From Marivirga salinae (GTDB lineage Bacteria; Bacteroidota; Bacteroidia; Cytophagales; Cyclobacteriaceae), in NCBI RefSeq assembly GCF_030503855.1, contig NZ_CP129971.1, positions 4,340,001-4,404,000 on the forward strand: a DNA stretch of 64,000 nucleotides, written 5' to 3'. The notes under the pieces were generated by a model, which searched no databases, was not told where the DNA came from, and saw only the letters and a list, made by a program, of their open reading frames with translations. This document shows, in pieces, positions 1 to 64,000 of the stretch. Within the stretch, counting starts at the first letter, position 1, and the number at the start of each line of letters is the position of its first letter. A program made the position numbers and the translations under genes.

Positions 1-1
1 G

Positions 2-1915
2 TTTAACGATTCTACGCAATGTTCTACAATTCGAACTTTCACTATAAACGACAATCCAACAGTAATTTCTGTGCCAACAAGTGATTTAGATATTTCCCCA
101 ATTACAAGATGTGATATTAACGATAGCGAGGCTACCATAACAAATGTTTATGAAAATGGAAATGTGGCCGATATGAATGATTATACTTTCGAATGGTTTG
201 ATGCAGACATGAATGTTTTACCTAATGCATCTGCTCCTAACAATACCAATTCGATAAGTGGGCTTGCTGAAGGTAATTACTTTGTGCGAGCACGAAATAC
301 GAATAGAGGTTGTGAAACCTCATTAATTGAATTTTCAATAGAGTCTGAAATTGTTGAGCCCAATATTAGTGTGGATTTCACTCACCCAGAAAGATGTGTA
401 ACTCCAGGATCTGGAGAATTACATGTAACGGCAACTTCCACTTCCCCTACAGCTGCATTTTCTTATAATTGGTATAATGGATCAGATGCTTCGGGTACTG
501 TTGCACAAACTGGCCCTGACTATATTGATTTAACTGAAGGTACCTACACGGTAGAAATTATTGATAGTACTTCAAATTGTATCTACACTGAAACCTACAC
601 ATTAGAAACTGAAATAAATACTGTCAATATTTCTGCATCTGCTACTCCAGTAACCAATTGCGATGCTCCAAACGGATCTGTATTTGCCACAGTTACTTCA
701 AATGGCAGCTATTCTTATAATTGGACAGATGAAAATGGCAACTCAGTAGGAACTACTAAGGAAGTAAGTTCTTTGCCAGAGGGAGAATACACAGTTGAGG
801 TAACAGATGATAATGATTCTTTTTGTCAGAATTCTAAAACGGTAGTCATAACGAATGATCAGATTGTACCTCAACTATCAGTAGAGCAGATTGCACCATT
901 ATCAGTTTGTGATTTATCATTAGCAAATGGGGCTGCAAGTGCACGAGTTGATGGTGAGTTTATTGGTTACACTTTCGAATGGTTCGAAGGCAGTTCAACA
1001 GAAGGTAACATTATTCATACTGGGCCTGAGTTCTCCGAAATGGTAAATGATACCTATACTGTAAGAGCTACTAATAACATGACGCAATGTTCAAGTGAGC
1101 AAAGCATCACAATTACTGCTGAGATACCGGAAGTCGAAACACCTAGCATTTCAGTAATCTCTAATGACACCCATTGTCAAATAGATAATGGAGCCATGAG
1201 AGTAGATGTAGGAGGTAATATTAGTAATTATCACTTCAATTGGTTTCAGGGAGAAGATACAAATGGTACTGCTTTAGCAACTGGAGAAAGAATCTCTGAT
1301 TTATCGGCTGGACAATACACTGTGGTAGCAACTGACTTAAGAACAGGTTGTAATTCAGCAACCATGACCGCTGAAATAATTGAAACCCTTGTTTATCCTG
1401 AATTAGAAACAGAATCAGAAGGGGCAAATTGTAATGAAAACAATGGATCGGCCATTGTTTATGTTTCAGGAGAAGCAGAAATTAAAAGTATAGAATGGTA
1501 TAATAGTTCTGGTAAATTTGTCACTAGAGGCCCTAATTTAGATGATGTATCAGCAGGAAATTATACTGTAAGTGTAGAAACAATAAATGGCTGTATAGTT
1601 GAAGAAGAAGTTAATATACAATCAGAAATTAATGCTTTTAATGGTATCTCAAGAAACGGAGACGCTTCTAATAGTTATTTTAAAATTGAATGTATTACTC
1701 AGTATCCTAACAATAATGTTAAAATTTATAATAGAGCGGGAACGCTAGTCTACGAAGCAAATGGATATGATAATAATAACATTAAATTCGATGGTGTTTC
1801 TAACAGAGGTATTAATATATTGGGAGAAAATTTACCGGATGGCACCTATTTTTATGTGATCGAAAAGAATAATGGTTCTAAGCCACAAAATGGTTATTTA
1901 GAAATAGTAAATTAA
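2..1915 (+). CDS. SprB-repeat surface/secreted protein with T9SS C-terminal domain (5' partial)
   Basis: The reading frame is open from base 2, so the gene begins upstream of the window; the GTG at 71 is only an internal codon. About six repeats of roughly 85-90 residues are visible, each starting with a Cys and an NG pair, then a Y.F.W core, an L..G.Y.V strand and a closing C. This is the SprB-repeat/Ig-like pattern of Bacteroidota adhesins. The last ~85 residues (V.IYNRAG...DGTYFYVI...G.L.IV) form a gliding-motility-associated C-terminal (CHU_C, type B) sorting domain that directs export through the type IX system. It lies 6 bp upstream of a PorP/SprF gene, the usual pairing for such cargo. 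The exact ligand is unknown. Confidence 0.88.
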   Translation, partial: FNDSTQCSTIRTFTINDNPTVISVPTSDLDISPITRCDINDSEATITNVYENGNVADMNDYTFEWFDADMNVLPNASAPNNTNSISGLAEGNYFVRARNTNRGCETSLIEFSIESEIVEPNISVDFTHPERCVTPGSGELHVTATSTSPTAAFSYNWYNGSDASGTVAQTGPDYIDLTEGTYTVEIIDSTSNCIYTETYTLETEINTVNISASATPVTNCDAPNGSVFATVTSNGSYSYNWTDENGNSVGTTKEVSSLPEGEYTVEVTDDNDSFCQNSKTVVITNDQIVPQLSVEQIAPLSVCDLSLANGAASARVDGEFIGYTFEWFEGSSTEGNIIHTGPEFSEMVNDTYTVRATNNMTQCSSEQSITITAEIPEVETPSISVISNDTHCQIDNGAMRVDVGGNISNYHFNWFQGEDTNGTALATGERISDLSAGQYTVVATDLRTGCNSATMTAEIIETLVYPELETESEGANCNENNGSAIVYVSGEAEIKSIEWYNSSGKFVTRGPNLDDVSAGNYTVSVETINGCIVEEEVNIQSEINAFNGISRNGDASNSYFKIECITQYPNNNVKIYNRAGTLVYEANGYDNNNIKFDGVSNRGINILGENLPDGTYFYVIEKNNGSKPQNGYLEIVN

Positions 1916-1921
1916 AAATTA

Positions 1922-2881
1922 ATGTACAAAAGTTATCTTAAAAGTAAGTCTTTATATATAATAGTTTCCTTGTTATTGTTAACAGGAACTTTAAAGGCTC
2001 AACAGTATCCGATTTATTCGCAGTATATTTTTAATGGGCTTATTTTAAATCCAGCCTATGCGGGAAGCCATGTTCAATTAAGTGCTTCAGCTATGTATCG
2101 GAATCAATGGGTGAATTTTGAAGGTGCCCCTAAAACATTATTTTTTAGTGCTCACACTTCCTTAATGAATGAAAAAATGGGAGTAGGACTCATTATAAAT
2201 GATGATCGAATTGGCAGTTATTCTACTCAAAATATTTATGGAAGTTATTCCTTTATTATAAAAATGCCAAAAGGTAAATTAGCACTAGGGTTTCAAGCAG
2301 GCCTAAATATTCTATCAGCAGACTTTCGGAATCTTAACCTAGATGATATAGGGGATAATTCGTTTGCGAATATGACGAGTAATCTCAGACCAAATTTTGG
2401 AACTGGAGCTTATTTCTACAATAAAAAGTTTTTCGCTGGTTTCTCAGTGCCTTTTTTATTGAATAATGGTTATGGTAATATTGACCTTGAAAATGCACTA
2501 AACGAAATAAGATCCGCCAGGTATTATTATTTAAACGGGGGTATGATGCTTCCTTTAAATCGTGAGAAAACAGTAAAATTACAACCATCAGTGCTCATCA
2601 GAAGTCAGGAAGGAGCACCTCTTAACTTTGATATTAACACCAGTGTAATCTTTTATGATTTACTCAATGTTGGTATTTCATACAGAAATATTGATGCGGT
2701 AATTTCATATATTGATTTTAAACTAAGCGAATCTTTTCATTTTAGTTACTCCTACGATTGGACTACCTCAGCTATTAAAAGTGCTTCCTTCGGAACCCAT
2801 GAATTTATGATTAATTATAGAGTGCGTTTGAGAGACATTCATGATAATGTAATATGTCCGAAATTTAATGACTTTATGTAA
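1922..2881 (+). CDS. PorP/SprF family type IX secretion outer-membrane protein
   Basis: The 319-residue protein has a signal peptide ending in LKAQ, then the family hallmark QQYPIYSQYIFNGLILNPAY, the AG.....S..YR.QW motif and alternating beta-strand sequence to the C-terminus. PorP/SprF proteins are outer-membrane barrels that accompany CHU_C-tailed substrates and hold or export them at the surface. The start 6 bp after the SprB-repeat gene indicates one operon with that cargo. Length is typical for the family. Confidence 0.92.
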   Translation: MYKSYLKSKSLYIIVSLLLLTGTLKAQQYPIYSQYIFNGLILNPAYAGSHVQLSASAMYRNQWVNFEGAPKTLFFSAHTSLMNEKMGVGLIINDDRIGSYSTQNIYGSYSFIIKMPKGKLALGFQAGLNILSADFRNLNLDDIGDNSFANMTSNLRPNFGTGAYFYNKKFFAGFSVPFLLNNGYGNIDLENALNEIRSARYYYLNGGMMLPLNREKTVKLQPSVLIRSQEGAPLNFDINTSVIFYDLLNVGISYRNIDAVISYIDFKLSESFHFSYSYDWTTSAIKSASFGTHEFMINYRVRLRDIHDNVICPKFNDFM

Positions 2882-3133
2882 TCCAATCTCGAAAAAATAC
2901 TTTATCTAATTGATAAATTCTTTAATGATTAAAAATAATTTCATTCTATAAAATTATTGCCTGTGAATTAATGCTTTTCCAGCCTGGAAGATTTTATGTT
3001 TTCTTTATTGAAACTAAAAAGTAGCTTTTGAGTTGATATTTTAGGTAGTAAAAATGTTAATTAACGATCTTTAATCAAGTAAACTAACTTTTTACTCCCT
3101 TTTTGAAGCATAATTCATTAGTTTAAAGTTTCT

Positions 3134-4291
3134 ATGGAAAATTATCTTAATCGTTACCACGAAATCAGGAAAACAACTGAAAGTATTTGTGAACCTTTAG
3201 AGACAGAGGATTATGTTGCTCAGCCCATATCGGATGTAAGCCCGCCCAAATGGCATTTGGCACATACCACCTGGTTTTTCGAAACCTTTTTATTGAAAGA
3301 ATTTTCCAAAGATTACAGAGAATTTCATCCTCAATTCGCCTTTCTTTTCAATAGTTATTATGTAAGCGCAGGTGAAAGAATGTTGCGTCCCAATAGAGGA
3401 AACATGACCCGACCAACGGTTGAGGAAATCTATCAATACAGAAAATATGTGGATGTAGCAGTGGGAGAATTACTATCTCACATCATAACCGATGAGATGA
3501 AAAATATCCTCGAGATTGGCTTCAACCACGAACAGCAGCATCAGGAATTACTTTTTTATGACATCAAATATATTTTAGGGCATAATCCACTCTTCCCGGC
3601 TTATGACAAAGGCTTTGAAGAATATTTCACTGAAGATTGGGAGCATGATTGGGTACATATCAATAAAGGAAATTACAAAATTGGCTTTGAAGGAAAAGGC
3701 TTTTCATTTGACAATGAACATAACTACCATGAAGTGCATTTGGAAGGAGCAAAAATCAGCAACAAATTAGTCACCAATGGCGAATATGCTGAATTTATTG
3801 AAGCCAAAGGCTATGAAAATCATGAATATTGGCATTCTGATGCCAGAGCTTGGTTAGAAGAAACTGGAATTTCTGCTCCATTATACTGGCATAAAATAGA
3901 TGGAAAATGGCATTATTATACTTTATCTGGATTAAAGCCTATCAATAAAGAAGCTCCAGTTATGCATATTAGTTTCTATGAAGCTTATGCTTTTGCAGAA
4001 TGGAAAGGCTTGCGGTTGCCCACTGAATTTGAATGGGAAACAGCTGCCAATTTATTCGACTGGGGAAAAAGATGGGAGCATACTGCAAGCGCATATCTCC
4101 CCTATCCTGGATATAAAAAACCAGCAGGTGCTATTGGAGAATACAATGGCAAATTTATGGTGAATCAAATGGTGATGCGAGGTTCTTCCCGCGCCACTTC
4201 ATTAAATCATTCAAGAAAAACATATAGAAACTTCTTTCACCCACATTTGCAGTGGCATTTTAGTGGGATAAGATTAGCACAAGATTTATGA
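3134..4291 (+). CDS. egtB: Ergothioneine biosynthesis protein EgtB (sulfoxide synthase)
   Basis: The 385-residue protein has an N-terminal DinB-like domain carrying the iron-binding histidines (HLAHTTWFFETF near residue 41 and HEQQHQE near residue 135). A C-terminal FGE-sulfatase domain follows, with the FYEAYAFAEWKGLRLPTEFEWE core near residue 280 and RGSS...R..YRNFF.P..QWHFSGIRLA at the end. EgtB couples trimethylhistidine to a thiol donor using Fe(II) and O2. It overlaps egtD by 4 bp, so the two are translationally coupled. No egtA, egtC or egtE is nearby, so the sulfur donor and lyase must come from elsewhere. Confidence 0.93.
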   Translation: MENYLNRYHEIRKTTESICEPLETEDYVAQPISDVSPPKWHLAHTTWFFETFLLKEFSKDYREFHPQFAFLFNSYYVSAGERMLRPNRGNMTRPTVEEIYQYRKYVDVAVGELLSHIITDEMKNILEIGFNHEQQHQELLFYDIKYILGHNPLFPAYDKGFEEYFTEDWEHDWVHINKGNYKIGFEGKGFSFDNEHNYHEVHLEGAKISNKLVTNGEYAEFIEAKGYENHEYWHSDARAWLEETGISAPLYWHKIDGKWHYYTLSGLKPINKEAPVMHISFYEAYAFAEWKGLRLPTEFEWETAANLFDWGKRWEHTASAYLPYPGYKKPAGAIGEYNGKFMVNQMVMRGSSRATSLNHSRKTYRNFFHPHLQWHFSGIRLAQDL

Positions 4292-5256
4292 CAACAAACA
4301 CAACCGAAAAACTCAGCTTTTCAGTGGCAGATGCCGTGAAGGAAGGACTTACACAAAAAGAAAAATCACTCCCCAGCTGGCTATTTTATGATGCCGAAGG
4401 TGACCGCCTTTTTCAAGAAATCATGAATATGCCGGAATATTATCTTACCAATTGCGAGTATGATATATTCCAAAAACATGAAGATGATATCTTATCTATT
4501 ATCTCTGCAGACGTAGCGGGTTTCAATCTAATAGAATTTGGAGCGGGTGATGGCATGAAAACGGAGATTTTACTAAAGCATTTTGTGAAACAGAATGCTA
4601 CTTTCAATTATAAGCCCGTAGACATTTCAGAAAATGTATTGAATTTGTTGCAAGAAAGAATGCAAAAATCCATTCCTGATTTGGATATAGAACCCATCAA
4701 TAAAGAGTACTTTTCTGCCTTAGATGCTCTAAATGAAGCCAGGAAAAATCCTATGGTCGTACTTTTTATGGGTGGAAATATTGGGAATTTTGAAATTCAG
4801 GATGCACAATCATTTGTAAATCAAATTGCCAATAAATTGAGAACAGGCGACCGAATTATCATGGGATTTGATATGAAAAAAGATCCCGAAATGATTTTAA
4901 GTGCCTATAATGATAAGCAAGGCATCACCCGCCAGTTTAATATGAATCTGCTCACAAGATTAAACCATGAATTGGAAGCTGATTTTGATTTAGAGCAATT
5001 CAAACATTATCCTTGCTATGACCCGCAAACGGGAACTACGAAGAGTTTTTTAATTTCTCAAAAAAAGCAAACTGTTGAATTAAAAGCCATCGATACCACC
5101 ATCCATTTTAAAGCCTGGGAGCACATTCATGTAGAAATATCCCAAAAATTTGATGAAGATATGATTGAAAACATGGCAACAGCAGCAGGTTTGGTAGTAG
5201 AAAAGTATTTTTATGATGAGAAGGAGTACTTTGCTGATGTAGTGATGAGGAAATAA
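4288..5256 (+). CDS. egtD: L-histidine N-alpha-methyltransferase EgtD
   Basis: The 322-residue protein is a SAM-dependent methyltransferase that makes hercynine (trimethylhistidine), the substrate of EgtB. Visible are the SAM-binding loop LIEFGAGDGMKTEILL (about residue 80), VLFMGGNIGNFE (about residue 153) and the N-terminal SLPSWLFYDAEGDRLF..I..MPEYYLTN.E block that defines the family. The ATG lies inside the egtB stop region (ATGA overlap), indicating a two-gene operon. A stem-loop follows at 5293-5313. Confidence 0.93.
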   Translation: MTTNTTEKLSFSVADAVKEGLTQKEKSLPSWLFYDAEGDRLFQEIMNMPEYYLTNCEYDIFQKHEDDILSIISADVAGFNLIEFGAGDGMKTEILLKHFVKQNATFNYKPVDISENVLNLLQERMQKSIPDLDIEPINKEYFSALDALNEARKNPMVVLFMGGNIGNFEIQDAQSFVNQIANKLRTGDRIIMGFDMKKDPEMILSAYNDKQGITRQFNMNLLTRLNHELEADFDLEQFKHYPCYDPQTGTTKSFLISQKKQTVELKAIDTTIHFKAWEHIHVEISQKFDEDMIENMATAAGLVVEKYFYDEKEYFADVVMRK

Positions 5257-5292
5257 ATAATTTGAACTTTCCCAAAGTTTAGATTTTCACTG

Positions 5293-5313
5293 GTCTTAGC
5301 ATCTAGCTAAGAC
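5293..5313. terminator. Stem-loop between convergent genes
   Basis: GTCTTAGC pairs perfectly with GCTAAGAC around a 5-base loop. It lies between the end of egtD on plus and the end of a small gene on minus, so it could serve both. There is no strong T-run, so the terminator role is inferred from position. Confidence 0.45.
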
Positions 5314-5331
5314 TAGGCGGGGTTCTTTCAA

Positions 5332-5646
5332 CTAATGATTTATGATACTATCCAGCTTCCCATTTCTAAATATCAGTGATATTTGGTTTAAAGAAACTGT
5401 GTCTTTTTGAAACTCCAAAAATTCGTATTGATTATGATCTTTTAATACTTTTTCAATTTGACTTTTTGTTAAATCTGATTTATTAATAATATCAATCAAA
5501 TTCTCAAAATCATCTTCCATTTCATCGTAACTAACTTTATGATAAGTCATTGCATATGCTTGGTCGATGATTGAATATGCAGAAACCAAAGTCACAAAAA
5601 CAAGCAGTGTTAGGCAACACCAAAAAGCTATTTTCCACTTTTTCAT
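5332..5646 (-). CDS. Small membrane-anchored hypothetical protein
   Basis: The 104-residue protein has a single hydrophobic N-terminal segment (about residues 8-27, after MKKWK) acting as signal anchor. A soluble, acidic, probably helical domain follows (EMEDDFENLIDIINKSD), ending in a short beta-rich part (LNQISLIFRNGKLDSI). I do not recognise a family. It stands alone on minus between egtD and rsgA, and its codon use looks native. The coding call rests on an intact frame and a clean signal-anchor start. Confidence 0.6.
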   Translation of the reverse strand: MKKWKIAFWCCLTLLVFVTLVSAYSIIDQAYAMTYHKVSYDEMEDDFENLIDIINKSDLTKSQIEKVLKDHNQYEFLEFQKDTVSLNQISLIFRNGKLDSIINH

Positions 5647-5817
5647 TTGTTCATTTCTTTAATCCTTATCAGTCTGCACTATTTCTGACATCAATAAAGT
5701 CCGATATTTCATCTGAAATGCAGTTTCTTGTTCATTTCTTATTTTCTTAGCGCCTTTGCGGTTAACTACAGCCCAATGTCTGACATTTCTCTATAACAAG
5801 GTTTGCAGGATTAATCA

Positions 5818-6733
5818 TCATCGATGACTATCCTCATCTTCCAAAATACTCAAATAACTTTCATATCGACTAGGCGCAATTTTCCCTTCTTCCATTGCTT
5901 TTCTGAAAGCACATCCAGGCTCATGTGTATGCGTGCAATTATTAAATTTACATTCCCCTATATATTCACGCATCTCAGGGAAATAATGGCTTAGCTCTTC
6001 ATTGCCGATATCCCAAAGTCCTAATTCTTTTATTCCAGGCGTATCAATCACGAAAGCTCCATCCCAAGCTTCAAACATTTCAGCAAATGTGGTGGTATGC
6101 ACCCCCTTACCAACTGATTCTGATACCTCTCCTATTCTTTGCTCTATATGAGGCGAAATCAAATTTAGTAAAGTAGATTTTCCTACTCCAGAATGTCCCG
6201 CAAAAAGCGAAGTTTTGCCTTCCAAAACGGCTTTCAATTCTTCTATACCAATATTTTCCTCAGCTGAAACTAGCAATACTTTGTAGCCTAACTCCTGATA
6301 ATCAAATTTGAGAGCTTCATAATATTCCAATCCCTCCTCATCCAACAAATCAGCTTTATTAAAAACTAAAACCGCTGGAATCCTAAACGATTCACAACTC
6401 ACTAAAAATCGATCAATAAATCCCAAACTTGTGCGTGGAAAAGCTAAAGTCACTATTAAAACTGCCTGGTCAATATTGGCTGCTAGTCGATGACTATGTT
6501 TCTTTTTTCGAGTTGATTTCCTGATGATATAATTCTCCCTAGGCAGTACATCTTTAATAATGGCTTCCTTCTCATTTTCAGGTGCAATATTTACCCAATC
6601 GCCCACTGCCACCGGATTGGTCACTTTTTCATCATCCAAACGGAGCTTACCTCGTAATCGGCACTCATAAAATTTCCCCTCTGACAAAACGGTGTACCAG
6701 CTCCCGGTTCGATTTAAAAACTCTTCCTTGCAT
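5818..6733 (-). CDS. rsgA: Ribosome small-subunit-dependent GTPase RsgA (apparent frameshift near start)
   Basis: This circularly permuted GTPase assists late 30S maturation. G motifs run in the permuted order: NKAD, then AGHSGVGKSTLLN, then DTPGIKELG. The zinc-binding C-terminal CKFNNCTHTHEPGC is present. The long in-frame stretch starts only at a TTG (6687) and lacks the usual N-terminus. An ATG overlapping the kdtA stop (6731-6733, with another at 6734-6736) encodes MQGRVFKS in a different frame. Removing one base of the TT at 6708-6709 joins it to TGSWYTVLSEG, restoring the family N-terminus. So either one base is extra (a sequencing or real frameshift) or translation starts late. Confidence 0.85.
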
Positions 6734-7983
6734 CATGATAGCTTCATTTTTTGGATGATAGGTGCAATATGCTTCATAATTTTATCCTTTGCTCCAATAT
6801 TTTGATTCACATAATCCAAAGCTCTTTGGGAAGATTCTTCAATTTTAAAGTCATCTGAATTCATAATGGATAGAAATTCCTGAGCATTGGCTACCTTAAA
6901 AGCAGCATTAACATCTAATAAATCCAAAGCTTCCTGAAATTTACCGTAATTTTTATTTCCGAAAAATACAGGCAAGCCAAAACAAGCGGCTTCCAAGGTA
7001 TTATGCAAGCCATCTCCAAAAGCCCCGCCTATAAAAGCTATTTTACCATATTGATATAAGGAAGAAAGCATACCTATATTATCAATTAAAATTACTCTTG
7101 TTTTCGTTATTGCTTCAGAATTTATTGTACTGAAACGACTTGTCGGAATTTTCAAGACCTCTTCATGAAGTTTTAAATTGGCTTCACTAATATCATGCGG
7201 TGCAATAATAGCTTTCCATTCTGGATTTTGTTGTAAAAAAGGCGCTATTGCTTTTATATCTGGTTCCCAAGTACTCCCTCCTATTAAAACGGGCTGATCT
7301 TTTGAAAATTCAACAAACATCTCCTGAGGTTTCACACTATCCGTAATGGATTTTACTCTATCAAATCGGGTATCACCACTTACACTTACATTATGAAGGT
7401 TAATCCCTTTTAGCAAAGCCGCAACCGTTTTGTTTTGAACAAAAATATGGTCGAATTGCTTCAATATTTTTCTGTAAAAGCCTCCGTGAAATTTAAAAAA
7501 TCGCTGATTAGAACGGAATATAGCAGATACTGAATATAACCAGCAATCTGCTTCCGATAATGCTTTCAGGTGATAATGCCAGAATTCATATTTCACAAAA
7601 AATGCCAGTTTGGGTTGGGTTATTTTTACAAATCGCTCAGCATTTTCAGCAGTATCCAATGGCATATAGCAAATGTAATCTGCCAGTTCATAATTTTTAC
7701 GCACTTCATAACCCGAAGGAGAAAAGAAAGTCAAGAGTATAAAAAAGTTAGGATGTTCTTTCTTAAAAGCTTCAATCAATGGTCTGCCTTGTTCAAATTC
7801 ACCCAAAGAAGCACAATGAAACCAAACTACTGGCTGGTTAACAGATTTAAACTTTCCCTCCAACTGAGGAAATAAATCTTTCCGACCTTCTACAAACTTT
7901 TTAGATTTGGCATTAATCAATGCATGGAGTTTTACCCCTATGCCCAATAATGAAATACCCAATCGATAAAAGAATTCACCCAT
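6733..7983 (-). CDS. kdtA: 3-deoxy-D-manno-octulosonic acid (Kdo) transferase
   Basis: The 416-residue GT30-family glycosyltransferase of the inner membrane adds Kdo to lipid A. Recognisable are the N-terminal membrane segment, FHCASLGEFEQGRPLIEA (acceptor-side catalytic Glu region, about residue 55), LLTFFSPSGYE, FVKYEFWHYHL and the nucleotide-sugar part IGGAFGDGLHNTLEAACFGLPVFFG. Its TGA stop overlaps the ATG of rsgA, suggesting coupled translation. Confidence 0.93.
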   Translation of the reverse strand: MGEFFYRLGISLLGIGVKLHALINAKSKKFVEGRKDLFPQLEGKFKSVNQPVVWFHCASLGEFEQGRPLIEAFKKEHPNFFILLTFFSPSGYEVRKNYELADYICYMPLDTAENAERFVKITQPKLAFFVKYEFWHYHLKALSEADCWLYSVSAIFRSNQRFFKFHGGFYRKILKQFDHIFVQNKTVAALLKGINLHNVSVSGDTRFDRVKSITDSVKPQEMFVEFSKDQPVLIGGSTWEPDIKAIAPFLQQNPEWKAIIAPHDISEANLKLHEEVLKIPTSRFSTINSEAITKTRVILIDNIGMLSSLYQYGKIAFIGGAFGDGLHNTLEAACFGLPVFFGNKNYGKFQEALDLLDVNAAFKVANAQEFLSIMNSDDFKIEESSQRALDYVNQNIGAKDKIMKHIAPIIQKMKLS

Positions 7984-8031
7984 GCGGTAAAATTAATGGG
8001 AAAAATTTACGAATAAGAAATATTTAGGGAT

Positions 8032-8376
8032 TTAAATGTGAATTGAAAATACTTTGGATAGTGCTACTTTTACTGATTCTGAAATTTCAAAGTCAATTTC
8101 ACCGATTTTCTTTACAAATCTTTCTTCAGAAACAGAACGAACCTGAAAGCAATCAGCTGAAGAAGGTTTTGACAAATTGTTTATATTATTTGGAGTTACT
8201 TTAACCATCCAAGGGGCTACTTCATATTTGGATTTCCAATCAGTTAAAGGAACTACAACCTTTAATGGCAATTTCCCTAAAGCATCATCATTTACAATCA
8301 ATGCAGGTCTTGTCTTTTTAATTTCTGCTCCTAACGTAGGATCAAGGTTTATTAACCAAATTTCATTTTGCTTCAT
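8032..8376 (-). CDS. MazF/PemK-like toxin (endoribonuclease)
   Basis: The protein is 114 residues from the ATG at 8376, which gives the family start MKQNEIWLINLDPTLGAEIKKTRPALIV. The core VVVPLTDW and the ADCFQVRSVS segment match MazF/PemK-fold mRNA interferases. A further upstream in-frame ATT start would add nine unlikely residues. The gene overlaps the antitoxin end by 14 bp, the classic toxin-antitoxin arrangement. Cleavage specificity cannot be read from the sequence. Confidence 0.87.
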   Translation of the reverse strand: MKQNEIWLINLDPTLGAEIKKTRPALIVNDDALGKLPLKVVVPLTDWKSKYEVAPWMVKVTPNNINNLSKPSSADCFQVRSVSEERFVKKIGEIDFEISESVKVALSKVFSIHI

Positions 8377-8572
8377 AAAATCTATCAAAATCAATTGAAG
8401 TAAATGCTGTTAACTCTTTATTAGTTTTGTATTCTACCAACATCTCCTCAACTGCATCTTTCATTTCAGCATTACTATCTCTTTCTAAAGATTTCATTGC
8501 AAATTGAATAATCTCTTTTCTATCATCAAAAGACATAAGAGATATCTCATTTAAAATTTCTTCTTTGCTCAT
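8363..8572 (-). CDS. Antitoxin partner of the MazF-like toxin
   Basis: The 69-residue acidic protein is the upstream partner of the MazF-like toxin. An N-terminal helical half (KEEILNEISLMSFDDRKEIIQFAMKSLE) is followed by a C-terminal region (AVEEMLVEYKTNKELTAFTSIDFDRFYEAK) expected to bind toxin. No MazE AbrB fold is obvious, so the antitoxin class is uncertain. The call rests on size, acidity and overlap with the toxin gene. Confidence 0.75.
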   Translation of the reverse strand: MSKEEILNEISLMSFDDRKEIIQFAMKSLERDSNAEMKDAVEEMLVEYKTNKELTAFTSIDFDRFYEAK

Positions 8573-8583
8573 TTCTTGTATTT

Positions 8584-8597
8584 AATATTATAATATT
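8584..8597. promoter_or_regulatory. Palindrome upstream of toxin-antitoxin pair (possible operator)
   Basis: AATATTATAATATT is a perfect 14-bp palindrome 12 bp upstream of the antitoxin start. Toxin-antitoxin operons are usually autorepressed at palindromes in this position. AT-only palindromes arise easily by chance here, so the call is tentative. Confidence 0.3.
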
Positions 8598-8630
8598 TAA
8601 ACATATTAAATATCATCTTAAGTTCAAAAC

Positions 8631-9110
8631 TCACCCCTTCCTCCTCACAAAAACAGCCACCAAAGCCGAAGTTACAGCCCCGATAATTAGTGCAAACACA
8701 GCACTTTGCCATAAATAACTCTTCAAATTAAAATAGGCATCTGCTTCTTCCTGGGTCATTTGTCCTTGATTTACGGCAAATGCTGATGCATTATTAAAAT
8801 ACTCAGGAGAAATCAAATCATGGGTTACCATTTGACTGAAAGGCGTTAAAATCACCACAACTGCTGTGATGATCAATCCTGAAACAAAACCTTGCTTCCA
8901 GCTCATTACATTATGATAATGCTTTTTCCGCTTTTCTAATAAGGCAAATACATAAACCAATATGGCTGGAATGGCTACAAAATTGGTGTAAGTCGCATGC
9001 TCTGCAATCTTCTCATCATGCCAGCCCATAGCTTTCTCAAAATACATCCAAATGAGCATCATAATCACAAAGATCAGTCCCCATTTTATTTCAATTAGTC
9101 GCTTCTTCAT
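8631..9110 (-). CDS. DUF4199 family membrane protein
   Basis: The 159-residue protein has four hydrophobic segments (about residues 9-25, 43-60, 73-92 and 133-153). It shows the DUF4199 pattern of Bacteroidota: an N-terminal G.I.....W.Y.EK helix and MSWKQGF.SG between helices two and three. A C-terminal RRKG tail ends it. Function is unknown for the family. It overlaps the upstream EamA transporter gene by 20 bp, so they share an operon. Confidence 0.82.
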   Translation of the reverse strand: MKKRLIEIKWGLIFVIMMLIWMYFEKAMGWHDEKIAEHATYTNFVAIPAILVYVFALLEKRKKHYHNVMSWKQGFVSGLIITAVVVILTPFSQMVTHDLISPEYFNNASAFAVNQGQMTQEEADAYFNLKSYLWQSAVFALIIGAVTSALVAVFVRRKG

Positions 9111-9996
9111 TTCTAGGTTTTCGTTGTTGACTTACTAAATATACTCCAAAAAATATCATCAATGCAAATAGCGCTTTCTCCCATTTGAAAACTTCTTGTC
9201 CGATTAGAATGGTGATGAAAGTGGCGAAAACAGGTTGTAAATAAATATAATAACCTACTATAGTAGAATTCACATGCTTTAAAGCCATGGCATTTAAGAG
9301 ATACGCCAAAAATGTTGTTCCAATTATTACATAAACTATACTCCACCAAATTCCTGAAGGAAATTCCTGAAATTCCACATCAAAAATCGGTACTATTCCA
9401 AAAGGAACAATCATGATAGTACCAAAAAGAAATACCCATTTCACTACGGTGATAGGCTCATATCTCTGCATTAAAGGTTTTACCATCACCAGATAAATCC
9501 CATAGAAAGTAGCATTCAGGAAAATAAATATGTCACCTAAAAAGGCATCATTCCCCAAACTAACTTCCTTATTCAAAACAAGCAAAATCACTCCGCAAGC
9601 ACCAATTAGAATACCAATAATTTTTCGCCAGGTAATTTTCTCATTCAGCAACCAGAAGGAAATTGCCAAAACAATAATTGGATTAGCCGTCATGATAATG
9701 CTGGCATTTACCGGACTCGTCAAGCTTAAGCCATTGAAAAAAATCAGCTGATTCCCCATTACACCAAAGACCGCACATTTGGCAAAAAGCCAGTAATCTT
9801 TCTTTCTGAGAACTTTTTCATTAGAGGTGAAAGCATGATAAATCCAAAAGAGAATAGTAGCCACCGTTGCTCTTAATAATATAAAAGCATTGGGACTCAT
9901 ATAATTAGGCATCACACCTTTTGCGATGACGTAATTTGCACCATAGATTAACCCTACTAGTGCCAATGCTCCATGAATTTGCCAAGTCTTATTCAT
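9091..9996 (-). CDS. EamA/DMT family transporter
   Basis: The 301-residue inner-membrane protein has about ten hydrophobic helices arranged as two EamA repeats. Typical motifs are LIYGANYVIAK.....SP..F..LR at the first repeat and LNEKITWRKIIGILIGACGVILL at its end. The second repeat has GTTFLAYLLNAMALKHV and ILIGQEVF. The family exports or imports metabolites such as amino acids; the substrate cannot be predicted. It is the first gene of a pair with the DUF4199 gene. Confidence 0.88.
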   Translation of the reverse strand: MNKTWQIHGALALVGLIYGANYVIAKGVMPNYMSPNAFILLRATVATILFWIYHAFTSNEKVLRKKDYWLFAKCAVFGVMGNQLIFFNGLSLTSPVNASIIMTANPIIVLAISFWLLNEKITWRKIIGILIGACGVILLVLNKEVSLGNDAFLGDIFIFLNATFYGIYLVMVKPLMQRYEPITVVKWVFLFGTIMIVPFGIVPIFDVEFQEFPSGIWWSIVYVIIGTTFLAYLLNAMALKHVNSTIVGYYIYLQPVFATFITILIGQEVFKWEKALFALMIFFGVYLVSQQRKPRNEEATN

Positions 9997-10000
9997 TTGG

Positions 10001-10008
10001 CAAAAGTA
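10001..10008 (-). promoter_or_regulatory. Candidate -7 promoter box (TAnnTTTG) for the EamA-DUF4199 pair
   Basis: On the minus strand TACTTTTG fits the Bacteroidota TAnnTTTG -7 consensus and ends four bases before the ATG. A transcript would be leaderless or nearly so. No good -33 TTTG box is seen. Confidence 0.3.
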
Positions 10009-10152
10009 AGGGATTATGTGGATATTGCAGGTTATACATGAGTTCTAAAATTAAATTATACATGAGAGGGATTATTTGGTGCCAATTTTCAAATGATTGC
10101 TTCAAAATCTCGTGTAATTGCTTAATTGACTCTATTAAAAATTGAAAGGAAT

Positions 10153-11430
10153 ATGATGTTTGGAGAAGATAAACCATTGGCAGAAAGAATGCGCCCTACT
10201 AAACTGGAAGAATTAGTCGGACAGCAACATTTGGTAGGCGAAAAAGGAGTATTAAGATTGACCATTGCACAAGGAAAAGTACCTTCTATGATTTTTTGGG
10301 GACCTCCTGGGGTGGGTAAAACCACTATTGCCAATATCATTGCTAATCAAGTAAAAGCACCTTTTCAGACATTGAGTGCCATCAGTGCGGGGGTGAAAGA
10401 TGTACGAGAAGTCATCCAAAGAGCCTCCCGATCAGGAAAAATCATTTTATTTATAGATGAAATTCATCGCTTCAACAAATCACAACAAGATGCATTATTA
10501 GGAGCTGTGGAAAAAGGGGTTATTACTTTGATTGGTGCCACCACTGAAAATCCATCTTTTGAGGTTAATTCTGCTTTGCTTTCTCGCTGTCAAGTTTATA
10601 CACTGAAAGCTTTAGAATTAGAGGATTTAAAAGGATTGGTGAATACGGCATTAGAGAATGATGAAAAATTAAAAGAACTCAATATTGAAATCAAAGAATA
10701 CGAAGCCTTGATTCAGCTATCGGGTGGAGATGCCAGAAAGCTTTTGAATTTATTTGAATTAGTAATTGACGCTTACGGAAAGGATGAAAAAATAGTAATT
10801 ACTAATGAGCAAGTTAAAGAAATCGCTCAAAACAGAATGGCGATTTACGATAAGTCCGGGGAACAACACTATGATATCATTTCTGCATTTATTAAAAGCA
10901 TCAGAGGAAGTGACCCCAATGCCGCACTTTACTGGCTAGCCAGAATGATTGAAGGCGGGGAGGATGTAAAATTCATTGCTCGTAGATTATTGATTTCAGC
11001 TTCGGAGGATATCGGACTAGCAAATCCAAACGCTTTATTGATTGCGACCAACACTTTCCAAGCGGTTAGCATGATTGGATATCCGGAAGCGGAAATTGTA
11101 TTGGCACAATGTGTTACTTATTTAGCTTGTTCCCCAAAAAGCAATGCTTCTTATATGGCTATTAAAAAAGCTAGACAGCTAGTTAGAGAAACTGGTGATT
11201 TATCGGTTCCATTGCATTTGCGAAACGCTCCTACTAAATTGATGAAAGACATGAATTATGGTAGCGGATATAAATATTCTCATGACTTTCCTGGAAATTT
11301 TGCTTACCAAGAGTTTATGCCTGAAGAAATAAGCAAAAACACCCTCTACGAGCCTCAGGACAATGCTCGAGAGAAAGATTTTCGACAAAAGCTGCAAAAT
11401 CTTTGGCGAAAAAAGTATAATTATGACTAA
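10153..11430 (+). CDS. rarA: Replication-associated recombination protein RarA (AAA ATPase)
   Basis: The protein is 425 residues from the ATG at 10153, preceded by GAAAGGA; a TTG start at 10126 is less likely. Family order is visible: [18 protein letters not shown], Walker [10 protein letters not shown], Walker [19 protein letters not shown], the sensor [13 protein letters not shown] and arginine finger SR. The C-terminal tetramer region has [10 protein letters not shown] and [12 protein letters not shown]. RarA (MgsA, WRNIP1 homologue) acts at stalled replication forks. Confidence 0.94.
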
Positions 11431-11519
11431 TCTAAGAATAATGGTATTTTTTTTATTAATTTAATTACCTACCTTTAATTTAATAAAAAACTAAGCATAA
11501 ACTATAACAAAAAAAGAAC

Positions 11520-12056
11520 ATGGATCCTAAACTGGAAAAATGGAAAGAGATTGAATTTAATGTGGATCTTCCTCATGCTAAATACGAAGTCTCGAATTAC
11601 GGTAGAATAAAAAGTTATTCGACACGTGAAACCGGAAAAATCATCAAAGGATCAAATGTGAATGGTTATCAAGCCATCATGGTTCGTTTTGATAAAAGAA
11701 TTACTCAAAGTTATTATGTACACCGTCTAGTTGCTGAATCATTTATCCCAAAGGACAATGATAACCAAGTGTATGTTACGCATTTAGACTACGATAAGTC
11801 TAATAACCATTTAAGTAATTTAAAGTGGGTTTCTGAAAGGGAATTAGCTGACCATAACAATAAAAACCCGAAGGTATTAAAGAAGCGGGTTACGGGTTAT
11901 AAATTGACCGAATCAGATGTGAAAGTGATTAAAAAAATGTTGAAAAATGAAAAGACTAGATATAGTCAAATCGCTCGACAGTTTGGAATTACGCACACAC
12001 AATTGAATAGAATTAGAAAAGGACACAATTGGGGTCACGTAACTATTGATGATTAA
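11520..12056 (+). CDS. NUMOD4/HNH-like DNA-binding protein
   Basis: The 178-residue protein starts with a NUMOD4-like segment (EKWKEIEF....YEVSNYGRIKSY, residues 4-33). An HNH_3-like core follows (YYVHRLVAESFIP, then THLDYDKSNNHLSNLKWVS, about residues 65-105). The C-terminus has a helix-turn-helix (YSQIARQFGITHTQLNRIRKG). This is the domain order of stand-alone HNH homing-type endonucleases. No intron or intein is visible nearby, so it may be a domesticated DNA-binding protein. A strong terminator follows. Confidence 0.8.
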   Translation: MDPKLEKWKEIEFNVDLPHAKYEVSNYGRIKSYSTRETGKIIKGSNVNGYQAIMVRFDKRITQSYYVHRLVAESFIPKDNDNQVYVTHLDYDKSNNHLSNLKWVSERELADHNNKNPKVLKKRVTGYKLTESDVKVIKKMLKNEKTRYSQIARQFGITHTQLNRIRKGHNWGHVTIDD

Positions 12057-12082
12057 AAACTACTGTTTATTTTTTTAACTAG

Positions 12083-12114
12083 AGCATATCTTCTTAATTG
12101 AAGATATGCTTTTT
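12083..12114 (+). terminator. Rho-independent terminator after the HNH-like gene
   Basis: An 11-bp perfect stem (AGCATATCTTC / GAAGATATGCT) with a 6-base loop is followed by a T-run, 26 bp after the stop codon. Confidence 0.85.
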
Positions 12115-12237
12115 CATTAAAAGGCTATTTTTTTCAATCCATTCATAATTTAATCTGTCCAATCAAAAAAGCTTCAAGCTATTCAATTGTTTATCCCGTA
12201 ATTCTGCGCTAATTTTAGGCTCAAATTGGTTTACAAC

Positions 12238-13509
12238 ATGCAAAGAGATAATATAATATTCGACCTTATTAAGAAGGAACAAAAAAGACAAGAAACTGGA
12301 ATTGAATTAATCGCGTCTGAAAATTTCACTTCACCTGAAGTTATGGAAGCAATGGGAAGCGTATTAACCAATAAATACGCTGAAGGCTTACCAGGAAAAA
12401 GATATTATGGAGGATGTGAAGTGGTAGATGAGGTTGAAAACCTTGCCATAGAAAGAGTCAAAGAATTATTTGGCGCTACTTGGGCTAATGTTCAGCCACA
12501 TTCAGGAGCACAAGCTAATGCTGCAGTGATGTTAGCTTGTTTAAATCCTGGAGATAAAATATTAGGTTTTGACTTATCGCATGGTGGACACTTAACACAT
12601 GGATCCCCTGTTAATTTTTCCGGGAAATTATATCAACCTTCATTTTATGGAGTGGAAGAAGAAACTGGTTTAATTGATTGGGATAAAGTTGAGGCTACAG
12701 CCAAAAAAGAAAAACCAAAAATGATTATTTGCGGTGCATCAGCCTATAGTCGTGAATGGAATTATAAGAAATTAAGAGAAGTTGCAGATGAAGTTGGTGC
12801 TATTTTATTAGCCGATATTTCTCACCCTGCCGGTTTAATTGCAAGAGGTTTATTAGATGATCCTTTGGATTATTGCCACATTGTAACCACCACCACTCAT
12901 AAAACTTTGCGTGGACCAAGAGGTGGTTTGATTATGATGCGTGATGATTTCGAAAATCCTTTTGGATATAAAAACCCTAAAGGTGAATTACGCAAAATGA
13001 CCCAACTTTTGGATTCAGGTGTATTTCCTGGAACACAAGGTGGTCCATTGGAGCATGTAATTGCTGCTAAAGCAGTAGCTTTTGGTCAGTGTTTAACTGA
13101 TGAATATTTCAATTACATCTTACAAGTAAAGAAAAATGCTGAGGTTATGGCTAAAGCATTCACGGATAGAGATTATAAAATCATTTCTGGTGGAACGGAT
13201 AATCACTTAATGCTAATTGATTTACGATCTAAAGGAATTACAGGTAAAATAGCAGAGGCTGTTTTAGGGGAGGCCGATATCACTATCAATAAAAACATGG
13301 TTCCATTTGATGATAAATCACCTTTTGTCACTTCTGGTATGCGAATCGGAACTGCAGCCATTACCTCAAGAGGATTGGTAGAAGCTGACATGGAGAAAAT
13401 AGTTGATTTCATTGATACTGTGATCACTCAACATGAGGACAAGCAAAAAATAGCTACAGTGAAGAAGGAGATTAATGAATGGATGGTAGATTTCCCTTTA
13501 TTTAAATAA
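12238..13509 (+). CDS. glyA: Serine hydroxymethyltransferase
   Basis: The protein is 423 residues from the ATG at 12238 (an upstream TTG is in frame but unlikely). It is a PLP enzyme that interconverts serine and glycine with tetrahydrofolate. Seen are [11 protein letters not shown], the [19 protein letters not shown] substrate region, the LPGDKILG-like segment, the PLP lysine in [14 protein letters not shown] and the late [17 protein letters not shown] block. It is monocistronic by spacing. Confidence 0.96.
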
Positions 13510-13586
13510 AACTGGAATCACTTGATATTCAATCCCAAACATCAAATTTTTATCTAATTTTAACTTAGATTTCATATAATCAATAT

Positions 13587-14429
13587 ATGCCAGCAGATCA
13601 ACCACAAGTGGAGATGAGCTTTTTAGATCATCTGGAAGCCTTTCGATGGCATATCGTTAGGGCTTTGTCCGCTGTTGTAATTTTATCTATTGTAGCCTTT
13701 GCTTCTAAAGAATTTGTCTTTGGTACTTTGATTTTAGGTCCTTCCCGACCTGATTTTTGGTTCTACCAAATGGCATGTCAATTAGGACAAACTGTGGCTA
13801 ATTCAACTGCATTTTGTATAGATGAACTCCCTTTCATTATTCAGAGTAGAAAAATGACAGGGCAGTTTAGCATGCACATTACCTCCTCAATTGTGTTGGG
13901 AATCATAGTAGCCTTCCCTTATTTTTTCTGGGAAATGTGGCGATTTGTGAGTCCTGCGCTTTATGATAATGAAAAGAAGACAAGTAGAGGTGCCACCTTT
14001 TTTGTGAGCTTGCTATTTATGTCAGGAGTATTGTTTGGCTATTATATAGTTTCTCCTATCTCCATTAATTTTTTAGCTAATTATCAAGTAGACCCGACTG
14101 TTTTGAATGAGTTTGATATTACTTCCTATGTCTCAACTTTAACAATGCTGGTTTTGGCTTGTGGATTGATGTTTCAATTACCTATGGTGATTCTTTTTAT
14201 GAGCAAAGCAGGAATAATAAACCCACAGTTACTTAAACAATATAGAAAAATTGCAATAGTGGTGATTTTGGTGATTAGTGCTTTTATCACACCACCCGAC
14301 CCAATTAGTCAATTATTGATTTCCTTTCCGCTTATTCTTTTATATGAAATAAGTATTTATATTTCAGCAATCATCCATAAAAGAAAAGAGAAGAAAGAAG
14401 CAGGGTTAAAGAAATTAGAAGATAGCTAA
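13587..14429 (+). CDS. tatC: Sec-independent protein translocase TatC
   Basis: The 280-residue inner-membrane protein has six hydrophobic helices. It shows the N-terminal MSFLDHLEAFRWHIVRA motif (signal-binding Glu), PYFFWEMWRFVSPALY after helix two and FITPPDPISQLLISFPL near the end. It recognises twin-arginine signals for folded-protein export. The insert of about 50 residues between the first two helices is longer than in enterobacterial TatC but usual in Bacteroidota. No tatA is adjacent. Confidence 0.93.
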   Translation: MPADQPQVEMSFLDHLEAFRWHIVRALSAVVILSIVAFASKEFVFGTLILGPSRPDFWFYQMACQLGQTVANSTAFCIDELPFIIQSRKMTGQFSMHITSSIVLGIIVAFPYFFWEMWRFVSPALYDNEKKTSRGATFFVSLLFMSGVLFGYYIVSPISINFLANYQVDPTVLNEFDITSYVSTLTMLVLACGLMFQLPMVILFMSKAGIINPQLLKQYRKIAIVVILVISAFITPPDPISQLLISFPLILLYEISIYISAIIHKRKEKKEAGLKKLEDS

Positions 14430-14439
14430 AAATAAGTTT

Positions 14440-15570
14440 ATGCTTTTTGCCGACATACCAGGACTTACTGATTTAAAAGAACAACTGACAAAAGGTGTGA
14501 AATCTGGTAAAATCGCTCATGCCCAACTTTTTTGGGGAAAATCAGGAGCGGCTAATTTACCAATGGCATTGGCATATGCTACTTATTTAAACTGCGAGAA
14601 TCCTTCTGAGCATGATGCGTGTGGTGAGTGTAATTCGTGCCATAAGAATGCTAAATTCATCCATCCAGATTTTCAATTTTCATTTCCTACTGCTGCCAAT
14701 GACAGCATTAAAGGTGATGACTCAAAATTGAGCAATAACTTTATGAAGCATTGGAGGTCTTTCCTTTTGAAGGACCCTTTTGCCTCAGCTTCAAATTGGA
14801 TAGATCATATTGGAACTGGAAACAAACAGCTCAATATTGCCAAGGATGAAAGCAAAAACATCATTAAAAACCTTTCCTTAAAAGCCTTCGAAGGGAAATA
14901 CAAAATCATGCTAATTTGGCTGCCAGAATACCTACATCCTTCAGCTGCCAATGCACTTTTGAAAATTATTGAAGAGCCTTCTGATAAAACTGTTTTTCTA
15001 CTTGTTTCTAATAATAGAGAAAAATTAATTGGAACCATCATATCGAGAACACAAGCGGTACATATCCCCAACTATTCTGATGAAGAGGTAAAGGATATCC
15101 TTGTTACAAAATATGAAGTTGCGGAAAATCAAGCCAAGCAATTAGCTCACATTGCTCAAGGAGATTTACACAAAGCCGTAGAATTGATTGATGATGTTTC
15201 TGATGATGCACAACAAGAATTTGAGCAGTGGATGCGAGAATGCTGGGCAAATGACTATACTAAAATGGTCAAACGTTCTGATGATTTTCATAAATGGGGT
15301 AAAATGAACCAACAACAGTGGCTGGTGCATGCTGAGAATATTTTAAGGGAATCATTAGTGGCATTGATGCAAAGTACCGAATTGATGAGAGTACCAGATG
15401 AACATGAGCAATTCGTAATGAAATTCAGCAAAACCTTAAGCTTGGAAAAGATAGCTCAGATGAATGAAATCCTCAATAAAGCCATTTATTATTTGGAAAG
15501 AAACGCCAGTGCTAAAATGACTTTGCTTAACGTTTCCCTTCAGTTATCTGCTATTTTAAGGCGGAAGTAG
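14440..15570 (+). CDS. holB: DNA polymerase III delta-prime (clamp-loader) subunit
   Basis: The 376-residue AAA-family clamp-loader protein has a degenerate P-loop (FWGKSGAANL), as expected for the non-hydrolysing subunit. A zinc module C...HDACGECNSC is followed by KNAKFIHPDFQFSFP. Next come the Walker B-like region and EPSDKTVFLLVSNN, then RTQAV in place of the canonical SRC finger. It starts 10 bp after tatC, so cotranscription is likely. Family assignment is clear from the zinc module and the overall order. Confidence 0.88.
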   Translation: MLFADIPGLTDLKEQLTKGVKSGKIAHAQLFWGKSGAANLPMALAYATYLNCENPSEHDACGECNSCHKNAKFIHPDFQFSFPTAANDSIKGDDSKLSNNFMKHWRSFLLKDPFASASNWIDHIGTGNKQLNIAKDESKNIIKNLSLKAFEGKYKIMLIWLPEYLHPSAANALLKIIEEPSDKTVFLLVSNNREKLIGTIISRTQAVHIPNYSDEEVKDILVTKYEVAENQAKQLAHIAQGDLHKAVELIDDVSDDAQQEFEQWMRECWANDYTKMVKRSDDFHKWGKMNQQQWLVHAENILRESLVALMQSTELMRVPDEHEQFVMKFSKTLSLEKIAQMNEILNKAIYYLERNASAKMTLLNVSLQLSAILRRK

Positions 15571-15814
15571 AATTTAATGTGATAAAATGCTATTACTTAA
15601 ATCCTGAAAAATAATCTTGGTTATTTGCTTATGTGTTCTTATGATTCTTTGTGGTGGGAATGGGCAATCGATAGTACAAAACAACAAACATTACTTTTTA
15701 ACCACAAAAGAGGCAAAAGAAAACAAAAGGGTTTTTCGCTAAAGCGAAAACATTAGACACTACAAATATTTCTTAATTTAAAAGCATTGACGATAAGATT
15801 GGCTTTCAAATTAT
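15571..15814. repeat. Intergenic repeat-like sequence (AACCACAAAAG and TTTCGCTAAAGCGAAAA)
   Basis: This gap between convergent genes holds TTAACCACAAAAGAGGC at about 15698 and a TTTTCGCTAAAGCGAAAA hairpin at about 15733. A 19-base stretch covering the hairpin recurs inverted at about 43318. I see no gene here. Confidence 0.45.
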
Positions 15815-16801
15815 TTACAACAAAAACCCATTCTCCGCCTTTGCTGGTTCAGGAATATTATCATCCTTTATCATTTCCCTTAAATCAATTTCTATAGTTC
15901 TTGAAATTGCGGTAATGGGCACATCATTATAGGTTCCCTCAAATGGATTCTCAGAATAGTCCCCAATCTTTTCCATTAAAAAGAACACCCAAATCACAAG
16001 AGCTGACAATAATGGAGAAATCCAATACATCCATTCTGCCATATTTTTAAAAATATCCAACATTCCGAATGGCACTAAAAATGCGAAAACAAAGGTAAGC
16101 CAAAGAGCAGTGGAAGCATATTGCCTAGGAAAAGGAAATGTTTTGATTCTTTCAGATTTACCTTGTCCATTATAAAATTCACTAACCAAATGATGAAATT
16201 CCATATGACGGAAATCTTCAAAATGATTCTGATTTCTTAGCTCTTGAAGCCTCTCAGATTGCTTTCTCATAATTTGGGTAGCCTTATTAGTGTTTTCACT
16301 ATAGGTGGCCAATTCTTCCTGAGAAATAAATCTCAAAAGTTCCGCATCTAGTTTATCAATATAAGATTCGCAAACAGTTGCGCTAAAAAGCTTATTCAAT
16401 CTCATGCCTTTATGCTCCCATTCTTTGCTTAATCTCAATTGATAACGAAGAGCAGTTAGCCAAGCAATATGCCGGTAGATTAATTCTTTTTTAATATCAT
16501 CTGAGTTAACCCCACTCACAAAACTGCAAACCGCTGCACCAAATGATCGACTATTATTTACAATTTCACCCCAAATTTTTCTTGCTTCCCAAGTTCTATC
16601 ATAAGAACTATTGTTTTTAAAGCCTAAATAAAATGCCACAGCAATACCAATAACACTCAGTGGTTGCCAAGGTAAATTAAAGTTCAAATCAAAAATAAAT
16701 GCTAAAAATGAAATGATAAACGCATAAACTAAACCCCATAAAAAGGGCTTTCCTGACCATTTAAAAGTCATCCAAAAACCGTAATTCCTATTTACATACA
16801 T
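15815..16801 (-). CDS. Bestrophin family ion channel
   Basis: The 328-residue membrane protein matches the bacterial bestrophin/UPF0187 family. The N-terminal half has two helices, then VIGIAVAFYLGFKNNSSYDRTWEARKIWGEIVNNSRS. A soluble helical middle and a second helix pair (about residues 225-275) follow, ending in ENPFEGTYNDVPITAISRTIEIDL. Homologues form pentameric anion or cation channels. The gene is monocistronic. Confidence 0.9.
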   Translation of the reverse strand: MYVNRNYGFWMTFKWSGKPFLWGLVYAFIISFLAFIFDLNFNLPWQPLSVIGIAVAFYLGFKNNSSYDRTWEARKIWGEIVNNSRSFGAAVCSFVSGVNSDDIKKELIYRHIAWLTALRYQLRLSKEWEHKGMRLNKLFSATVCESYIDKLDAELLRFISQEELATYSENTNKATQIMRKQSERLQELRNQNHFEDFRHMEFHHLVSEFYNGQGKSERIKTFPFPRQYASTALWLTFVFAFLVPFGMLDIFKNMAEWMYWISPLLSALVIWVFFLMEKIGDYSENPFEGTYNDVPITAISRTIEIDLREMIKDDNIPEPAKAENGFLL

Positions 16802-16998
16802 GTGAAAGTAGATTTGATCCTATACTATTATAAACATAGAAATAATTTTCAATAAATGCACTTTTGTCTAAAAGACATGATTTATTTCAGAATACAATTA
16901 ACGAATGTAGATTTTTCAATTTAAAACATTGAGTGCTACTATCTATTTATACTATATATAATTTTATAACTTCAGTATTATAAAAGCAGATACATCTT

Positions 16999-17796
16999 AT
17001 GCGAAAATTCTATCTATCATTCCTATTCATTTTCTTGTCCTCTTCAGTATTTGGTCAAATTCTACATTATGAAAATTTTGCGGTAATCCTGGATACTTCA
17101 AAGCATGTGAAAGGAAATATTGTTCCTAGCTTTCAATTTCAAAACCTAAAGGAAAATTTGATTAAATTTGAAAATACTGCTGATTTCTCACTTCTCTTTG
17201 AGAAAAATGCAATGACGATTGCCAATAAAGTGGAGCTATCCCGATTTGGTGATGAGACTTTTGAAAGCGGAGGGTATTTATACATTGAATACAGAAGAAT
17301 ACAAGACACTTTACCATTCGCACTAGAACCTTATTTTCAGGCTCATTGGAATGAGGTAAGAGGATTAGATAGAAAATATGCTGCAGGTTTTAATCTAAGA
17401 TGGCGAGTTTTATACAAAAAGAATTCTGGAATTTTTGCTGGGTTCGGACCTTTCTATGAATATGAAAGATGGGATTATAGAGGAGTTCCAGACTCGGAAA
17501 CTATTCCAAATCCTGCAAATCCGATTACCAACGAATTGGTAAGATTAGGAAGTTACATCAGCTACAAACAAAGATTAGCTGATAAGTTCCTATTAGATTT
17601 CAGTGTTTATTATCAAAACGATATCCAAAATTTATTTGATACTCCAAGAGCAGGAAGTAGTTCAAGAGTAACTTACAAACTGACCCAATATTTAGGATTG
17701 ACTTTACTTTATCAAAACATGTATGATCCAAACCCAGTGGTACCAATCGACAAATTATATCACAATGTGACATTCAGTTTTAGCATAAATATCTAA
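16999..17796 (+). CDS. Putative outer-membrane beta-barrel protein (DUF481/DUF2490-like)
   Basis: The 265-residue protein has a signal peptide (cleavage after SSVFGQ). The rest is alternating beta-strand sequence with aromatic girdles (FAGFGPFYEYERWDYRG, SYISYKQRLADKFLLDFSVYYQND) and a C-terminal strand ending in aromatic/Ile residues (VTFSFSINI). This fits a small outer-membrane barrel of the DUF481/DUF2490 type. Substrate and exact family are uncertain. Confidence 0.68.
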   Translation: MRKFYLSFLFIFLSSSVFGQILHYENFAVILDTSKHVKGNIVPSFQFQNLKENLIKFENTADFSLLFEKNAMTIANKVELSRFGDETFESGGYLYIEYRRIQDTLPFALEPYFQAHWNEVRGLDRKYAAGFNLRWRVLYKKNSGIFAGFGPFYEYERWDYRGVPDSETIPNPANPITNELVRLGSYISYKQRLADKFLLDFSVYYQNDIQNLFDTPRAGSSSRVTYKLTQYLGLTLLYQNMYDPNPVVPIDKLYHNVTFSFSINI

Positions 17797-17981
17797 AACA
17801 GCCCAAGACTATTTGATTTAACCACAGAGTTACACTGAGATTTTCACCAAGGACATTAAGTAACAGCAACATTAGTATTACACCAAAAGCTTCCTGTCAT
17901 CAAATAAGTTGAAAATATTTACACTAAAATTTCTTGGGGCAACTCAGTGAACCTTGTGGTTTAAAAAAAGTGGTTTACAAA
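17797..17981. repeat. Intergenic AACCACAGAG-type repeat pair
   Basis: TTAACCACAGAGTTACACTGAG at about 17817 and an inverse-oriented copy (CAGTGAACCTTGTGGTTT, about 17945) frame this short gap between convergent genes. Similar pairs occur at 48.5-48.74 kb and 43.3-43.45 kb. Confidence 0.5.
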
Positions 17982-19001
17982 TCAGTAAACCATTCCGAAA
18001 ACCTGATACAATTCCTGATCTTTTCCTCTAATTTCAGAAACCACTCTCAGTCCATTTTCAGTTTCTTCAATTTTCACTAAACCGTAATTTAATTCATTTA
18101 TTAATTTCCCTATTCTATGTTGATTAGGTTCTTGGGGCGCATTTTCCCAAACATGAGTTAATCCGCTAGAGGTTATATCAATTAATGGATAGTTCAGCTC
18201 TTCTACTTGTATGCTTGAAATTTCAGCTATATGTCGATCTCCACTCAAAAATAAAGCTCCTTTAGGCTGATTTTTTTGAACCAAATCAAATAGTCTTTGC
18301 CTTTCTTGTGGAAAATTAGCCCATTTTTCATAATCATGATCTTCAGGTATAAATTGAATTCCGCTAGCAATTATAAATAAAGAAGCTTCTTCATCAGAAA
18401 GCTCACTTTCCAACCATGCCCACTGCTCCGCTCCTAATATTGTTCCCTCTTCATTTTTTTGATACACTCTATTAACGCGCTCTAGATCATCTCTATGATA
18501 TCTCGTATCTAACAAGATTACTTTGATTGTATGAGATTTCCATTTCAAATCATATGAAGAATAAACGCCTGCTCTTTCTCTTCTAGCATCATTTTCTGGA
18601 ACATCAAAAAAATCTAAAAACAGCTGCTGACTTTCCTCTTTGTATGGATATTCTTTTCCAGCATCATTCTTCCCATAATCATGATCATCCCAAACACCCA
18701 CAACAGGCATTTCCTTTCTTAATTTTTTATAGTCTACTTGGTTTTTCTGGACCCTATATTTTTCTTCCAATACTTTCATATCATCCGTATCACCATAAAT
18801 GTTATCACCCAAAAACATGAACAAATCCGGCTTGTGATTCATGATGGGTTGCCATAATGGCTGATCCAAGTTTTGGCGGTTACAAGATCCAAACGCTAAA
18901 GTCAAAGTCTTTTTTTCATCAAACTCAAAAGTCTGATCTTGTGCAAAAAGGGACGAAAAAGTTAATGAAATGAGTAATGTTAGAAGTGTTAACTTTCGCA
19001 T
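17982..19001 (-). CDS. PhoD-like alkaline phosphatase family protein
   Basis: The 339-residue secreted metallophosphoesterase has a signal peptide ending in SLFAQ. Metal-site motifs are FGSCNRQN, FMFLGDNIYGD, VGVWDDHDYG and LFLSGDRHIAEIS, in PhoD order. The family hydrolyses phosphodiesters or monoesters in the periplasm. The N-terminal Ig-like domain of classical PhoD is missing, so this is the short PhoD-like form. Confidence 0.88.
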   Translation of the reverse strand: MRKLTLLTLLISLTFSSLFAQDQTFEFDEKKTLTLAFGSCNRQNLDQPLWQPIMNHKPDLFMFLGDNIYGDTDDMKVLEEKYRVQKNQVDYKKLRKEMPVVGVWDDHDYGKNDAGKEYPYKEESQQLFLDFFDVPENDARRERAGVYSSYDLKWKSHTIKVILLDTRYHRDDLERVNRVYQKNEEGTILGAEQWAWLESELSDEEASLFIIASGIQFIPEDHDYEKWANFPQERQRLFDLVQKNQPKGALFLSGDRHIAEISSIQVEELNYPLIDITSSGLTHVWENAPQEPNQHRIGKLINELNYGLVKIEETENGLRVVSEIRGKDQELYQVFGMVY

Positions 19002-19177
19002 TTTTATAGTGGGTTAAATTTATTATTACACTGCTAATTTATGGGATTTATAAAGCAATGTCTTTATGTAAAGGTTAACTTTTTGATAATTCAATGAGAA
19101 ACAACCTTTTAAACAACTGATAGAAGGGATTTTGAATTTAATAATACTATACTGATAATATTATTTCTAAGAAGAAT

Positions 19178-20005
19178 TTAAGGAGCTACTATTTTAAATA
19201 GCATATCGATTCTTTCTGACTCATATAGGTTTAAAGCTTGTTGCAATCTTCTGGAGGCCAATTTATAATCCTTATTATGCATAGCAATTAAGCCTTGATT
19301 GAAATATTGCAGTGCGCTTAATTGTCTAAGACTTATTTCTTTATAAATGGTTTTAGAATTTGGTTGACCATAAACTGGAGAACCTATCGACTCCTTTTGA
19401 TTTAATTGAGTAGAATTAACATTAGGTAGAAAATCTGCTTTAAATTCTTTTATTTCCTCAGCATTAGAAACGAATCCGTTTCGAGGATCAGTCGTTTCCA
19501 TAATAATTTCTTTATCATTTACTTTAGCAATAATAAAAACATGATAATCTGTTTCGATTATGCTGTGTTCAATGTCAAAGTATTTTAATAAAACAGAGTA
19601 CGTTATACTTGCAGAAACACAATCATAACTTCCATTTTCCAGTAAATTCGTGAAGGTAGTTCCTTTTTTGTATTCCTTTAAAAGTTTTTGATGAGTTTTA
19701 TAGAAAAGATATTCCAGGAAATACTCAGCATCTGAATCAGACTTTCTATCTAATTTTCCTACTAATCTGTTCCATTGATTATTTTTCTCAAAATTTTCTA
19801 CTGAATATATGAAAGCAATATCATTTAATAATTCTCCATTCTTTGGATTGAAATTTTGAGCACTCAATGTGTTATTAAAGCTCAAAAAGATCATTAGCAT
19901 TCCGCAAAGAATAATTTTGAAATGATTTCGATATGGTTTTAAGAACGCTTTCAATATTAACGAATTGTTAACAAATAACGAATTAAGATTATTTAAAGTT
20001 AACAA
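19178..20005 (-). CDS. Transglutaminase-like protein with C-terminal TPR
   Basis: The 275-residue protein has an N-terminal hydrophobic segment ending in NTLSAQ (export). A transglutaminase-like core carries a candidate Cys-His-Asp triad: NGSYDCVSASITY, then DYHVFIIA, then METTDP. The final ~45 residues (ALQYFNQGLIAMHNKDYKLASRRLQQALNLYE) form one TPR-like helix pair. Likely a periplasmic or lipid-proximal protein; substrate unknown. No operon partner is evident. Confidence 0.68.
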   Translation of the reverse strand: MLTLNNLNSLFVNNSLILKAFLKPYRNHFKIILCGMLMIFLSFNNTLSAQNFNPKNGELLNDIAFIYSVENFEKNNQWNRLVGKLDRKSDSDAEYFLEYLFYKTHQKLLKEYKKGTTFTNLLENGSYDCVSASITYSVLLKYFDIEHSIIETDYHVFIIAKVNDKEIIMETTDPRNGFVSNAEEIKEFKADFLPNVNSTQLNQKESIGSPVYGQPNSKTIYKEISLRQLSALQYFNQGLIAMHNKDYKLASRRLQQALNLYESERIDMLFKIVAP

Positions 20006-20104
20006 TTAATTAATAAATATAATAATGAGGTAATATAAAAGATGAAATTAAATGTTTTTAAGGTACTGGCTTTTAGTTTTTTAGGACTAATATTTCAACT
20101 TATT

Positions 20105-21640
20105 TTACAAATCATCAACATGATGAAGGTAATAATCTGCTTGTGTTAACAAATCTTCCTTTTCATCATTAGATTTTTTATCCCATGTTCTGTACATCAT
20201 GGCAATACGCTGGTTTTTCTCTAGTTTATCTCGATGGGTGTTATAGAAATTCCAGTACAGACTATTAAAAGGACACGCTTTATCTCCAACTTTCTTTTTA
20301 TGGTCATAATAGCAATCAGAACAATAATTGCTCATTTTATGCATATAATTAGCACTTGAGAGGTATGGCTTTGAACCCACTATTCCACCATCGGCAAACT
20401 GACTCATGCCACGAGTATTGGTAATCTCTACCCATTCAATAGCATCAATGTAAACTCCCAAATACCATTTATCAACTTCATCAGGATTAGTCATATTTAG
20501 TAAAGCAAAATTCCCTGTCACCATCAATCTTTGGATATGATGTGCATAAGCTTCTGTTAAAGATTGCTTTATGGATTTCTCCATGCATTTCATTTTGGTT
20601 TTGCCTGTCCAATAAAAATTCGGGAGTTTTCTAGTGTGTTCAAAGTAATTTTTGTCTGCATATTCAGGCATTTTGGCCCAGTAAATTCCACGCATATATT
20701 CACGCCAACCAATTACTTGCCTGATGTAACCTTCTACCTGGGCAATATTGATCTTATCTGAATCCTCCTCCCAAGCTTTAATTACTTTTTCTACCAATTC
20801 TTTAGGGCTAATCAGTTTTGAATTCAAGGCAAATGAAATCCTCGAATGGAACAGAAATTTTTCTTCTGTATGCATGGCATCCTGATAAGTACCGAAATAG
20901 GGTAATAATTCTCTGCAAAAGTAACGAGCAAATTGTAAAGCTTGCTTTCTATCAATCGGCCAATGGAAATTTTCTTGATCAATGATTCCAATGGTCTTGA
21001 TTCCAGCTTTTTCAATATCTTTTACTACTTCCGATACATCTATTTTATAACTATAAGCAGGAGGAATAGGTACTTCTCCTTTATACTTATTTCTATTTTC
21101 ATGGTCGAAATTCCACTTATCCCCCACAGGGTCTTTCCCATTCATCAATATATCATGATCCTTTCTCATCTTCCGATAGAAATTCTCCATCAGGAACTGC
21201 TTTTTACCTCTAAAAAATTGGGCTATATCATCTCTTTTAGTGAGAAAATGTTCTGTATCAACTGCATTTGAAGAAATAGATACTTCCTTACAAAATTTCT
21301 TTATCTGCTCATCTAATCTATATTCATCAGGCAATAAATATTCAAAGTGCTCAAAACCATGTTCTTCTATGAGTTTTTTGATATTTTCAGGTAAAGACTG
21401 CTCATTATCAGTATCATTAATTTTTAAATAAATAAAGTCATGTCCTTTACTTTTCATTTTTACTGAAAAGGTGCGCATAGCTGAAAAAAAAGCAGTTACT
21501 TTTTGAATATGATGCGTCACATAATCAGTTTCCTGACGCATTTCCATCATCACATAAACCACATTATCTTTCACTTCAGCAAACCAAGAATGCCCTTCAT
21601 TTAGTTGATCACCTAATACTAGCCTTAAGGTCCTTTTCAT
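20105..21640 (-). CDS. Cryptochrome/photolyase-related protein, FeS-BCP type
   Basis: The 511-residue protein starts RTLRLVLGDQLN, the signature of the prokaryotic (6-4) photolyase/FeS-BCP group (PhrB-like). The FAD-binding helical domain has QVIGWREYMRGIYW, NYFEHTRKLPNFYWTGKTKMKC, AYAHHIQRLMVTGNFALL and YLGVYIDAIEWVE. Cysteines placed like the 4Fe-4S ligands are C in KMKCMEK and three in YCSDCYYDH....DKAC. It likely repairs (6-4) photoproducts or senses blue light. It stands alone, 180 bp from asmA-like on the other strand. Confidence 0.92.
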   Translation of the reverse strand: MKRTLRLVLGDQLNEGHSWFAEVKDNVVYVMMEMRQETDYVTHHIQKVTAFFSAMRTFSVKMKSKGHDFIYLKINDTDNEQSLPENIKKLIEEHGFEHFEYLLPDEYRLDEQIKKFCKEVSISSNAVDTEHFLTKRDDIAQFFRGKKQFLMENFYRKMRKDHDILMNGKDPVGDKWNFDHENRNKYKGEVPIPPAYSYKIDVSEVVKDIEKAGIKTIGIIDQENFHWPIDRKQALQFARYFCRELLPYFGTYQDAMHTEEKFLFHSRISFALNSKLISPKELVEKVIKAWEEDSDKINIAQVEGYIRQVIGWREYMRGIYWAKMPEYADKNYFEHTRKLPNFYWTGKTKMKCMEKSIKQSLTEAYAHHIQRLMVTGNFALLNMTNPDEVDKWYLGVYIDAIEWVEITNTRGMSQFADGGIVGSKPYLSSANYMHKMSNYCSDCYYDHKKKVGDKACPFNSLYWNFYNTHRDKLEKNQRIAMMYRTWDKKSNDEKEDLLTQADYYLHHVDDL

Positions 21641-21819
21641 AATTCAAATTTGAATATCAACCCCGATAGTTAACAATTGTTAATAAATGATGACAAGTAA
21701 TTGCATTAAAGAAAGATTAATGCAATTAATACTAAAATAATAATTGAATACCCCACCTTATTCTGTAAGTGTCGTTAATAATTTATAAATTTACTGTAGT
21801 ATAAAATCAAGATTAAATT

Positions 21820-24453
21820 ATGAAAAAGCTATTAATCATCTTAGGTAGTATAATTGCACTATTTGCTCTAACCATCGTTTTGGTTCCTATTCTTTTTAAA
21901 GATAGAATAGTTTCTGCCGTTCAGACAGAAATTGATAAATCCGTTAATGCAAAAGTGAATTTCGAACCTTCTAAAATCAGTATCTCACTTTTATCGGACT
22001 TCCCTAATCTAACCTTAGGGGTTCGTGATTTTTCCATTACAGGTAATGATACTTTTGAAGGCGATACTTTATTTGCTGCTAAAGATTTTTCTGTTGAGAT
22101 GGATATTGTAGCTATTATTAAAGGGGAACCCTTAAATATTAAAGGCATCATGCTAGATCAACCTCTGATCAATATTTTAGTTTTGGAGGATGGTTCTGCA
22201 AATTATGACATCACTTTTCCTTCGGAAGAAGAGGAAGAGGAAACTACTTCGGATGAGGAATTAAAACTTGGAATTGACCATTGGGAAATCAAGAGTGGTA
22301 GAATTAACTATTATGACCAAATGAGTGATGTAGCACTTTCACTTATAGGAGTAGATCATACAGGGAATGGTGATTTCACCCTCTCTGTTTTTGATATGGA
22401 AACCAAAACAAGCGCTAAAGATTTTTCATTTGCCTATGGAGGAGATGTATATGTTGCTCATAAAAGCCTAGAAGCTGAATTGCTATTGGGAATGGATTTG
22501 GACAGCATGAAATTTACATTTAAAGATGCAAAAGCAACCTTAAATGAATTTCATTTGAAATTTGATGGCTTTTTTGCCATGCCTACCGATGATTATGAAA
22601 TGGATATCAATTTCGCAACCACTGATACGCAATTCAAAAATGTCCTTTCATTAGTACCAGGCATGTATGCTGATGGTTTTGATGATTTGGAAACCCGCGG
22701 TGAATTTGATTTCTCTGGCTTTATTAAAGGAGTTTACAGCGAAACAAGTATGCCTGCTTTTGCTGTTGATTTAATTGTGAGAGATGCTTTTGTGAAATCT
22801 CCAGACGTTCCTCTTCCTATTGAACAAATAGCAATGGAAATGCATGCCAAATCAGAATCTGGAGATTTGTCAGATGGATATCTAGAAGTGAAAAATTTCG
22901 GATTAACTATCGACAAAGACCGATTCACTGCTAAAGCAAAGGTTAATAATTTTGATTCTCCAATCTGGGATTTAAGTATGCAGGGTGGATTAAACTTGGA
23001 TATAATTTCAGAAATTGAGCCTTCTCAAGATTTCAAAATAGGTGGTATTATCAATGCTAATATCAATTCAAAAGGTTCCTATGCTGATGTAGAGAAAGAA
23101 GATTATACCAAGCTAGAAACCACTGGTAATCTTAAAATGCAAAACTTTTCTTATGCTGAAAAAAACGCACCTGATTTTATTATCTCTAATGCGGATATGA
23201 ATTTCAATCCTGAATCAGTTAACCTAACTACTTTAAAAGGAAATTACGGTAAAAGTGATTTCAGTTTGAATGGAAGTATCAGCAATTATATCGCTTATGC
23301 CATTGATGATAGTGCAGTCATCAAAGGAAATATGAGATTAACTTCTACCCTATTGGACATAAATGAAATGATGGGTGTTTCAGAGGAAGAAACCGAATCA
23401 ATTGAAGATACAACTGCCATGGAAGTAGTCGTAATTCCTAAAAACATAGATTTCACTTTTGATGCCACAGTGCAGACTATTAAATATGATAATTTCGAAA
23501 TGAAAAATGCTGTAGGACAAATAAAAGTGAAAGACGGTATCTTAACACTTGATCCTTTAAAAGTAGATATGCTTGAAGGAAATATAAAAATGACAGGTTT
23601 ATATAATAGTCAAGATGAATATGAACCTAAATTTGATTTCACACTAGACATATCACAATTAAGTATTCCTGAAACATTCAAGAATGTAACGACAGTCCAA
23701 AAATTCGTTCCAATTGCTGAAAAAATGCAAGGAAAATTCAGCACTGATTTCAAAATTAGAGGATTATTAACGCAAGAAATGATGCCTGACTTTGCGACTG
23801 TACAGGGAGCTGGTCTAATCAAAATTATAGATGCTGCAGTAAAAGATTCTAAAGTAATTAATGGAGTTACTTCTTTATCCAAATTAGATAATACCGATGA
23901 AGTAGTACTTGATAATGTTCAGGTTCAAGCTGAAATCAAAGATGGGAGGTTTAGTGTAGAGCCGTTTGATGTAAAAATGGGAGACTATAAAGCCACTGTG
24001 GATGGAAGCACAGGCTTAGCTGGAGACATTGCTTATAATCTAAAATTGAATGTACCTACAGGCAGCATGGGACAAGCAGCCAATACAGCAATCTCTAATT
24101 TATTAGGAAGTAAAGTAAAAGCAGTAGGTAGTTCCGTCAACCTCAATTTCAACATTCAAGGAACTTATGATGACCCAAAAGTAAAATTAGGAAAAACTAC
24201 TACTGAAGGTGGGGGGTCGGTTACCTCCTCAGTGAAAGAACAAGTTGGTGATAGGATTGATGAAGAAAAAGATAAACTAAAAGCAGAGGTTGAAGCTCAA
24301 ACACAAGCTGCAAAAGACAGTGCAAAAGCGGAAGCTGAAAGACTAAAAAAGCAAGCAGAAGAAGAAGCTAGAAAAAAAGCAGAGGAAGAAAAAGAAAGAC
24401 TTAAAGACAAAGCTAAGGGTAAATTAAAGGATATTTTTGGGGATGGAATTTAA
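21820..24453 (+). CDS. AsmA family protein
   Basis: The 877-residue protein has an N-terminal membrane anchor (residues 3-24), then the AsmA start (FEPSKISISLLSDFPNLTLGVRDFSI). Long repeating beta-groove sequence follows, and AsmA_2-like elements lie near the C-terminus (LKMTGLY..., GMMGQAANTAISN-like). The last ~80 residues are a charged Ala/Glu/Lys coiled-coil tail (about residues 800-870). AsmA-like proteins bridge inner and outer membrane and are implicated in lipid transport. A terminator follows at 24480. Confidence 0.87.
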   Translation: MKKLLIILGSIIALFALTIVLVPILFKDRIVSAVQTEIDKSVNAKVNFEPSKISISLLSDFPNLTLGVRDFSITGNDTFEGDTLFAAKDFSVEMDIVAIIKGEPLNIKGIMLDQPLINILVLEDGSANYDITFPSEEEEEETTSDEELKLGIDHWEIKSGRINYYDQMSDVALSLIGVDHTGNGDFTLSVFDMETKTSAKDFSFAYGGDVYVAHKSLEAELLLGMDLDSMKFTFKDAKATLNEFHLKFDGFFAMPTDDYEMDINFATTDTQFKNVLSLVPGMYADGFDDLETRGEFDFSGFIKGVYSETSMPAFAVDLIVRDAFVKSPDVPLPIEQIAMEMHAKSESGDLSDGYLEVKNFGLTIDKDRFTAKAKVNNFDSPIWDLSMQGGLNLDIISEIEPSQDFKIGGIINANINSKGSYADVEKEDYTKLETTGNLKMQNFSYAEKNAPDFIISNADMNFNPESVNLTTLKGNYGKSDFSLNGSISNYIAYAIDDSAVIKGNMRLTSTLLDINEMMGVSEEETESIEDTTAMEVVVIPKNIDFTFDATVQTIKYDNFEMKNAVGQIKVKDGILTLDPLKVDMLEGNIKMTGLYNSQDEYEPKFDFTLDISQLSIPETFKNVTTVQKFVPIAEKMQGKFSTDFKIRGLLTQEMMPDFATVQGAGLIKIIDAAVKDSKVINGVTSLSKLDNTDEVVLDNVQVQAEIKDGRFSVEPFDVKMGDYKATVDGSTGLAGDIAYNLKLNVPTGSMGQAANTAISNLLGSKVKAVGSSVNLNFNIQGTYDDPKVKLGKTTTEGGGSVTSSVKEQVGDRIDEEKDKLKAEVEAQTQAAKDSAKAEAERLKKQAEEEARKKAEEEKERLKDKAKGKLKDIFGDGI

Positions 24454-24479
24454 TGTCAGACAATAATTAGATGTAAAGG

Positions 24480-24509
24480 GCAGGGATTTTAAAAAATCCC
24501 TGCTTTTTT
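24480..24509 (+). terminator. Rho-independent terminator after the AsmA gene
   Basis: GCAGGGATTTT pairs with AAAATCCCTGC almost without a loop and is followed by six T. It begins 27 bp after the stop codon. Confidence 0.88.
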
Positions 24510-24722
24510 CATTTATAATTAATTGCGACTTTTTTGATACAAAGATTCTCATCTCATTTAACAAATAAATCCTCGATAGAAAATCACCCACTTTCCAAAC
24601 AAAATATTTTAAAATCGTAAGCAGAGAAGAGAGGTGAATTTTCATTGCTTTTGGTAAGGCAAACTGAAATATTTACCTAATTTTAGATTTTTATTTTTCA
24701 TAGCGTAAAATTATTACAGATT

Positions 24723-26351
24723 ATGCCAACAGCAATTTATAAGGTACCTATTCCAAAAAACGAACCGGTAAATAGTTATGCACCAGGAACTCCTGAAAGA
24801 GCCTCTTTACAAGCTAAGCTTAAAGAATTAAGAGCACAGGAAGTTGATGTTCCGATGTATATTGGTGCTGAAGAGGTAAGAACAGGAAAAACACTTCCTT
24901 TAAATCCTCCTCACGATCACCAACATAAATTAGGACAGTTTCACGAAGGTGATGGTAGTCATGTTGAACAAGCTATTAAAGCTGCTTTAGCTGCAAAGCA
25001 GGAATGGGCTGATTTGCATTGGCAACAACGAGCTTCTGTTTTTCTAAAAGCTGCTGATTTAATTGCTGGTCCTTACAGAGATAAAATCAATGCAGCCACT
25101 ATGTTGGGACAATCAAAGAATGCATATCAAGCAGAAATTGATTCCGCATGTGAGTTAGCAGATTTCTTAAGGTTCAATGTGAAATACATGACCGAAATCT
25201 ATGAAGAACAGCCTTTTTCACCTGATGGGGTTTGGAACAGAATGGAATACAGACCTTTAGAAGGATTCGTATTTGCATTAACACCATTCAACTTTACCGC
25301 TATTGCAGGTAATTTACCTTCAAGTGCTGCCCTAATGGGAAATACGGTAGTTTGGAAGCCTGCTTATTCACAAATCTATGCTGCGAATGTAGTAATGGAA
25401 ATTTTCAAAGAAGCGGGTGTGCCTAATGGTGTGATCAACTTGATATTTGTAGATGGTCCAACTACAGGGGACATTATATTCAAACATCCTGATTTTGCAG
25501 GTATTCACTTCACAGGAAGTACAGGTGTATTCCAAAATATCTGGAAACTAATCGGAGAAAACATCGAGAAATATAAATCTTATCCAAGAATAGTTGGTGA
25601 AACTGGTGGTAAAGATTTCATCTTAGCACATAAAACTGCAGATCCTAAGCAAGTAGCTACAGCAATTACCAGAGGTGCTTTTGAATTCCAAGGACAAAAA
25701 TGTTCTGCTGCTTCAAGAGTATATATCGCCAATAATATATGGGATGAAGTAAAAGAAAACTTGGTGGCTGATGTAAAAGATATAAAAATGGGCGGCCCTG
25801 AAGATTTTGAAAACTTCTTCAATGCTGTAATTGATAGAAAAGCATTCGATAAAATCAAAGGATATATTGATGCAGCCAAAGAAAGTAATGTTGCAGAAGT
25901 AATTGCAGGTGGAGAATGTGATGATTCTAAAGGATATTTCATTCAGCCAACTGTTATCGTCACAAAAGATCCGCAATATGTAACAATGCAAGAAGAGATC
26001 TTCGGCCCAGTAGTTACCATTTATGTTTACGAAGCTGAGAATTTTGAAGAAACTTTAACATTAGTGGATGAGACTTCTCCTTATGCATTAACTGGAGCTA
26101 TCTTCAGTAATGATCGTTATATCGTTGAAAGAGCAACCAAACGCTTAAGTCAAGCTGCTGGTAACTTCTATGTAAACGATAAACCAACAGGGGCTGTTGT
26201 AAATCAAAATCCATTTGGAGGTGCTAGAAAATCAGGAACTAACGACAAAGCAGGTTCTAAATTGAACATGTTACGTTGGTGTTCTGCAAGAATGGTGAAA
26301 GAAACATTTGTGACACCTACTGATTATAAATATCCTTTTATGGGAGAATAA
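24723..26351 (+). CDS. pruA: L-glutamate gamma-semialdehyde dehydrogenase (P5C dehydrogenase)
   Basis: The 542-residue ALDH-superfamily enzyme oxidises glutamate semialdehyde to glutamate in proline catabolism. Seen are YRPLEGFVFALTPFNFTAIAGNLPSSA, the Rossmann FTGST, the general base Glu in VGETGGKDF and the catalytic Cys in FEFQGQKCSAASR. The late region has NPFGGARKSGTNDKAG. Length and start (PTAIYKVPIPKNEPV) match the Bacteroidota stand-alone PruA; no PutA domain is fused. Confidence 0.95.
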   Translation: MPTAIYKVPIPKNEPVNSYAPGTPERASLQAKLKELRAQEVDVPMYIGAEEVRTGKTLPLNPPHDHQHKLGQFHEGDGSHVEQAIKAALAAKQEWADLHWQQRASVFLKAADLIAGPYRDKINAATMLGQSKNAYQAEIDSACELADFLRFNVKYMTEIYEEQPFSPDGVWNRMEYRPLEGFVFALTPFNFTAIAGNLPSSAALMGNTVVWKPAYSQIYAANVVMEIFKEAGVPNGVINLIFVDGPTTGDIIFKHPDFAGIHFTGSTGVFQNIWKLIGENIEKYKSYPRIVGETGGKDFILAHKTADPKQVATAITRGAFEFQGQKCSAASRVYIANNIWDEVKENLVADVKDIKMGGPEDFENFFNAVIDRKAFDKIKGYIDAAKESNVAEVIAGGECDDSKGYFIQPTVIVTKDPQYVTMQEEIFGPVVTIYVYEAENFEETLTLVDETSPYALTGAIFSNDRYIVERATKRLSQAAGNFYVNDKPTGAVVNQNPFGGARKSGTNDKAGSKLNMLRWCSARMVKETFVTPTDYKYPFMGE

Positions 26352-26383
26352 GAATCTAGTTTTTAGATTTAAAACATAAGACT

Positions 26384-26416
26384 AAGCCTTCGGAAGAAAT
26401 TTCGGAGGCTTTTTTT
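26384..26416 (+). terminator. Rho-independent terminator after pruA
   Basis: AGCCTTCGGAA and TTTCGGAGGCT form a GC-rich stem with wobble pairs, followed by seven T, 33 bp after the stop. Confidence 0.82.
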
Positions 26417-26503
26417 GTTTTTCTTGGAAGGCGGAATTTCTTCATATTTAAAGAATATATAATTTCTAACTAGCCAAATCAAAATCAAAATGATTCTACT
26501 TTT

Positions 26504-26863
26504 TTAGAGCCAATCCAAATCTTTTTTAGTCATTTCATTTTCAGTATTTCCAGTATTTAGAGTTGATGAAGGCTCAAACAGCATTACCCAAACCTCCTCT
26601 TCTGCCACTGGTTTATGTTCTACTCCTTTTGGGACGATCAAAAACTCGTTCTCACTCACTTCAACTGTCCTATCTCGATACTCCATTTTGAAACTACCTT
26701 TCACTACAAAAAAGAGTTCATCTTCCTCATCATGTTTATGCCAAACAAACTCGCCTTTGAGTTTAGCAAGCTTTACATGTTGTCCATTAAGTTCACCTAC
26801 AATTTTGGGTGACCAATGCTCTGAAAACAATGAAAATTTCTGATTTACGTTTACTTTTTCCAT
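26504..26863 (-). CDS. Cupin-domain protein
   Basis: The protein is 119 residues from the ATG at 26863 (MEKVNVNQKFSLF). It has the cupin motifs G.FVWHKHDEEDELFFVVKG (metal His, His and Glu) and G..H (PKGVEHKPVAEEEVWVMLFEP). The C-terminal tail is specific. Many small cupins of this kind occur in Bacteroidota with unknown substrate. Monocistronic by spacing. Confidence 0.87.
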   Translation of the reverse strand: MEKVNVNQKFSLFSEHWSPKIVGELNGQHVKLAKLKGEFVWHKHDEEDELFFVVKGSFKMEYRDRTVEVSENEFLIVPKGVEHKPVAEEEVWVMLFEPSSTLNTGNTENEMTKKDLDWL

Positions 26864-26928
26864 TAAAAAAAAATTGACCTTGAAATTCAAAGATGTTAAT
26901 TGTCACATAGCCACTTGAACTAAAGTAA

Positions 26929-27882
26929 TTATAATTCTTTCATTACTAAATAAACAGTATAAGAAATATAAAACGTTAATAGAAGAGCGGCTTCCCAACG
27001 GTCTAGCTTTTTTCTTTTGCCCGTTACCATAGCTATCAACAAAAATACTGTCCCTCCTATCAAGATATATAAATCCAAATTAAATTTCGGATTGAATTCT
27101 ATTGGATTAATGATGCTGCTTATCGATAAAATTAATAAGATGTTAAAAATATTAGACCCAACAACATTACCTATGGCTATATCACTATTCTTCTTGGTGG
27201 CAGCTACAACTGAAGTTACTAATTCCGGCAAGGATGTTCCTGCAGCTACAATAGTTAATCCAATTATTTTTTCACTAACCCCCAAACTATTGGCAACATT
27301 CACTGCATTAGTTACCACTAGCTGTCCTCCAATTATTAAACCGGATAATCCAACGGCAATTAGCACCCAGATTTTTGTTGTCGATTTTGGTACAATATCT
27401 GATTGAATATTCGGATCACTTTTCATTTGATTGAATACATAATACAAAAACATAAGAAACAAGATTAGCATGATGGTGCCTTCTAATCTGCTTATGCTAC
27501 TGGGCTCAGAAAAGCTAAAATCATTGATCAAAAACAACATTAAAACAGCTACAAATAAAGAAATAGGGATTTCTTTCCATGCCGTTGATGACTGAACAGA
27601 AATGGGCAATAATAATCCAGAAATACCCAATATGATAAATAAATTGAAATTATTGCTTCCTACAATATTTCCAACTACTATATCAGAATAGCCTTTAACT
27701 GAACCCACAATATTAACTACTAGTTCTGGAGCTGAAGTACCAAATGCAACAATGGTCAAACCAATTGCTAAATCCGACACATTATATTTTTTTGCTAAAG
27801 ATGATGCTCCGTCCACCAGCCAATTTGCCCCAAAAACCAAGCAAGCAAATCCAACGACAATCAATAAGATTTGAACGATCAT
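26929..27882 (-). CDS. CaCA-family calcium/sodium antiporter
   Basis: The 317-residue membrane protein has about ten helices and two inverted alpha-repeats with the ion-binding signatures GLTIVAFGTSAPELVVN (residue ~43) and GLTIVAAGTSLPELVTSV (residue ~207). The NVVGSN.FN motif follows each. It matches YrbG-type K+-independent Na+/Ca2+ exchangers. No partner gene is nearby. Confidence 0.92.
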   Translation of the reverse strand: MIVQILLIVVGFACLVFGANWLVDGASSLAKKYNVSDLAIGLTIVAFGTSAPELVVNIVGSVKGYSDIVVGNIVGSNNFNLFIILGISGLLLPISVQSSTAWKEIPISLFVAVLMLFLINDFSFSEPSSISRLEGTIMLILFLMFLYYVFNQMKSDPNIQSDIVPKSTTKIWVLIAVGLSGLIIGGQLVVTNAVNVANSLGVSEKIIGLTIVAAGTSLPELVTSVVAATKKNSDIAIGNVVGSNIFNILLILSISSIINPIEFNPKFNLDLYILIGGTVFLLIAMVTGKRKKLDRWEAALLLTFYISYTVYLVMKEL

Positions 27883-28133
27883 AATATCTATAATTTAATC
27901 TAAATGTAATAGATAGATATTAATTTTGTACATAATGGACTGACTTTTTGAGTTAATCAAATTATATAATATGGTGATTTACTGATGAATTATTTATTAT
28001 AGTATTTGGATTGAATTACTGTTGATTAATTGTAAACTTATGTGTTTACTAGTCAAGAACCATGTCCATCTATAGGTTTACTTGTAATAATTTTATGTTG
28101 AGAATTACTTAAATAAGTCGGAAATTTCATTTT

Positions 28134-28628
28134 TCACTTAACTCCATACAAGCCTTTTACCTTTTCAAGATCAGTTGCCTCACCAATTTCATAAAAATAC
28201 TCAATTTGCCATTTTTGAGTTCTTATGGCTTGTTTACTTTTGGCTATATCCCAAATTGGATAAACACGAATAGCTCTTTTCCCTTCTTTCTTGTTGGTGC
28301 TGATTACTCCCTTTTTAATCAACACTGATTTAGGAAAAACAAATTGACCGAATTTATCTTCAGCCTGAATATTCACTACAAAAAAATCAATTGGATCCGA
28401 TTCATGAAAAGGTTCAATTGGTCCATTTCCATTTCGCTTCCAAAAAGTCACAAATTGTCCAGCTTTTTTAGGTGTTACTTTTGCACTTCTGCTGATAACA
28501 TTCAGTCCATTTAATTTAAATTGACAAGCATCATATTCTTTGCTTTCTGATTCGGCTTTAAAGTTTAAAAGTGCTAGTCCGCATTTGTTGTAGATAGTGT
28601 TCTGGATGGATTTTAGGCTTTGGTTCAT
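28134..28628 (-). CDS. MepB family protein
   Basis: The protein is 164 residues from the ATG at 28628 (MNQSLKSIQNTIYNKCG); an upstream in-frame ATG adds 15 residues. It has the MepB features YDACQFKLNGLNVISRSAKVTPKKAGQFVTFWKR, DPIDFFVVN, GQFVFPKSVLIKKGVIS and GKRAIRVYPIWD. MepB was named from the staphylococcal mepRAB locus; its activity is unknown. Confidence 0.85.
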   Translation of the reverse strand: MNQSLKSIQNTIYNKCGLALLNFKAESESKEYDACQFKLNGLNVISRSAKVTPKKAGQFVTFWKRNGNGPIEPFHESDPIDFFVVNIQAEDKFGQFVFPKSVLIKKGVISTNKKEGKRAIRVYPIWDIAKSKQAIRTQKWQIEYFYEIGEATDLEKVKGLYGVK

Positions 28629-28693
28629 TGGTTTTCCATTATTATCTTTTGTATTATTTCTGACAAGGCCCAATAAAGTATTTCATGTGCATG

Positions 28694-29914
28694 TTATTTA
28701 TTTTTAAGATCTTTAATTCTTGTTTCTAAGGATTCGCTGGGTTTCAAGGCTAATTCTTTTTGGAAATACTCAATTGCTTTATCTTTCTGATCTTGAGTAA
28801 GGTAAAATTCAGCCATTGAGTTATAAACTTTAGGGCTGTTTGGATAATTTTTTATATTCATTTTAAAAAATGCATATGCCTTATCATAATTTTCAGACCA
28901 TATCATTTCATATCCATATGAATTAATCCAGTTTTCGGGAGGAGCTATTTCATATTCGAATTTTTTGGTTAAATGTTCAAAGTGAGATTCTACTACTTCT
29001 ACCAATCTTTCAGTACTGAGTGAATCCTCAAAAAACTGATAGGGATTTTCAAATCTGTACCAAGAGAAGGTCGACCGCATAGCATCATAGGTTGAAATCA
29101 ACGGTATACTGATATGATTTTCATTTTCATAAAATTTCCAATCGAATTGCAAGCCATTCTGACTATTTGATAAAGCTGTATTTGAGTAATCTATAATGGA
29201 ACGTACATGTTGAGAAATAATAGAAGTATCCTTTGCTAGGCCTTCCAAATCCAAATCTTCAATATCTGGATCAGAAGCTGCCACAAATAGGGATTTATTC
29301 ACAAATTTCTTACTCCGAAGGATTTCTTTTGAGGCTTCATTAAACTTACCATTATCCCACCAGAGACTAGGATCTAATGCAATAAAATTGTTGAAATACT
29401 CGGTGTAATTCTCCATTGCATATACCGCCATCAACCCTCCATATGAATGACCAATAAGTGTTTTGTAGGAAGTTGTTGGGTAATTATCATTAATATATGG
29501 CATAAGTTCGTCTACCATAAACTTCATGAACTGATCTCCTCCACCTGTATCTTGCAACCACCAAACACTAGCAGTAGTATCTACTGGATAGGGTGTTAAG
29601 TCTCGGGTTCTATTGGTATTTTTAATGCCAACAACCATCATTTTTGGCCAATATTGATTTCCACCATTGCTAAGGTGTTTAATGGTAGCAACTGTATGTT
29701 CAAAATTGTTACGAGCATCCAAAAGGTAGACTACAGGAAATTTTTCACTTTTGAGTTCATTCTTTGGGACATGTATTAATAACGCTCTGTTTTCACCCAA
29801 TATTTTAGAATAAAGGCTGTCTGTTTTGCCGATTACAATTTCACCATTTTGAGCCGTTGATTTGATGACAGAAAGTAAAAGCAGAAATGTTAAAAGGATT
29901 TGCTTTTTCGTCAT
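28694..29914 (-). CDS. Secreted alpha/beta-hydrolase (esterase) with TPR tail
   Basis: The 406-residue protein has a signal peptide ending in STAQN. The putative-esterase (IroE/Fes-like) domain includes FPVVYLLDARNNFEHT, the nucleophile elbow IGHSYGGLMAVYAME (Ser about residue 155), FIALDPSLWWDN and a late His in ENENHISIPL. Residues ~340-400 form a TPR pair (NSPKVYNSMAEFYLTQDQKDKAIEYFQ). It is likely periplasmic; the ester substrate is unknown. Confidence 0.87.
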   Translation of the reverse strand: MTKKQILLTFLLLLSVIKSTAQNGEIVIGKTDSLYSKILGENRALLIHVPKNELKSEKFPVVYLLDARNNFEHTVATIKHLSNGGNQYWPKMMVVGIKNTNRTRDLTPYPVDTTASVWWLQDTGGGDQFMKFMVDELMPYINDNYPTTSYKTLIGHSYGGLMAVYAMENYTEYFNNFIALDPSLWWDNGKFNEASKEILRSKKFVNKSLFVAASDPDIEDLDLEGLAKDTSIISQHVRSIIDYSNTALSNSQNGLQFDWKFYENENHISIPLISTYDAMRSTFSWYRFENPYQFFEDSLSTERLVEVVESHFEHLTKKFEYEIAPPENWINSYGYEMIWSENYDKAYAFFKMNIKNYPNSPKVYNSMAEFYLTQDQKDKAIEYFQKELALKPSESLETRIKDLKNK

Positions 29915-30084
29915 GATTAAATTCTATGTTCTATTAATTGCTGCTGATTTTTCGCGATATAAACCCCAAGTGATTTCAGAGCTACTAATTTATCAAAGTA
30001 TAACAAACTTTGATGGGGAAAGAAATCTCTTTATTAGCACTTCGACCTAGTGGTATATAACCACAGATACTAAATTAGCAATTT

Positions 30085-30747
30085 TTAGGCAGTTTCAGGA
30101 ATATATCCCCATGCAATAAGTTCCTTTTTACTTTTAATTTCTTTTGTACCACCATCATGAATTATTACAATCCGAGTTGCCATGTCAAGAATATTCCTAT
30201 AATCATGGTCAGTAATTATAAATCCTTTATCAACCGATTGTTTTTTTATCAAATCTTTTATGGCCTCCTTATAAACCGGGGCGATCCCGTTAAATGGCTC
30301 ATCAATCAGCGTATAAGCCGATTGCGAATATATAATTAAAAAGATTTCCAATAATCTTTTTTCTCCGCCAGAAAGTTGCTTACTCTTTCTATTAAGCATT
30401 GGTGCTATTAAATCATGCTTTTTAATCAATTCAGTTTCATTTTTATCGCAAAACAGCTCAATTATAGTTTTAACTTTCACATGATTTGGCAAAAAATTAT
30501 CTTGTGGTAAATATTTTATCAGTTTTCGATTATCAAAAAGACCTGAAGATATTTTTTCTCCTATTTTAACAAATCTACTATCGGCTTGTATTGAACCGAA
30601 TATTATTTTTAAAAGGGTTGATTTTCCAGTTCCATTTCGTCCAAGTAGTCCAATTATTTCTCCTTTTTGACAGGAAATAAAAACATCTGTCAATATTTGC
30701 TTGGTAGCAAAGCTCTTTATTACGCTATCAACGTGTAGTTTGCTCAT
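30085..30747 (-). CDS. ABC transporter ATP-binding protein
   Basis: The protein is 220 residues from the ATG at 30747, which overlaps the stop of the preceding membrane-protein gene (ATGA). It shows Walker A GLLGRNGTGKSTLLK, Q-loop YLPQDNFLP, signature LSGGEKRLLEI, Walker B YTLIDEPFNG and switch His IITDHDYR. It resembles the LptB/LivF-type stand-alone ATPases. With the 96-residue membrane partner it may form a small exporter. Confidence 0.87.
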   Translation of the reverse strand: MSKLHVDSVIKSFATKQILTDVFISCQKGEIIGLLGRNGTGKSTLLKIIFGSIQADSRFVKIGEKISSGLFDNRKLIKYLPQDNFLPNHVKVKTIIELFCDKNETELIKKHDLIAPMLNRKSKQLSGGEKRLLEIFLIIYSQSAYTLIDEPFNGIAPVYKEAIKDLIKKQSVDKGFIITDHDYRNILDMATRIVIIHDGGTKEIKSKKELIAWGYIPETA

Positions 30748-31034
30748 AATAAGAAAAAAAATAGTCCGATTGATAAGTTTAAAATAAATGTGATTATCCA
30801 AAGACTTAGTCGGCTTAACCACAAATTGTAATAGAAATAATATTCATTACTATTTTCTACTTCATATATAAAATAGTGGAATAAAAGTCCTAAAAAGATA
30901 TAGGAGACTCCTGTAGTTGTAAGGGAAAATTCTCCTGTGATTCCAAATCCAATTAATGCCATTAATCCTGATAAAACTAAAGTAGGAATAATCAGCTTTT
31001 GATAAAAAATCAATATGGTTTTTACTATTCGCAT
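30744..31034 (-). CDS. Small membrane protein coupled to ABC ATPase
   Basis: The 96-residue protein has three hydrophobic segments (about residues 5-31, 35-57 and 70-95) and few soluble residues. I recognise no family. Translation is coupled to the following ABC ATPase gene by a 4-bp overlap, suggesting a membrane partner. It is too short to be a conventional permease on its own. Confidence 0.65.
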   Translation of the reverse strand: MRIVKTILIFYQKLIIPTLVLSGLMALIGFGITGEFSLTTTGVSYIFLGLLFHYFIYEVENSNEYYFYYNLWLSRLSLWIITFILNLSIGLFFFLL

Positions 31035-31520
31035 GGTCTAACTTCTGCTTGCTTGCGGACTTATAAATCCCGTTGACTATAATAAGCTATAAAATACTGA
31101 AAGTGGCAATGGATGTGATTTCTACATATCTGCCAATTTTATTAATTGCAAAATATTAGAATCACATTGAGCAATAATTGAACCAGAAACTGCTTAGTTG
31201 CTAATTTTAACCCGAAAAATTGATATGAATTTTTCGTCCGAAGGACAGACAATTTGTAAAAACCCGATTATTAGATAATCACTTTATAATTCTCATATTA
31301 AAGCATAATTTTAAAAACACCCAAATTTGGGCCATAAGGTTTTTAAAATTATCGGGGTTAACCCTAGTGTAATCATTTGATAATCAGTTATTATAACTTG
31401 AAAATCGCTATTCCTCATAACCTTATCATGAATAATGTGGGTTAAAATGCAAACATAAATTTGAACTAGTTCCCTACAAATTTTCTATTGGGTGTTTTCA
31501 GATGGGCTTATAGTATTTTA
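31035..31520. repeat. Gene-free 486-bp stretch with several strong inverted repeats
   Basis: No gene is seen. Hairpins: CGAAAAATT/AATTTTTCG (31213-31236), then GTCC/GGAC. A nested palindrome spans 31261-31359, with outer AACCCGAT / ATCGGGGTT, inner AATTTTAAAAAC / GTTTTTAAAATT (31307-31318, 31339-31350) and a central perfect palindrome CCCAAATTTGGG (31320-31331). This borders the cassette-like block, but lacks the GTTRRRY-like end boxes of those sites. Confidence 0.5.
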
Positions 31521-32042
31521 TTAATCTTCACTATGCCAACGCTCAGTCTCCGAGTTAAACCAATTAGTCACTCCTAAGTAGCTATCATAGCTCAACCAAT
31601 ATCGACTAGTGGTATCTGTCCTGTATCGAAATTGACGTATTCCTATTCCTTGGCCAGTAGAAGGTATTGATTTTATTTGTTTACCTGCTAAATCATCAAG
31701 CCTTGCAGGATATTTATGGTTTGATTTATGAAACCTATTTATGGCTTCGATCAATTTATTTGCTCGATTAGTAGATAAGTTGCTCTGAATTTTACTTACT
31801 ATAAAAAATGAAAATATAGAGATTAAAATGAGGAGCGGAAATACCAAAAAAGGTATGTAAAATCTAGATTTTGTCCTCAATGCTACTAATAAAATAATAA
31901 GACCTAAGATCAATGATTGAATAAGTACTATAACAGATCCAATAAGACCAATAGGAATCAGTCCAAAAGATAGTTCCATTATTGCCAAAGTCATAAATAC
32001 TACTGCTAGCAAACAGAGAAAGATTTTAGTTTTTGAATTCAA
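31521..32042 (-). CDS. Hypothetical membrane protein
   Basis: The 173-residue protein has three to four helices in the first ~90 residues, then a soluble domain with a pilin-like/type II-secretion flavour (NRANKLIEAINRFHKSNHKYPARLDDL). That last motif resembles the pattern in G-type pseudopilins and DUF-type periplasmic proteins (helix then YP..L..L), ending in SETERWHSED. Function unknown. Confidence 0.6.
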   Translation of the reverse strand: MNSKTKIFLCLLAVVFMTLAIMELSFGLIPIGLIGSVIVLIQSLILGLIILLVALRTKSRFYIPFLVFPLLILISIFSFFIVSKIQSNLSTNRANKLIEAINRFHKSNHKYPARLDDLAGKQIKSIPSTGQGIGIRQFRYRTDTTSRYWLSYDSYLGVTNWFNSETERWHSED

Positions 32043-32202
32043 GATTGTTTGTTTAATAAAAAGAGCACACTAAATACAATTAGCAATCCTTCCCAAAATA
32101 CTTTTTAAAATTGACCTTAATTTTTGATTTTTTCATTCAATCTTTGATTTCTTGTAAAATGATGAGTGTGACATAGAAAATACCAAGCTTGACATCTGCA
32201 CA

Positions 32203-32239
32203 CAGCCACAGCAATTAATAAATTTACAAATTGTGGCTG
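32203..32239. repeat. Hairpin between hypothetical genes
   Basis: CAGCCACA pairs with TGTGGCTG, extended by AATT/AATT further in. It lies in a 241-bp gap between two minus-strand genes. It may be a remnant of a cassette-boundary palindrome, but lacks the end boxes. Confidence 0.4.
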
Positions 32240-32283
32240 ACTTTCCAAGTACCGCCAAACTTTCCTGACTGATGAAACCCCAT

Positions 32284-33153
32284 TCATTCATAGGTGATGT
32301 TGCCAATCGTTTTTGGTCGAAAAGTTTTTCGGATAACAGGCTGGTTCTGATCGTCAAATTCAGTTAAAATAAGGGTGGTATACTTACCTACTTCTATGAG
32401 CTCAGAAATTACATTTCCTTGTTTATCATATTCGTATTCAAATGAGTTTGATCCATGTAGGGAAGAATGTGTTTGTTTGATCTCTCGCCCAAGTTCATCG
32501 TATTGAAATTTGGTTGTTGATATTGTATCATTCTCCTGTATATTTATGGCTCCTATAAGTCTATTTTTTAAATCAAATTTATTATATGTTACTGTAGTGT
32601 CGATTTTATTTCTTCCCTTCAGTTTAGATTTATTTAACGTGACTATTCTGTTACATTTACCTTTTTCATCATAGTACTTAAGTATCTCAAGTTGCACCGT
32701 ATCTACATCCACTATTTCCATCTGATCATTGTAGTCAGGTCTGATAGATAAATATTCTGTACGTCTTAATTCAGTATTTTTATAAAAATTTATTTTGTGT
32801 TCCTGAATTAACCCATCGACAGAATCAATTTCTTCAACTAATTGTGAAGTTTTATTGTATCGATTGATTTGATGTTGCCATTTAATTGAATCACCATTTT
32901 CTAGCTTATAGTGAATCTTTTCAAGAAAGAGTGCGTCTTGATATTTTCTTACTATAACTGACGTGTCAATTAACTTTATAAGTTCAGTATTGGTATTAAA
33001 TGAAGAGTAGATAATCTTAATTCTTTCATTTCCATTTTTAATATGGTCGAAAGTCTCCGTCCACTTCAAATCCCAATTATCAAGTATACTCTGACCTTTT
33101 GAGGTATAAGACATGAGAAAAGTAAATAACACTAGTATAATATATCTAATCAT
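32284..33153 (-). CDS. Secreted hypothetical protein with YD/RHS-like strands
   Basis: The 289-residue protein has a signal peptide (cleavage near TSKGQ). The mature part consists of repeating beta-strand units such as LKYYDEKGKCNRIVTLN, VTYNKFDLKNRLIGAIN, FQYDELGREIKQTHS and YEYDKQGNVISELIE. These resemble YD/RHS strands, as in short antisense-type toxin-associated or surface proteins. It follows the class A palindrome and is the last gene of the cassette-like run on minus. Specific function unknown. Confidence 0.6.
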   Translation of the reverse strand: MIRYIILVLFTFLMSYTSKGQSILDNWDLKWTETFDHIKNGNERIKIIYSSFNTNTELIKLIDTSVIVRKYQDALFLEKIHYKLENGDSIKWQHQINRYNKTSQLVEEIDSVDGLIQEHKINFYKNTELRRTEYLSIRPDYNDQMEIVDVDTVQLEILKYYDEKGKCNRIVTLNKSKLKGRNKIDTTVTYNKFDLKNRLIGAINIQENDTISTTKFQYDELGREIKQTHSSLHGSNSFEYEYDKQGNVISELIEVGKYTTLILTEFDDQNQPVIRKTFRPKTIGNITYE

Positions 33154-33175
33154 GCTTTTCTTAGGGAATATGTTT

Positions 33176-33305
33176 GCTAAATGTTAAGAATATGAGGCAT
33201 TGGGCATTTCAAGGCTCTAATCTACCAATCCAATGCATATTTTCTTAAATGTAATCATTTTCAACTTTAGCACTATCTGCCCCATGACCTATATTTAGTG
33301 TTAGC
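33176..33305 (-). repeat. attC-like palindrome, class A (copy 1)
   Basis: About 130 bp sit between the hydrolase stop and the next gene start. On the gene strand it opens with GCTAACACTAAATATAG and closes with ATATTCTTAACATTTAGC. The two ends pair imperfectly (GCTAA, TAA.ATATAG, GGGCA). An inner arm pair also exists. It is homologous to 39813-39943. The closing box is degenerate (no clean GTT). Confidence 0.65.
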
Positions 33306-33314
33306 AAAAGTTCT

Positions 33315-34409
33315 TTACTCTTCAGTTTGTAGTTTTATCCAAGCTTCAATTTCCTCTAATGCAAGCGGTGAGAAAGTCTGTTCGATGGTTGAGTACTCAT
33401 CTGGCAAACCAGTGTCAGCTTCTTGAAATAAATGGTTCAGTTTCGGCATTTTTTTGATCGTCACCATATCGTTTCCCCCTTTATCTAAGGCCGATTTTAT
33501 TGCACCTAAGTTTTCTTCTCCTGGAATTTGCAGATCTTTTGCTCCATTTATTGCCAAAACCGGACAGTCCACTTGTTCCAGAGCGACACTTGGATCATAC
33601 TGAAGAAAATTTTGAAACCATGCAGCCGTAAAAATCTCAAGAATTTTATCTACGTCCTCAGCTTTCACTTCATCAGGTAAACTCTCTGGTTGAGCTTTTA
33701 AGGATGCTGATAGGTCAGATCTGGTCTCCTCTAAATCGCTGGATTCAATAACAGCACTAAAGATGCTTTCATAAAAGACTAATTCGGCTTCTGTTATATC
33801 AGCGCTAATTCCTTTGGCTTTATTAAGGGTTTCTGTCTGTAGTAAAATCAACTCATATCCAGAGATGGCTGGGGCAGCCATCATCACGATAAAACTTATA
33901 TCCTTTCTTCGGGAAGCAACTAATGGAGCTATCAATCCACCTCCACTATGACCAATCAGACCAATTTTATTTGAATTGACGTCTTTTCTAGACTTCAAAT
34001 AGGCAACTGCGCTCTCTACATCACTTGCTATTTCAGCGTAAGCAGCGACTTCATATTCTCCTTCTGACTGCCCTACACCTCTGTCATCATACCTCAAAAC
34101 ACCAATTCCGTTTGAGGTTAGGTAGTCAGCGATTACTAAAAATGGTTTATGTCCTGCTACTTCTTGATTTCTATTATGCGCGCTGCTCCCGGATATTAAA
34201 ACCACTATTGGAAAATCAGTTTGGCCATTAGGTAAAGTTAATGTACCAGATAATGTAATCTTTGCTTCTTTATTTTGAAACTTTACATCCTCTGAAAAAT
34301 AAGGGTATGGCTCTGTTGGTTCTTGAGGCCTTGGTCCAATTTCAACATCCTGAGCCGTTAATGGATAAAGCGTAATCACTAGGAATAATAAGATTATAAG
34401 ATGCTTCAT
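33315..34409 (-). CDS. Secreted alpha/beta hydrolase (S9/serine-aminopeptidase-like), cassette cargo
   Basis: The 364-residue protein has a signal peptide ending in PLTAQ. The hydrolase domain has VVLISGSSAHNRNQE (oxyanion region), GVLRYDDRGVGQSEG, the nucleophile elbow IGLIGHSGGGLIAPLVAS (Ser ~ residue 155) and CPVLAINGAKDLQIP (Asp), with a final His in KLNHLFQ. This is the common Bacteroidota periplasmic peptidase/esterase form. It lies between attC-like sites at 33176 and 34455. Confidence 0.83.
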   Translation of the reverse strand: MKHLIILLFLVITLYPLTAQDVEIGPRPQEPTEPYPYFSEDVKFQNKEAKITLSGTLTLPNGQTDFPIVVLISGSSAHNRNQEVAGHKPFLVIADYLTSNGIGVLRYDDRGVGQSEGEYEVAAYAEIASDVESAVAYLKSRKDVNSNKIGLIGHSGGGLIAPLVASRRKDISFIVMMAAPAISGYELILLQTETLNKAKGISADITEAELVFYESIFSAVIESSDLEETRSDLSASLKAQPESLPDEVKAEDVDKILEIFTAAWFQNFLQYDPSVALEQVDCPVLAINGAKDLQIPGEENLGAIKSALDKGGNDMVTIKKMPKLNHLFQEADTGLPDEYSTIEQTFSPLALEEIEAWIKLQTEE

Positions 34410-34454
34410 ATAATTTTTGGTAATGTTACATTGGTTAAGGTGGATTCAATTTTC

Positions 34455-34500
34455 GCCAACGGGCTAGTATAAAAATAGTAGCGCATTTATATTCACTAAC
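34455..34500 (-). repeat. Truncated attC-like element (right arm only)
   Basis: GCTACTATTTTTATACTAGCCCGTTGGCG on the gene strand resembles the closing arm of the 35315-35443 site (GGCTACTATTCTTATACTAAACGTTGGCA), but the opening GCTAACA arm is missing. A short stem of ~11 bp remains. The CPBP gene ends just before it and the hydrolase gene starts just after. Confidence 0.5.
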
Positions 34501-35296
34501 CCTTTTTATATTTACTTTCTTCCCTGTAATCGCTTTTATTTTTAAAGTTGTTGGCAAAAGTATTTTCTTTTTCCCATTTCTTGATTATCACAAACCAAAT
34601 TACGATTGAAACACCTAAAATCACGATTTTTTCAGTTCCGTCAATTCCGTTTTTTATTAACGCATTAAACATCATAATTTGGATAATCATATGAAAACAA
34701 GCACTCGCTACAATCGACTTTGTCGATTCAGCTACTTGTCCAATTCCCCAACTTCCAAGAATCATCATTCCTAAAAAGAATAGGTTATCTCCAACAGTTG
34801 CCTTTGTTAAAAATGTCAAATGCCATAAATACCATATAAATCCGATTATTAGATATTTTTTCCAAGGCTTCAATGTTTTTAATTCTTCTTGCAAGTATCC
34901 TCTCCACCCATATTCTTCCATTATACAATATAGAAAAGTCCCAATGGCAGCTATAAGTCCGTACAGGTGATATTCCATTTCAAAGTCATTTGTTACTCCA
35001 ATTATTGTCAAAATTATAATTGGAATAATAACCATTACAAGGCTTTTAGACTTTGAAGTTCCAAATAATGATATTTCCGTCTTTCGCTCTTTCTTCAAAA
35101 AAGGAATAATAATTAATGCGCCTATTATCACTCCGCTACCTTCTAGAAGAACAGTAGTAAATATAAAAACCCAAGTTGGTAGTTTTTCTAATACAGATTT
35201 AAGTTCAAAAATGTCAAATCGGAAAATATTCGACATTAAAGTGGCGATAATAAAAAATATCACTACTCTTTTCCAACTTATATTATTCTTCTCCAT
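34496..35296 (-). CDS. CPBP-family intramembrane protease, cassette cargo
   Basis: The 266-residue protein has about seven hydrophobic segments. The CPBP/Abi motif 1 is EEYGWRGYLQEEL (catalytic Glu pair and Arg, about residue 128) and motif 2 is the His in WHLTF; a later ACFHMIIQIMMFN supplies the third conserved His/Asn. Such glutamic proteases are often self-immunity or prenyl-processing proteins. It is bounded by attC-like sites. Confidence 0.85.
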   Translation of the reverse strand: MEKNNISWKRVVIFFIIATLMSNIFRFDIFELKSVLEKLPTWVFIFTTVLLEGSGVIIGALIIIPFLKKERKTEISLFGTSKSKSLVMVIIPIIILTIIGVTNDFEMEYHLYGLIAAIGTFLYCIMEEYGWRGYLQEELKTLKPWKKYLIIGFIWYLWHLTFLTKATVGDNLFFLGMMILGSWGIGQVAESTKSIVASACFHMIIQIMMFNALIKNGIDGTEKIVILGVSIVIWFVIIKKWEKENTFANNFKNKSDYREESKYKKG

Positions 35297-35314
35297 TTCG
35301 TCTTTTATATTATT

Positions 35315-35443
35315 GCCAACGTTTAGTATAAGAATAGTAGCCGATTGCGTGGCACTTTCCTGTCAAGTTACAAGAAAGTTGAAGCGGGTTACAACCCGTG
35401 AATTTACTACTACTTCGGCTATTATTTTTATACATTGTTAGCC
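35315..35443 (-). repeat. attC-like palindrome, class B
   Basis: The 129-bp element opens on the gene strand with GGCTAACAATGTATAAAAAT and closes with TACTAAACGTTGGCA. The R-like boxes (GCTAAC / GCCAAC) pair with one mismatch, then a spacer, then TATAAAAATAATAGCC against TATAAGAATAGTAGCC, as in attC. Two internal hairpins (CTTTC/GAAAG, CGGGTT/AACCCG) sit in the middle. Confidence 0.72.
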
Positions 35444-35451
35444 ACTGGCAT

Positions 35452-35952
35452 TTATCCAACTGTTAATATTATCACCTTTGAATTATCAGTCAATTTCTCC
35501 AAATTCTCGGAGATAGCTTTTATTCCTTCCAATTCGGCTTTTGCAAATTCAGGGTCAGAATCCTCAGAAAAATCTTTATTAAATTCAATTAGTTCTTCAG
35601 TTGTGATATTAACCGAATTAAGCTTTTCTAAATATAACTCCTTAAGTTTATATGTAAAAATTATCGTTGATATTCCACGTTTCTCAGAAATCCAATTGGC
35701 AATAGAGTCATGTTCGCTGTCAAGTATATTAATCTCCTTTTTCTCTTGTAAGAAAATCAATAGATTGCCAAATACATAGCCTGACCAATCAAAGTCCTTT
35801 AGTTTTTCTGAGTTGGAATCAAGAAATGTCCAAAATTCGTCAATCTTTTCTTTTTTAAACAATCCTTTTTTTACTGTCTTGACCTCTGATTTCTCTTTTA
35901 ATTCGTCAAGTTTATTTGTTTCTATAATCCTAAATTCTGCTATTGCTGACAT
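35452..35952 (-). CDS. Hypothetical cytosolic protein (cassette cargo)
   Basis: The 166-residue acidic protein lacks a signal peptide or membrane segment. It begins SAIAEFRIIETNKLDELKEK and has a helical middle with EFWTFLDSNSEKLKDFDWSGYVFGNLLIFLQEKKEIN. I recognise no family. It starts 6 bp after the preceding gene's stop and ends 9 bp before the class B site, so the two genes travel as one unit. Confidence 0.6.
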   Translation of the reverse strand: MSAIAEFRIIETNKLDELKEKSEVKTVKKGLFKKEKIDEFWTFLDSNSEKLKDFDWSGYVFGNLLIFLQEKKEINILDSEHDSIANWISEKRGISTIIFTYKLKELYLEKLNSVNITTEELIEFNKDFSEDSDPEFAKAELEGIKAISENLEKLTDNSKVIILTVG

Positions 35953-35958
35953 AATTAA

Positions 35959-36369
35959 TTATTTTATTTCACTATCAAGTAATTCTTTATAGCTATTTGC
36001 TTTTTTAACCGAATCAATCCATTTAGGAACAAAGTCATTAGTATTTATTTCGTCTAATCGTTCTAACATGAAAGTCCTTAAATCGTCAAGTGTTACTTTC
36101 TTATTTTCTTGAATGAAACTAAGTTCTACTTTGAATACATTTGGCAGAAATCGAAAAAAGTTCCGCCAAAAAGAAACAGGTGGTCTTCTATCAACTACCT
36201 TAAATACATTTCCCTGACAATCACAAAATTCTTTATCCTTGTAATACTGTATAAATAAATCCTCTTGGTTGGTATAAATAAATTCGTCAAAGAGCATGTA
36301 AACTGTTAAATCATCCTCTTTGTCCCAGTTTTTATCGGATATGTTTATCATCGGATATTTAATGCTCAT
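35959..36369 (-). CDS. Hypothetical cytosolic protein (cassette cargo)
   Basis: The protein is 136 residues from the ATG at 36369 (MSIKYPMINISDKNWDKEDD). An upstream in-frame ATG at 36408 lies inside the palindrome and is unlikely. The sequence is soluble and mixed alpha/beta: LTVYMLFDEFIYTNQEDLFIQYYKDKEFCDCQGNVFKVVD, then helical tail. No family is recognised. It is the first gene of a two-gene unit with 35452-35952. Confidence 0.6.
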   Translation of the reverse strand: MSIKYPMINISDKNWDKEDDLTVYMLFDEFIYTNQEDLFIQYYKDKEFCDCQGNVFKVVDRRPPVSFWRNFFRFLPNVFKVELSFIQENKKVTLDDLRTFMLERLDEINTNDFVPKWIDSVKKANSYKELLDSEIK

Positions 36370-36397
36370 TTTTTGCAGTATGTTCTTTTTGCTTGTG

Positions 36398-36511
36398 GCT
36401 AACGCCACTGTATAAATTCGTGGCTGATTAAAAGTATAAAAATTTGCGTTAACTAACGAGGCAATCCGCAGGATTGCTTACTAGATTAAATTCTTATAGG
36501 TAAGTCAATCC
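36398..36511 (-). repeat. attC-like palindrome, class C copy 1, part 1 of 3 (split by two IS)
   Basis: This part matches the intact copy at 40632-40826 from GGCTAACGCCACTGTATAA to the inner arm CAATCCGCAGGATTG and beyond to TCAATCC. It is then cut by the first IS. The gene-strand end box is GTTAGCC, just upstream of a start codon at 36369. Confidence 0.75.
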
Positions 36512-37528
36512 TTATCTTATGGATAAAGCAAGAGAGTTCAGGTAGTTTTTGTCATATTTTTTATTGTTACGAATAACCGCAAATAATCGATGAATGAGTT
36601 TAGACCGAACCGCATTTAAAACTAGCATTTTATTTTTTCCCTCTTCCACTTTTCTAGTGTAGTAATCTCTTAATTCCCCATCAACCTGGATGGCTGAAAG
36701 GGCTGCCATATGAAAGACTTGCTTTAATTTTTTATTAGCACGTTTAGAAACTCTTGCTTTGGTTTTTAAACTGCTACCAGACATAAATTGAAAAGGAGCT
36801 ACACCAGCGTGACAAGCGAACTTTCTTGGGTCTGAAAAGTCTTTAAATCCTCTGGTAGCCACAATAGTTTGTATTGCTGCTTGTGTTCCTATTCCAGTTA
36901 TTGAGGTAGATAGATTAAACTGATGCTTTAGATTATCATCGTCAGTTATGAGGTGATCAATCTGATCCTGTATGGATTTAAGCTGCAAGACCAGCGTTTT
37001 AATAATAGCCTTATATCGTTTGACTTTGTTTTTGTAGAAAGAGTCAGGGACATGTCCTTTTTGATCTTTGATTTGAGCAGTGTATTTAGTTTTGTCTGTT
37101 AAGATTAAATCTCTTTCATTTAATAAAAATTTGAGTTCTTCAATAACTTCATCATCTCTATTATATAATTTCACTAAGTCTTTAAATCGGAAAGCATAAA
37201 TGGCTATTTTTTCAGAATCAATTTTATCATTTTTAGATCTAGAGATACCCGAACGGTGTTTGATCTGAGCAGCATTTTCAATCCACAGATCAATAGCCAT
37301 AGCTTTACAAGCTTCAACTAAGGAGAAAATATAAAGTCCGGTAAACTCTGCACAAACCAAGCTGTTTTCAATATCAAAGCCATTTCTTTTAAGTGACTTT
37401 AAATGTACAATAATACTTTTAGAGTTGTTTTTACAAACTGAGTGATTGAGTTCACCATCTGTGTTTAAAGTAGTAATGTCAATTTTAGCTTTGCTAATAT
37501 CAATACCAATAAAATTAGAATAATTCAT
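36512..37528 (-). CDS. IS110-family transposase
   Basis: The protein is 338 residues from the ATG at 37528 (MNYSNFIGIDISKAKIDITTL). The DEDD/RuvC-like part has the first Asp in GIDIS, Glu in CAEFTGLY and KNDKIDSEKIAIYAF. The C-terminal Tnp_20 domain has ITGIGTQAAIQTIVAT, FACHAGVAPFQFMSGSS (the active Ser region) and RANKKLKQVFHMAALSAI. It recombines DNA guided by a bridge RNA in its element's noncoding end. The stop codon is formed at the IS end. Confidence 0.92.
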   Translation of the reverse strand: MNYSNFIGIDISKAKIDITTLNTDGELNHSVCKNNSKSIIVHLKSLKRNGFDIENSLVCAEFTGLYIFSLVEACKAMAIDLWIENAAQIKHRSGISRSKNDKIDSEKIAIYAFRFKDLVKLYNRDDEVIEELKFLLNERDLILTDKTKYTAQIKDQKGHVPDSFYKNKVKRYKAIIKTLVLQLKSIQDQIDHLITDDDNLKHQFNLSTSITGIGTQAAIQTIVATRGFKDFSDPRKFACHAGVAPFQFMSGSSLKTKARVSKRANKKLKQVFHMAALSAIQVDGELRDYYTRKVEEGKNKMLVLNAVRSKLIHRLFAVIRNNKKYDKNYLNSLALSIR

Positions 37529-37554
37529 AGATTTACTTTTAAGGATGAAACATA

Positions 37555-37695
37555 AAGGGATTAAGTACACTCCTAATGACCTTAATAGTCGAGACTAATA
37601 TCTTATTGAGGTTTTGAGTACTTAAAAAATAGAATAGTACCTATAAGGATTCTAGATTTTATCTAGCGGATTGACTGGTTTACTATTCTACCTCC
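37555..37695 (-). ncRNA. Candidate bridge RNA of the IS110 element (two guide loops)
   Basis: On the minus strand upstream of the transposase start, two stem-loops are seen. The target-like loop (37631-37689) has a 9-bp stem AGAATAGTA/TACTATTCT, a 6-bp inner hairpin CTAGAT/ATCTAG, and guide bases GCGGATTGAC (37666-37675), identical to the right flank at 37731-37740, and AAGGATT (37645-37651), complementary to AATCC at the left flank. The donor-like loop (37561-37625) has the 8-bp stem TTAAGTAC/GTACTTAA, TATCTTAT (37599-37606) equal to the IS left end at 36513-36520, and CCTTA (37580) matching the other end. Transcript ends are inferred. Confidence 0.7.
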
Positions 37696-37729
37696 TTTCT
37701 TATTATAATACAATATCGTAAATCTAAGG

Positions 37730-37796
37730 TGCGGATTGACGGGCTTTCTACAAAGAGCAGAAGTCGCAATCACCTACTAAACAGCCATGATTTATA
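37730..37796 (-). repeat. attC-like palindrome, class C copy 1, part 2 of 3
   Basis: TGCGGATTGACGGGC to CAGCCATGATTTATA matches the intact site at 40748-40813 with few differences. It is cut by the second IS right after TTTATA. Confidence 0.75.
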
Positions 37797-37883
37797 GCCC
37801 CTATGTAAAAGCATAAGTCCTTAACAGCTAACTTCTTAAATTAGGGTTGGAGAACAAAAATTAAAAGAAAGGAGCAAGGACTT

Positions 37884-38951
37884 ATGAAGACTAAAGTTAA
37901 TGATTTTTCAGGAATGAATATCTATGCAGGAATAGATGTTCACAAAAAGAGCTGGTCAGTCACTATTCTAGTAGATGAACAGGAGCATAGAACATTTAAT
38001 CAACCACCAAGTGCAGAAGTACTATACAAGTATTTAAACAAACATTTCTCAGGGGCTAGCTATCATAGTGCCTATGAAGCTGGCTTTTGTGGTTATGGAC
38101 ACCATCGTCAACTGCTGGAACTAGGAATTGATAATATGGTTATCAATCCAGCTGATGTACCCACGACTGGTAAGGACAAGGCAGGAAAGACCGATAAAGT
38201 AGATAGCCGCAAGATTGCAAAAGGCCTTCGAAACGGGAGCCTGACTGGTATCCATATATTTGATGAATCGGGTCAGGACCTACGGAGCTTTGCCAGGATG
38301 AGGCATAATATGCAGAAAGATTTACGCAAAGCAAAGCAACGCATAAAAGTGTTTCTCAATTTTAACACCATTACTGTTCCTGCGCATCTTGATGATGATA
38401 ATTGGAGTAAAGCTTATGAGACCTGGCTTGAAGAGGAGGTTAAGTTCTCTACTGAAAATGCACGGACTGCTTTCGATTTTATGTTGGCCAACTATCATTA
38501 TCAAAAACAGCAAGTAAGACAGATAAGCAAGGAACTTAGAGCCTACTTTCGCAAATATCATAAACAAGATTATTTCCTACTGCGGACTATTCCCGGTATT
38601 GGTCCATTGTCAGCCATTGCCATTATCAGTGAAGTGGGAGACATTAATCGATTTGCTAATGTCGATAAACTCAGTAGTTATGTTGGATTACTACCGCTGA
38701 CCAATAACAGTGGAGAAACTGAAAGAGTAGGAGGCATGAGTTATAGGTGTAATAATTATCTACGCACTATTCTAGTAGAAGCCTCATGGCAAGCCATCAG
38801 AAAAGATCCTGCCATGTTGCTCTACTACAAAAAGCACGCAGCCAAGGGGAATGGAAAGCGGGCTATTGTGAAGGTGGCTGCCAAGTTGCTCAATAGAATC
38901 AGATATGTATTAAAAAACAAAGAAGAATATGTGTTGGGCGTAGTAAAGTAA
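37884..38951 (+). CDS. IS110-family transposase, IS1111 type
   Basis: The 355-residue protein starts MKTKVNDFSGMNIYAGIDVHKKSWSV. It has the DEDD-like part (YAGIDVHKKSW, YEAGFCGYGHHR, DKVDSRKIAKGLRNG) and the C-terminal Tnp_20 domain (RTIPGIGPLSAIAIISEVGD, YVGLLPLTNNSGETE, RCNNYLRTILVEASWQAIRKDP). IS1111-group relatives with these features include those that target attC sites. AAAGGAG precedes the start by about ten bases. Confidence 0.93.
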   Translation: MKTKVNDFSGMNIYAGIDVHKKSWSVTILVDEQEHRTFNQPPSAEVLYKYLNKHFSGASYHSAYEAGFCGYGHHRQLLELGIDNMVINPADVPTTGKDKAGKTDKVDSRKIAKGLRNGSLTGIHIFDESGQDLRSFARMRHNMQKDLRKAKQRIKVFLNFNTITVPAHLDDDNWSKAYETWLEEEVKFSTENARTAFDFMLANYHYQKQQVRQISKELRAYFRKYHKQDYFLLRTIPGIGPLSAIAIISEVGDINRFANVDKLSSYVGLLPLTNNSGETERVGGMSYRCNNYLRTILVEASWQAIRKDPAMLLYYKKHAAKGNGKRAIVKVAAKLLNRIRYVLKNKEEYVLGVVK

Positions 38952-38994
38952 TAAATTCTAATGAAAATAATTTTTAACCAATTATAAGACAATT

Positions 38995-39160
38995 AATGAA
39001 AGAGGTGATCGCAAAACATTCGTTGCAATGCTTTTTTGAAAGTAGTTGCATTTATAGCATGCGACCCTCTTTACATAAATAAGACATTACAGGGAAATAC
39101 GAAGAAGCAGTGCTTTTATCGCAAATAGCAGCATGGTCTTATAATTTCATACACACAGCG
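38995..39160 (+). ncRNA. Candidate seek/bridge RNA of the IS1111-type element
   Basis: The 3' noncoding region starts with a stem AGAGG..TCGCA (39001-39013) paired to TGCGA..CTCT (39060-39070). Inside, AACATTC (39015-39021) complements GAATGTT of the intact attC-like site (40816-40822; GGATGTT beside the insertion, one G-U wobble). ATTTATA (39050-39056) equals the left flank at 37790-37796. An inner TGCAA/TTGCA hairpin separates them. Downstream, GCTTTTA (39112-39118) complements the left end (TAAAAGC) and TTTCATA (39145-39151) equals the right end. Short matches, so tentative. Confidence 0.55.
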
Positions 39161-39163
39161 CAA

Positions 39164-39236
39164 AACCGTTGACAGTGGATAAGTTGGCATCCCAAGGGCC
39201 CTGCCCAAAACTTACCCACAATCAACAGTTTCAACA
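39164..39236. repeat. Long hairpin in the IS 3' noncoding region
   Basis: AAAACCGTTGACAGTGG / CCACAATCAACAGTTT pairs with a TAAGTT/AACTTA inner segment and a GGGCCC top (39196-39201). It lies between the candidate guide RNA and the right IS end. Its role is unknown; the rest of the gap to 39326 shows no gene. Confidence 0.5.
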
Positions 39237-39326
39237 ATGACAGTAGTGATTTGAAATAAATAGTGTAAATTTATAGAGCAGACCTCCTAATTATAGTTGG
39301 CTGGAACTCTTATGGCTTTTCATAGC

Positions 39327-39341
39327 ACAGGATGTTGGCGG
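39327..39341 (-). repeat. attC-like palindrome, class C copy 1, part 3 of 3
   Basis: ACAGGATGTTGGCGG is the last arm. On the gene strand it reads CCGCCAACATCCTGT, the opening GCCAACA box just after the stop of the 150-residue gene. Confidence 0.7.
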
Positions 39342-39348
39342 TAGTTTT

Positions 39349-39801
39349 TTATTTTTTAATAGTCGTATTCAGCAACATAAATGAGTATTCTTTTCCTTCG
39401 TCAATTAAGTCACCAGATACTTTTATTTTATGATTGGATGTCAATTTTTTCTCATCTGATTTCTCGAGAAAAAGCACGATGATTTTTCTTTTTTCTCCTT
39501 CGTATTCGATTTCTGTCGAAATGTAATGGTGTCCACCGTCAGCACCATTTGATAAAACCTTATAGTCGGTCAGTTCCGCTTCAAACGGTTTGGATTTTAT
39601 CATTTCAGAGTTCAATAAGTATTTGGTGTCACCTGGTTTATTTTCGTAAAGCCAGTTTTTCCGCTTAAGAAGTTCCAGTGTTGAGTCAAAATCCACTTCA
39701 TCATCAAATTCCATTCCTAGTTCGTTCCGAATATCAATGTAAAATCCTGCCCCGTTATGGTTTTTCAGATACTCAATTATATGTTGCTCTTTAGCTGTCA
39801 T
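39349..39801 (-). CDS. Hypothetical protein with possible winged-helix start (cassette cargo)
   Basis: The 150-residue soluble protein starts MTAKEQHIIEYLKNHNGAGFYIDIRNELG, which looks like a winged-helix-type N-terminal part. A beta-rich domain follows (HHYISTEIEYEGEKRKIIVLFLEK, HKIKVSGDLIDEGKEYSFMLLNTTIKK). No family is recognised. Its start lies 12 bp after the class A site and its stop 8 bp before the class C site, so it fills one cassette-like unit. Confidence 0.6.
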   Translation of the reverse strand: MTAKEQHIIEYLKNHNGAGFYIDIRNELGMEFDDEVDFDSTLELLKRKNWLYENKPGDTKYLLNSEMIKSKPFEAELTDYKVLSNGADGGHHYISTEIEYEGEKRKIIVLFLEKSDEKKLTSNHKIKVSGDLIDEGKEYSFMLLNTTIKK

Positions 39802-39812
39802 TTTAAATTACC

Positions 39813-39943
39813 GCCAACGTTAAGAATATAGAGCGTTGGGCACTTCAGGGCTCAAAGCTATCAATTCCCAACATATTTTCTTAAATATAATCATTTTCAA
39901 TTTTAGCACTATCTGCCCAATGAACTATATTTAGTGTTATGCA
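39813..39943 (-). repeat. attC-like palindrome, class A (copy 2)
   Basis: The 131-bp element opens on the gene strand with GCATAACACTAAATATAG and closes with TATATTCTTAACGTTGGC. The arms pair through GC..AAC, TAA, ATATAG and TTGGGCA. An inner arm pair also exists (TTGGG / CCCAA). It is homologous to 33176-33305 through much of its length, including the non-paired middle. Confidence 0.72.
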
Positions 39944-39958
39944 TTTTTCTATTCTCTG

Positions 39959-40603
39959 CTATTTCTTGTTTTTTGTTGCATTAAAATATCCTACCCATAA
40001 GGGAAGTAATATAGCCAATGTTCCAAATAGAATTACAGGAACTGAAACACCTTTAATTATTGCATATATTATGGATAATAGAGAGGTCGCTGTTAGTATT
40101 AGCAGTACTGGCAAGACCCACTTTCGTTCAAAAAATGACTTTTCTTTTATTATTTCATTTGCATTCGCATCATTATATTTTCTAAGGACTTCATCAAGAC
40201 TCTTGCAGTAAATGTCAAAACCCAAGGGGTCACAAAAATTTGAGTTTGCAAGGATTTTAAATTCTCTGCTGTCTTTAAACTTTATTCTTAGTTTTGTGCC
40301 CTCAAAATTTTCAATTTGATAGTTTTGAATTCCATTGAAGTCCACTCTTCGATTGAATGTCGATAAGTTAAGGTCGGTAAAAGAATCTTGAATTATTGCA
40401 GAGCCCTCTTTTCTAAAGCCTCTCTTTTTAACCCAGAAAAACAAAATTGGTATAGAGAATGAAATAATCAAAGCTATTATCACTCCTAGAGATTTAATGA
40501 ATATAAATGTTAGAATCATTAAGCACGCAAAAATCAAAGCAGTTATACCGAATATTTTAAGGATGTAGTTTGTGTCGGTATATTCAAAGTTGTATTCTTT
40601 CAT
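39959..40603 (-). CDS. Hypothetical membrane protein (cassette cargo)
   Basis: The protein is 214 residues from the ATG at 40603 (MKEYNFEYTDTNYILKIFG); the ATG at 40621 adds six residues. Two helices lie near residues 17-55 and two near residues 165-210, with a ~100-residue cytosolic domain (VDFNGIQNYQIENFEGTKLRIKFKDSREFKILANSNFCDP) between. It resembles the PH-like YcxB/DUF304 layout but I cannot confirm. It fills one unit between the class A and class C sites. Confidence 0.6.
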   Translation of the reverse strand: MKEYNFEYTDTNYILKIFGITALIFACLMILTFIFIKSLGVIIALIISFSIPILFFWVKKRGFRKEGSAIIQDSFTDLNLSTFNRRVDFNGIQNYQIENFEGTKLRIKFKDSREFKILANSNFCDPLGFDIYCKSLDEVLRKYNDANANEIIKEKSFFERKWVLPVLLILTATSLLSIIYAIIKGVSVPVILFGTLAILLPLWVGYFNATKNKK

Positions 40604-40631
40604 TGTTGTATTTCTGTCCATGCGACATTAT

Positions 40632-40826
40632 GCATAACGCCACTGTATAAATTCGTGGCTGATTAAAAGTATAAAAATTTGCGTTAACTACCGAGGCAAT
40701 CCGCAGGATTGGCTTATTAAATTAATTCTTACCCAATAAATCAATCCTGCAGATTGACGGGCTATCTACAAAGAGCCGAAGTCACAATAACCTACTTACA
40801 GCCATGATTTATACAGAATGTTGTGC
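40632..40826 (-). repeat. attC-like palindrome, class C (intact copy)
   Basis: The 195-bp element on the gene strand opens with GCACAACATTCTGTATAAAT and closes with ATTTATACAGTGGCGTTATGC, the two ends pairing over ~26 bp with a small spacer mismatch. Inner arms CAATCCGCAGGATTG (40697-40711) and CAATCCTGCAGATTG (40742-40756) also pair. The stop of the 178-residue gene (40809) lies within its opening arm, as is common for cassette genes. Confidence 0.75.
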
Positions 40827-41345
40827 CCAGTTTTCTTTTATATTCTTGGTTTTTAAAATCCATATTAACATTCCCAAACAAAGAAGTCCAAAGCAAATGA
40901 TTGCAATTGCTGCTATTGAATGGTTTTTTTGATAGTCAGAATGATTTACAATTATCTGTCCGTTAGATTCTATTTGATAAACATTATTTGTTGGGCTTTT
41001 ATCAGAGGAGTCGTAGTAAAATATTGTTATTTGTTTCCCTTGGTTTAACTGTTTCTGTAATTCATAATAGGACTGCTTAGGGTTAAAGGTTCCAAACAAC
41101 TTGTCATGTTCTTTTAATTTAATTCCAAAATAATCTTGGTCAGTGTAGGTAAATGGTACAGCTCCTACCTTTTTATTATCAGTTACAATTTGAGTTAATT
41201 CAATAGTCCCTGTCAATTTGTGTGTGTCGTCTAGATTTCTCGTCTGGTTATCAATTAGCATCTTGAGACCCAGAATTGACATCACCAGTCCAAGTCCACT
41301 AAGACTTATTAATGCAAGAATGTTTTTTAATATGGTTTTATTCAT
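40809..41345 (-). CDS. Hypothetical membrane protein, DUF3592-like layout (cassette cargo)
   Basis: The 178-residue protein has one helix at residues 10-31, a beta-rich extracytoplasmic domain (VGAVPFTYTDQDYFGIKLKEHDKLFGT, QGKQITIFYYDSSDKSPTNNVYQIES) and a second helix at residues ~142-165. That layout resembles DUF3592 proteins; family membership is not certain. The last codons (WAQHSV) and stop are part of the palindrome at 40632-40826. Confidence 0.6.
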   Translation of the reverse strand: MNKTILKNILALISLSGLGLVMSILGLKMLIDNQTRNLDDTHKLTGTIELTQIVTDNKKVGAVPFTYTDQDYFGIKLKEHDKLFGTFNPKQSYYELQKQLNQGKQITIFYYDSSDKSPTNNVYQIESNGQIIVNHSDYQKNHSIAAIAIICFGLLCLGMLIWILKTKNIKENWAQHSV

Positions 41346-41355
41346 TTTTTAATTG

Positions 41356-41394
41356 GGTACAACAAGTGAATATAGTCACCCCCCGGTGACTATA
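41356..41394 (-). repeat. Hairpin with a GTT-like box at the array edge
   Basis: TATAGTCACC (41371-41380) pairs with GGTGACTATA (41385-41394) around CCCC. On the minus strand it is followed by CACTTGTTGTACCC, with GTTGTAC resembling the closing box of the other sites. It lies just upstream of the first cassette-like gene. It may be a decayed site, an operator or a terminator. Confidence 0.4.
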
Positions 41395-41482
41395 TATCTA
41401 TTATACATTTCTAAACTTACTAATAAATTAATTGAAAAAAAAGACCTTAATAACTGACTTAAATAAACTATTCAGCCATTAA

Positions 41483-41521
41483 CCGTAGAATTAAACGTTT
41501 ATTAAACGTTTAACTCTACGG
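41483..41521 (-). terminator. Strong hairpin after the PafA-like phosphatase gene
   Basis: CCGTAGA..TTAAACGTTT and AAACGTTTAA..TCTACGG pair over 17 bp with one mismatch and a 3-base loop. It lies 8 bp beyond the stop at 41529 on minus. Not followed by a clear T-run. Confidence 0.6.
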
Positions 41522-41528
41522 AAAAATA

Positions 41529-43172
41529 TTACTCCAAAATCTCTTGAATAGGCTCACCAGTGGCGCCATTTGGCAGGGAAGTCCCCAAAATGTGAGCCAA
41601 GGTCACTGCTATATCGTCTATATTTTGTCTTTTGTAGGATGTTCCGCTTTTGATGCCGGAGCCATACCAAATCAGTGGCACATGAGTATCATAAGCATAG
41701 CCTGTTCCATGGGTAGTGGCTGAGCGAGTTTGGTAAAACCAGCCTGGTTCTAATATTAACAACACATCTCCAGAGCGCTTAAAATTATAACCCATTTGCA
41801 AAGCCGCAGCTTTATGTTGTGTAAATTGAGTGCTTTGCATATCGGTAGCCGAATAAGCTTCTGCTACTCCTTCTAATTTTAAAGCTTCATTAACCATGAA
41901 TTTTCTGATGGCATCTAACTCAATATTCATTTCAGTTATTAAATCATGATTTAAGAAAAACTGCTCATTGGAAAAATCTTCAATCCATTCGCCTTCACCA
42001 AATTTCTGATTTAAAGCATTACTCATATTTTTCACATAGGCTTTGCCATCATAATGATCCGCAGGAATTTTATTGGCTTGCAAATATTCAGGTACTTCCG
42101 CACATCCGTGGTCAGAAGTCACAAAAATCAGATAATTACCTTTGCCCACTTTCTCATCTAAGTGTTTGAACAACCGGGCTATCTCTTGGTCTAATTTGAT
42201 GTAAGTATCTTGCACCTCCACCGAGCGTGGACCAAATCCATGACCGATATAATCTGTTGAAGAAAAGCTAAGCGCTAGAAAATCAGTAACATCATCTTTC
42301 CCCATTTCTTCTCCTTCCAAAGTGGCAATAGCCAAATCAGCCAAAATAGTGTTCCCATAGGCGGTATTCGGCAACAAGCTAAAGTTTCCATTTTCTGCTC
42401 TTAAAGCTTTCAAATTATAAGGAAAAATGGGTTTCTTTTTACCTCTTACCATCATTTCATAAGGCATATCATCTGCAGTGGATTCAGTATAGTCTGCCAA
42501 AGGCATTGAAAGCTCCCATGTTTGGTTTAAATAATCATCCGCCAGATTACGGTTATTGAAATCTTGCAGCCAAGTCGGTAATCTCTTTTTTCCATAATAA
42601 CTACTGCTTACAAAATGTCCATTGCTTTTATCATACCAAAAAGAACCCGTTGGGTTATGACCAGCTGGCAAAATTGACCCTCTGTCTTTAATGGAAATCC
42701 CTATTACTTTTGATTTGAAATTGGTAGCCAGTCCTAACTCATCCGTAATGGTGCTGCTCAACATTCTGTGTGGCGACATTAAGCCAGCCTCAGAAGTAGA
42801 ACCAATGGTATAAACAGAAGTATCTTCTGCGCAATACACAGAGGTTCTGATATTTTTATCATACCAATTATTGGCGATTATTCCATGCGTAGCTGGTGTA
42901 GTTCCGGTATAAACTGACGCATGACCCGGGCCTGTAAAGGTTGGGATATAGTTGTAGTGAGTGTTATGGTTATAAAATCCATCCGAAATCAATCTTTTAA
43001 AACCATCTTCTCCAAAATTATCAGCATAACGCTCAAAGTAGTCATGGCGTAGCTGGTCAATCACAATTCCCACCACCAATTTAGGCTTTTTTACTTTTTC
43101 TTCTTTTTTCTGAACCGCTTGGCAAGAAAATAAAATCAATAGAGCCAAAGCTCCGCTAAAATATCTCATCAT
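41529..43172 (-). CDS. PafA-like alkaline phosphatase (lipoprotein)
   Basis: The 547-residue protein has a lipoprotein signal (ALLILFSC). Its type I phosphodiesterase/nucleotide pyrophosphatase core has GIVIDQLRHDYFERY, the nucleophile Thr in YIPTFTGPGHASVYTGTTPATHGIIANNWYD and ALSFSSTDYIGHGFGPRS. Next comes FVTSDHGCAEVP, then THGTGYAYDTHVPLIWYG. Matches PafA, the main phosphate-insensitive phosphomonoesterase of Bacteroidota. A hairpin follows the stop. Confidence 0.9.
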   Translation of the reverse strand: MMRYFSGALALLILFSCQAVQKKEEKVKKPKLVVGIVIDQLRHDYFERYADNFGEDGFKRLISDGFYNHNTHYNYIPTFTGPGHASVYTGTTPATHGIIANNWYDKNIRTSVYCAEDTSVYTIGSTSEAGLMSPHRMLSSTITDELGLATNFKSKVIGISIKDRGSILPAGHNPTGSFWYDKSNGHFVSSSYYGKKRLPTWLQDFNNRNLADDYLNQTWELSMPLADYTESTADDMPYEMMVRGKKKPIFPYNLKALRAENGNFSLLPNTAYGNTILADLAIATLEGEEMGKDDVTDFLALSFSSTDYIGHGFGPRSVEVQDTYIKLDQEIARLFKHLDEKVGKGNYLIFVTSDHGCAEVPEYLQANKIPADHYDGKAYVKNMSNALNQKFGEGEWIEDFSNEQFFLNHDLITEMNIELDAIRKFMVNEALKLEGVAEAYSATDMQSTQFTQHKAAALQMGYNFKRSGDVLLILEPGWFYQTRSATTHGTGYAYDTHVPLIWYGSGIKSGTSYKRQNIDDIAVTLAHILGTSLPNGATGEPIQEILE

Positions 43173-43717
43173 TGAAATTGAATTATAATTTTTTGCAAAT
43201 TAAAAATTTGAACCGAGTTATGATAGGAATTTAAGATTAAGGTTATGTGAATAAAAAAAAAGCCCTTAGCTCCCAAAGGCAGAATTCAATATTATTAAGT
43301 TAAGAAGATTTCTATTTTTCGCTTTAGCGAAAAACCTTTTGTTTTCTTTTATATCTCTTGTGGTAAAAAAATCTTTGTTAATGTGGACTAACCTCAGCAA
43401 ATTTCTACCACAAAAGAAACAACAGAACACAAAGTAAAATATCCAAGGTTATTTTACAGGATTGTATTAAAAGTTAAGGCTTGAAAGCTTAACTTAATAG
43501 CATTGAAGGGAATTGGATAGTCTCACAGATTTGGCTTAGCAGAAAACTACAATTTTCATCAATATTCTTTGTGAATTTAAACCAAAAAATTGATGGAGTG
43601 GCTCTGGAATTCGCTTCGGTCTGACGGTTTTCCACCGTCTAATCGCTCTGCAGTCTTGCCTAAACTACGATCAAAATCCTGTGTGTACACCCTTTAGGCA
43701 TTAGGGGCTGGCTGGCG
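43173..43717. repeat. Gene-free 545-bp region with repeat fragments
   Basis: No gene is seen. It has TTTCGCTTTAGCGAAAAACC (43318-43337), the inverse copy of a stretch at about 15729. A CTCTTGTGGTAAAA/ACCACAAAAGAAAC inverted pair (about 43369 and 43409) matches the AACCACAGAG family. Near 43590-43715 lies an atypical GC-richer patch with a GACGG....CCGTC hairpin (43623-43639). Confidence 0.5.
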
Positions 43718-46294
43718 TTAATCACAAGCAGTTTCAAGATAATCATCAAAGTTTAGTCCTTCTTTGAATAAAACTCTTCCGTTTTTATCAAAATAAGCAA
43801 TTACTATATAGTTGATTTCTGACAGTCTTCGTTCGGCTATCCAGTAGAGCTCACCTTTACTTTCATGAGCTTGCAGCTCGTTGAAAATAGATGGAATAAT
43901 TTCCTCACCTAACTGATTGAGCACTCCATATCCTGCGCTTCTTCGGATGATATAAAATGGTTCTTCTGCAAATACCACTCTTTCCCAAGTGTCTAAATCT
44001 TCATACAGATATTCATTTTGGTAAATATTCAATATTCCGATTTCTCCTTCCTCCTCTACTATGGCAGTCGAATCATTAAAATATTCAATGGATTCAAAAT
44101 CTGCATTCAGTAAAATTTCGGAGGAAACATCGCTTATTCCTACTAAATCATCTTCCTTGAAAATATATAAGGAATCTTTGAGAAACTCTTCCAATTTACT
44201 TTGAGAATGAGCAGGGATGATTTTCAAGCTATCCACTATTAAAGCTCCAAACTTTTTATTTTGCAAAATTGGAATCAAACCATTTTGAAATGCTCCAAAA
44301 GCCTCAGCTTTTTCAATTTTAATTTCATTGCCGGCAGAATCAATTAATTGCTTCTTCTTATTTTGATGGATTTGAATCAATTGGGGAGTTAAGATATTGA
44401 TATCGAGTTTTTCGCCTTCTTTTATTTTTCTTCCAAATCCATTATATAACTTGAAATATCCTTTATCATTGGAAATTTCCACAAAGCGTATTTGATCCGC
44501 AGATTCTGAAAAAGCAACATTATAATTCTTCAAGATTCTAAAGGATTCCTCTCCTTCTAATTGGATTTTTTTACCTGATTGAAAAAGCAGAGATTTAGCG
44601 GAGTCCTGAACTGTAAATGTTAACCAGCCATTAAAAATTCTTATCGAATCATATTCAAATTTTGGAAATCCTTTTAATCCATTATTAAAAACTGACCAAA
44701 GACTATCTTTTTGCAACGCTAATACACCTGATTTAAATTGATAGTCATCTAACTCCTCTTCAAATAAAGAATTTCTATTTTCATCTAAAACACTAATATT
44801 ACCATCTTTTTCCTTGACCCAGAAATTGTCAAAATAGTCAAATCTAGCTTTCTCTAAAGGAAAAATAACTAGTGCCTGATTATCAATAATGGTTTCATAA
44901 TCATTTGAATATAACCTGATATATTGCTCACCTAACCAATCGTAATCATCATAAAGAAAGCTTAATGATTTTAAATCATCTTTAGCTACTTTTTTGAAAT
45001 CAGCTGAAGAAGCAATCGCCATATCATCTCCTTTTTTGAAAAAGAAAATACCTTCTTCTTTCCAGACACTGTCAACCGGCTGTTTTAAAATAGGCTCCCC
45101 CAAAATTGAAACCAATTGCCATCCCTCAAATTCTTTTTTTGCAATATGAAACTTATCCAATGCTAGGAAAGCTAGCGCTTTTAGTTTCAACTCTTCTTTT
45201 AAGCTGTAATGAATCAAGTTTTGCTCACGACCGAAATCATTTATTTCAAAAAATCCCGAAGTCATATAGTCAATAGACTTGATTTTTAATTCCTCTATTT
45301 TTTTACCGTTTTTTAAATATGCATGGATCTCATTATTATGATTACTTAAAATGTACGGATTCTTGATAAAAAAGCAAGAATCCGTTATCACTTGATCAAA
45401 TTGAAAGGACAATAAGCTTTCTTCCTCCAAATTATAGAAATAGTAAAGGCTATCTTTTTTATGAGCCAGCAATTCGGGCACACGCTCTTCATAATTCAAT
45501 CCATTTAGAATTGATAGTGCTGTTTTAGAAGCCTCAAACTTCTCATATTGATCGATGAATCGTTTATAATCTGAAGATTCAGCTCCAGCACTTATTATAT
45601 TTAAAATTATTTTAGCCGCTTCTTCAGCAAATGATGTTTGTGGTCTTTCTTCCACATATTCAATATATTTACTAAGTGCTTTATTTTGGGTTTTCTTCTC
45701 GTAATAAAGTGTTTCAAAAACATTTCGTGCCTTTTGAGCTTGAGGTGCATCAGGATATTTCTTGAAAAACTCACTAACTGCCTGAGTAGTATTTTGTGCT
45801 ATGGCATCTTCATAAGCAACCTGATTTCTTAATTCAATAGCTCTCTCTTCAAAAGTTAAATATTGATAATTGGTGAGATAATGATTAAATGATTCTTCTT
45901 TATTTTTGGATAACGCTCTCTCAAATGCCAAACTATCAATAATTAAAGCTTGATTCACTACATCTAGACTATCGAAGCCATTTTTTGCTAATTTTTCAGT
46001 GCTTTCATCATTAAGCTTAGGAAAAGTATCGCTCACGGATTGGATATAAAGGTGCGCTGAATCTACTGCATCAAAAGACCAGACTGGATGGCTGTAATAT
46101 TTGGCCAACATAAATTGAGCGGCAGGATTTTTAGAATTCTTTTCCACCGCCTTATCAATTCGCTGTTTAGCCTTTGCCATTTCGTTTTTCTCCAAAAATT
46201 TATCCGCCTTTAGTACTTTATAAGCACATCCAGATAAGAGTGAAATGGCAGTAATTGTAAATAGAAAAATTAATAGTTGACGCATACACCTCAT
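43718..46294 (-). CDS. TPR and WG-repeat lipoprotein
   Basis: The 858-residue protein has a lipobox (LLSGCAYK) after a short hydrophobic start. The first ~130 residues include TPR-like helices (FLEKNEMAKAKQRIDKAVEKNSKNPAAQFMLAKYY). A helical middle follows, then residues ~440-850 with WG-repeat strands (such as SLWSVFNNGLKGFPKFEYDSI, YGVLNQLGEEIIPSIFNEL). Function unknown; such proteins sit on the outer membrane. Confidence 0.75.
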   Translation of the reverse strand: MRCMRQLLIFLFTITAISLLSGCAYKVLKADKFLEKNEMAKAKQRIDKAVEKNSKNPAAQFMLAKYYSHPVWSFDAVDSAHLYIQSVSDTFPKLNDESTEKLAKNGFDSLDVVNQALIIDSLAFERALSKNKEESFNHYLTNYQYLTFEERAIELRNQVAYEDAIAQNTTQAVSEFFKKYPDAPQAQKARNVFETLYYEKKTQNKALSKYIEYVEERPQTSFAEEAAKIILNIISAGAESSDYKRFIDQYEKFEASKTALSILNGLNYEERVPELLAHKKDSLYYFYNLEEESLLSFQFDQVITDSCFFIKNPYILSNHNNEIHAYLKNGKKIEELKIKSIDYMTSGFFEINDFGREQNLIHYSLKEELKLKALAFLALDKFHIAKKEFEGWQLVSILGEPILKQPVDSVWKEEGIFFFKKGDDMAIASSADFKKVAKDDLKSLSFLYDDYDWLGEQYIRLYSNDYETIIDNQALVIFPLEKARFDYFDNFWVKEKDGNISVLDENRNSLFEEELDDYQFKSGVLALQKDSLWSVFNNGLKGFPKFEYDSIRIFNGWLTFTVQDSAKSLLFQSGKKIQLEGEESFRILKNYNVAFSESADQIRFVEISNDKGYFKLYNGFGRKIKEGEKLDINILTPQLIQIHQNKKKQLIDSAGNEIKIEKAEAFGAFQNGLIPILQNKKFGALIVDSLKIIPAHSQSKLEEFLKDSLYIFKEDDLVGISDVSSEILLNADFESIEYFNDSTAIVEEEGEIGILNIYQNEYLYEDLDTWERVVFAEEPFYIIRRSAGYGVLNQLGEEIIPSIFNELQAHESKGELYWIAERRLSEINYIVIAYFDKNGRVLFKEGLNFDDYLETACD

Positions 46295-46464
46295 GATATT
46301 CGCTTAGAGCGTCTTAAAAATACTCGACAAAGTTATAAATAATATTAAAGCTTATGGAAGGTTTGATAGCAAACTGAAAGAATTAATAAGTGAAATAAAT
46401 AATGTAATTGCCAATTGCCGGCTAAATAGTATATTGCGCATTGTTTTTAGGCAGGTATAAAACT

Positions 46465-47400
46465 ATGGATAAAATAGCCATTATAGATTTAGGCACGAAT
46501 ACTTTTCACTTACTCATTGTAGAAGTTAAAGATGGGGAAGAGAAAATTATTCATAAAGAAAAAATTGCAGTTAAGCTTGGTGAAGGTGGGATAAGCGAAG
46601 GCAACATCAGCAAAGATGCTGAGGAACGGGCTGTAAAAACCATGCTTTATTTCAAAGATAAAATCAATGAAGAGAAGGTAGATCAAGTATTTGCTAGTGC
46701 AACTTCTGCTATGCGTAATGCAAGCAATGGAACGGAAGTTATGCAAAGAATCCACGATGAAACAGGGATCTCCATAGAGTTGATTTCTGGACTAGATGAA
46801 GCAAAATTTATTCATAAAGGAGTTAAGAAAGCTTTAGAAATTGGACCTGAACCAGCTCTAATTATGGATATTGGAGGCGGTAGTGTTGAATTCATTATCT
46901 GCAACGAGACTGAGGTTTTCTGGATGCAAAGTTTTGAGATTGGTGCTCAAAGATTATTGGATAAATTCCATAAACACGATCCCATCTTACCAAAAGACAT
47001 TGAGAAGCTTGATGATTTCTTAAGAAAAGAATTAGCTGATCTCAAAGTGAAAATGGACATTTACCAACCTCATCATCTGATTGGTTCTTCCGGCACTTTC
47101 GATACTTTGATAGATATTAACTACCTACAAAAAGGAGATGATAAACCTGAGGATGTTGCTTTTTCACTTTCTCTTGAAGATTTCGATCGTATGTTCAATG
47201 AAATCATCCAAAAAACTAGAGAAGAAAGAATGGAAATCCCCGGCATGATTGAAATGCGTGTGGATATGATAGTAGTAGCCGTTTGTTTAATTCAATTCCT
47301 GATTGAAAACAATGAGTTTATTGATATCAAGGTATCCACTTACGCGCTTAAAGAAGGTTTATTGGATGCCATTATATCAGATGAATTAAAATTATCATAA
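46465..47400 (+). CDS. Ppx/GppA family exopolyphosphatase
   Basis: The protein is 311 residues from the ATG at 46465. The ASKHA fold is visible: DLGTNTFHLLIVEV (phosphate loop 1), FASATSAMRNASNG, LISGLDEAKFIHKGVKKA and IMDIGGGSVEFIICN (phosphate loop 2). The short form, with no C-terminal HD-like domain, resembles the Bacteroidota GppA-type that hydrolyses polyphosphate or pppGpp. Its stop overlaps the next gene's ATG. Confidence 0.9.
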   Translation: MDKIAIIDLGTNTFHLLIVEVKDGEEKIIHKEKIAVKLGEGGISEGNISKDAEERAVKTMLYFKDKINEEKVDQVFASATSAMRNASNGTEVMQRIHDETGISIELISGLDEAKFIHKGVKKALEIGPEPALIMDIGGGSVEFIICNETEVFWMQSFEIGAQRLLDKFHKHDPILPKDIEKLDDFLRKELADLKVKMDIYQPHHLIGSSGTFDTLIDINYLQKGDDKPEDVAFSLSLEDFDRMFNEIIQKTREERMEIPGMIEMRVDMIVVAVCLIQFLIENNEFIDIKVSTYALKEGLLDAIISDELKLS

Positions 47401-48497
47401 TGAGTCCCTACAATTACAAAGCATTACAAAATTTCGTAAAAGAGGTATTCAGTCAAATGGGTTGCCCTGAAAATGAAGCTGCGGAAGCATCTGAAGTTTT
47501 GGTTAATGCAGATTTACGCGGAGTAGATTCTCATGGTGTGGCTCGTTTGCATGGTTATATAAGACTATGGGAAGAAGGCAGGATTAATGCAAAACCCAAT
47601 ATTAAAATCGTGCATGAAACGCCCAGTACTGCAGTAGTTGATGGAGATAAAGGCTTAGGGTTGGTAGTAGCGCCATTTGCCATGCGAATCGCCATGGAAA
47701 AAGCAGAAAAAGTAGGTACTGGCTGGGTATCGGTTAAAAACTCCAATCATTATGGGATAGCCGGCCACCATAGTATGATGGCCTTAGATAAAGATATGAT
47801 TGGGTGGTCGATGACGAATGCAAGCCCTTTAGTTTCCCCTACATTTTCAAAAGAAAGATTATTGGGTACTAACCCGATTTCCATTGCTATCCCCACCAAA
47901 AACCAACCTCCTTATGTAGCGGATTTTGCGACTACTACTGTTGCGAATGGCAAACTAGAGGTTCTAAAAAGGAAAAATGAAAAAGCTCCTTTAGGCTGGG
48001 TACAAGATAAAGATGGAAAAGGAACAACTGACGTAGATGCTTTGAAGAAAGGTGGTAGTATGCTGCCTTTAGGTGGTTCAAGAGAACACTCAGGTCACAA
48101 AGGATATATTCTTGGTTCTATTGTAGACATCTTCTCTGCAGTACTCTCAGGCGCAAACTATGGTCCTTGGGCTCCTCCTTTCGTTAGCTTCTTGCCATTG
48201 AAAGAAAACCCTGTAGGTGAAGGCTTAGGTCATTTCCTAGGAGCGATGAGAATTGATGCCTTCCGACCTGCCGAAGACTTCAAATCACATATGGATAATT
48301 GGATTAAAACTTTCAGGAATGCTGAAACAACCGGTGAAAACGATAAAGTACTAATTCCTGGTGATCCGGAAAGAGAAATTAGTGAAGAGAGGAGAGCAAA
48401 CGGAATACCGTTATTGCCAGCAGTGGTTGAAGATTTAAGTGAAATCGGTAAGAAATTCGACTTGAACTTTCAAGACTATTTTAATTTACCACAATAA
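47400..48497 (+). CDS. Ldh-family (malate/L-sulfolactate-type) dehydrogenase
   Basis: The 365-residue protein is of the LDH2/MDHG2 family, NAD(P)-dependent with a fold distinct from classical LDH. Diagnostic: VNADLRGVDSHGVARLHGYIRLWEEGRI, NSNHYGIAGHHSMMAL (catalytic His), LLGTNPISIAIPT, YVADFATTTVANGKLEV and GGSREHSGHKGYILG. Substrate could be malate, lactate or ureidoglycolate. It overlaps the ppx stop by one base. Confidence 0.9.
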   Translation: MSPYNYKALQNFVKEVFSQMGCPENEAAEASEVLVNADLRGVDSHGVARLHGYIRLWEEGRINAKPNIKIVHETPSTAVVDGDKGLGLVVAPFAMRIAMEKAEKVGTGWVSVKNSNHYGIAGHHSMMALDKDMIGWSMTNASPLVSPTFSKERLLGTNPISIAIPTKNQPPYVADFATTTVANGKLEVLKRKNEKAPLGWVQDKDGKGTTDVDALKKGGSMLPLGGSREHSGHKGYILGSIVDIFSAVLSGANYGPWAPPFVSFLPLKENPVGEGLGHFLGAMRIDAFRPAEDFKSHMDNWIKTFRNAETTGENDKVLIPGDPEREISEERRANGIPLLPAVVEDLSEIGKKFDLNFQDYFNLPQ

Positions 48498-48514
48498 CAA
48501 AAGAATACAAAAGG

Positions 48515-48538
48515 ACAGCCCAAGGCTGTTTTTTTTTT
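48515..48538 (+). terminator. Rho-independent terminator after the Ldh-family gene
   Basis: ACAGCC and GGCTGT form a 6-bp stem with a three-base loop, followed by nine or more T, 18 bp after the stop. Confidence 0.88.
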
Positions 48539-48539
48539 A

Positions 48540-48740
48540 CCACAAAGGAACCAAAGATAAATCACAAAGTTACACAGAGGCTTTCATAACTTTTCCCAAA
48601 ATATCTAGAGAATTCCTCTAAGAAATAATCAGAAACTTAAAAAAAGTATAACTAAAGCATCTTATGAAAAAGAAATAACCATCATTACATGTTTTATTTT
48701 TGCGCTCTTAGTGATAACCTCTGTGTCACTCTGTGGTTAA
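48540..48740. repeat. Intergenic inverted pair of AACCACAGAG-type repeats
   Basis: CACAAAGTTACACAGAGG at about 48567 and CCTCTGTGTCACTCTGTGGTT at about 48719 form an inverted pair over the gap between convergent genes. The same family occurs near 17.8 kb and 43.4 kb. Confidence 0.55.
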
Positions 48741-48781
48741 AGTAAAAGTAGTCTTTGACTACCTTTCTAGTTCCAAAAAAC

Positions 48782-49333
48782 CTAAATAGCAAAGCCTACT
48801 CGTAGGACAAAAGGAGATCCATAAGGTGAGCGGCCAGGATAATGTAGCAAATTATATAGCGCCATCACGGTCACACCTGCTCTGTTTCCTAATGGTTGAA
48901 AATAACCCCCACCAATGAAATATGCGGGGACCCATATTCTACTTAAATCAGAAGACGGTGTTGGTCTAAAATCCCTATTAATATTCTCATATTCAGTATA
49001 CCCAAAAAGTTGATTGGAAAAATTATATCTACCAAATAATTTACCGCCATAAATATTGGTTTCATAATCGCCTACTTGGCTATTTCCTCTGATTCTAAAG
49101 TACTGGTAGATTACTCCAACCCCTGCTGATAGCTTATCATTTATCATATAACCAGCAATGGGTGATGCCTCTATGTGAGTGTAGCTCCCAAATTGGAGTC
49201 CAAAATTTCCTCCAAAGTATAGTCGGTCTACAAATCCAGAACTTTCGTCCACATACTTCTGGGCAGAAACAGTTTGATCTGAGAAAGCAATCAAAACAGT
49301 AAAAAGGGAGAAAAATGTAATGAGATTTTTCAA
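48782..49333 (-). CDS. Small outer-membrane beta-barrel-like protein
   Basis: The 183-residue protein has a signal peptide ending near TVSAQK. The rest is alternating beta-strand sequence typical of small Bacteroidota barrels (LYFGGNFGLQFGSYTHIEASPIAGYMI, YGGKLFGRYNFSNQLFGYTEYEN, PFVLRVGFAI at the C-terminus). Function unknown. It starts 2 bp after the ftsB-like gene stop, so it is in the same transcript. Confidence 0.7.
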   Translation of the reverse strand: MKNLITFFSLFTVLIAFSDQTVSAQKYVDESSGFVDRLYFGGNFGLQFGSYTHIEASPIAGYMINDKLSAGVGVIYQYFRIRGNSQVGDYETNIYGGKLFGRYNFSNQLFGYTEYENINRDFRPTPSSDLSRIWVPAYFIGGGYFQPLGNRAGVTVMALYNLLHYPGRSPYGSPFVLRVGFAI

Positions 49334-49335
49334 TG

Positions 49336-49635
49336 TTATTCTTTTTCGACAATAACGAAAAGATCTTCGGATTCTTTTTTCATGAGATATCTTTCTCTGG
49401 CAAATTTCTCGAGCAATTCATCATCACTCAAAAGCCCTTCCCTATCCAGTTCGACATCCTTTATCATTTCTTGATAATATTCTTTCTCCTTCTGCAAATC
49501 ACTATACCTTGAGGCAAGCCTCCATTGAGAAATCAAATCATTACCATCAATGAATAGCATCCAAATCAGGAATACGGCACCTGCTATGAAGTAAAAATTC
49601 TTAAATATTTTTGGAATCCTATCCATGATACTCAT
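49336..49635 (-). CDS. FtsB/DivIC-like septum formation protein
   Basis: The 99-residue protein has one membrane helix (about residues 12-30), then a coiled coil (SDLQKEKEYYQEMIKDVELDREGLLSDDELLEKFARERY). The C-terminal LMKKESEDLFVIVEKE matches the family end. FtsB links FtsL and FtsQ in division. It lies downstream of eno, as in many Bacteroidota and Proteobacteria. Confidence 0.88.
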   Translation of the reverse strand: MSIMDRIPKIFKNFYFIAGAVFLIWMLFIDGNDLISQWRLASRYSDLQKEKEYYQEMIKDVELDREGLLSDDELLEKFARERYLMKKESEDLFVIVEKE

Positions 49636-49718
49636 TACTACTATTGATACTTTAAATGTAATATAAAAAAATGTAATCGCCTAAAAACCTGAATTCGATT
49701 CAAATTTAGGTAAAAAGT

Positions 49719-49755
49719 AAAAAGGCTATTGGCGAATACACCAATAGCCTTCTTA
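49719..49755 (-). terminator. Rho-independent terminator after eno
   Basis: On minus, AAGGCTATTGG and CCAATAGCCTT form an 11-bp stem followed by TTTTTACTTTTT, 20 bp after the eno stop. Confidence 0.85.
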
Positions 49756-49770
49756 TGGAATTATATAATA

Positions 49771-52147
<2,377 letters not shown>

Positions 52148-52203
52148 CAGATATCATTCTGAAATTGAAAATGAAAAGGAGCTATATTTTAATCGAGACA
52201 AAA

Positions 52204-52246
52204 ATAAATAAAAAAAAAGGGATTGAATAAATATCCAATCCCTTTT
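52204..52246 (-). terminator. Rho-independent terminator at the end of the ribosomal supercluster
   Basis: On minus, AAAAGGGATTGG pairs with CAATCCCTTTT and is followed by a T-rich tail. It lies ~25 bp after the rplQ stop. Confidence 0.88.
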
Positions 52247-52268
52247 ATTAATTCTATTTATAGAAAGA

Positions 52269-52904
52269 TTATTCATCTCCCTTTTTCTCATCTGCTTTAT
52301 CGTCAGATTTTGTTTCTTTATTCTCATCCTTAGGAGCATCCTCTTTCTTAGCCTCAGCTTTTGGAGCTTCCTCCTTTTTTGCCTCTGCTTTTGGAGAATC
52401 GTCTTTCTTAGCTTTTTTAGGAGCTTCTTCCTTAGTCTCTTTTGTTGTACTTTCAGTCTTAGCTGATGCAGATTTAGAGCTACCACCTCTACGGCTTCTT
52501 CTAGTAGTTTTCTTCTCTTTCTTATCTTCACCACCTAATAACATCTCATTATAATCAACTAACTCGATCAATGCCATTTCAGCATCATCCCCAAGTCTAG
52601 ATCCTAATTTGATAATTCTGGTATAACCTCCTGGTCTGTTAGCGATTTTAGTAGCTACTTCATCAAAAAGTTCTTTAAGTACTTCTTTATTTTTCAAAGA
52701 AGAGAAAACAATTCTTCTATTGTGAGTAGTATCCTCTTTTGATTTTGTCAATAAAGGCTCAACATACTTCCTTAAAGCTTTTGCCTTAGCAACAGTAGTT
52801 GTAATCCTTTTAGAAAGGATTAAAGAACCTGCCATGTTTGACAACATAGCGTTTCTATGGGAAGCAGTTCTACTTAAATGATTAAATTTCTTACCGTGTC
52901 TCAT
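52269..52904 (-). CDS. rplQ: 50S ribosomal protein L17 with long charged tail
   Basis: The 211-residue protein has an L17 core in the first ~120 residues ([69 protein letters not shown]). An ~80-residue Lys/Glu/Ala-rich low-complexity tail ([20 protein letters not shown]...) follows. Bacteroidota L17 is often extended this way. It starts 5 bp after rpoA. Highly complementary reading frames arise in the tail by chance. Confidence 0.96.
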
Positions 52905-52909
52905 TGTCC

Positions 52910-53899
52910 TTATTCTTCGTCAAGTTTGTATTTGGATAAATCCATTCCAAAGGTTAACCCTTTATCAGCTACCAATTGCTCTAGTTCAGCTAAAGATTTC
53001 TTACCGAAATTTCTAAATTTCATCATGTCAGAAATTTCAAGTGCTACCAAGTCGCCTAAAGATTTAACATCAGCAGCTTTCAAGCAATTGTAAGCTCTTA
53101 CGGAAAGATCTAAATCATTTAGAGCTGTTTTAAGTAATTTGCGCATATGCAACATTTCCTCATCTACAGCTTCTGGCTCATCAGATCCACCTGCATCCAA
53201 TACCATATTTTGATCAGAAAACAGCATAAAGTGTTTGATCAAGATATTTGCAGCACCCTTCAATGCTACTTCAGGATGAATACTACCATCAGTTTCAATA
53301 TCCAAAACTAATTGCTCATAATCAGTTTTTTGTTCTACCCTTGTATTTTCAACGCTATATTTAACGTTTTTGATTGGGGTAAAGATTGAATCGATAGCAA
53401 TATAATCAGCCACCTGATCAACTAATGTGTTTTCCTCAGAAGATACATATCCTCTTCCCTTTTCGATAGTTAATTCTATCTCAAAATTAATTGATTCATC
53501 CATGTGGCAAATCAATAATTCAGGATTTAAGATTTCATAAGCAGTAGTGAACTTGTTAATGTCACCAGCTTTGAACTCCTTAGTATTTTTTAGAGAAATA
53601 TTAATCTTGTTATCAGCAACTTCTGAAATCTTTTTAAACCTTACCATTTTGAGATTTAAGATTAATTCAGAAACATCTTCCACTACACCTTCTACTGCAG
53701 AAAACTCATGCAATACACCAGGGATTTTAATACCTGTTATAGCATAACCTTCAAGTGAAGATAACAAAATTCTTCTTAGGGCATTACCTACTGTAACACC
53801 ATATCCTTTTTCTAATGGTTTGAATGTAAAAAGCCCGTGAAAATCATCTGCTTTTTCCATTGCAACCTTTTCAGGCATTTGGAATGCTAAAATGGACAT
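52910..53899 (-). CDS. rpoA: RNA polymerase alpha subunit
   Basis: The 329-residue protein has an N-terminal dimerisation domain ([44 protein letters not shown]) and a C-terminal DNA/activator domain after an acidic linker ([44 protein letters not shown]). It lies between rpsD and rplQ, the usual alpha-operon position. Confidence 0.97.
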
Positions 53900-53926
53900 A
53901 TTATAAAATTTCTTTAAATTAACTGA

Positions 53927-54532
53927 TTATTTTGAGTACAACTCGACAATTAGCTGCTCATTGATATTCTCTGGAATATCTTCTCTTTGAGGAATATTTA
54001 CGAATTTCCCTGACATTGAAGATTTGTCGAATTCTATCCAAGAATATTTTGATACTGTATTAGATGAAAGACTATTAGTAACAGCTTCAAGAGATTTAGA
54101 TTTCTCTCTAACACCAATTACATCTCCTTCTTTCACTTGGTAAGATGGGATATTTAAAATTTCTCCATTTACCAAAATATGTTTGTGACCTACCAATTGT
54201 CTTGCCGCTCTTCTAGTAGGAGCAATTCCTAATCTAAATACAACGTTATCCAATCTGCTTTCCAATAATTGAAGTAAAACCTCACCAGTAATACCCTTCT
54301 TTCTTGAAGCTTTATCAAATAGGTTAGCAAATTGCTTTTCTAATACACCATAAGTGTATTTAGCTTTTTGCTTTTCCATAAGCTGTACAGCATATTCAGA
54401 CTGTTTTCTACGTCTTCCTCTGCCGTGTTGCCCAGGAGGATAAGCTTTTTTGGATAATGCTTTACTTGCACCAAAAATTGGTTCATTAAACCTTCTTGCT
54501 ATTTTGGATTTTGGTCCTTTATATCTAGCCAT
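53927..54532 (-). CDS. rpsD: 30S ribosomal protein S4
   Basis: The 201-residue primary 16S binder has [21 protein letters not shown], the S4 RNA-binding domain ([33 protein letters not shown]) and the usual C-terminal [10 protein letters not shown]. No N-terminal zinc cysteines. Alpha operon member. Confidence 0.97.
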
Positions 54533-54557
54533 TTTCTTTAATTACTTAAACGATGAA

Positions 54558-54950
54558 TTAAACCCTACGTCTTTTAGGTGGACGACATCCATTATGAGGT
54601 AATGGAGTAACATCTTTAATCACCGTTACTTCAATACCTGTATTCTGTATAGTTCTGATAGCAGAATCTCTTCCTGCTCCAGGACCTTTTACAAATACTT
54701 CAACCTTCCTAAGACCTAAATCATAGGCGGTTTGTGCAGCATTTTGAGCTGCAACCTGCCCTGCATATGGAGTGTTCTTTTTAGAACCTTTAAATCCCAT
54801 TTTACCTGCAGACGCCCAGGAAATTACCTGACCTGTAGAGTTTGTTAATGAAATAATGATGTTATTGAACGAAGCTCTGATGTGAGCTTGGCCTATAGCC
54901 TCAACATTAACAACTCTTTTTTTAGCTTTATCTTTTCTCTTTTGAGCCAT
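54558..54950 (-). CDS. rpsK: 30S ribosomal protein S11
   Basis: The 130-residue platform protein has [49 protein letters not shown] ([17 protein letters not shown]) and the terminal [18 protein letters not shown]. Alpha operon member. Confidence 0.97.
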
Positions 54951-54960
54951 GATCTAATGA

Positions 54961-55338
54961 TTACTTAGTAGCTTTCTTTTTATTTGCAATAGTCTTCCTT
55001 TTTCCTTTACGAGTACGAGAGTTATTTTTAGTTCTCTGCCCTCTCAAAGGAAGCCCTTTTCTGTGACGTAAACCTCTGTAACATCCGATATCTAACAATC
55101 TTTTGATGCTCATTTGAACCTCAGATTTTAGTACACCTTCTGTTTTAAAGTTTTCACTTATGACAGTTCTAATGCTATTCGCTTCGTCATCAGTCCAATC
55201 ACTTACTTTTTTATCAGCATCAACACCAGCCATTTCTAATATCTTTGCTGATGAACTTCTACCAAGACCAAATATATAGGTCAAGGAAATAACTCCCCTT
55301 TTATTATCAGGAATATCTACTCCGGAAACTCTTGCCAT
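54961..55338 (-). CDS. rpsM: 30S ribosomal protein S13
   Basis: The 125-residue head protein has [58 protein letters not shown], then a basic tail. Starts 2 bp after rpmJ. Confidence 0.97.
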
Positions 55339-55340
55339 AA

Positions 55341-55457
55341 TTACCCTTGTCTTTGTTTGAAACGTGGATTCTTCTTGTTGATCACATAAAGCTTACCGTT
55401 TCTTCGGACTACTTTACAATCAACACTTCTCTTTTTGATTGAAGCTTTAACTTTCAT
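55341..55457 (-). CDS. rpmJ: 50S ribosomal protein L36 (zinc-less type)
   Basis: The 38-residue protein starts [20 protein letters not shown] and ends NPRFKQRQG, fitting L36 in length and gene place (infA-rpmJ-rpsM). Zinc ligands of the usual C+ form are largely replaced: Ser at the first Cys position, Asn at the third and Phe at the His; one Cys remains. So this is a C- paralogue that probably needs no zinc. Confidence 0.93.
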
Positions 55458-55464
55458 AATCTTT

Positions 55465-55683
55465 TTATTTGTACCTGTATACTATTCTACCTTTTGTTAA
55501 GTCATAAGGAGACATCTCCAATTTCACTTTATCTCCAGGAAGAATTTTAATATAATTCATTCTCATCTTTCCTGAAATATGAGCTATAACCTCATGACCA
55601 TTACTTAATTCTACACGAAACATAGCATTTGATAATGCTTCTGTTATTGTTCCATCTTGCTCTATTGAACTTTGTTTTGCCAT
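55465..55683 (-). CDS. infA: Translation initiation factor IF-1
   Basis: The 72-residue OB-fold protein is [21 protein letters not shown] then [43 protein letters not shown], typical IF-1. It blocks the ribosomal A site during initiation. The methionine aminopeptidase gene often found between secY and infA in Bacteroidota is absent; only 9 bp separate infA from secY. Confidence 0.97.
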
Positions 55684-55692
55684 AATTATTAA

Positions 55693-57012
55693 TTAAGCTA
55701 CCGCTGTTCTTTGTGATGAACTACCTTTTACTTTACCTGATTTCATCATTCCTTCATAATGACGCATCAATAAATAACTCTCAATTTGTTGCAAGGTATC
55801 AAGAATAACACCAACCATAATGATTAGTGAAGTTCCACCAAAAAATTGAGAGAATTGAGAACCAACTCCAGCTCTAGCTACAAATGCTGGTAATATTGCT
55901 ATTAGTGCTAAATAAATAGAGCCAGGTAAAGTTATTTTTGTTAAAATATTATCTATAAAATCAGAAGTTTCTTTTCCTGGCTTAATGCCTGGTACGAAAC
56001 CACCATTTCTTTTCATATCATCTGCTATTTGACTAGGATTAATCGTAATAGCTGTATATAAGAAAGTAAATACTATAATTAATAAAGCAAATGTTAAGTT
56101 ATACTGCCAACTTTGAAAGTCAGAAAAAACATTCCCAATATAAGCTGCAGTGTCACTGTCATCAGCCCATAAATTTGCTAATAAAGCAGGAAGGAACATT
56201 AAAGATTGAGCAAATATGATCGGCATTACACCTGATGCATTCACTTTTAATGGAATATATTGACGTTGACCGCCATAAACTCTTCCACCTACCACTTGTT
56301 TAGCGTACTGAACAGGTATGCGTCTCGTAGCTTGAACTAACATTACTGTTACCATCACTACAAAGAATAGTGCCACTATCTCAAGAATGAAGAATAATAA
56401 ACCACTCATTCCTAATGAAATAGCTTCAGCTACTATTGAGCCTGGGAAACGAGATATAATTCCTATCATAATCAACATAGAAATACCGTTTCCAATACCC
56501 TTATCTGTAATTTTCTCACCTAACCACATACAAAAGATTGTACCAGCAGTTAAAACAATTACTGAAGTAAAGGTAAAGAATGTCTGACTCATCATAATTG
56601 CTTCACTTGGAATAGTTCCGGCAACATAACTCACACCTTGTACAAATGTGATAGCGATGGTCAATACTCTTGTAATTTGTGTAATTTTCTTTCTACCAGA
56701 TTCGCCTTCTTTTTGCATTTTCTGGAAGTATGGGACAGCTACAGTTAATAACTGAATCACAATACTTGCAGAAATATAAGGCATTATACCTAACGCAAAG
56801 ATGGATGCGTTTGAAAACGCTCCACCTAAAATGGTATCTAATAGACCGAATATACCCTGGGCATCCCCTGATAATTTAGAAGGATCCACTCCAGGCAAAA
56901 CTACAAAAGAGCCTAAACGGAAAATAATTAAAAACCCAATGGTATTTAAAATTCTATCTCTAAGCTCCTCTATAGAGAAAATATTCTTTATGGTAGAAAA
57001 AAAACGATTCAT
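55693..57012 (-). CDS. secY: Protein translocase subunit SecY
   Basis: The 439-residue inner-membrane channel has ten hydrophobic helices. It has IGFLIIFRLGSFVVLPGVDP at the start, ALGIMPYISASIVIQLL (plug region), GIGNGISMLIM and YAKQVVGGRVYGGQRQYIPLKVNASGVMPIIFA. Ends SSQRTAVA. Follows rplO by 1 bp. Confidence 0.97.
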   Translation of the reverse strand: MNRFFSTIKNIFSIEELRDRILNTIGFLIIFRLGSFVVLPGVDPSKLSGDAQGIFGLLDTILGGAFSNASIFALGIMPYISASIVIQLLTVAVPYFQKMQKEGESGRKKITQITRVLTIAITFVQGVSYVAGTIPSEAIMMSQTFFTFTSVIVLTAGTIFCMWLGEKITDKGIGNGISMLIMIGIISRFPGSIVAEAISLGMSGLLFFILEIVALFFVVMVTVMLVQATRRIPVQYAKQVVGGRVYGGQRQYIPLKVNASGVMPIIFAQSLMFLPALLANLWADDSDTAAYIGNVFSDFQSWQYNLTFALLIIVFTFLYTAITINPSQIADDMKRNGGFVPGIKPGKETSDFIDNILTKITLPGSIYLALIAILPAFVARAGVGSQFSQFFGGTSLIIMVGVILDTLQQIESYLLMRHYEGMMKSGKVKGSSSQRTAVA

Positions 57013-57013
57013 A

Positions 57014-57460
57014 TTATATTTTTGATGCAGTTCCTCCAGCTTTCTCGATTGCTTCTAATGCAGTTTTTGAAAATGCATTAGCAGTAACATTCAATTTAGC
57101 CTTTAAGGTTCCGTTCCCTAAAATTTTAACCAAGTCATTTTTAGCAACAAGTCCTTTGCTTTTCAATAAATCCAAATCAATGGTGTCAACACTATACTTC
57201 TCTTGAAGTATTTGAAGATCACTTAAATTGATAGCTTTATAGCTTACTCTATTGAAATTATTGAAACCAAATTTAGGAACTCTTCTTTGCAATGGCATTT
57301 GTCCACCTTCAAAACCTTGTTTTGAAGAGTAACCACTTCTAGATTTAGCACCTTTATGACCTCTTCCTGCAGTACCGGCAGCACCAGATCCCTGACCTCT
57401 ACCAATACGCTTTCTATCTTTAATAGAACCTTCTGCTGGTTTTAATGTATGTAATTTCAT
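57014..57460 (-). CDS. rplO: 50S ribosomal protein L15
   Basis: The 148-residue protein has MKLHTLKPAEGSIKDRKRIGRGQGSGAAGTAGRGHKGAKSRSG and GGQMPLQRRVPKFGFNNFNR, typical L15. It starts 1 bp after rpmD. Confidence 0.97.
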   Translation of the reverse strand: MKLHTLKPAEGSIKDRKRIGRGQGSGAAGTAGRGHKGAKSRSGYSSKQGFEGGQMPLQRRVPKFGFNNFNRVSYKAINLSDLQILQEKYSVDTIDLDLLKSKGLVAKNDLVKILGNGTLKAKLNVTANAFSKTALEAIEKAGGTASKI

Positions 57461-57461
57461 C

Positions 57462-57644
57462 TTATCCTTCAGTTACATTAACTAAGTGATCTACTTTCCT
57501 CAACATTCCTTCGATTTGAGGAGTTGATTCTTTAGTCACAGTTTTATTAATTCTACCTAATCCTAAAGCTTGTATTGTCAACTTTTGGTCTTTAGGTCTT
57601 CCTATTACACTTCTGATTTGTGTTACCTTTATTTTCTTAGCCAT
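57462..57644 (-). CDS. rpmD: 50S ribosomal protein L30
   Basis: The 60-residue protein is [36 protein letters not shown], then [14 protein letters not shown], typical short bacterial L30. It lies between rpsE and rplO. Confidence 0.96.
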
Positions 57645-57649
57645 CGTAA

Positions 57650-58168
57650 TTACCCGTTAAATACATTAGAAAGTGCAATTCCTCTATCTTTGGCTACTGT
57701 ATAAGGATCTCTTAATTTAAGTAGCGCATCAAAAGTAGCTTTCACTACGTTGTGTGGGTTAGATGAACCTTTAGATTTAGCTAAAACGTTATGAACACCA
57801 GCACTTTCGAATACAGCACGCATCGCACCACCTGCAATTACACCAGTACCTGGAGAAGCAGGCTTCACTAATACGAAACCACCACTGTATTTACCAATTT
57901 GTTCGTGAGGAACAGTACCTTTAAGAATAGGAACTTTTACCAAATTCTTTTTAGCATCATCAATTCCTTTAGTAATAGCATCCGTTACCTCATTGGCTTT
58001 ACCCAATCCATAACCTACAACACCATTACCATCTCCCACAACTACGATTGCAGAGAAGCTAAATCTTCTACCACCTTTCACAACCTTAGCAACCCTTTTA
58101 ATGGCTACTACCTTCTCTTTCAATTCGATTTCGCTTGCTCTTACAGATTTTATATTACTCTGAGACAT
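57650..58168 (-). CDS. rpsE: 30S ribosomal protein S5
   Basis: The 172-residue protein has the double-stranded-RNA-binding-like [45 protein letters not shown] and [32 protein letters not shown]. Standard S5. Confidence 0.97.
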
Positions 58169-58172
58169 ATTT

Positions 58173-58523
58173 TTAGAATTTTAAGCCACCTTTACGAGCA
58201 CCGTCAGCCAATGCTTTTACTCTACCATGAAATCTGTAACCACCCCTATCAAAGACAATTGCTTTGATACCAGCATCTTTTGCTCTTTCAGCAAGCGTTT
58301 CGCCTACTTTAGAAGCCGTATCGATGTCAGCATTACTTTCAGCTCCAAGTTCTAAAGAATTGGCAGCAACTAAAGTATGACCTTTTAAATCATCGATTAC
58401 TTGTGCATAAATGGCACGGTTACTTTTAAATACCGTCAAACGAGGTGTTTCGGCAGTTCCGGAAATCTTTCTACGAATTCCTAATTTAATTCGAGCTCGT
58501 CTATCTTGTTTACTAATAGCCAT
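58173..58523 (-). CDS. rplR: 50S ribosomal protein L18
   Basis: The 116-residue 5S rRNA binder has [37 protein letters not shown] and the end [26 protein letters not shown]. Standard L18. Confidence 0.97.
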
Positions 58524-58531
58524 TTTAAATA

Positions 58532-59086
58532 TTATTTAGCGGCAGTTTTACCTGCTTTACGTCTAACTTGTTCACCCACAAATCTAATTCCTTTTCCTTT
58601 GTACGGTTCAACAGTACGTAAGGACTTAATTTTAGCGGCTACTTGTCCAATTAATTGTTTATCAAAACTTTCTAAAGTAACGATAGGATTTTGTCCTTTA
58701 ACCGTTTCTGCAGATGCTTTTACCTCATCGGGTAAACCTAACAATATACTGTGAGAATAACCTACGTTCAACTCCAATATATTACCTTGTACGGTAGCTT
58801 TATAACCTACACCTACAAGTTCTAATTGCTTTTTGTAGCCCTCAGACACTCCAGTAACCATGTTGTTCAATAAAGCTCTGTACAAACCGTGCATTGCTTT
58901 ATGTCTTTTTGATTCTGTAGCTCTTTCAAGTTCAATTACTCCATCCGTATTTTTAACAGAAATAGCATTATCAACTTGCTGCGTTAAAGTACCTTTAGAA
59001 CCCTTTACCGTTACTAAGTTATCCTTAGCAATTTCAAGCGTTACATCTTGAGGCAATTTTATAAGACTTTTACCTATTCGTGACAT
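58532..59086 (-). CDS. rplF: 50S ribosomal protein L6
   Basis: The 184-residue protein has [63 protein letters not shown] and the end [20 protein letters not shown]. Two L6 repeats. Starts 9 bp after rpsH. Confidence 0.97.
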
Positions 59087-59095
59087 TTCTATTAT

Positions 59096-59494
59096 TTAAT
59101 ATACGTAGCACAATACTTCACCACCGATTTTAAGCGTTCTTGCTTCTTTATCAGTGATAACTCCTTTAGAGGTTGACATAATTGCAACACCCAAACCATT
59201 TAAAACTCTTGGCAAATTCTCAGAATCAGAGTACTTTCTAAGCCCTGGTTTTGAAATTCTCTCCAAGTTTGAAATAGCTGGAGTTTTAGTTTCAGGATCA
59301 TATTTCAAAGCAATTTTAATATTACCTTGTGCGTTATCTTCCTCAAATTTATAATTCAGGATATAACCTTTTTCATGAAGCACTTTGGTCATACTCTTTT
59401 TCAAGTTTGATGCCGGTACTTCTACGATTCGGTGTTTTGCTTTTATAGCATTACGAACCCTTGTAAGAAAATCAGCTATTGGATCAGTTACCAT
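59096..59494 (-). CDS. rpsH: 30S ribosomal protein S8
   Basis: The 132-residue 16S central-domain binder has [30 protein letters not shown] and the end [32 protein letters not shown] 91-bp gap with a promoter-like box lies upstream. Confidence 0.97.
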
Positions 59495-59540
59495 CTCTTA
59501 ATTAATTATAATTTCTAGTTGCTCTGCCGAAACAGGCGTG

Positions 59541-59548
59541 CAAAGTTA
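59541..59548 (-). promoter_or_regulatory. Internal promoter -7 box (TAACTTTG) before rpsH
   Basis: In the 91-bp gap between rpsN and rpsH, TAACTTTG on minus matches the Bacteroidota TAnnTTTG -7 consensus. The following GCACGCCTGTTTCGGC would be the start of a ~40-base leader. A -33 TTTG is not obvious. It may add transcription to the spc part of the operon. Confidence 0.4.
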
Positions 59549-59585
59549 AGAAATTAATTTGTTTATAAAAATAAAATATTAAAAA

Positions 59586-59855
59586 TCACCAACTTGCTTT
59601 GGTTACTCCTGGTATTTTCCCCTGTGAAGCCATTTCACGGAAGGTAACTCTGGAGATTCCAAATTTACGCATATATCCTTTTGGACGACCAGTTAATTTA
59701 CATCTGTTATGTAATCTCACTGGAGATGCATTTTTAGGTAATTTATCTAAAGCCTCATAGTCGCCATTAGCTTTTAGCTCAGCTCTTTTGTCTGCGTATT
59801 TAGCGACTAATCTTTCTCTTTTTTTCTCTCTGGCAATTACTGCTTTTCTAGCCAT
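59586..59855 (-). CDS. rpsN: 30S ribosomal protein S14 (zinc-less type)
   Basis: The 89-residue protein is the long, C- form without CxxC zinc motifs ([55 protein letters not shown]). It sits in the usual place after rplE. Together with zinc-less L36 it points to low zinc demand in this operon. Confidence 0.96.
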
Positions 59856-59857
59856 AA

Positions 59858-60415
59858 TTATTTATTGTTTTTACTGGCAAATGGCATTCCGAAAGCTTTC
59901 ATTAATTCGTAGCTTTCTTCATCTGTATTTGCAGTGGTTACAAAAGTAATATCCATACCGGAAATAGTTGAAACTTTATCAATACTAATTTCCGGGAAAA
60001 TAATTTGTTCTTTAACACCAAGAGTATAATTTCCTCTTCCGTCAAAACCTTTATCTTTCACACCTTGAAAGTCACGTACACGAGGTAAAGAAACAGATAC
60101 TAATCTATCTAAAAATTCGTACATTTTTTCTCCTCTAAGCGTAACCTTAGCTCCAATCGGCATTCCTTCTCTTAACTTAAAATTCGAAATTGAATTTTTA
60201 GCATAAGTAGGTACAGCTTTTTGACCAGTTATCATAGTCAGTTCTTCAACACCTATGTCCACTAATTTCTTATCAGCTGTAGCTGCTCCGATCCCTTTGT
60301 TAATCACTATTTTAGTGAGTTTAGGGACTTGCATTGCAGAGCTGTATTGAAACTTCTCTTTCAAAGCGGGAATTATTTCACCCAGGTATAAATCTTTTAT
60401 TCTTGGATTAGCCAT
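59858..60415 (-). CDS. rplE: 50S ribosomal protein L5
   Basis: The 185-residue 5S rRNA and P-site tRNA binder has [55 protein letters not shown] and [24 protein letters not shown]. Overlaps rplX by 8 bp. Confidence 0.97.
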
Positions 60416-60755
60416 TGTTGATTACCTCCCCCGTTTTTTTTGAATATCTTTGCAATTTACCTTTATCATCAAGCTTGCGCCCAGTTCTAGTTGCATCTCC
60501 AGTTGCAGGATCAACCAACATCAAATTACTGATGTGAATTGGTGCTTCAACTTTATCAATACCACCTTGAGGACTATTTGCAGAAGGTTTGTTATGTTTT
60601 GTTATAACATTAGCTCCTTCTACGATAGCTCTTTCTTTCTCGCCTATCATTTCTAACACTTTACCAGTTTTGCCTTTAGCATTCCCAGCAATAACTTTCA
60701 CAGTGTCACCCTTACGGATATGAAATTTCTTTTGTTTATTTTTTTTCCTTTCCAT
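60408..60755 (-). CDS. rplX: 50S ribosomal protein L24
   Basis: The 115-residue KOW-domain protein has [64 protein letters not shown]. Standard L24. Its end overlaps the rplE start. Confidence 0.97.
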
Positions 60756-60759
60756 AATA

Positions 60760-61128
60760 TTATAATACTTCAGGTGCTAAAGAAACAATTTTCATGAATT
60801 GCTTTTCACGCAATTCTCTAGCAACAGGTCCGAAAATACGAGTACCTCTTGGCTCATCATTAGGGTTCAATAATACAGCTGCATTATCTTCAAAGCGAAT
60901 ATAAGAACCATCTTTTCTTCTAACCTCTTTCTTAGTGCGTACAATTACAGCCCTAGAAACGGTACCTTTTTTCAAACTACTTGAAGAAAGAGCAGACTTA
61001 ACAGTTACAATAATCTTATCGCCTATGGAAGCATACCTTTTCTTAGTACCGCCCAATACACGGATACACAATACCTCTTTGGCACCACTATTATCCGCTA
61101 CACTTAATCTTGATTCTTGTTGTATCAT
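60760..61128 (-). CDS. rplN: 50S ribosomal protein L14
   Basis: The 122-residue protein has [39 protein letters not shown] and the end [23 protein letters not shown]. Standard L14. Confidence 0.97.
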
Positions 61129-61130
61129 GG

Positions 61131-61385
61131 TTATTTAGCTCTTTCTACGATTTCTACTAATCTCCATTTTTTATTCTTGCTCATAGGTCTAGTTTCTTGT
61201 ATTCTGACGGTATCGCCAATCGTACAATCATTAGCCTCATCATGAGCCATGAATTTGGTATTTTTCTTTACGAATTTACCATACATAGGGTGTTTGACCT
61301 TTCTTTCTATAGAAACGGTAATGGACTTATCCATTTTGTTACTTACAACTAACCCTACTCTTTCCTTTCTAAGGTTTCTTTCCAT
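61131..61385 (-). CDS. rpsQ: 30S ribosomal protein S17
   Basis: The 84-residue OB-fold protein has [38 protein letters not shown] and the end [19 protein letters not shown]. Standard S17. Confidence 0.97.
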
Positions 61386-61393
61386 CTTAGCAA

Positions 61394-61588
61394 TTATTTA
61401 GCAAGTACTTTACTTCTTAGTTCAGTCTGCAAACGAGCAATATTCTTACGAGTATCTCTTATTTGCATAGGATTCTCTATTGGAGAGATTGCGTGTGCAA
61501 ACTTCAACTTGTGAAGTTTTTGTCCTTCAACTTTTATATTCTCATTGAGCTCGTCAATGGATAATTTTTTAATATCAGCGTTTTTCAT
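61394..61588 (-). CDS. rpmC: 50S ribosomal protein L29
   Basis: The 64-residue helical protein has [49 protein letters not shown]. Near the exit tunnel. Overlaps rplP by 4 bp. Confidence 0.96.
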
Positions 61589-62016
61589 GATACTATATTT
61601 TCTGCGTAATCCCTTCTAACTGAAAACTTGGTTTTCACTGGTAATTTCTGAGCAGCTAGTCTTAGTGCTTCTTTGGCATCAGCCATTGATACACCACCAG
61701 CTTCAAACATGATAGTACCAGGTTTAACGGTTGCTACCCAATATTCTGGAGCACCCTTACCTTTACCCATCCTTACTTCGGCAGGTTTTTTGGTAATTGG
61801 TTTATCAGGGAATATTCTGATCCAAACTTGACCTTGACGTTTCATCGCTCTAGTCATGGCAATCCTTGCTGCCTCAATCTGTCTACTGGTAATCCAACCC
61901 GGCTCCAGTGACTTTAAAGCAAAACTTCCGAAGGCAATTCTATGACCTCGTTGAGCAATTCCTTTTACTCTACCCTTTTGCTTTTTCCTAAATTTTGTTC
62001 TTTTTGGCTGTAACAT
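61585..62016 (-). CDS. rplP: 50S ribosomal protein L16
   Basis: The 143-residue protein has [66 protein letters not shown] and [14 protein letters not shown]. Standard L16. Confidence 0.97.
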
Positions 62017-62045
62017 TTTCTAAAAATCTTTTACCAAGAAAGCGC

Positions 62046-62780
62046 TTATTTACGCTTTCTTTTAGGACGTTCACTTCTTCTATTATTAGCCGGGCCACCA
62101 CCTTTATTACTAGGTGCGCCTGCCCCAACATTAAGCGACAAGTCTCTCTTGCCGAAAACCTCTCCTTTGAAAACCCATACTTTCACACCAATAGTTCCAT
62201 AAATTGTATGTGCTGGGGTTGTTTCATAGTCGATATCTGCCCTCAATGTATGCAAAGGAATTCTACCTTCTTTATACATTTCGGTACGTGCCATTTCAGC
62301 CCCGCCTAAACGACCTGAAACTTTTATCTTTATACCTTGTGCTCCTACTCTCATAGCTGAAGCAATTGCTTGCTTCATTGCTCTTCTGTAAGATATTCTA
62401 GCTTTCAATTGTTGACCGATAGATTCACCAATCAATTTGGCATCTAATTCAGGACGTTTGATTTCAAAAATATTGATTTGAACATCCTTAGCTGTCAATT
62501 TTTTAAGCTCCTCTTTCAATTTATCAACTTCACTACCACCTTTACCAATTACAACTCCTGGTCTAGCAGTATGTACAGTTAAAGTGATTCTTTTTAAAGT
62601 TCTTTCGATAACAATTTTAGAGATCCCACCTTTAGGAATACGAGCTAATATATATTCTCTTATTTTTTGATCTTCTATTAGTTTATCAGAAAAAGACAAA
62701 CCCTTTCCCCCGTACCAGTTGGACTCCCAACCGCGAACGATACCTAAACGAAAACCTATTGGATTAACTTTCTGTCCCAT
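62046..62780 (-). CDS. rpsC: 30S ribosomal protein S3
   Basis: The 244-residue protein has [26 protein letters not shown], a KH domain ([22 protein letters not shown]) and the C-terminal [38 protein letters not shown]. Basic Pro/Arg tail. Standard S3. Confidence 0.97.
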
Positions 62781-62782
62781 TG

Positions 62783-63169
62783 TTATTTATTTTCAGCGTT
62801 ATCAGTTTCAGCCAATACCGCTTCACTCGCAGCACTGTCAACAATCAAAGTTACATGGTTTGATCTCTTTCTAATTCTATGAGCTCTACCCTGAGGAGCA
62901 GGTCTAAGTCTTTTCAAAACCCTACCACCGTCTACTTGAACAGATTTTACAAATAAATCAGCATCTTCAAGATCAAGTTCTGGATTGGCTTGTTGCCAGT
63001 TGGCAATTGCAGAAAGCAATAATTTTTCAACTCTAGCTGCTCCATGCTTAGATTCAAATTTTAGAATATTCAAAGCACGATTAACCTTTTCACCTCTGAT
63101 AAGATCCACTACCATCCTCATTTTACGAGGAGAAGTAGGTACGTTATTTAATTTAGCTATTGCTTCCAT
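62783..63169 (-). CDS. rplV: 50S ribosomal protein L22
   Basis: The 128-residue tunnel-lining protein has [31 protein letters not shown] and [25 protein letters not shown], then a short acidic tail. Standard L22. Shares the base at 63169 with rpsS. Confidence 0.97.
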
Positions 63170-63447
63170 TATCTCCTACCTTTATCTTTTTTGTTAATAT
63201 GACCCCTGAAATTTCTAGTAGGAGAAAACTCACCTAGCTTATGTCCTACCATGTTTTCAGTTACATAAACAGGAATAAATTTATTCCCATTGTGAACTGC
63301 AAAAGTATGACCAACAAAATCAGGAGAAATCATAGATCTTCTTGACCAAGTTTTGATAACCGACTTCTTTCCGGAGTCATTCATATTATCAACTTTCTTT
63401 TCAAGACGAAAGTCGATATAAGGTCCTTTTTTTAACGATCTAGCCAT
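63169..63447 (-). CDS. rpsS: 30S ribosomal protein S19
   Basis: The 92-residue protein has [72 protein letters not shown]. Standard S19. Confidence 0.97.
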
Positions 63448-63450
63448 CTA

Positions 63451-64000
63451 TTATTTCTTTTTACCGATAATTAATTTATTGGAATATTTTTTAGGCGTTC
63501 TGGTTTTCAAACCTTTCGCCAATAAACCTTTTCTTGATCTTGGGTGACCTCCTGAAGATTTACCTTCACCACCACCCATTGGGTGATCAACTGGGTTCAT
63601 AACAACCGCTCTTGTTCTAGGTCTGCGACCTAACCAACGTTTACGACCTGCTTTACCTAACTTCACAATCATGTGATCACCATTAGAAACAGTTCCTACA
63701 GTTGCCATGCATGTAGCTAATATCAACCTCATTTCACCAGAAGGCAATTTTAAGGTTGCATATTTACCGTCTCTTGCCAATAACTGTGCATATGAACCAG
63801 CACTTCTTGACATAGCACCACCTGCACCAGGCTTGATTTCAATATTATGAATGATAGTACCTAAAGGAATATCAGATAACGGTAGTGCATTTCCTACTTC
63901 AGGAGCAATGCCTTTACCTGATACAATAGTATCACCTACTTTCAATCCGTTTGGAGCTAAGATATATCTCTTTTCTCCATCAGCATAGTGCAATAAAGCA
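63451..64000 (-). CDS. rplB: 50S ribosomal protein L2 (5' partial)
   Basis: The frame is open through the right edge of the window; the N-terminal third is missing. C-terminal parts present: [39 protein letters not shown], the peptidyl-transferase-near [23 protein letters not shown] and the end [16 protein letters not shown]10 operon member. Confidence 0.96.

Follow-up and report, generated by a model that had tools for sequence, protein, structure and literature searches.

The window, that is the whole 64-kb stretch of DNA analysed here, carries six gene cassettes on its minus strand at about 33.2-41.4 kb, with attC-like sites between them. They are listed below in the direction of their genes; E values are those of R1, a covariance model built from 35 sites at 16 loci, all outside this genome.

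41483..41521, minus: operator-like palindrome CCGTAGA..TCTACGG around AAACGTTTAATAAACGTTTAA, upstream of attI
41355..41395, minus: attI-like site, palindrome ATATAGTCACC-GGGG-GGTGACTATAT, 6 nt, GTT core; 39-nt identity to the integrase-side copy in the same genome
40636..41363, minus: cassette 1, 178-aa gene (40809-41345) and attC; 100% identical second copy
40631..40826, minus: attC-like site of cassette 1, long type; E 1.7e-7
39816..40638, minus: cassette 2, 220-aa ORF (39959-40621); end match GTTATGCAT/ATGCATAAC
39811..39942, minus: attC-like site of cassette 2; E 5.3e-22
39334..39818, minus: cassette 3, 150-aa gene (39349-39801); 10-nt end match GTTGGCGGTA/TACCGCCAAC
37884..38951, plus: IS110-family transposase gene in the interrupted site region; NF033542, 226 bits
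36512..37570, minus: IS110-family transposase gene between the halves of a long-type attC; NF033542, 140 bits
35318..36403, minus: cassette 4, 149-aa and 166-aa genes; end match 6/7, GTTAGCCAC/GTGGCTAAC
35313..35443, minus: attC-like site of cassette 4; E 6.5e-25
34458..35320, minus: cassette 5, CPBP/Rce1-like protease, 266 aa (PF02517); end match 6/7
34454..34556, minus: attC-like site of cassette 5, overlapping the 3' end of the gene; E 2.3e-7
33184..34460, minus: cassette 6, alpha/beta hydrolase, 364 aa; 94.4% copy in locus L070; end match 5/7
33175..33306, minus: attC-like site of cassette 6; E 2.4e-20
32130..32315 (approximate ends), minus: truncated attC-like site with a decayed right arm and an intact left one, read by eye

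The large palindromes lie where a preliminary description of this DNA had placed them, with the GCnnAACA openings and GTTRGC or GTTATGC closings that it gave; its 214-aa gene is the 220-aa ORF of cassette 2. It had also reported truncated palindromes; the 5' boundary at 41.36-41.40 kb is an attI-like site rather than a truncated attC, and a truncated attC is present near 32.3 kb. The attC of cassette 3 starts at about 39343, is not intact and is followed by the region at 36.5-39.0 kb in which two IS110-family elements interrupt the sites. Copies (98%) of the element at 36512..37570 occur at 372685 and 2654109, likewise between the halves of a long-type attC. By flank comparison, the right core of the cassette 6 attC is ATT and that of its L070 copy GTT. 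This mutated core at 33.2 kb, the truncated attC and a weak R1 match at 29958-30059 (E 1e-4 in the 64-kb window) suggest that the array is undergoing decay. Rfam at gathering thresholds gave 0 matches in the window, a result without weight since attC is, to our knowledge, absent from Rfam; PADLOC gave 0 matches for the five window cassette proteins tested.

The organisation of the array and the movement of its cassettes are well supported. The cassettes are discrete units with complementary ends: in 25 cassettes of this genome, start and reverse-complemented end agree at 6.04/7 positions outside GTT, against 2.55/7 when the pairing of ends is permuted (maximum 3.64 among 20,000); between the two ends of one site the agreement is 2.5/7 (n=20). 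The 25 include L042_4004 (1/7), a stretch across an IS110 rather than a single cassette. Cassette 1 recurs at G000:C1:2107422-2108149 (G000 being this genome), 728/728 identical, and the identity stops at both GTT cores. Two cassettes are duplicated at 100% within the genome and others are common to different genomes; the hydrolase cassette, for example, is 94.4% identical over 1277 nt to a cassette at L070 in G006, a different genome of the same genus. In three pairs whose flanks were compared, divergence sets in at GTT on either side; in the hydrolase pair it does so on the left. Each cassette has one attC-like site, in a single orientation. The preliminary description had proposed an unrecognised lineage of attC-like sites bounding mobile cassettes, and had named three ways in which this could fail; it is supported on all three, as an attC covariance match is obtained (with R1, built here from related arrays), further copies of the sites exist elsewhere in the genome, and the 178-aa and hydrolase cassettes have moved as units.

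The attC architecture is evident in the alignment of the 35 sites, with R boxes RYYYAAC/GTTRRRY, an L stem, spacers and a variable terminal part. R1 finds five sites in the 64-kb window (E 6e-25 to 2e-7) and also matches sites elsewhere in the genome. Among the 35 sites, which were chosen for alignment and covariation with AACA and CGTT, 15 of 19 pairs change on both sides, and double-change cells number 155 versus 48 after shuffling. Single strands were folded, as the preliminary description had proposed as a check: with the arms only, the bottom strand folds better in 21/22 sites of this genome and 105/121 elsewhere. Conserved extrahelical bases were not found in the 35 sites, where unmatched insertions occur in 5/35 on the L'' arm and 5/35 on the L' arm; canonical attC controls have unmatched insertions in 27/29, counting L192 and L194 in the other orientation. 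A MAFFT alignment over all site lengths (A1) misaligned the long sites and was not used. The first two site scanners were too strict or mis-set (0-5 sites per region), and an end-matching scanner was used instead. Because its loose setting chains false sites in other sequence (L062, L072, L073), counts use the strict setting, at which 12 control sequences gave chains of at most 2 sites with scores up to 18.3 and L062, a control lying downstream of an integrase, 28.2. Three-site chains at L129, L137, L166, L169 and L173 (score 23-29, in the scan of 80 loci) were not counted, and the Persicobacter plasmid integrase has no array by the strict scan.

The preliminary description had seen no integrase gene, which is true of the window, but one lies 1.7 Mb away in the same genome. 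PF00589 has four matches in the genome, none of them in the window, and the nearest, in a 421-aa protein, is ~31 kb before the window start. The tyrosine recombinase gene at G000:C1:2662658-2663815 is transcribed toward an attI-like site, and 39 nt at window positions 41359-41397 are identical to G000:C1:2662613-2662651, just after the stop codon of this gene. The integrase locus heads a separate array; counting this one and the window array, the genome has five attI-headed platforms, and one of the five attI copies comes with the integrase and one with its last codons. At 5/5 platforms, the attI-side core matches the end of the first cassette. A GTT core lies shortly 3' of the integrase at the 21 loci listed (L052 is ambiguous), and attI is a compact palindrome, its arms mostly 8-12 bp, which goes beyond shuffles at 14/18 loci tested, including the L050 copy. 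Judged by sequence, attI with its GTT core beside the integrase is a candidate entry point for cassettes. At L050/L043 a repeat similar to the operator-like palindrome of the window separates the divergent Zn-ribbon and integrase genes, and an operator-like repeat is seen by eye upstream of the integrase gene at most of the 21 integrase loci listed and at 4/4 integrase-less attI loci. The Zn-ribbon partner was rejected as a unique marker, with related proteins in 73/291 genomes of the order; of the 8 genomes with close Zn-ribbon proteins (E<=2e-38), 5 also contain the integrase at E<=1e-95.

From its sequence, the enzyme is an integron-type integrase outside the IntI clade. The I2 insertion is absent and an extra ~110-aa N-terminal domain is present; KDR and HxLRH are 69 aa apart, versus 111 in IntI1 and three canonical IntI and 92 in a fourth canonical IntI (L167). 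The preliminary description had proposed a search for an IntI-type recombinase; the linked integrase is not of that type, with 208.8 bits in two pieces for TIGR02249 (cut-off 265). In a second tree, from which 18/65 rows were dropped (fragments, near copies, long branches), IntI (9 rows) and the integrase family (18 rows) each receive 100/100; the family has 89/100 in a 64-row tree. A single clade for five distant array-bearing integrases was not recovered (5 changes for 5 rows). By both sequence and fold, the top PDB match is V. cholerae IntI (2a3v), nearly tied with archaeal Xer proteins, and the 15 integrases that were aligned all share R239, K264, H328, R331, H354 and Y363, which we take to be the catalytic residues. 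The N-terminal domain may have a weak structural likeness to XPB damage-recognition and SMARCAL1 HARP domains; Pfam HARP matched 0/14 N-terminal pieces and 0/10 whole relatives, and a PDB sequence search with the N-terminal profile gave 0 matches. Arrays also lie beside related integrases in other Bacteroidia.

Taken as a whole, the explanation that the window holds a chromosomal integron array, headed by attI, with six cassettes and most likely served in trans by an integrase lacking I2, is in our view very probable. The label of integrase-less attC cluster (CALIN) used in the preliminary description fits in that no integrase is nearby, but not in that attI heads the array. Each unit would consist of an attC-like site with one gene or a pair of genes, placed after the attI-like insertion site, and the enzyme acting on this array would most likely be that encoded at 2662658-2663815. 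It would recombine the attC of a circular cassette, at its GTT core, with the GTT core next to the attI palindrome, so that new cassettes would enter at the attI end, and attC x attC recombination would release them. We infer that the integrase works in trans on folded strands, attC being used as the bottom strand, and its extra N-terminal domain may stand in for I2. A promoter upstream of int/attI probably drives the cassettes, given that the integrase gene is directed toward attI and that the operator-like repeat is retained at platforms without an integrase.

The same integrase might instead recombine attC as ordinary double-stranded Xer-type sites, in which case the hairpin potential would reflect two inverted integrase-binding arms. 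A compact palindrome like attI resembles an Xer/Cre core site, and together with its short arms, the lack of I2 and the lack of conserved extrahelical bases it counts for this reading. According to passages of Escudero et al., integrons could in theory use a double-strand path (PMC4792948). However, in most attC the arms are separated by 60-200 nt, more than a single duplex core could span (a few whole sites measure about 60 nt), and the 19 covarying or invariant pairs, one of them a G.T kept in 35/35 sites, fit a folded strand, as does the bottom-strand advantage, which makes the double-stranded path rather unlikely. Quite improbable is a degraded canonical integron (CALIN), with cassettes once mobilised by a true IntI that has since been lost or works from a different replicon. 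The general anatomy is that of integrons, canonical IntI exceeds the cut-off in 105/395 genomes of the phylum, and one genome of another class with canonical IntI (G304, L197) has four sites of the window attC type. Yet no TIGR02249 match at E<=1e-50 is listed for this genome (5/7 candidates scored), and all but one (G336) of the 108 genomes with a TIGR02249 match carry the label of another class. The canonical-attC model R2 that we built, small and weak outside its training loci, gave 0 matches to the window sites, and the 39-nt attI identity is to a site beside the I2-less integrase. It is hardly credible that the sites are REP- or MITE-like palindromes which an unrelated transposase has scattered and which fall between genes by chance. 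Long stretches are nearly identical among several sites of the genome and IS110 elements lie within sites, but the cassette-end matching already contradicts this reading, as do the exact copies of cassettes, the uniform orientation of the sites at one per cassette, the attI that heads the array and the integrase linkage.

Integrons are known elsewhere for spreading resistance genes. The arrays of the I2-less integrase resemble sedentary chromosomal integrons with IntI in having attI, oriented cassettes with matching ends, GTTRRRY/RYYYAAC cores and hairpin attC with a variable terminal part; unlike these, the integrase lacks I2 and has the N-terminal domain, attC lacks conserved extrahelical bases, and a short palindrome on the 3' side of the integrase gene forms attI. 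Treponema integrases are, as far as is known, canonical IntI. Their genes are likewise transcribed toward attI, in the cassette direction (described in part of PMC3607928). The XerA family NF040815 of NCBIfam ('site-specific tyrosine recombinase/integron integrase') also lacks I2, and the present integrase scores 218 bits, just below its cut-off of 220; the N-terminal domain, attI and cassette arrays set the system apart. For CTXphi, a section of PMC4792948 describes how XerCD, which has no I2-like domain, acts on a folded site that lacks extrahelical bases; unlike the present system, CTXphi uses the host Xer and has neither cassettes nor an integrase of its own. Members of the IS1111-attC group, from a related family, insert in attC sites (excerpts of PMC11187229), whereas the IS110-family element here has the halves of a Bacteroidia-type attC on either side of it instead of lying at one end.

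We lean, with less confidence, towards a second integron lineage in Bacteroidia, whose Xer/XerA-like integrases never had I2 and whose folded attC never had extrahelical bases. The strand would be chosen by the extra N-terminal domain, as a structure-specific DNA-binding domain, and by wobble positions (the invariant bottom-strand G.T pair); the lineage would either be an intermediate that is still alive or have invented cassette capture independently. The origin of I2 and extrahelical bases is treated as a chicken-and-egg paradox in part of PMC4792948, and if the I2-less integrase works on sites of the window type, a cassette system with neither would be at hand, with direct bearing on it. 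Such cassette trains have probably been overlooked so far, because the enzyme is missing the region regarded as the hallmark of integron integrases. For IntegronFinder, an integron integrase must have the IntI-specific domain (a passage of PMC9668308), so it would not name this one, and the arrays would at best appear as integrase-less clusters, if its attC model sees them. One complete integron in Bacteroidetes proper, in Salinibacter, is named for IntegronFinder 2 in part of PMC9024848. A restriction-modification cassette is also among the cassettes found, and a gene is common to a genome of the window's genus and Algibacter, pointing to a route of gene exchange.

Six cassettes lie on the minus strand between 33.2 and 41.4 kb of the window (G000:C1:4340001-4404000 of the single-contig, 4.49-Mb Marivirga salinae genome). 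Every cassette is terminated by an imperfect palindrome that opens with RYYYAACA and, where intact, closes with CGTTRRRY:

Cassette 1, minus strand, 178-aa gene
Cassette 2, minus strand, 220-aa ORF
Cassette 3, minus strand, 150-aa gene, terminal palindrome interrupted
Cassette 4, minus strand, gene pair of 149 and 166 aa
Cassette 5, minus strand, CPBP/Rce1-like protease
Cassette 6, minus strand, alpha/beta hydrolase, closing core of its site mutated

The gene of cassette 2, given as 214 aa in the preliminary description, is present but reads as 220 aa. Sites at 36.5-39.0 kb are broken up by two IS110-family elements. One such element has three 98% identical copies (window 36512-37570, G000:C1:372685 and G000:C1:2654109), all sitting between the two halves of a long attC type, as if they targeted its loop.

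The 5' core and 3' inverse core of an integron cassette derive from the same circle, so that a cassette's own two ends match, whereas the ends of one attC need not. Among 25 own-genome cassettes (6 from the window and 19 from elsewhere, retaining L042_4004, which spans an insertion sequence and agrees at 1/7), the ends agree at 6.04 of the seven positions scored outside GTT, against 2.55/7 under permuted pairing (maximum 3.64 in 20,000 permutations). The two ends of one attC-like site agree at only 2.5/7 (n=20). Movement of these genes as units, suspected beforehand, is borne out by exact copies and by a shared cassette in the same genus. The 178-aa cassette has a second copy 2.27 Mb away, 100% identical over 728 nt, with identity ending at GTT on both sides, and a 193-aa cassette likewise occurs twice in the genome (645/645 nt). 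The hydrolase cassette recurs in G006, a congener (94.4% identity, 1277 nt); left flanks diverge at GTT, and on the right, where the window core is mutated, the fixed-offset flank comparison is out of register. Comparison of 238 candidates, many of them overlapping alternatives, also paired cassettes of the congener G005 and of G009 (99.86% over 697 nt), of G009 and G006 (90.6% over 743 columns), and of G005 and the flavobacterium Algibacter onchidii (gene part 90.8% identical, 866 nt).

The sequence 5' of window cassette 1 is repeated at 377 kb, 1.466 Mb, 2.104 Mb and 2.663 Mb, and at all five platforms (attI-headed arrays) the attI-side core agrees with the end of the first cassette. At 2.663 Mb, the array lies downstream of a tyrosine recombinase gene (L043:7655-8815), in the same direction; the palindrome begins 5 nt past its stop codon, and 39 nt are identical to the window attI-like region. 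At 2.104 Mb, the integrase's final codons still precede attI. By eye, an operator-like palindrome is retained at 4/4 integrase-less platforms, resembling a repeat between the integrase and a divergent Zn-ribbon gene. At 11/12 genus loci the integrase has a close relative of the latter beside it (a weak one in one case; the twelfth locus holds a partial integrase copy), as it does at 8/10 loci from other genera. The own genome holds one match to the integrase at E<=1e-60 and four Pfam Phage_integrase matches in total. The integrase-headed array also carries, at L043:3412-5810 (G000:C1 about 2658412-2660810), what looks like an entire restriction-modification system within one cassette, comprising an XRE regulator, a C-5 cytosine methylase and an NgoFVII-like endonuclease.

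This integrase is not of the IntI type. It is about 42 residues shorter between KDR and HxLRH than canonical IntI (69 vs 111 aa; L167, 92), has an additional ~110 aa at its N-terminus, and scores 218 bits against the XerA model (cut-off 220) and 208.8 bits, in two pieces, against the integron integrase model (cut-off 265). A tree of 47 rows separates the 9 canonical IntI rows from the 18 rows of the integrase's family, each group at 100/100, and gives the node joining them low support (21/77); family support is 89/100 in a 64-row tree. The best solved-structure match (predicted model at pLDDT 80, pTM 0.49) is Vibrio cholerae IntI (2a3v), with archaeal Xer almost level. The closest named relatives of the integrase are from Marivirga. 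Canonical IntI exceeds the cut-off in 105/395 phylum genomes; of 108 with a canonical match, G336 alone is labelled as the same class.

The sites were characterized from 35 sequences at 16 loci outside the own genome, aligned from 43 candidates of 112-126 nt and picked by AACA and CGTT, which fix orientation. They share a 19-bp stem that is 91.7% paired (slid controls, 34-47%), both sides change at 15/19 pairs, and double-change cells number 155 vs 48 in shuffles (0/500). A single bottom-strand G.T pair is conserved in 35/35. Across 121 sites under the same orientation filter, gene-strand A.C mismatches exceed G.T (284 vs 109), so that the bottom strand folds better, in 105/121 sites elsewhere and 21/22 in the own genome for arms only, and in 93/121 and 16/22 for whole sites. 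In canonical attC, extrahelical bases on the L'' arm are described in PMC2727003 as the primary determinant of strand choice. An extra L''-arm base is found in 27/29 canonical control sites (L192 and L194 counted in the other orientation), whereas 5/35 of the aligned family-type sites have one, the same number as on the opposite arm.

A covariance model from those 35 sites (R1) matched five window sites (E 6e-25 to 2e-7) and at least 26 places in the own genome at E<=2.4e-5 (150/2649 candidates scored), in keeping with the attC-like reading of the palindromes in the preliminary description; R1 is only partly independent of this genome because attC types are common to genomes of the genus, and E-values are rough. 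At least seven matches lie off the five platforms (G000:C1:3628362, 455424, 3951241, 4107124, 4303566, 3885529 and 3888358), perhaps cassettes at secondary sites. On 18 canonical loci, R1 gave strong matches (4 sites) only at L197, in a genome of another class (G304). These four sites, of the Bacteroidia attC type, lie several kb upstream of a canonical IntI, and exchange of sites between integrase types is possible. A model from 23 canonical sites at 6 loci (R2) had no match in the window and, over 16 sources, matched only Flavobacterium enshiense, twice and weakly (E 0.009 and 0.06); as R2 recognises just 2/12 canonical loci outside its training set, its silence is weak evidence of site difference.

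The integrase is patchily distributed, being found in 8/10 genus genomes (E<=1e-60) and in 7/291 order and 5/395 phylum genomes (E<=1e-95; own genome counted). Strict chains of at least three sites adjoin it at 7/11 genus loci (L063, L064, L066, L067, L069, L070, L071); L062 has two sites, sequence stops within a few hundred bases at L065 and L068, and L072 is a partial copy. They also adjoin it at 8/10 loci of other genera (exceptions L076 and L077); at L078, L080 and L082, three sites were reached only in the reverse reading. One scan of 80 named loci placed arrays at 4/9 loci with integrase identity >=50% (Winogradskyella ursingii, Flavobacteriaceae S0862, Seonamhaeicola aphaedonensis, Aequorivita sinensis); of the others, three have <1.2 kb of downstream sequence, and Pontibacter L150 and Aquiflexum L115 have more. 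Distant integrases (37-45%) have arrays downstream in Rufibacter (first detected site 4 kb away), F. aciduliphilum, A. onchidii, F. enshiense and a GWF2 Bacteroidetes genome. As a positive control, the scanner chained at least three sites at 6/14 canonical IntI loci, one scoring just 29.3. Bacteroidota is counted among phyla with integrons in a passage of PMC8618304. Among the matches listed in open-access PMC (subscription papers and preprints being outside this scope), no paper on I2-less integrons in this phylum was found.

The Persicobacter sp. JZB09 plasmid CP012862.1 (L086, 395 kb) encodes a full-length integrase of 40.5% identity, with an attI-like core CAATTGTTGGCGG downstream; the strict scan found no array. 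In a Spirochaetota MAG (L135, JARKUF010000008.1), where R1 found no site, an I2-less integrase (34% identity over residues 5-381) has an N-terminal Pfam HARP match and, by eye, a palindrome and GTT directly downstream, and from this locus the system may reach beyond Bacteroidota.
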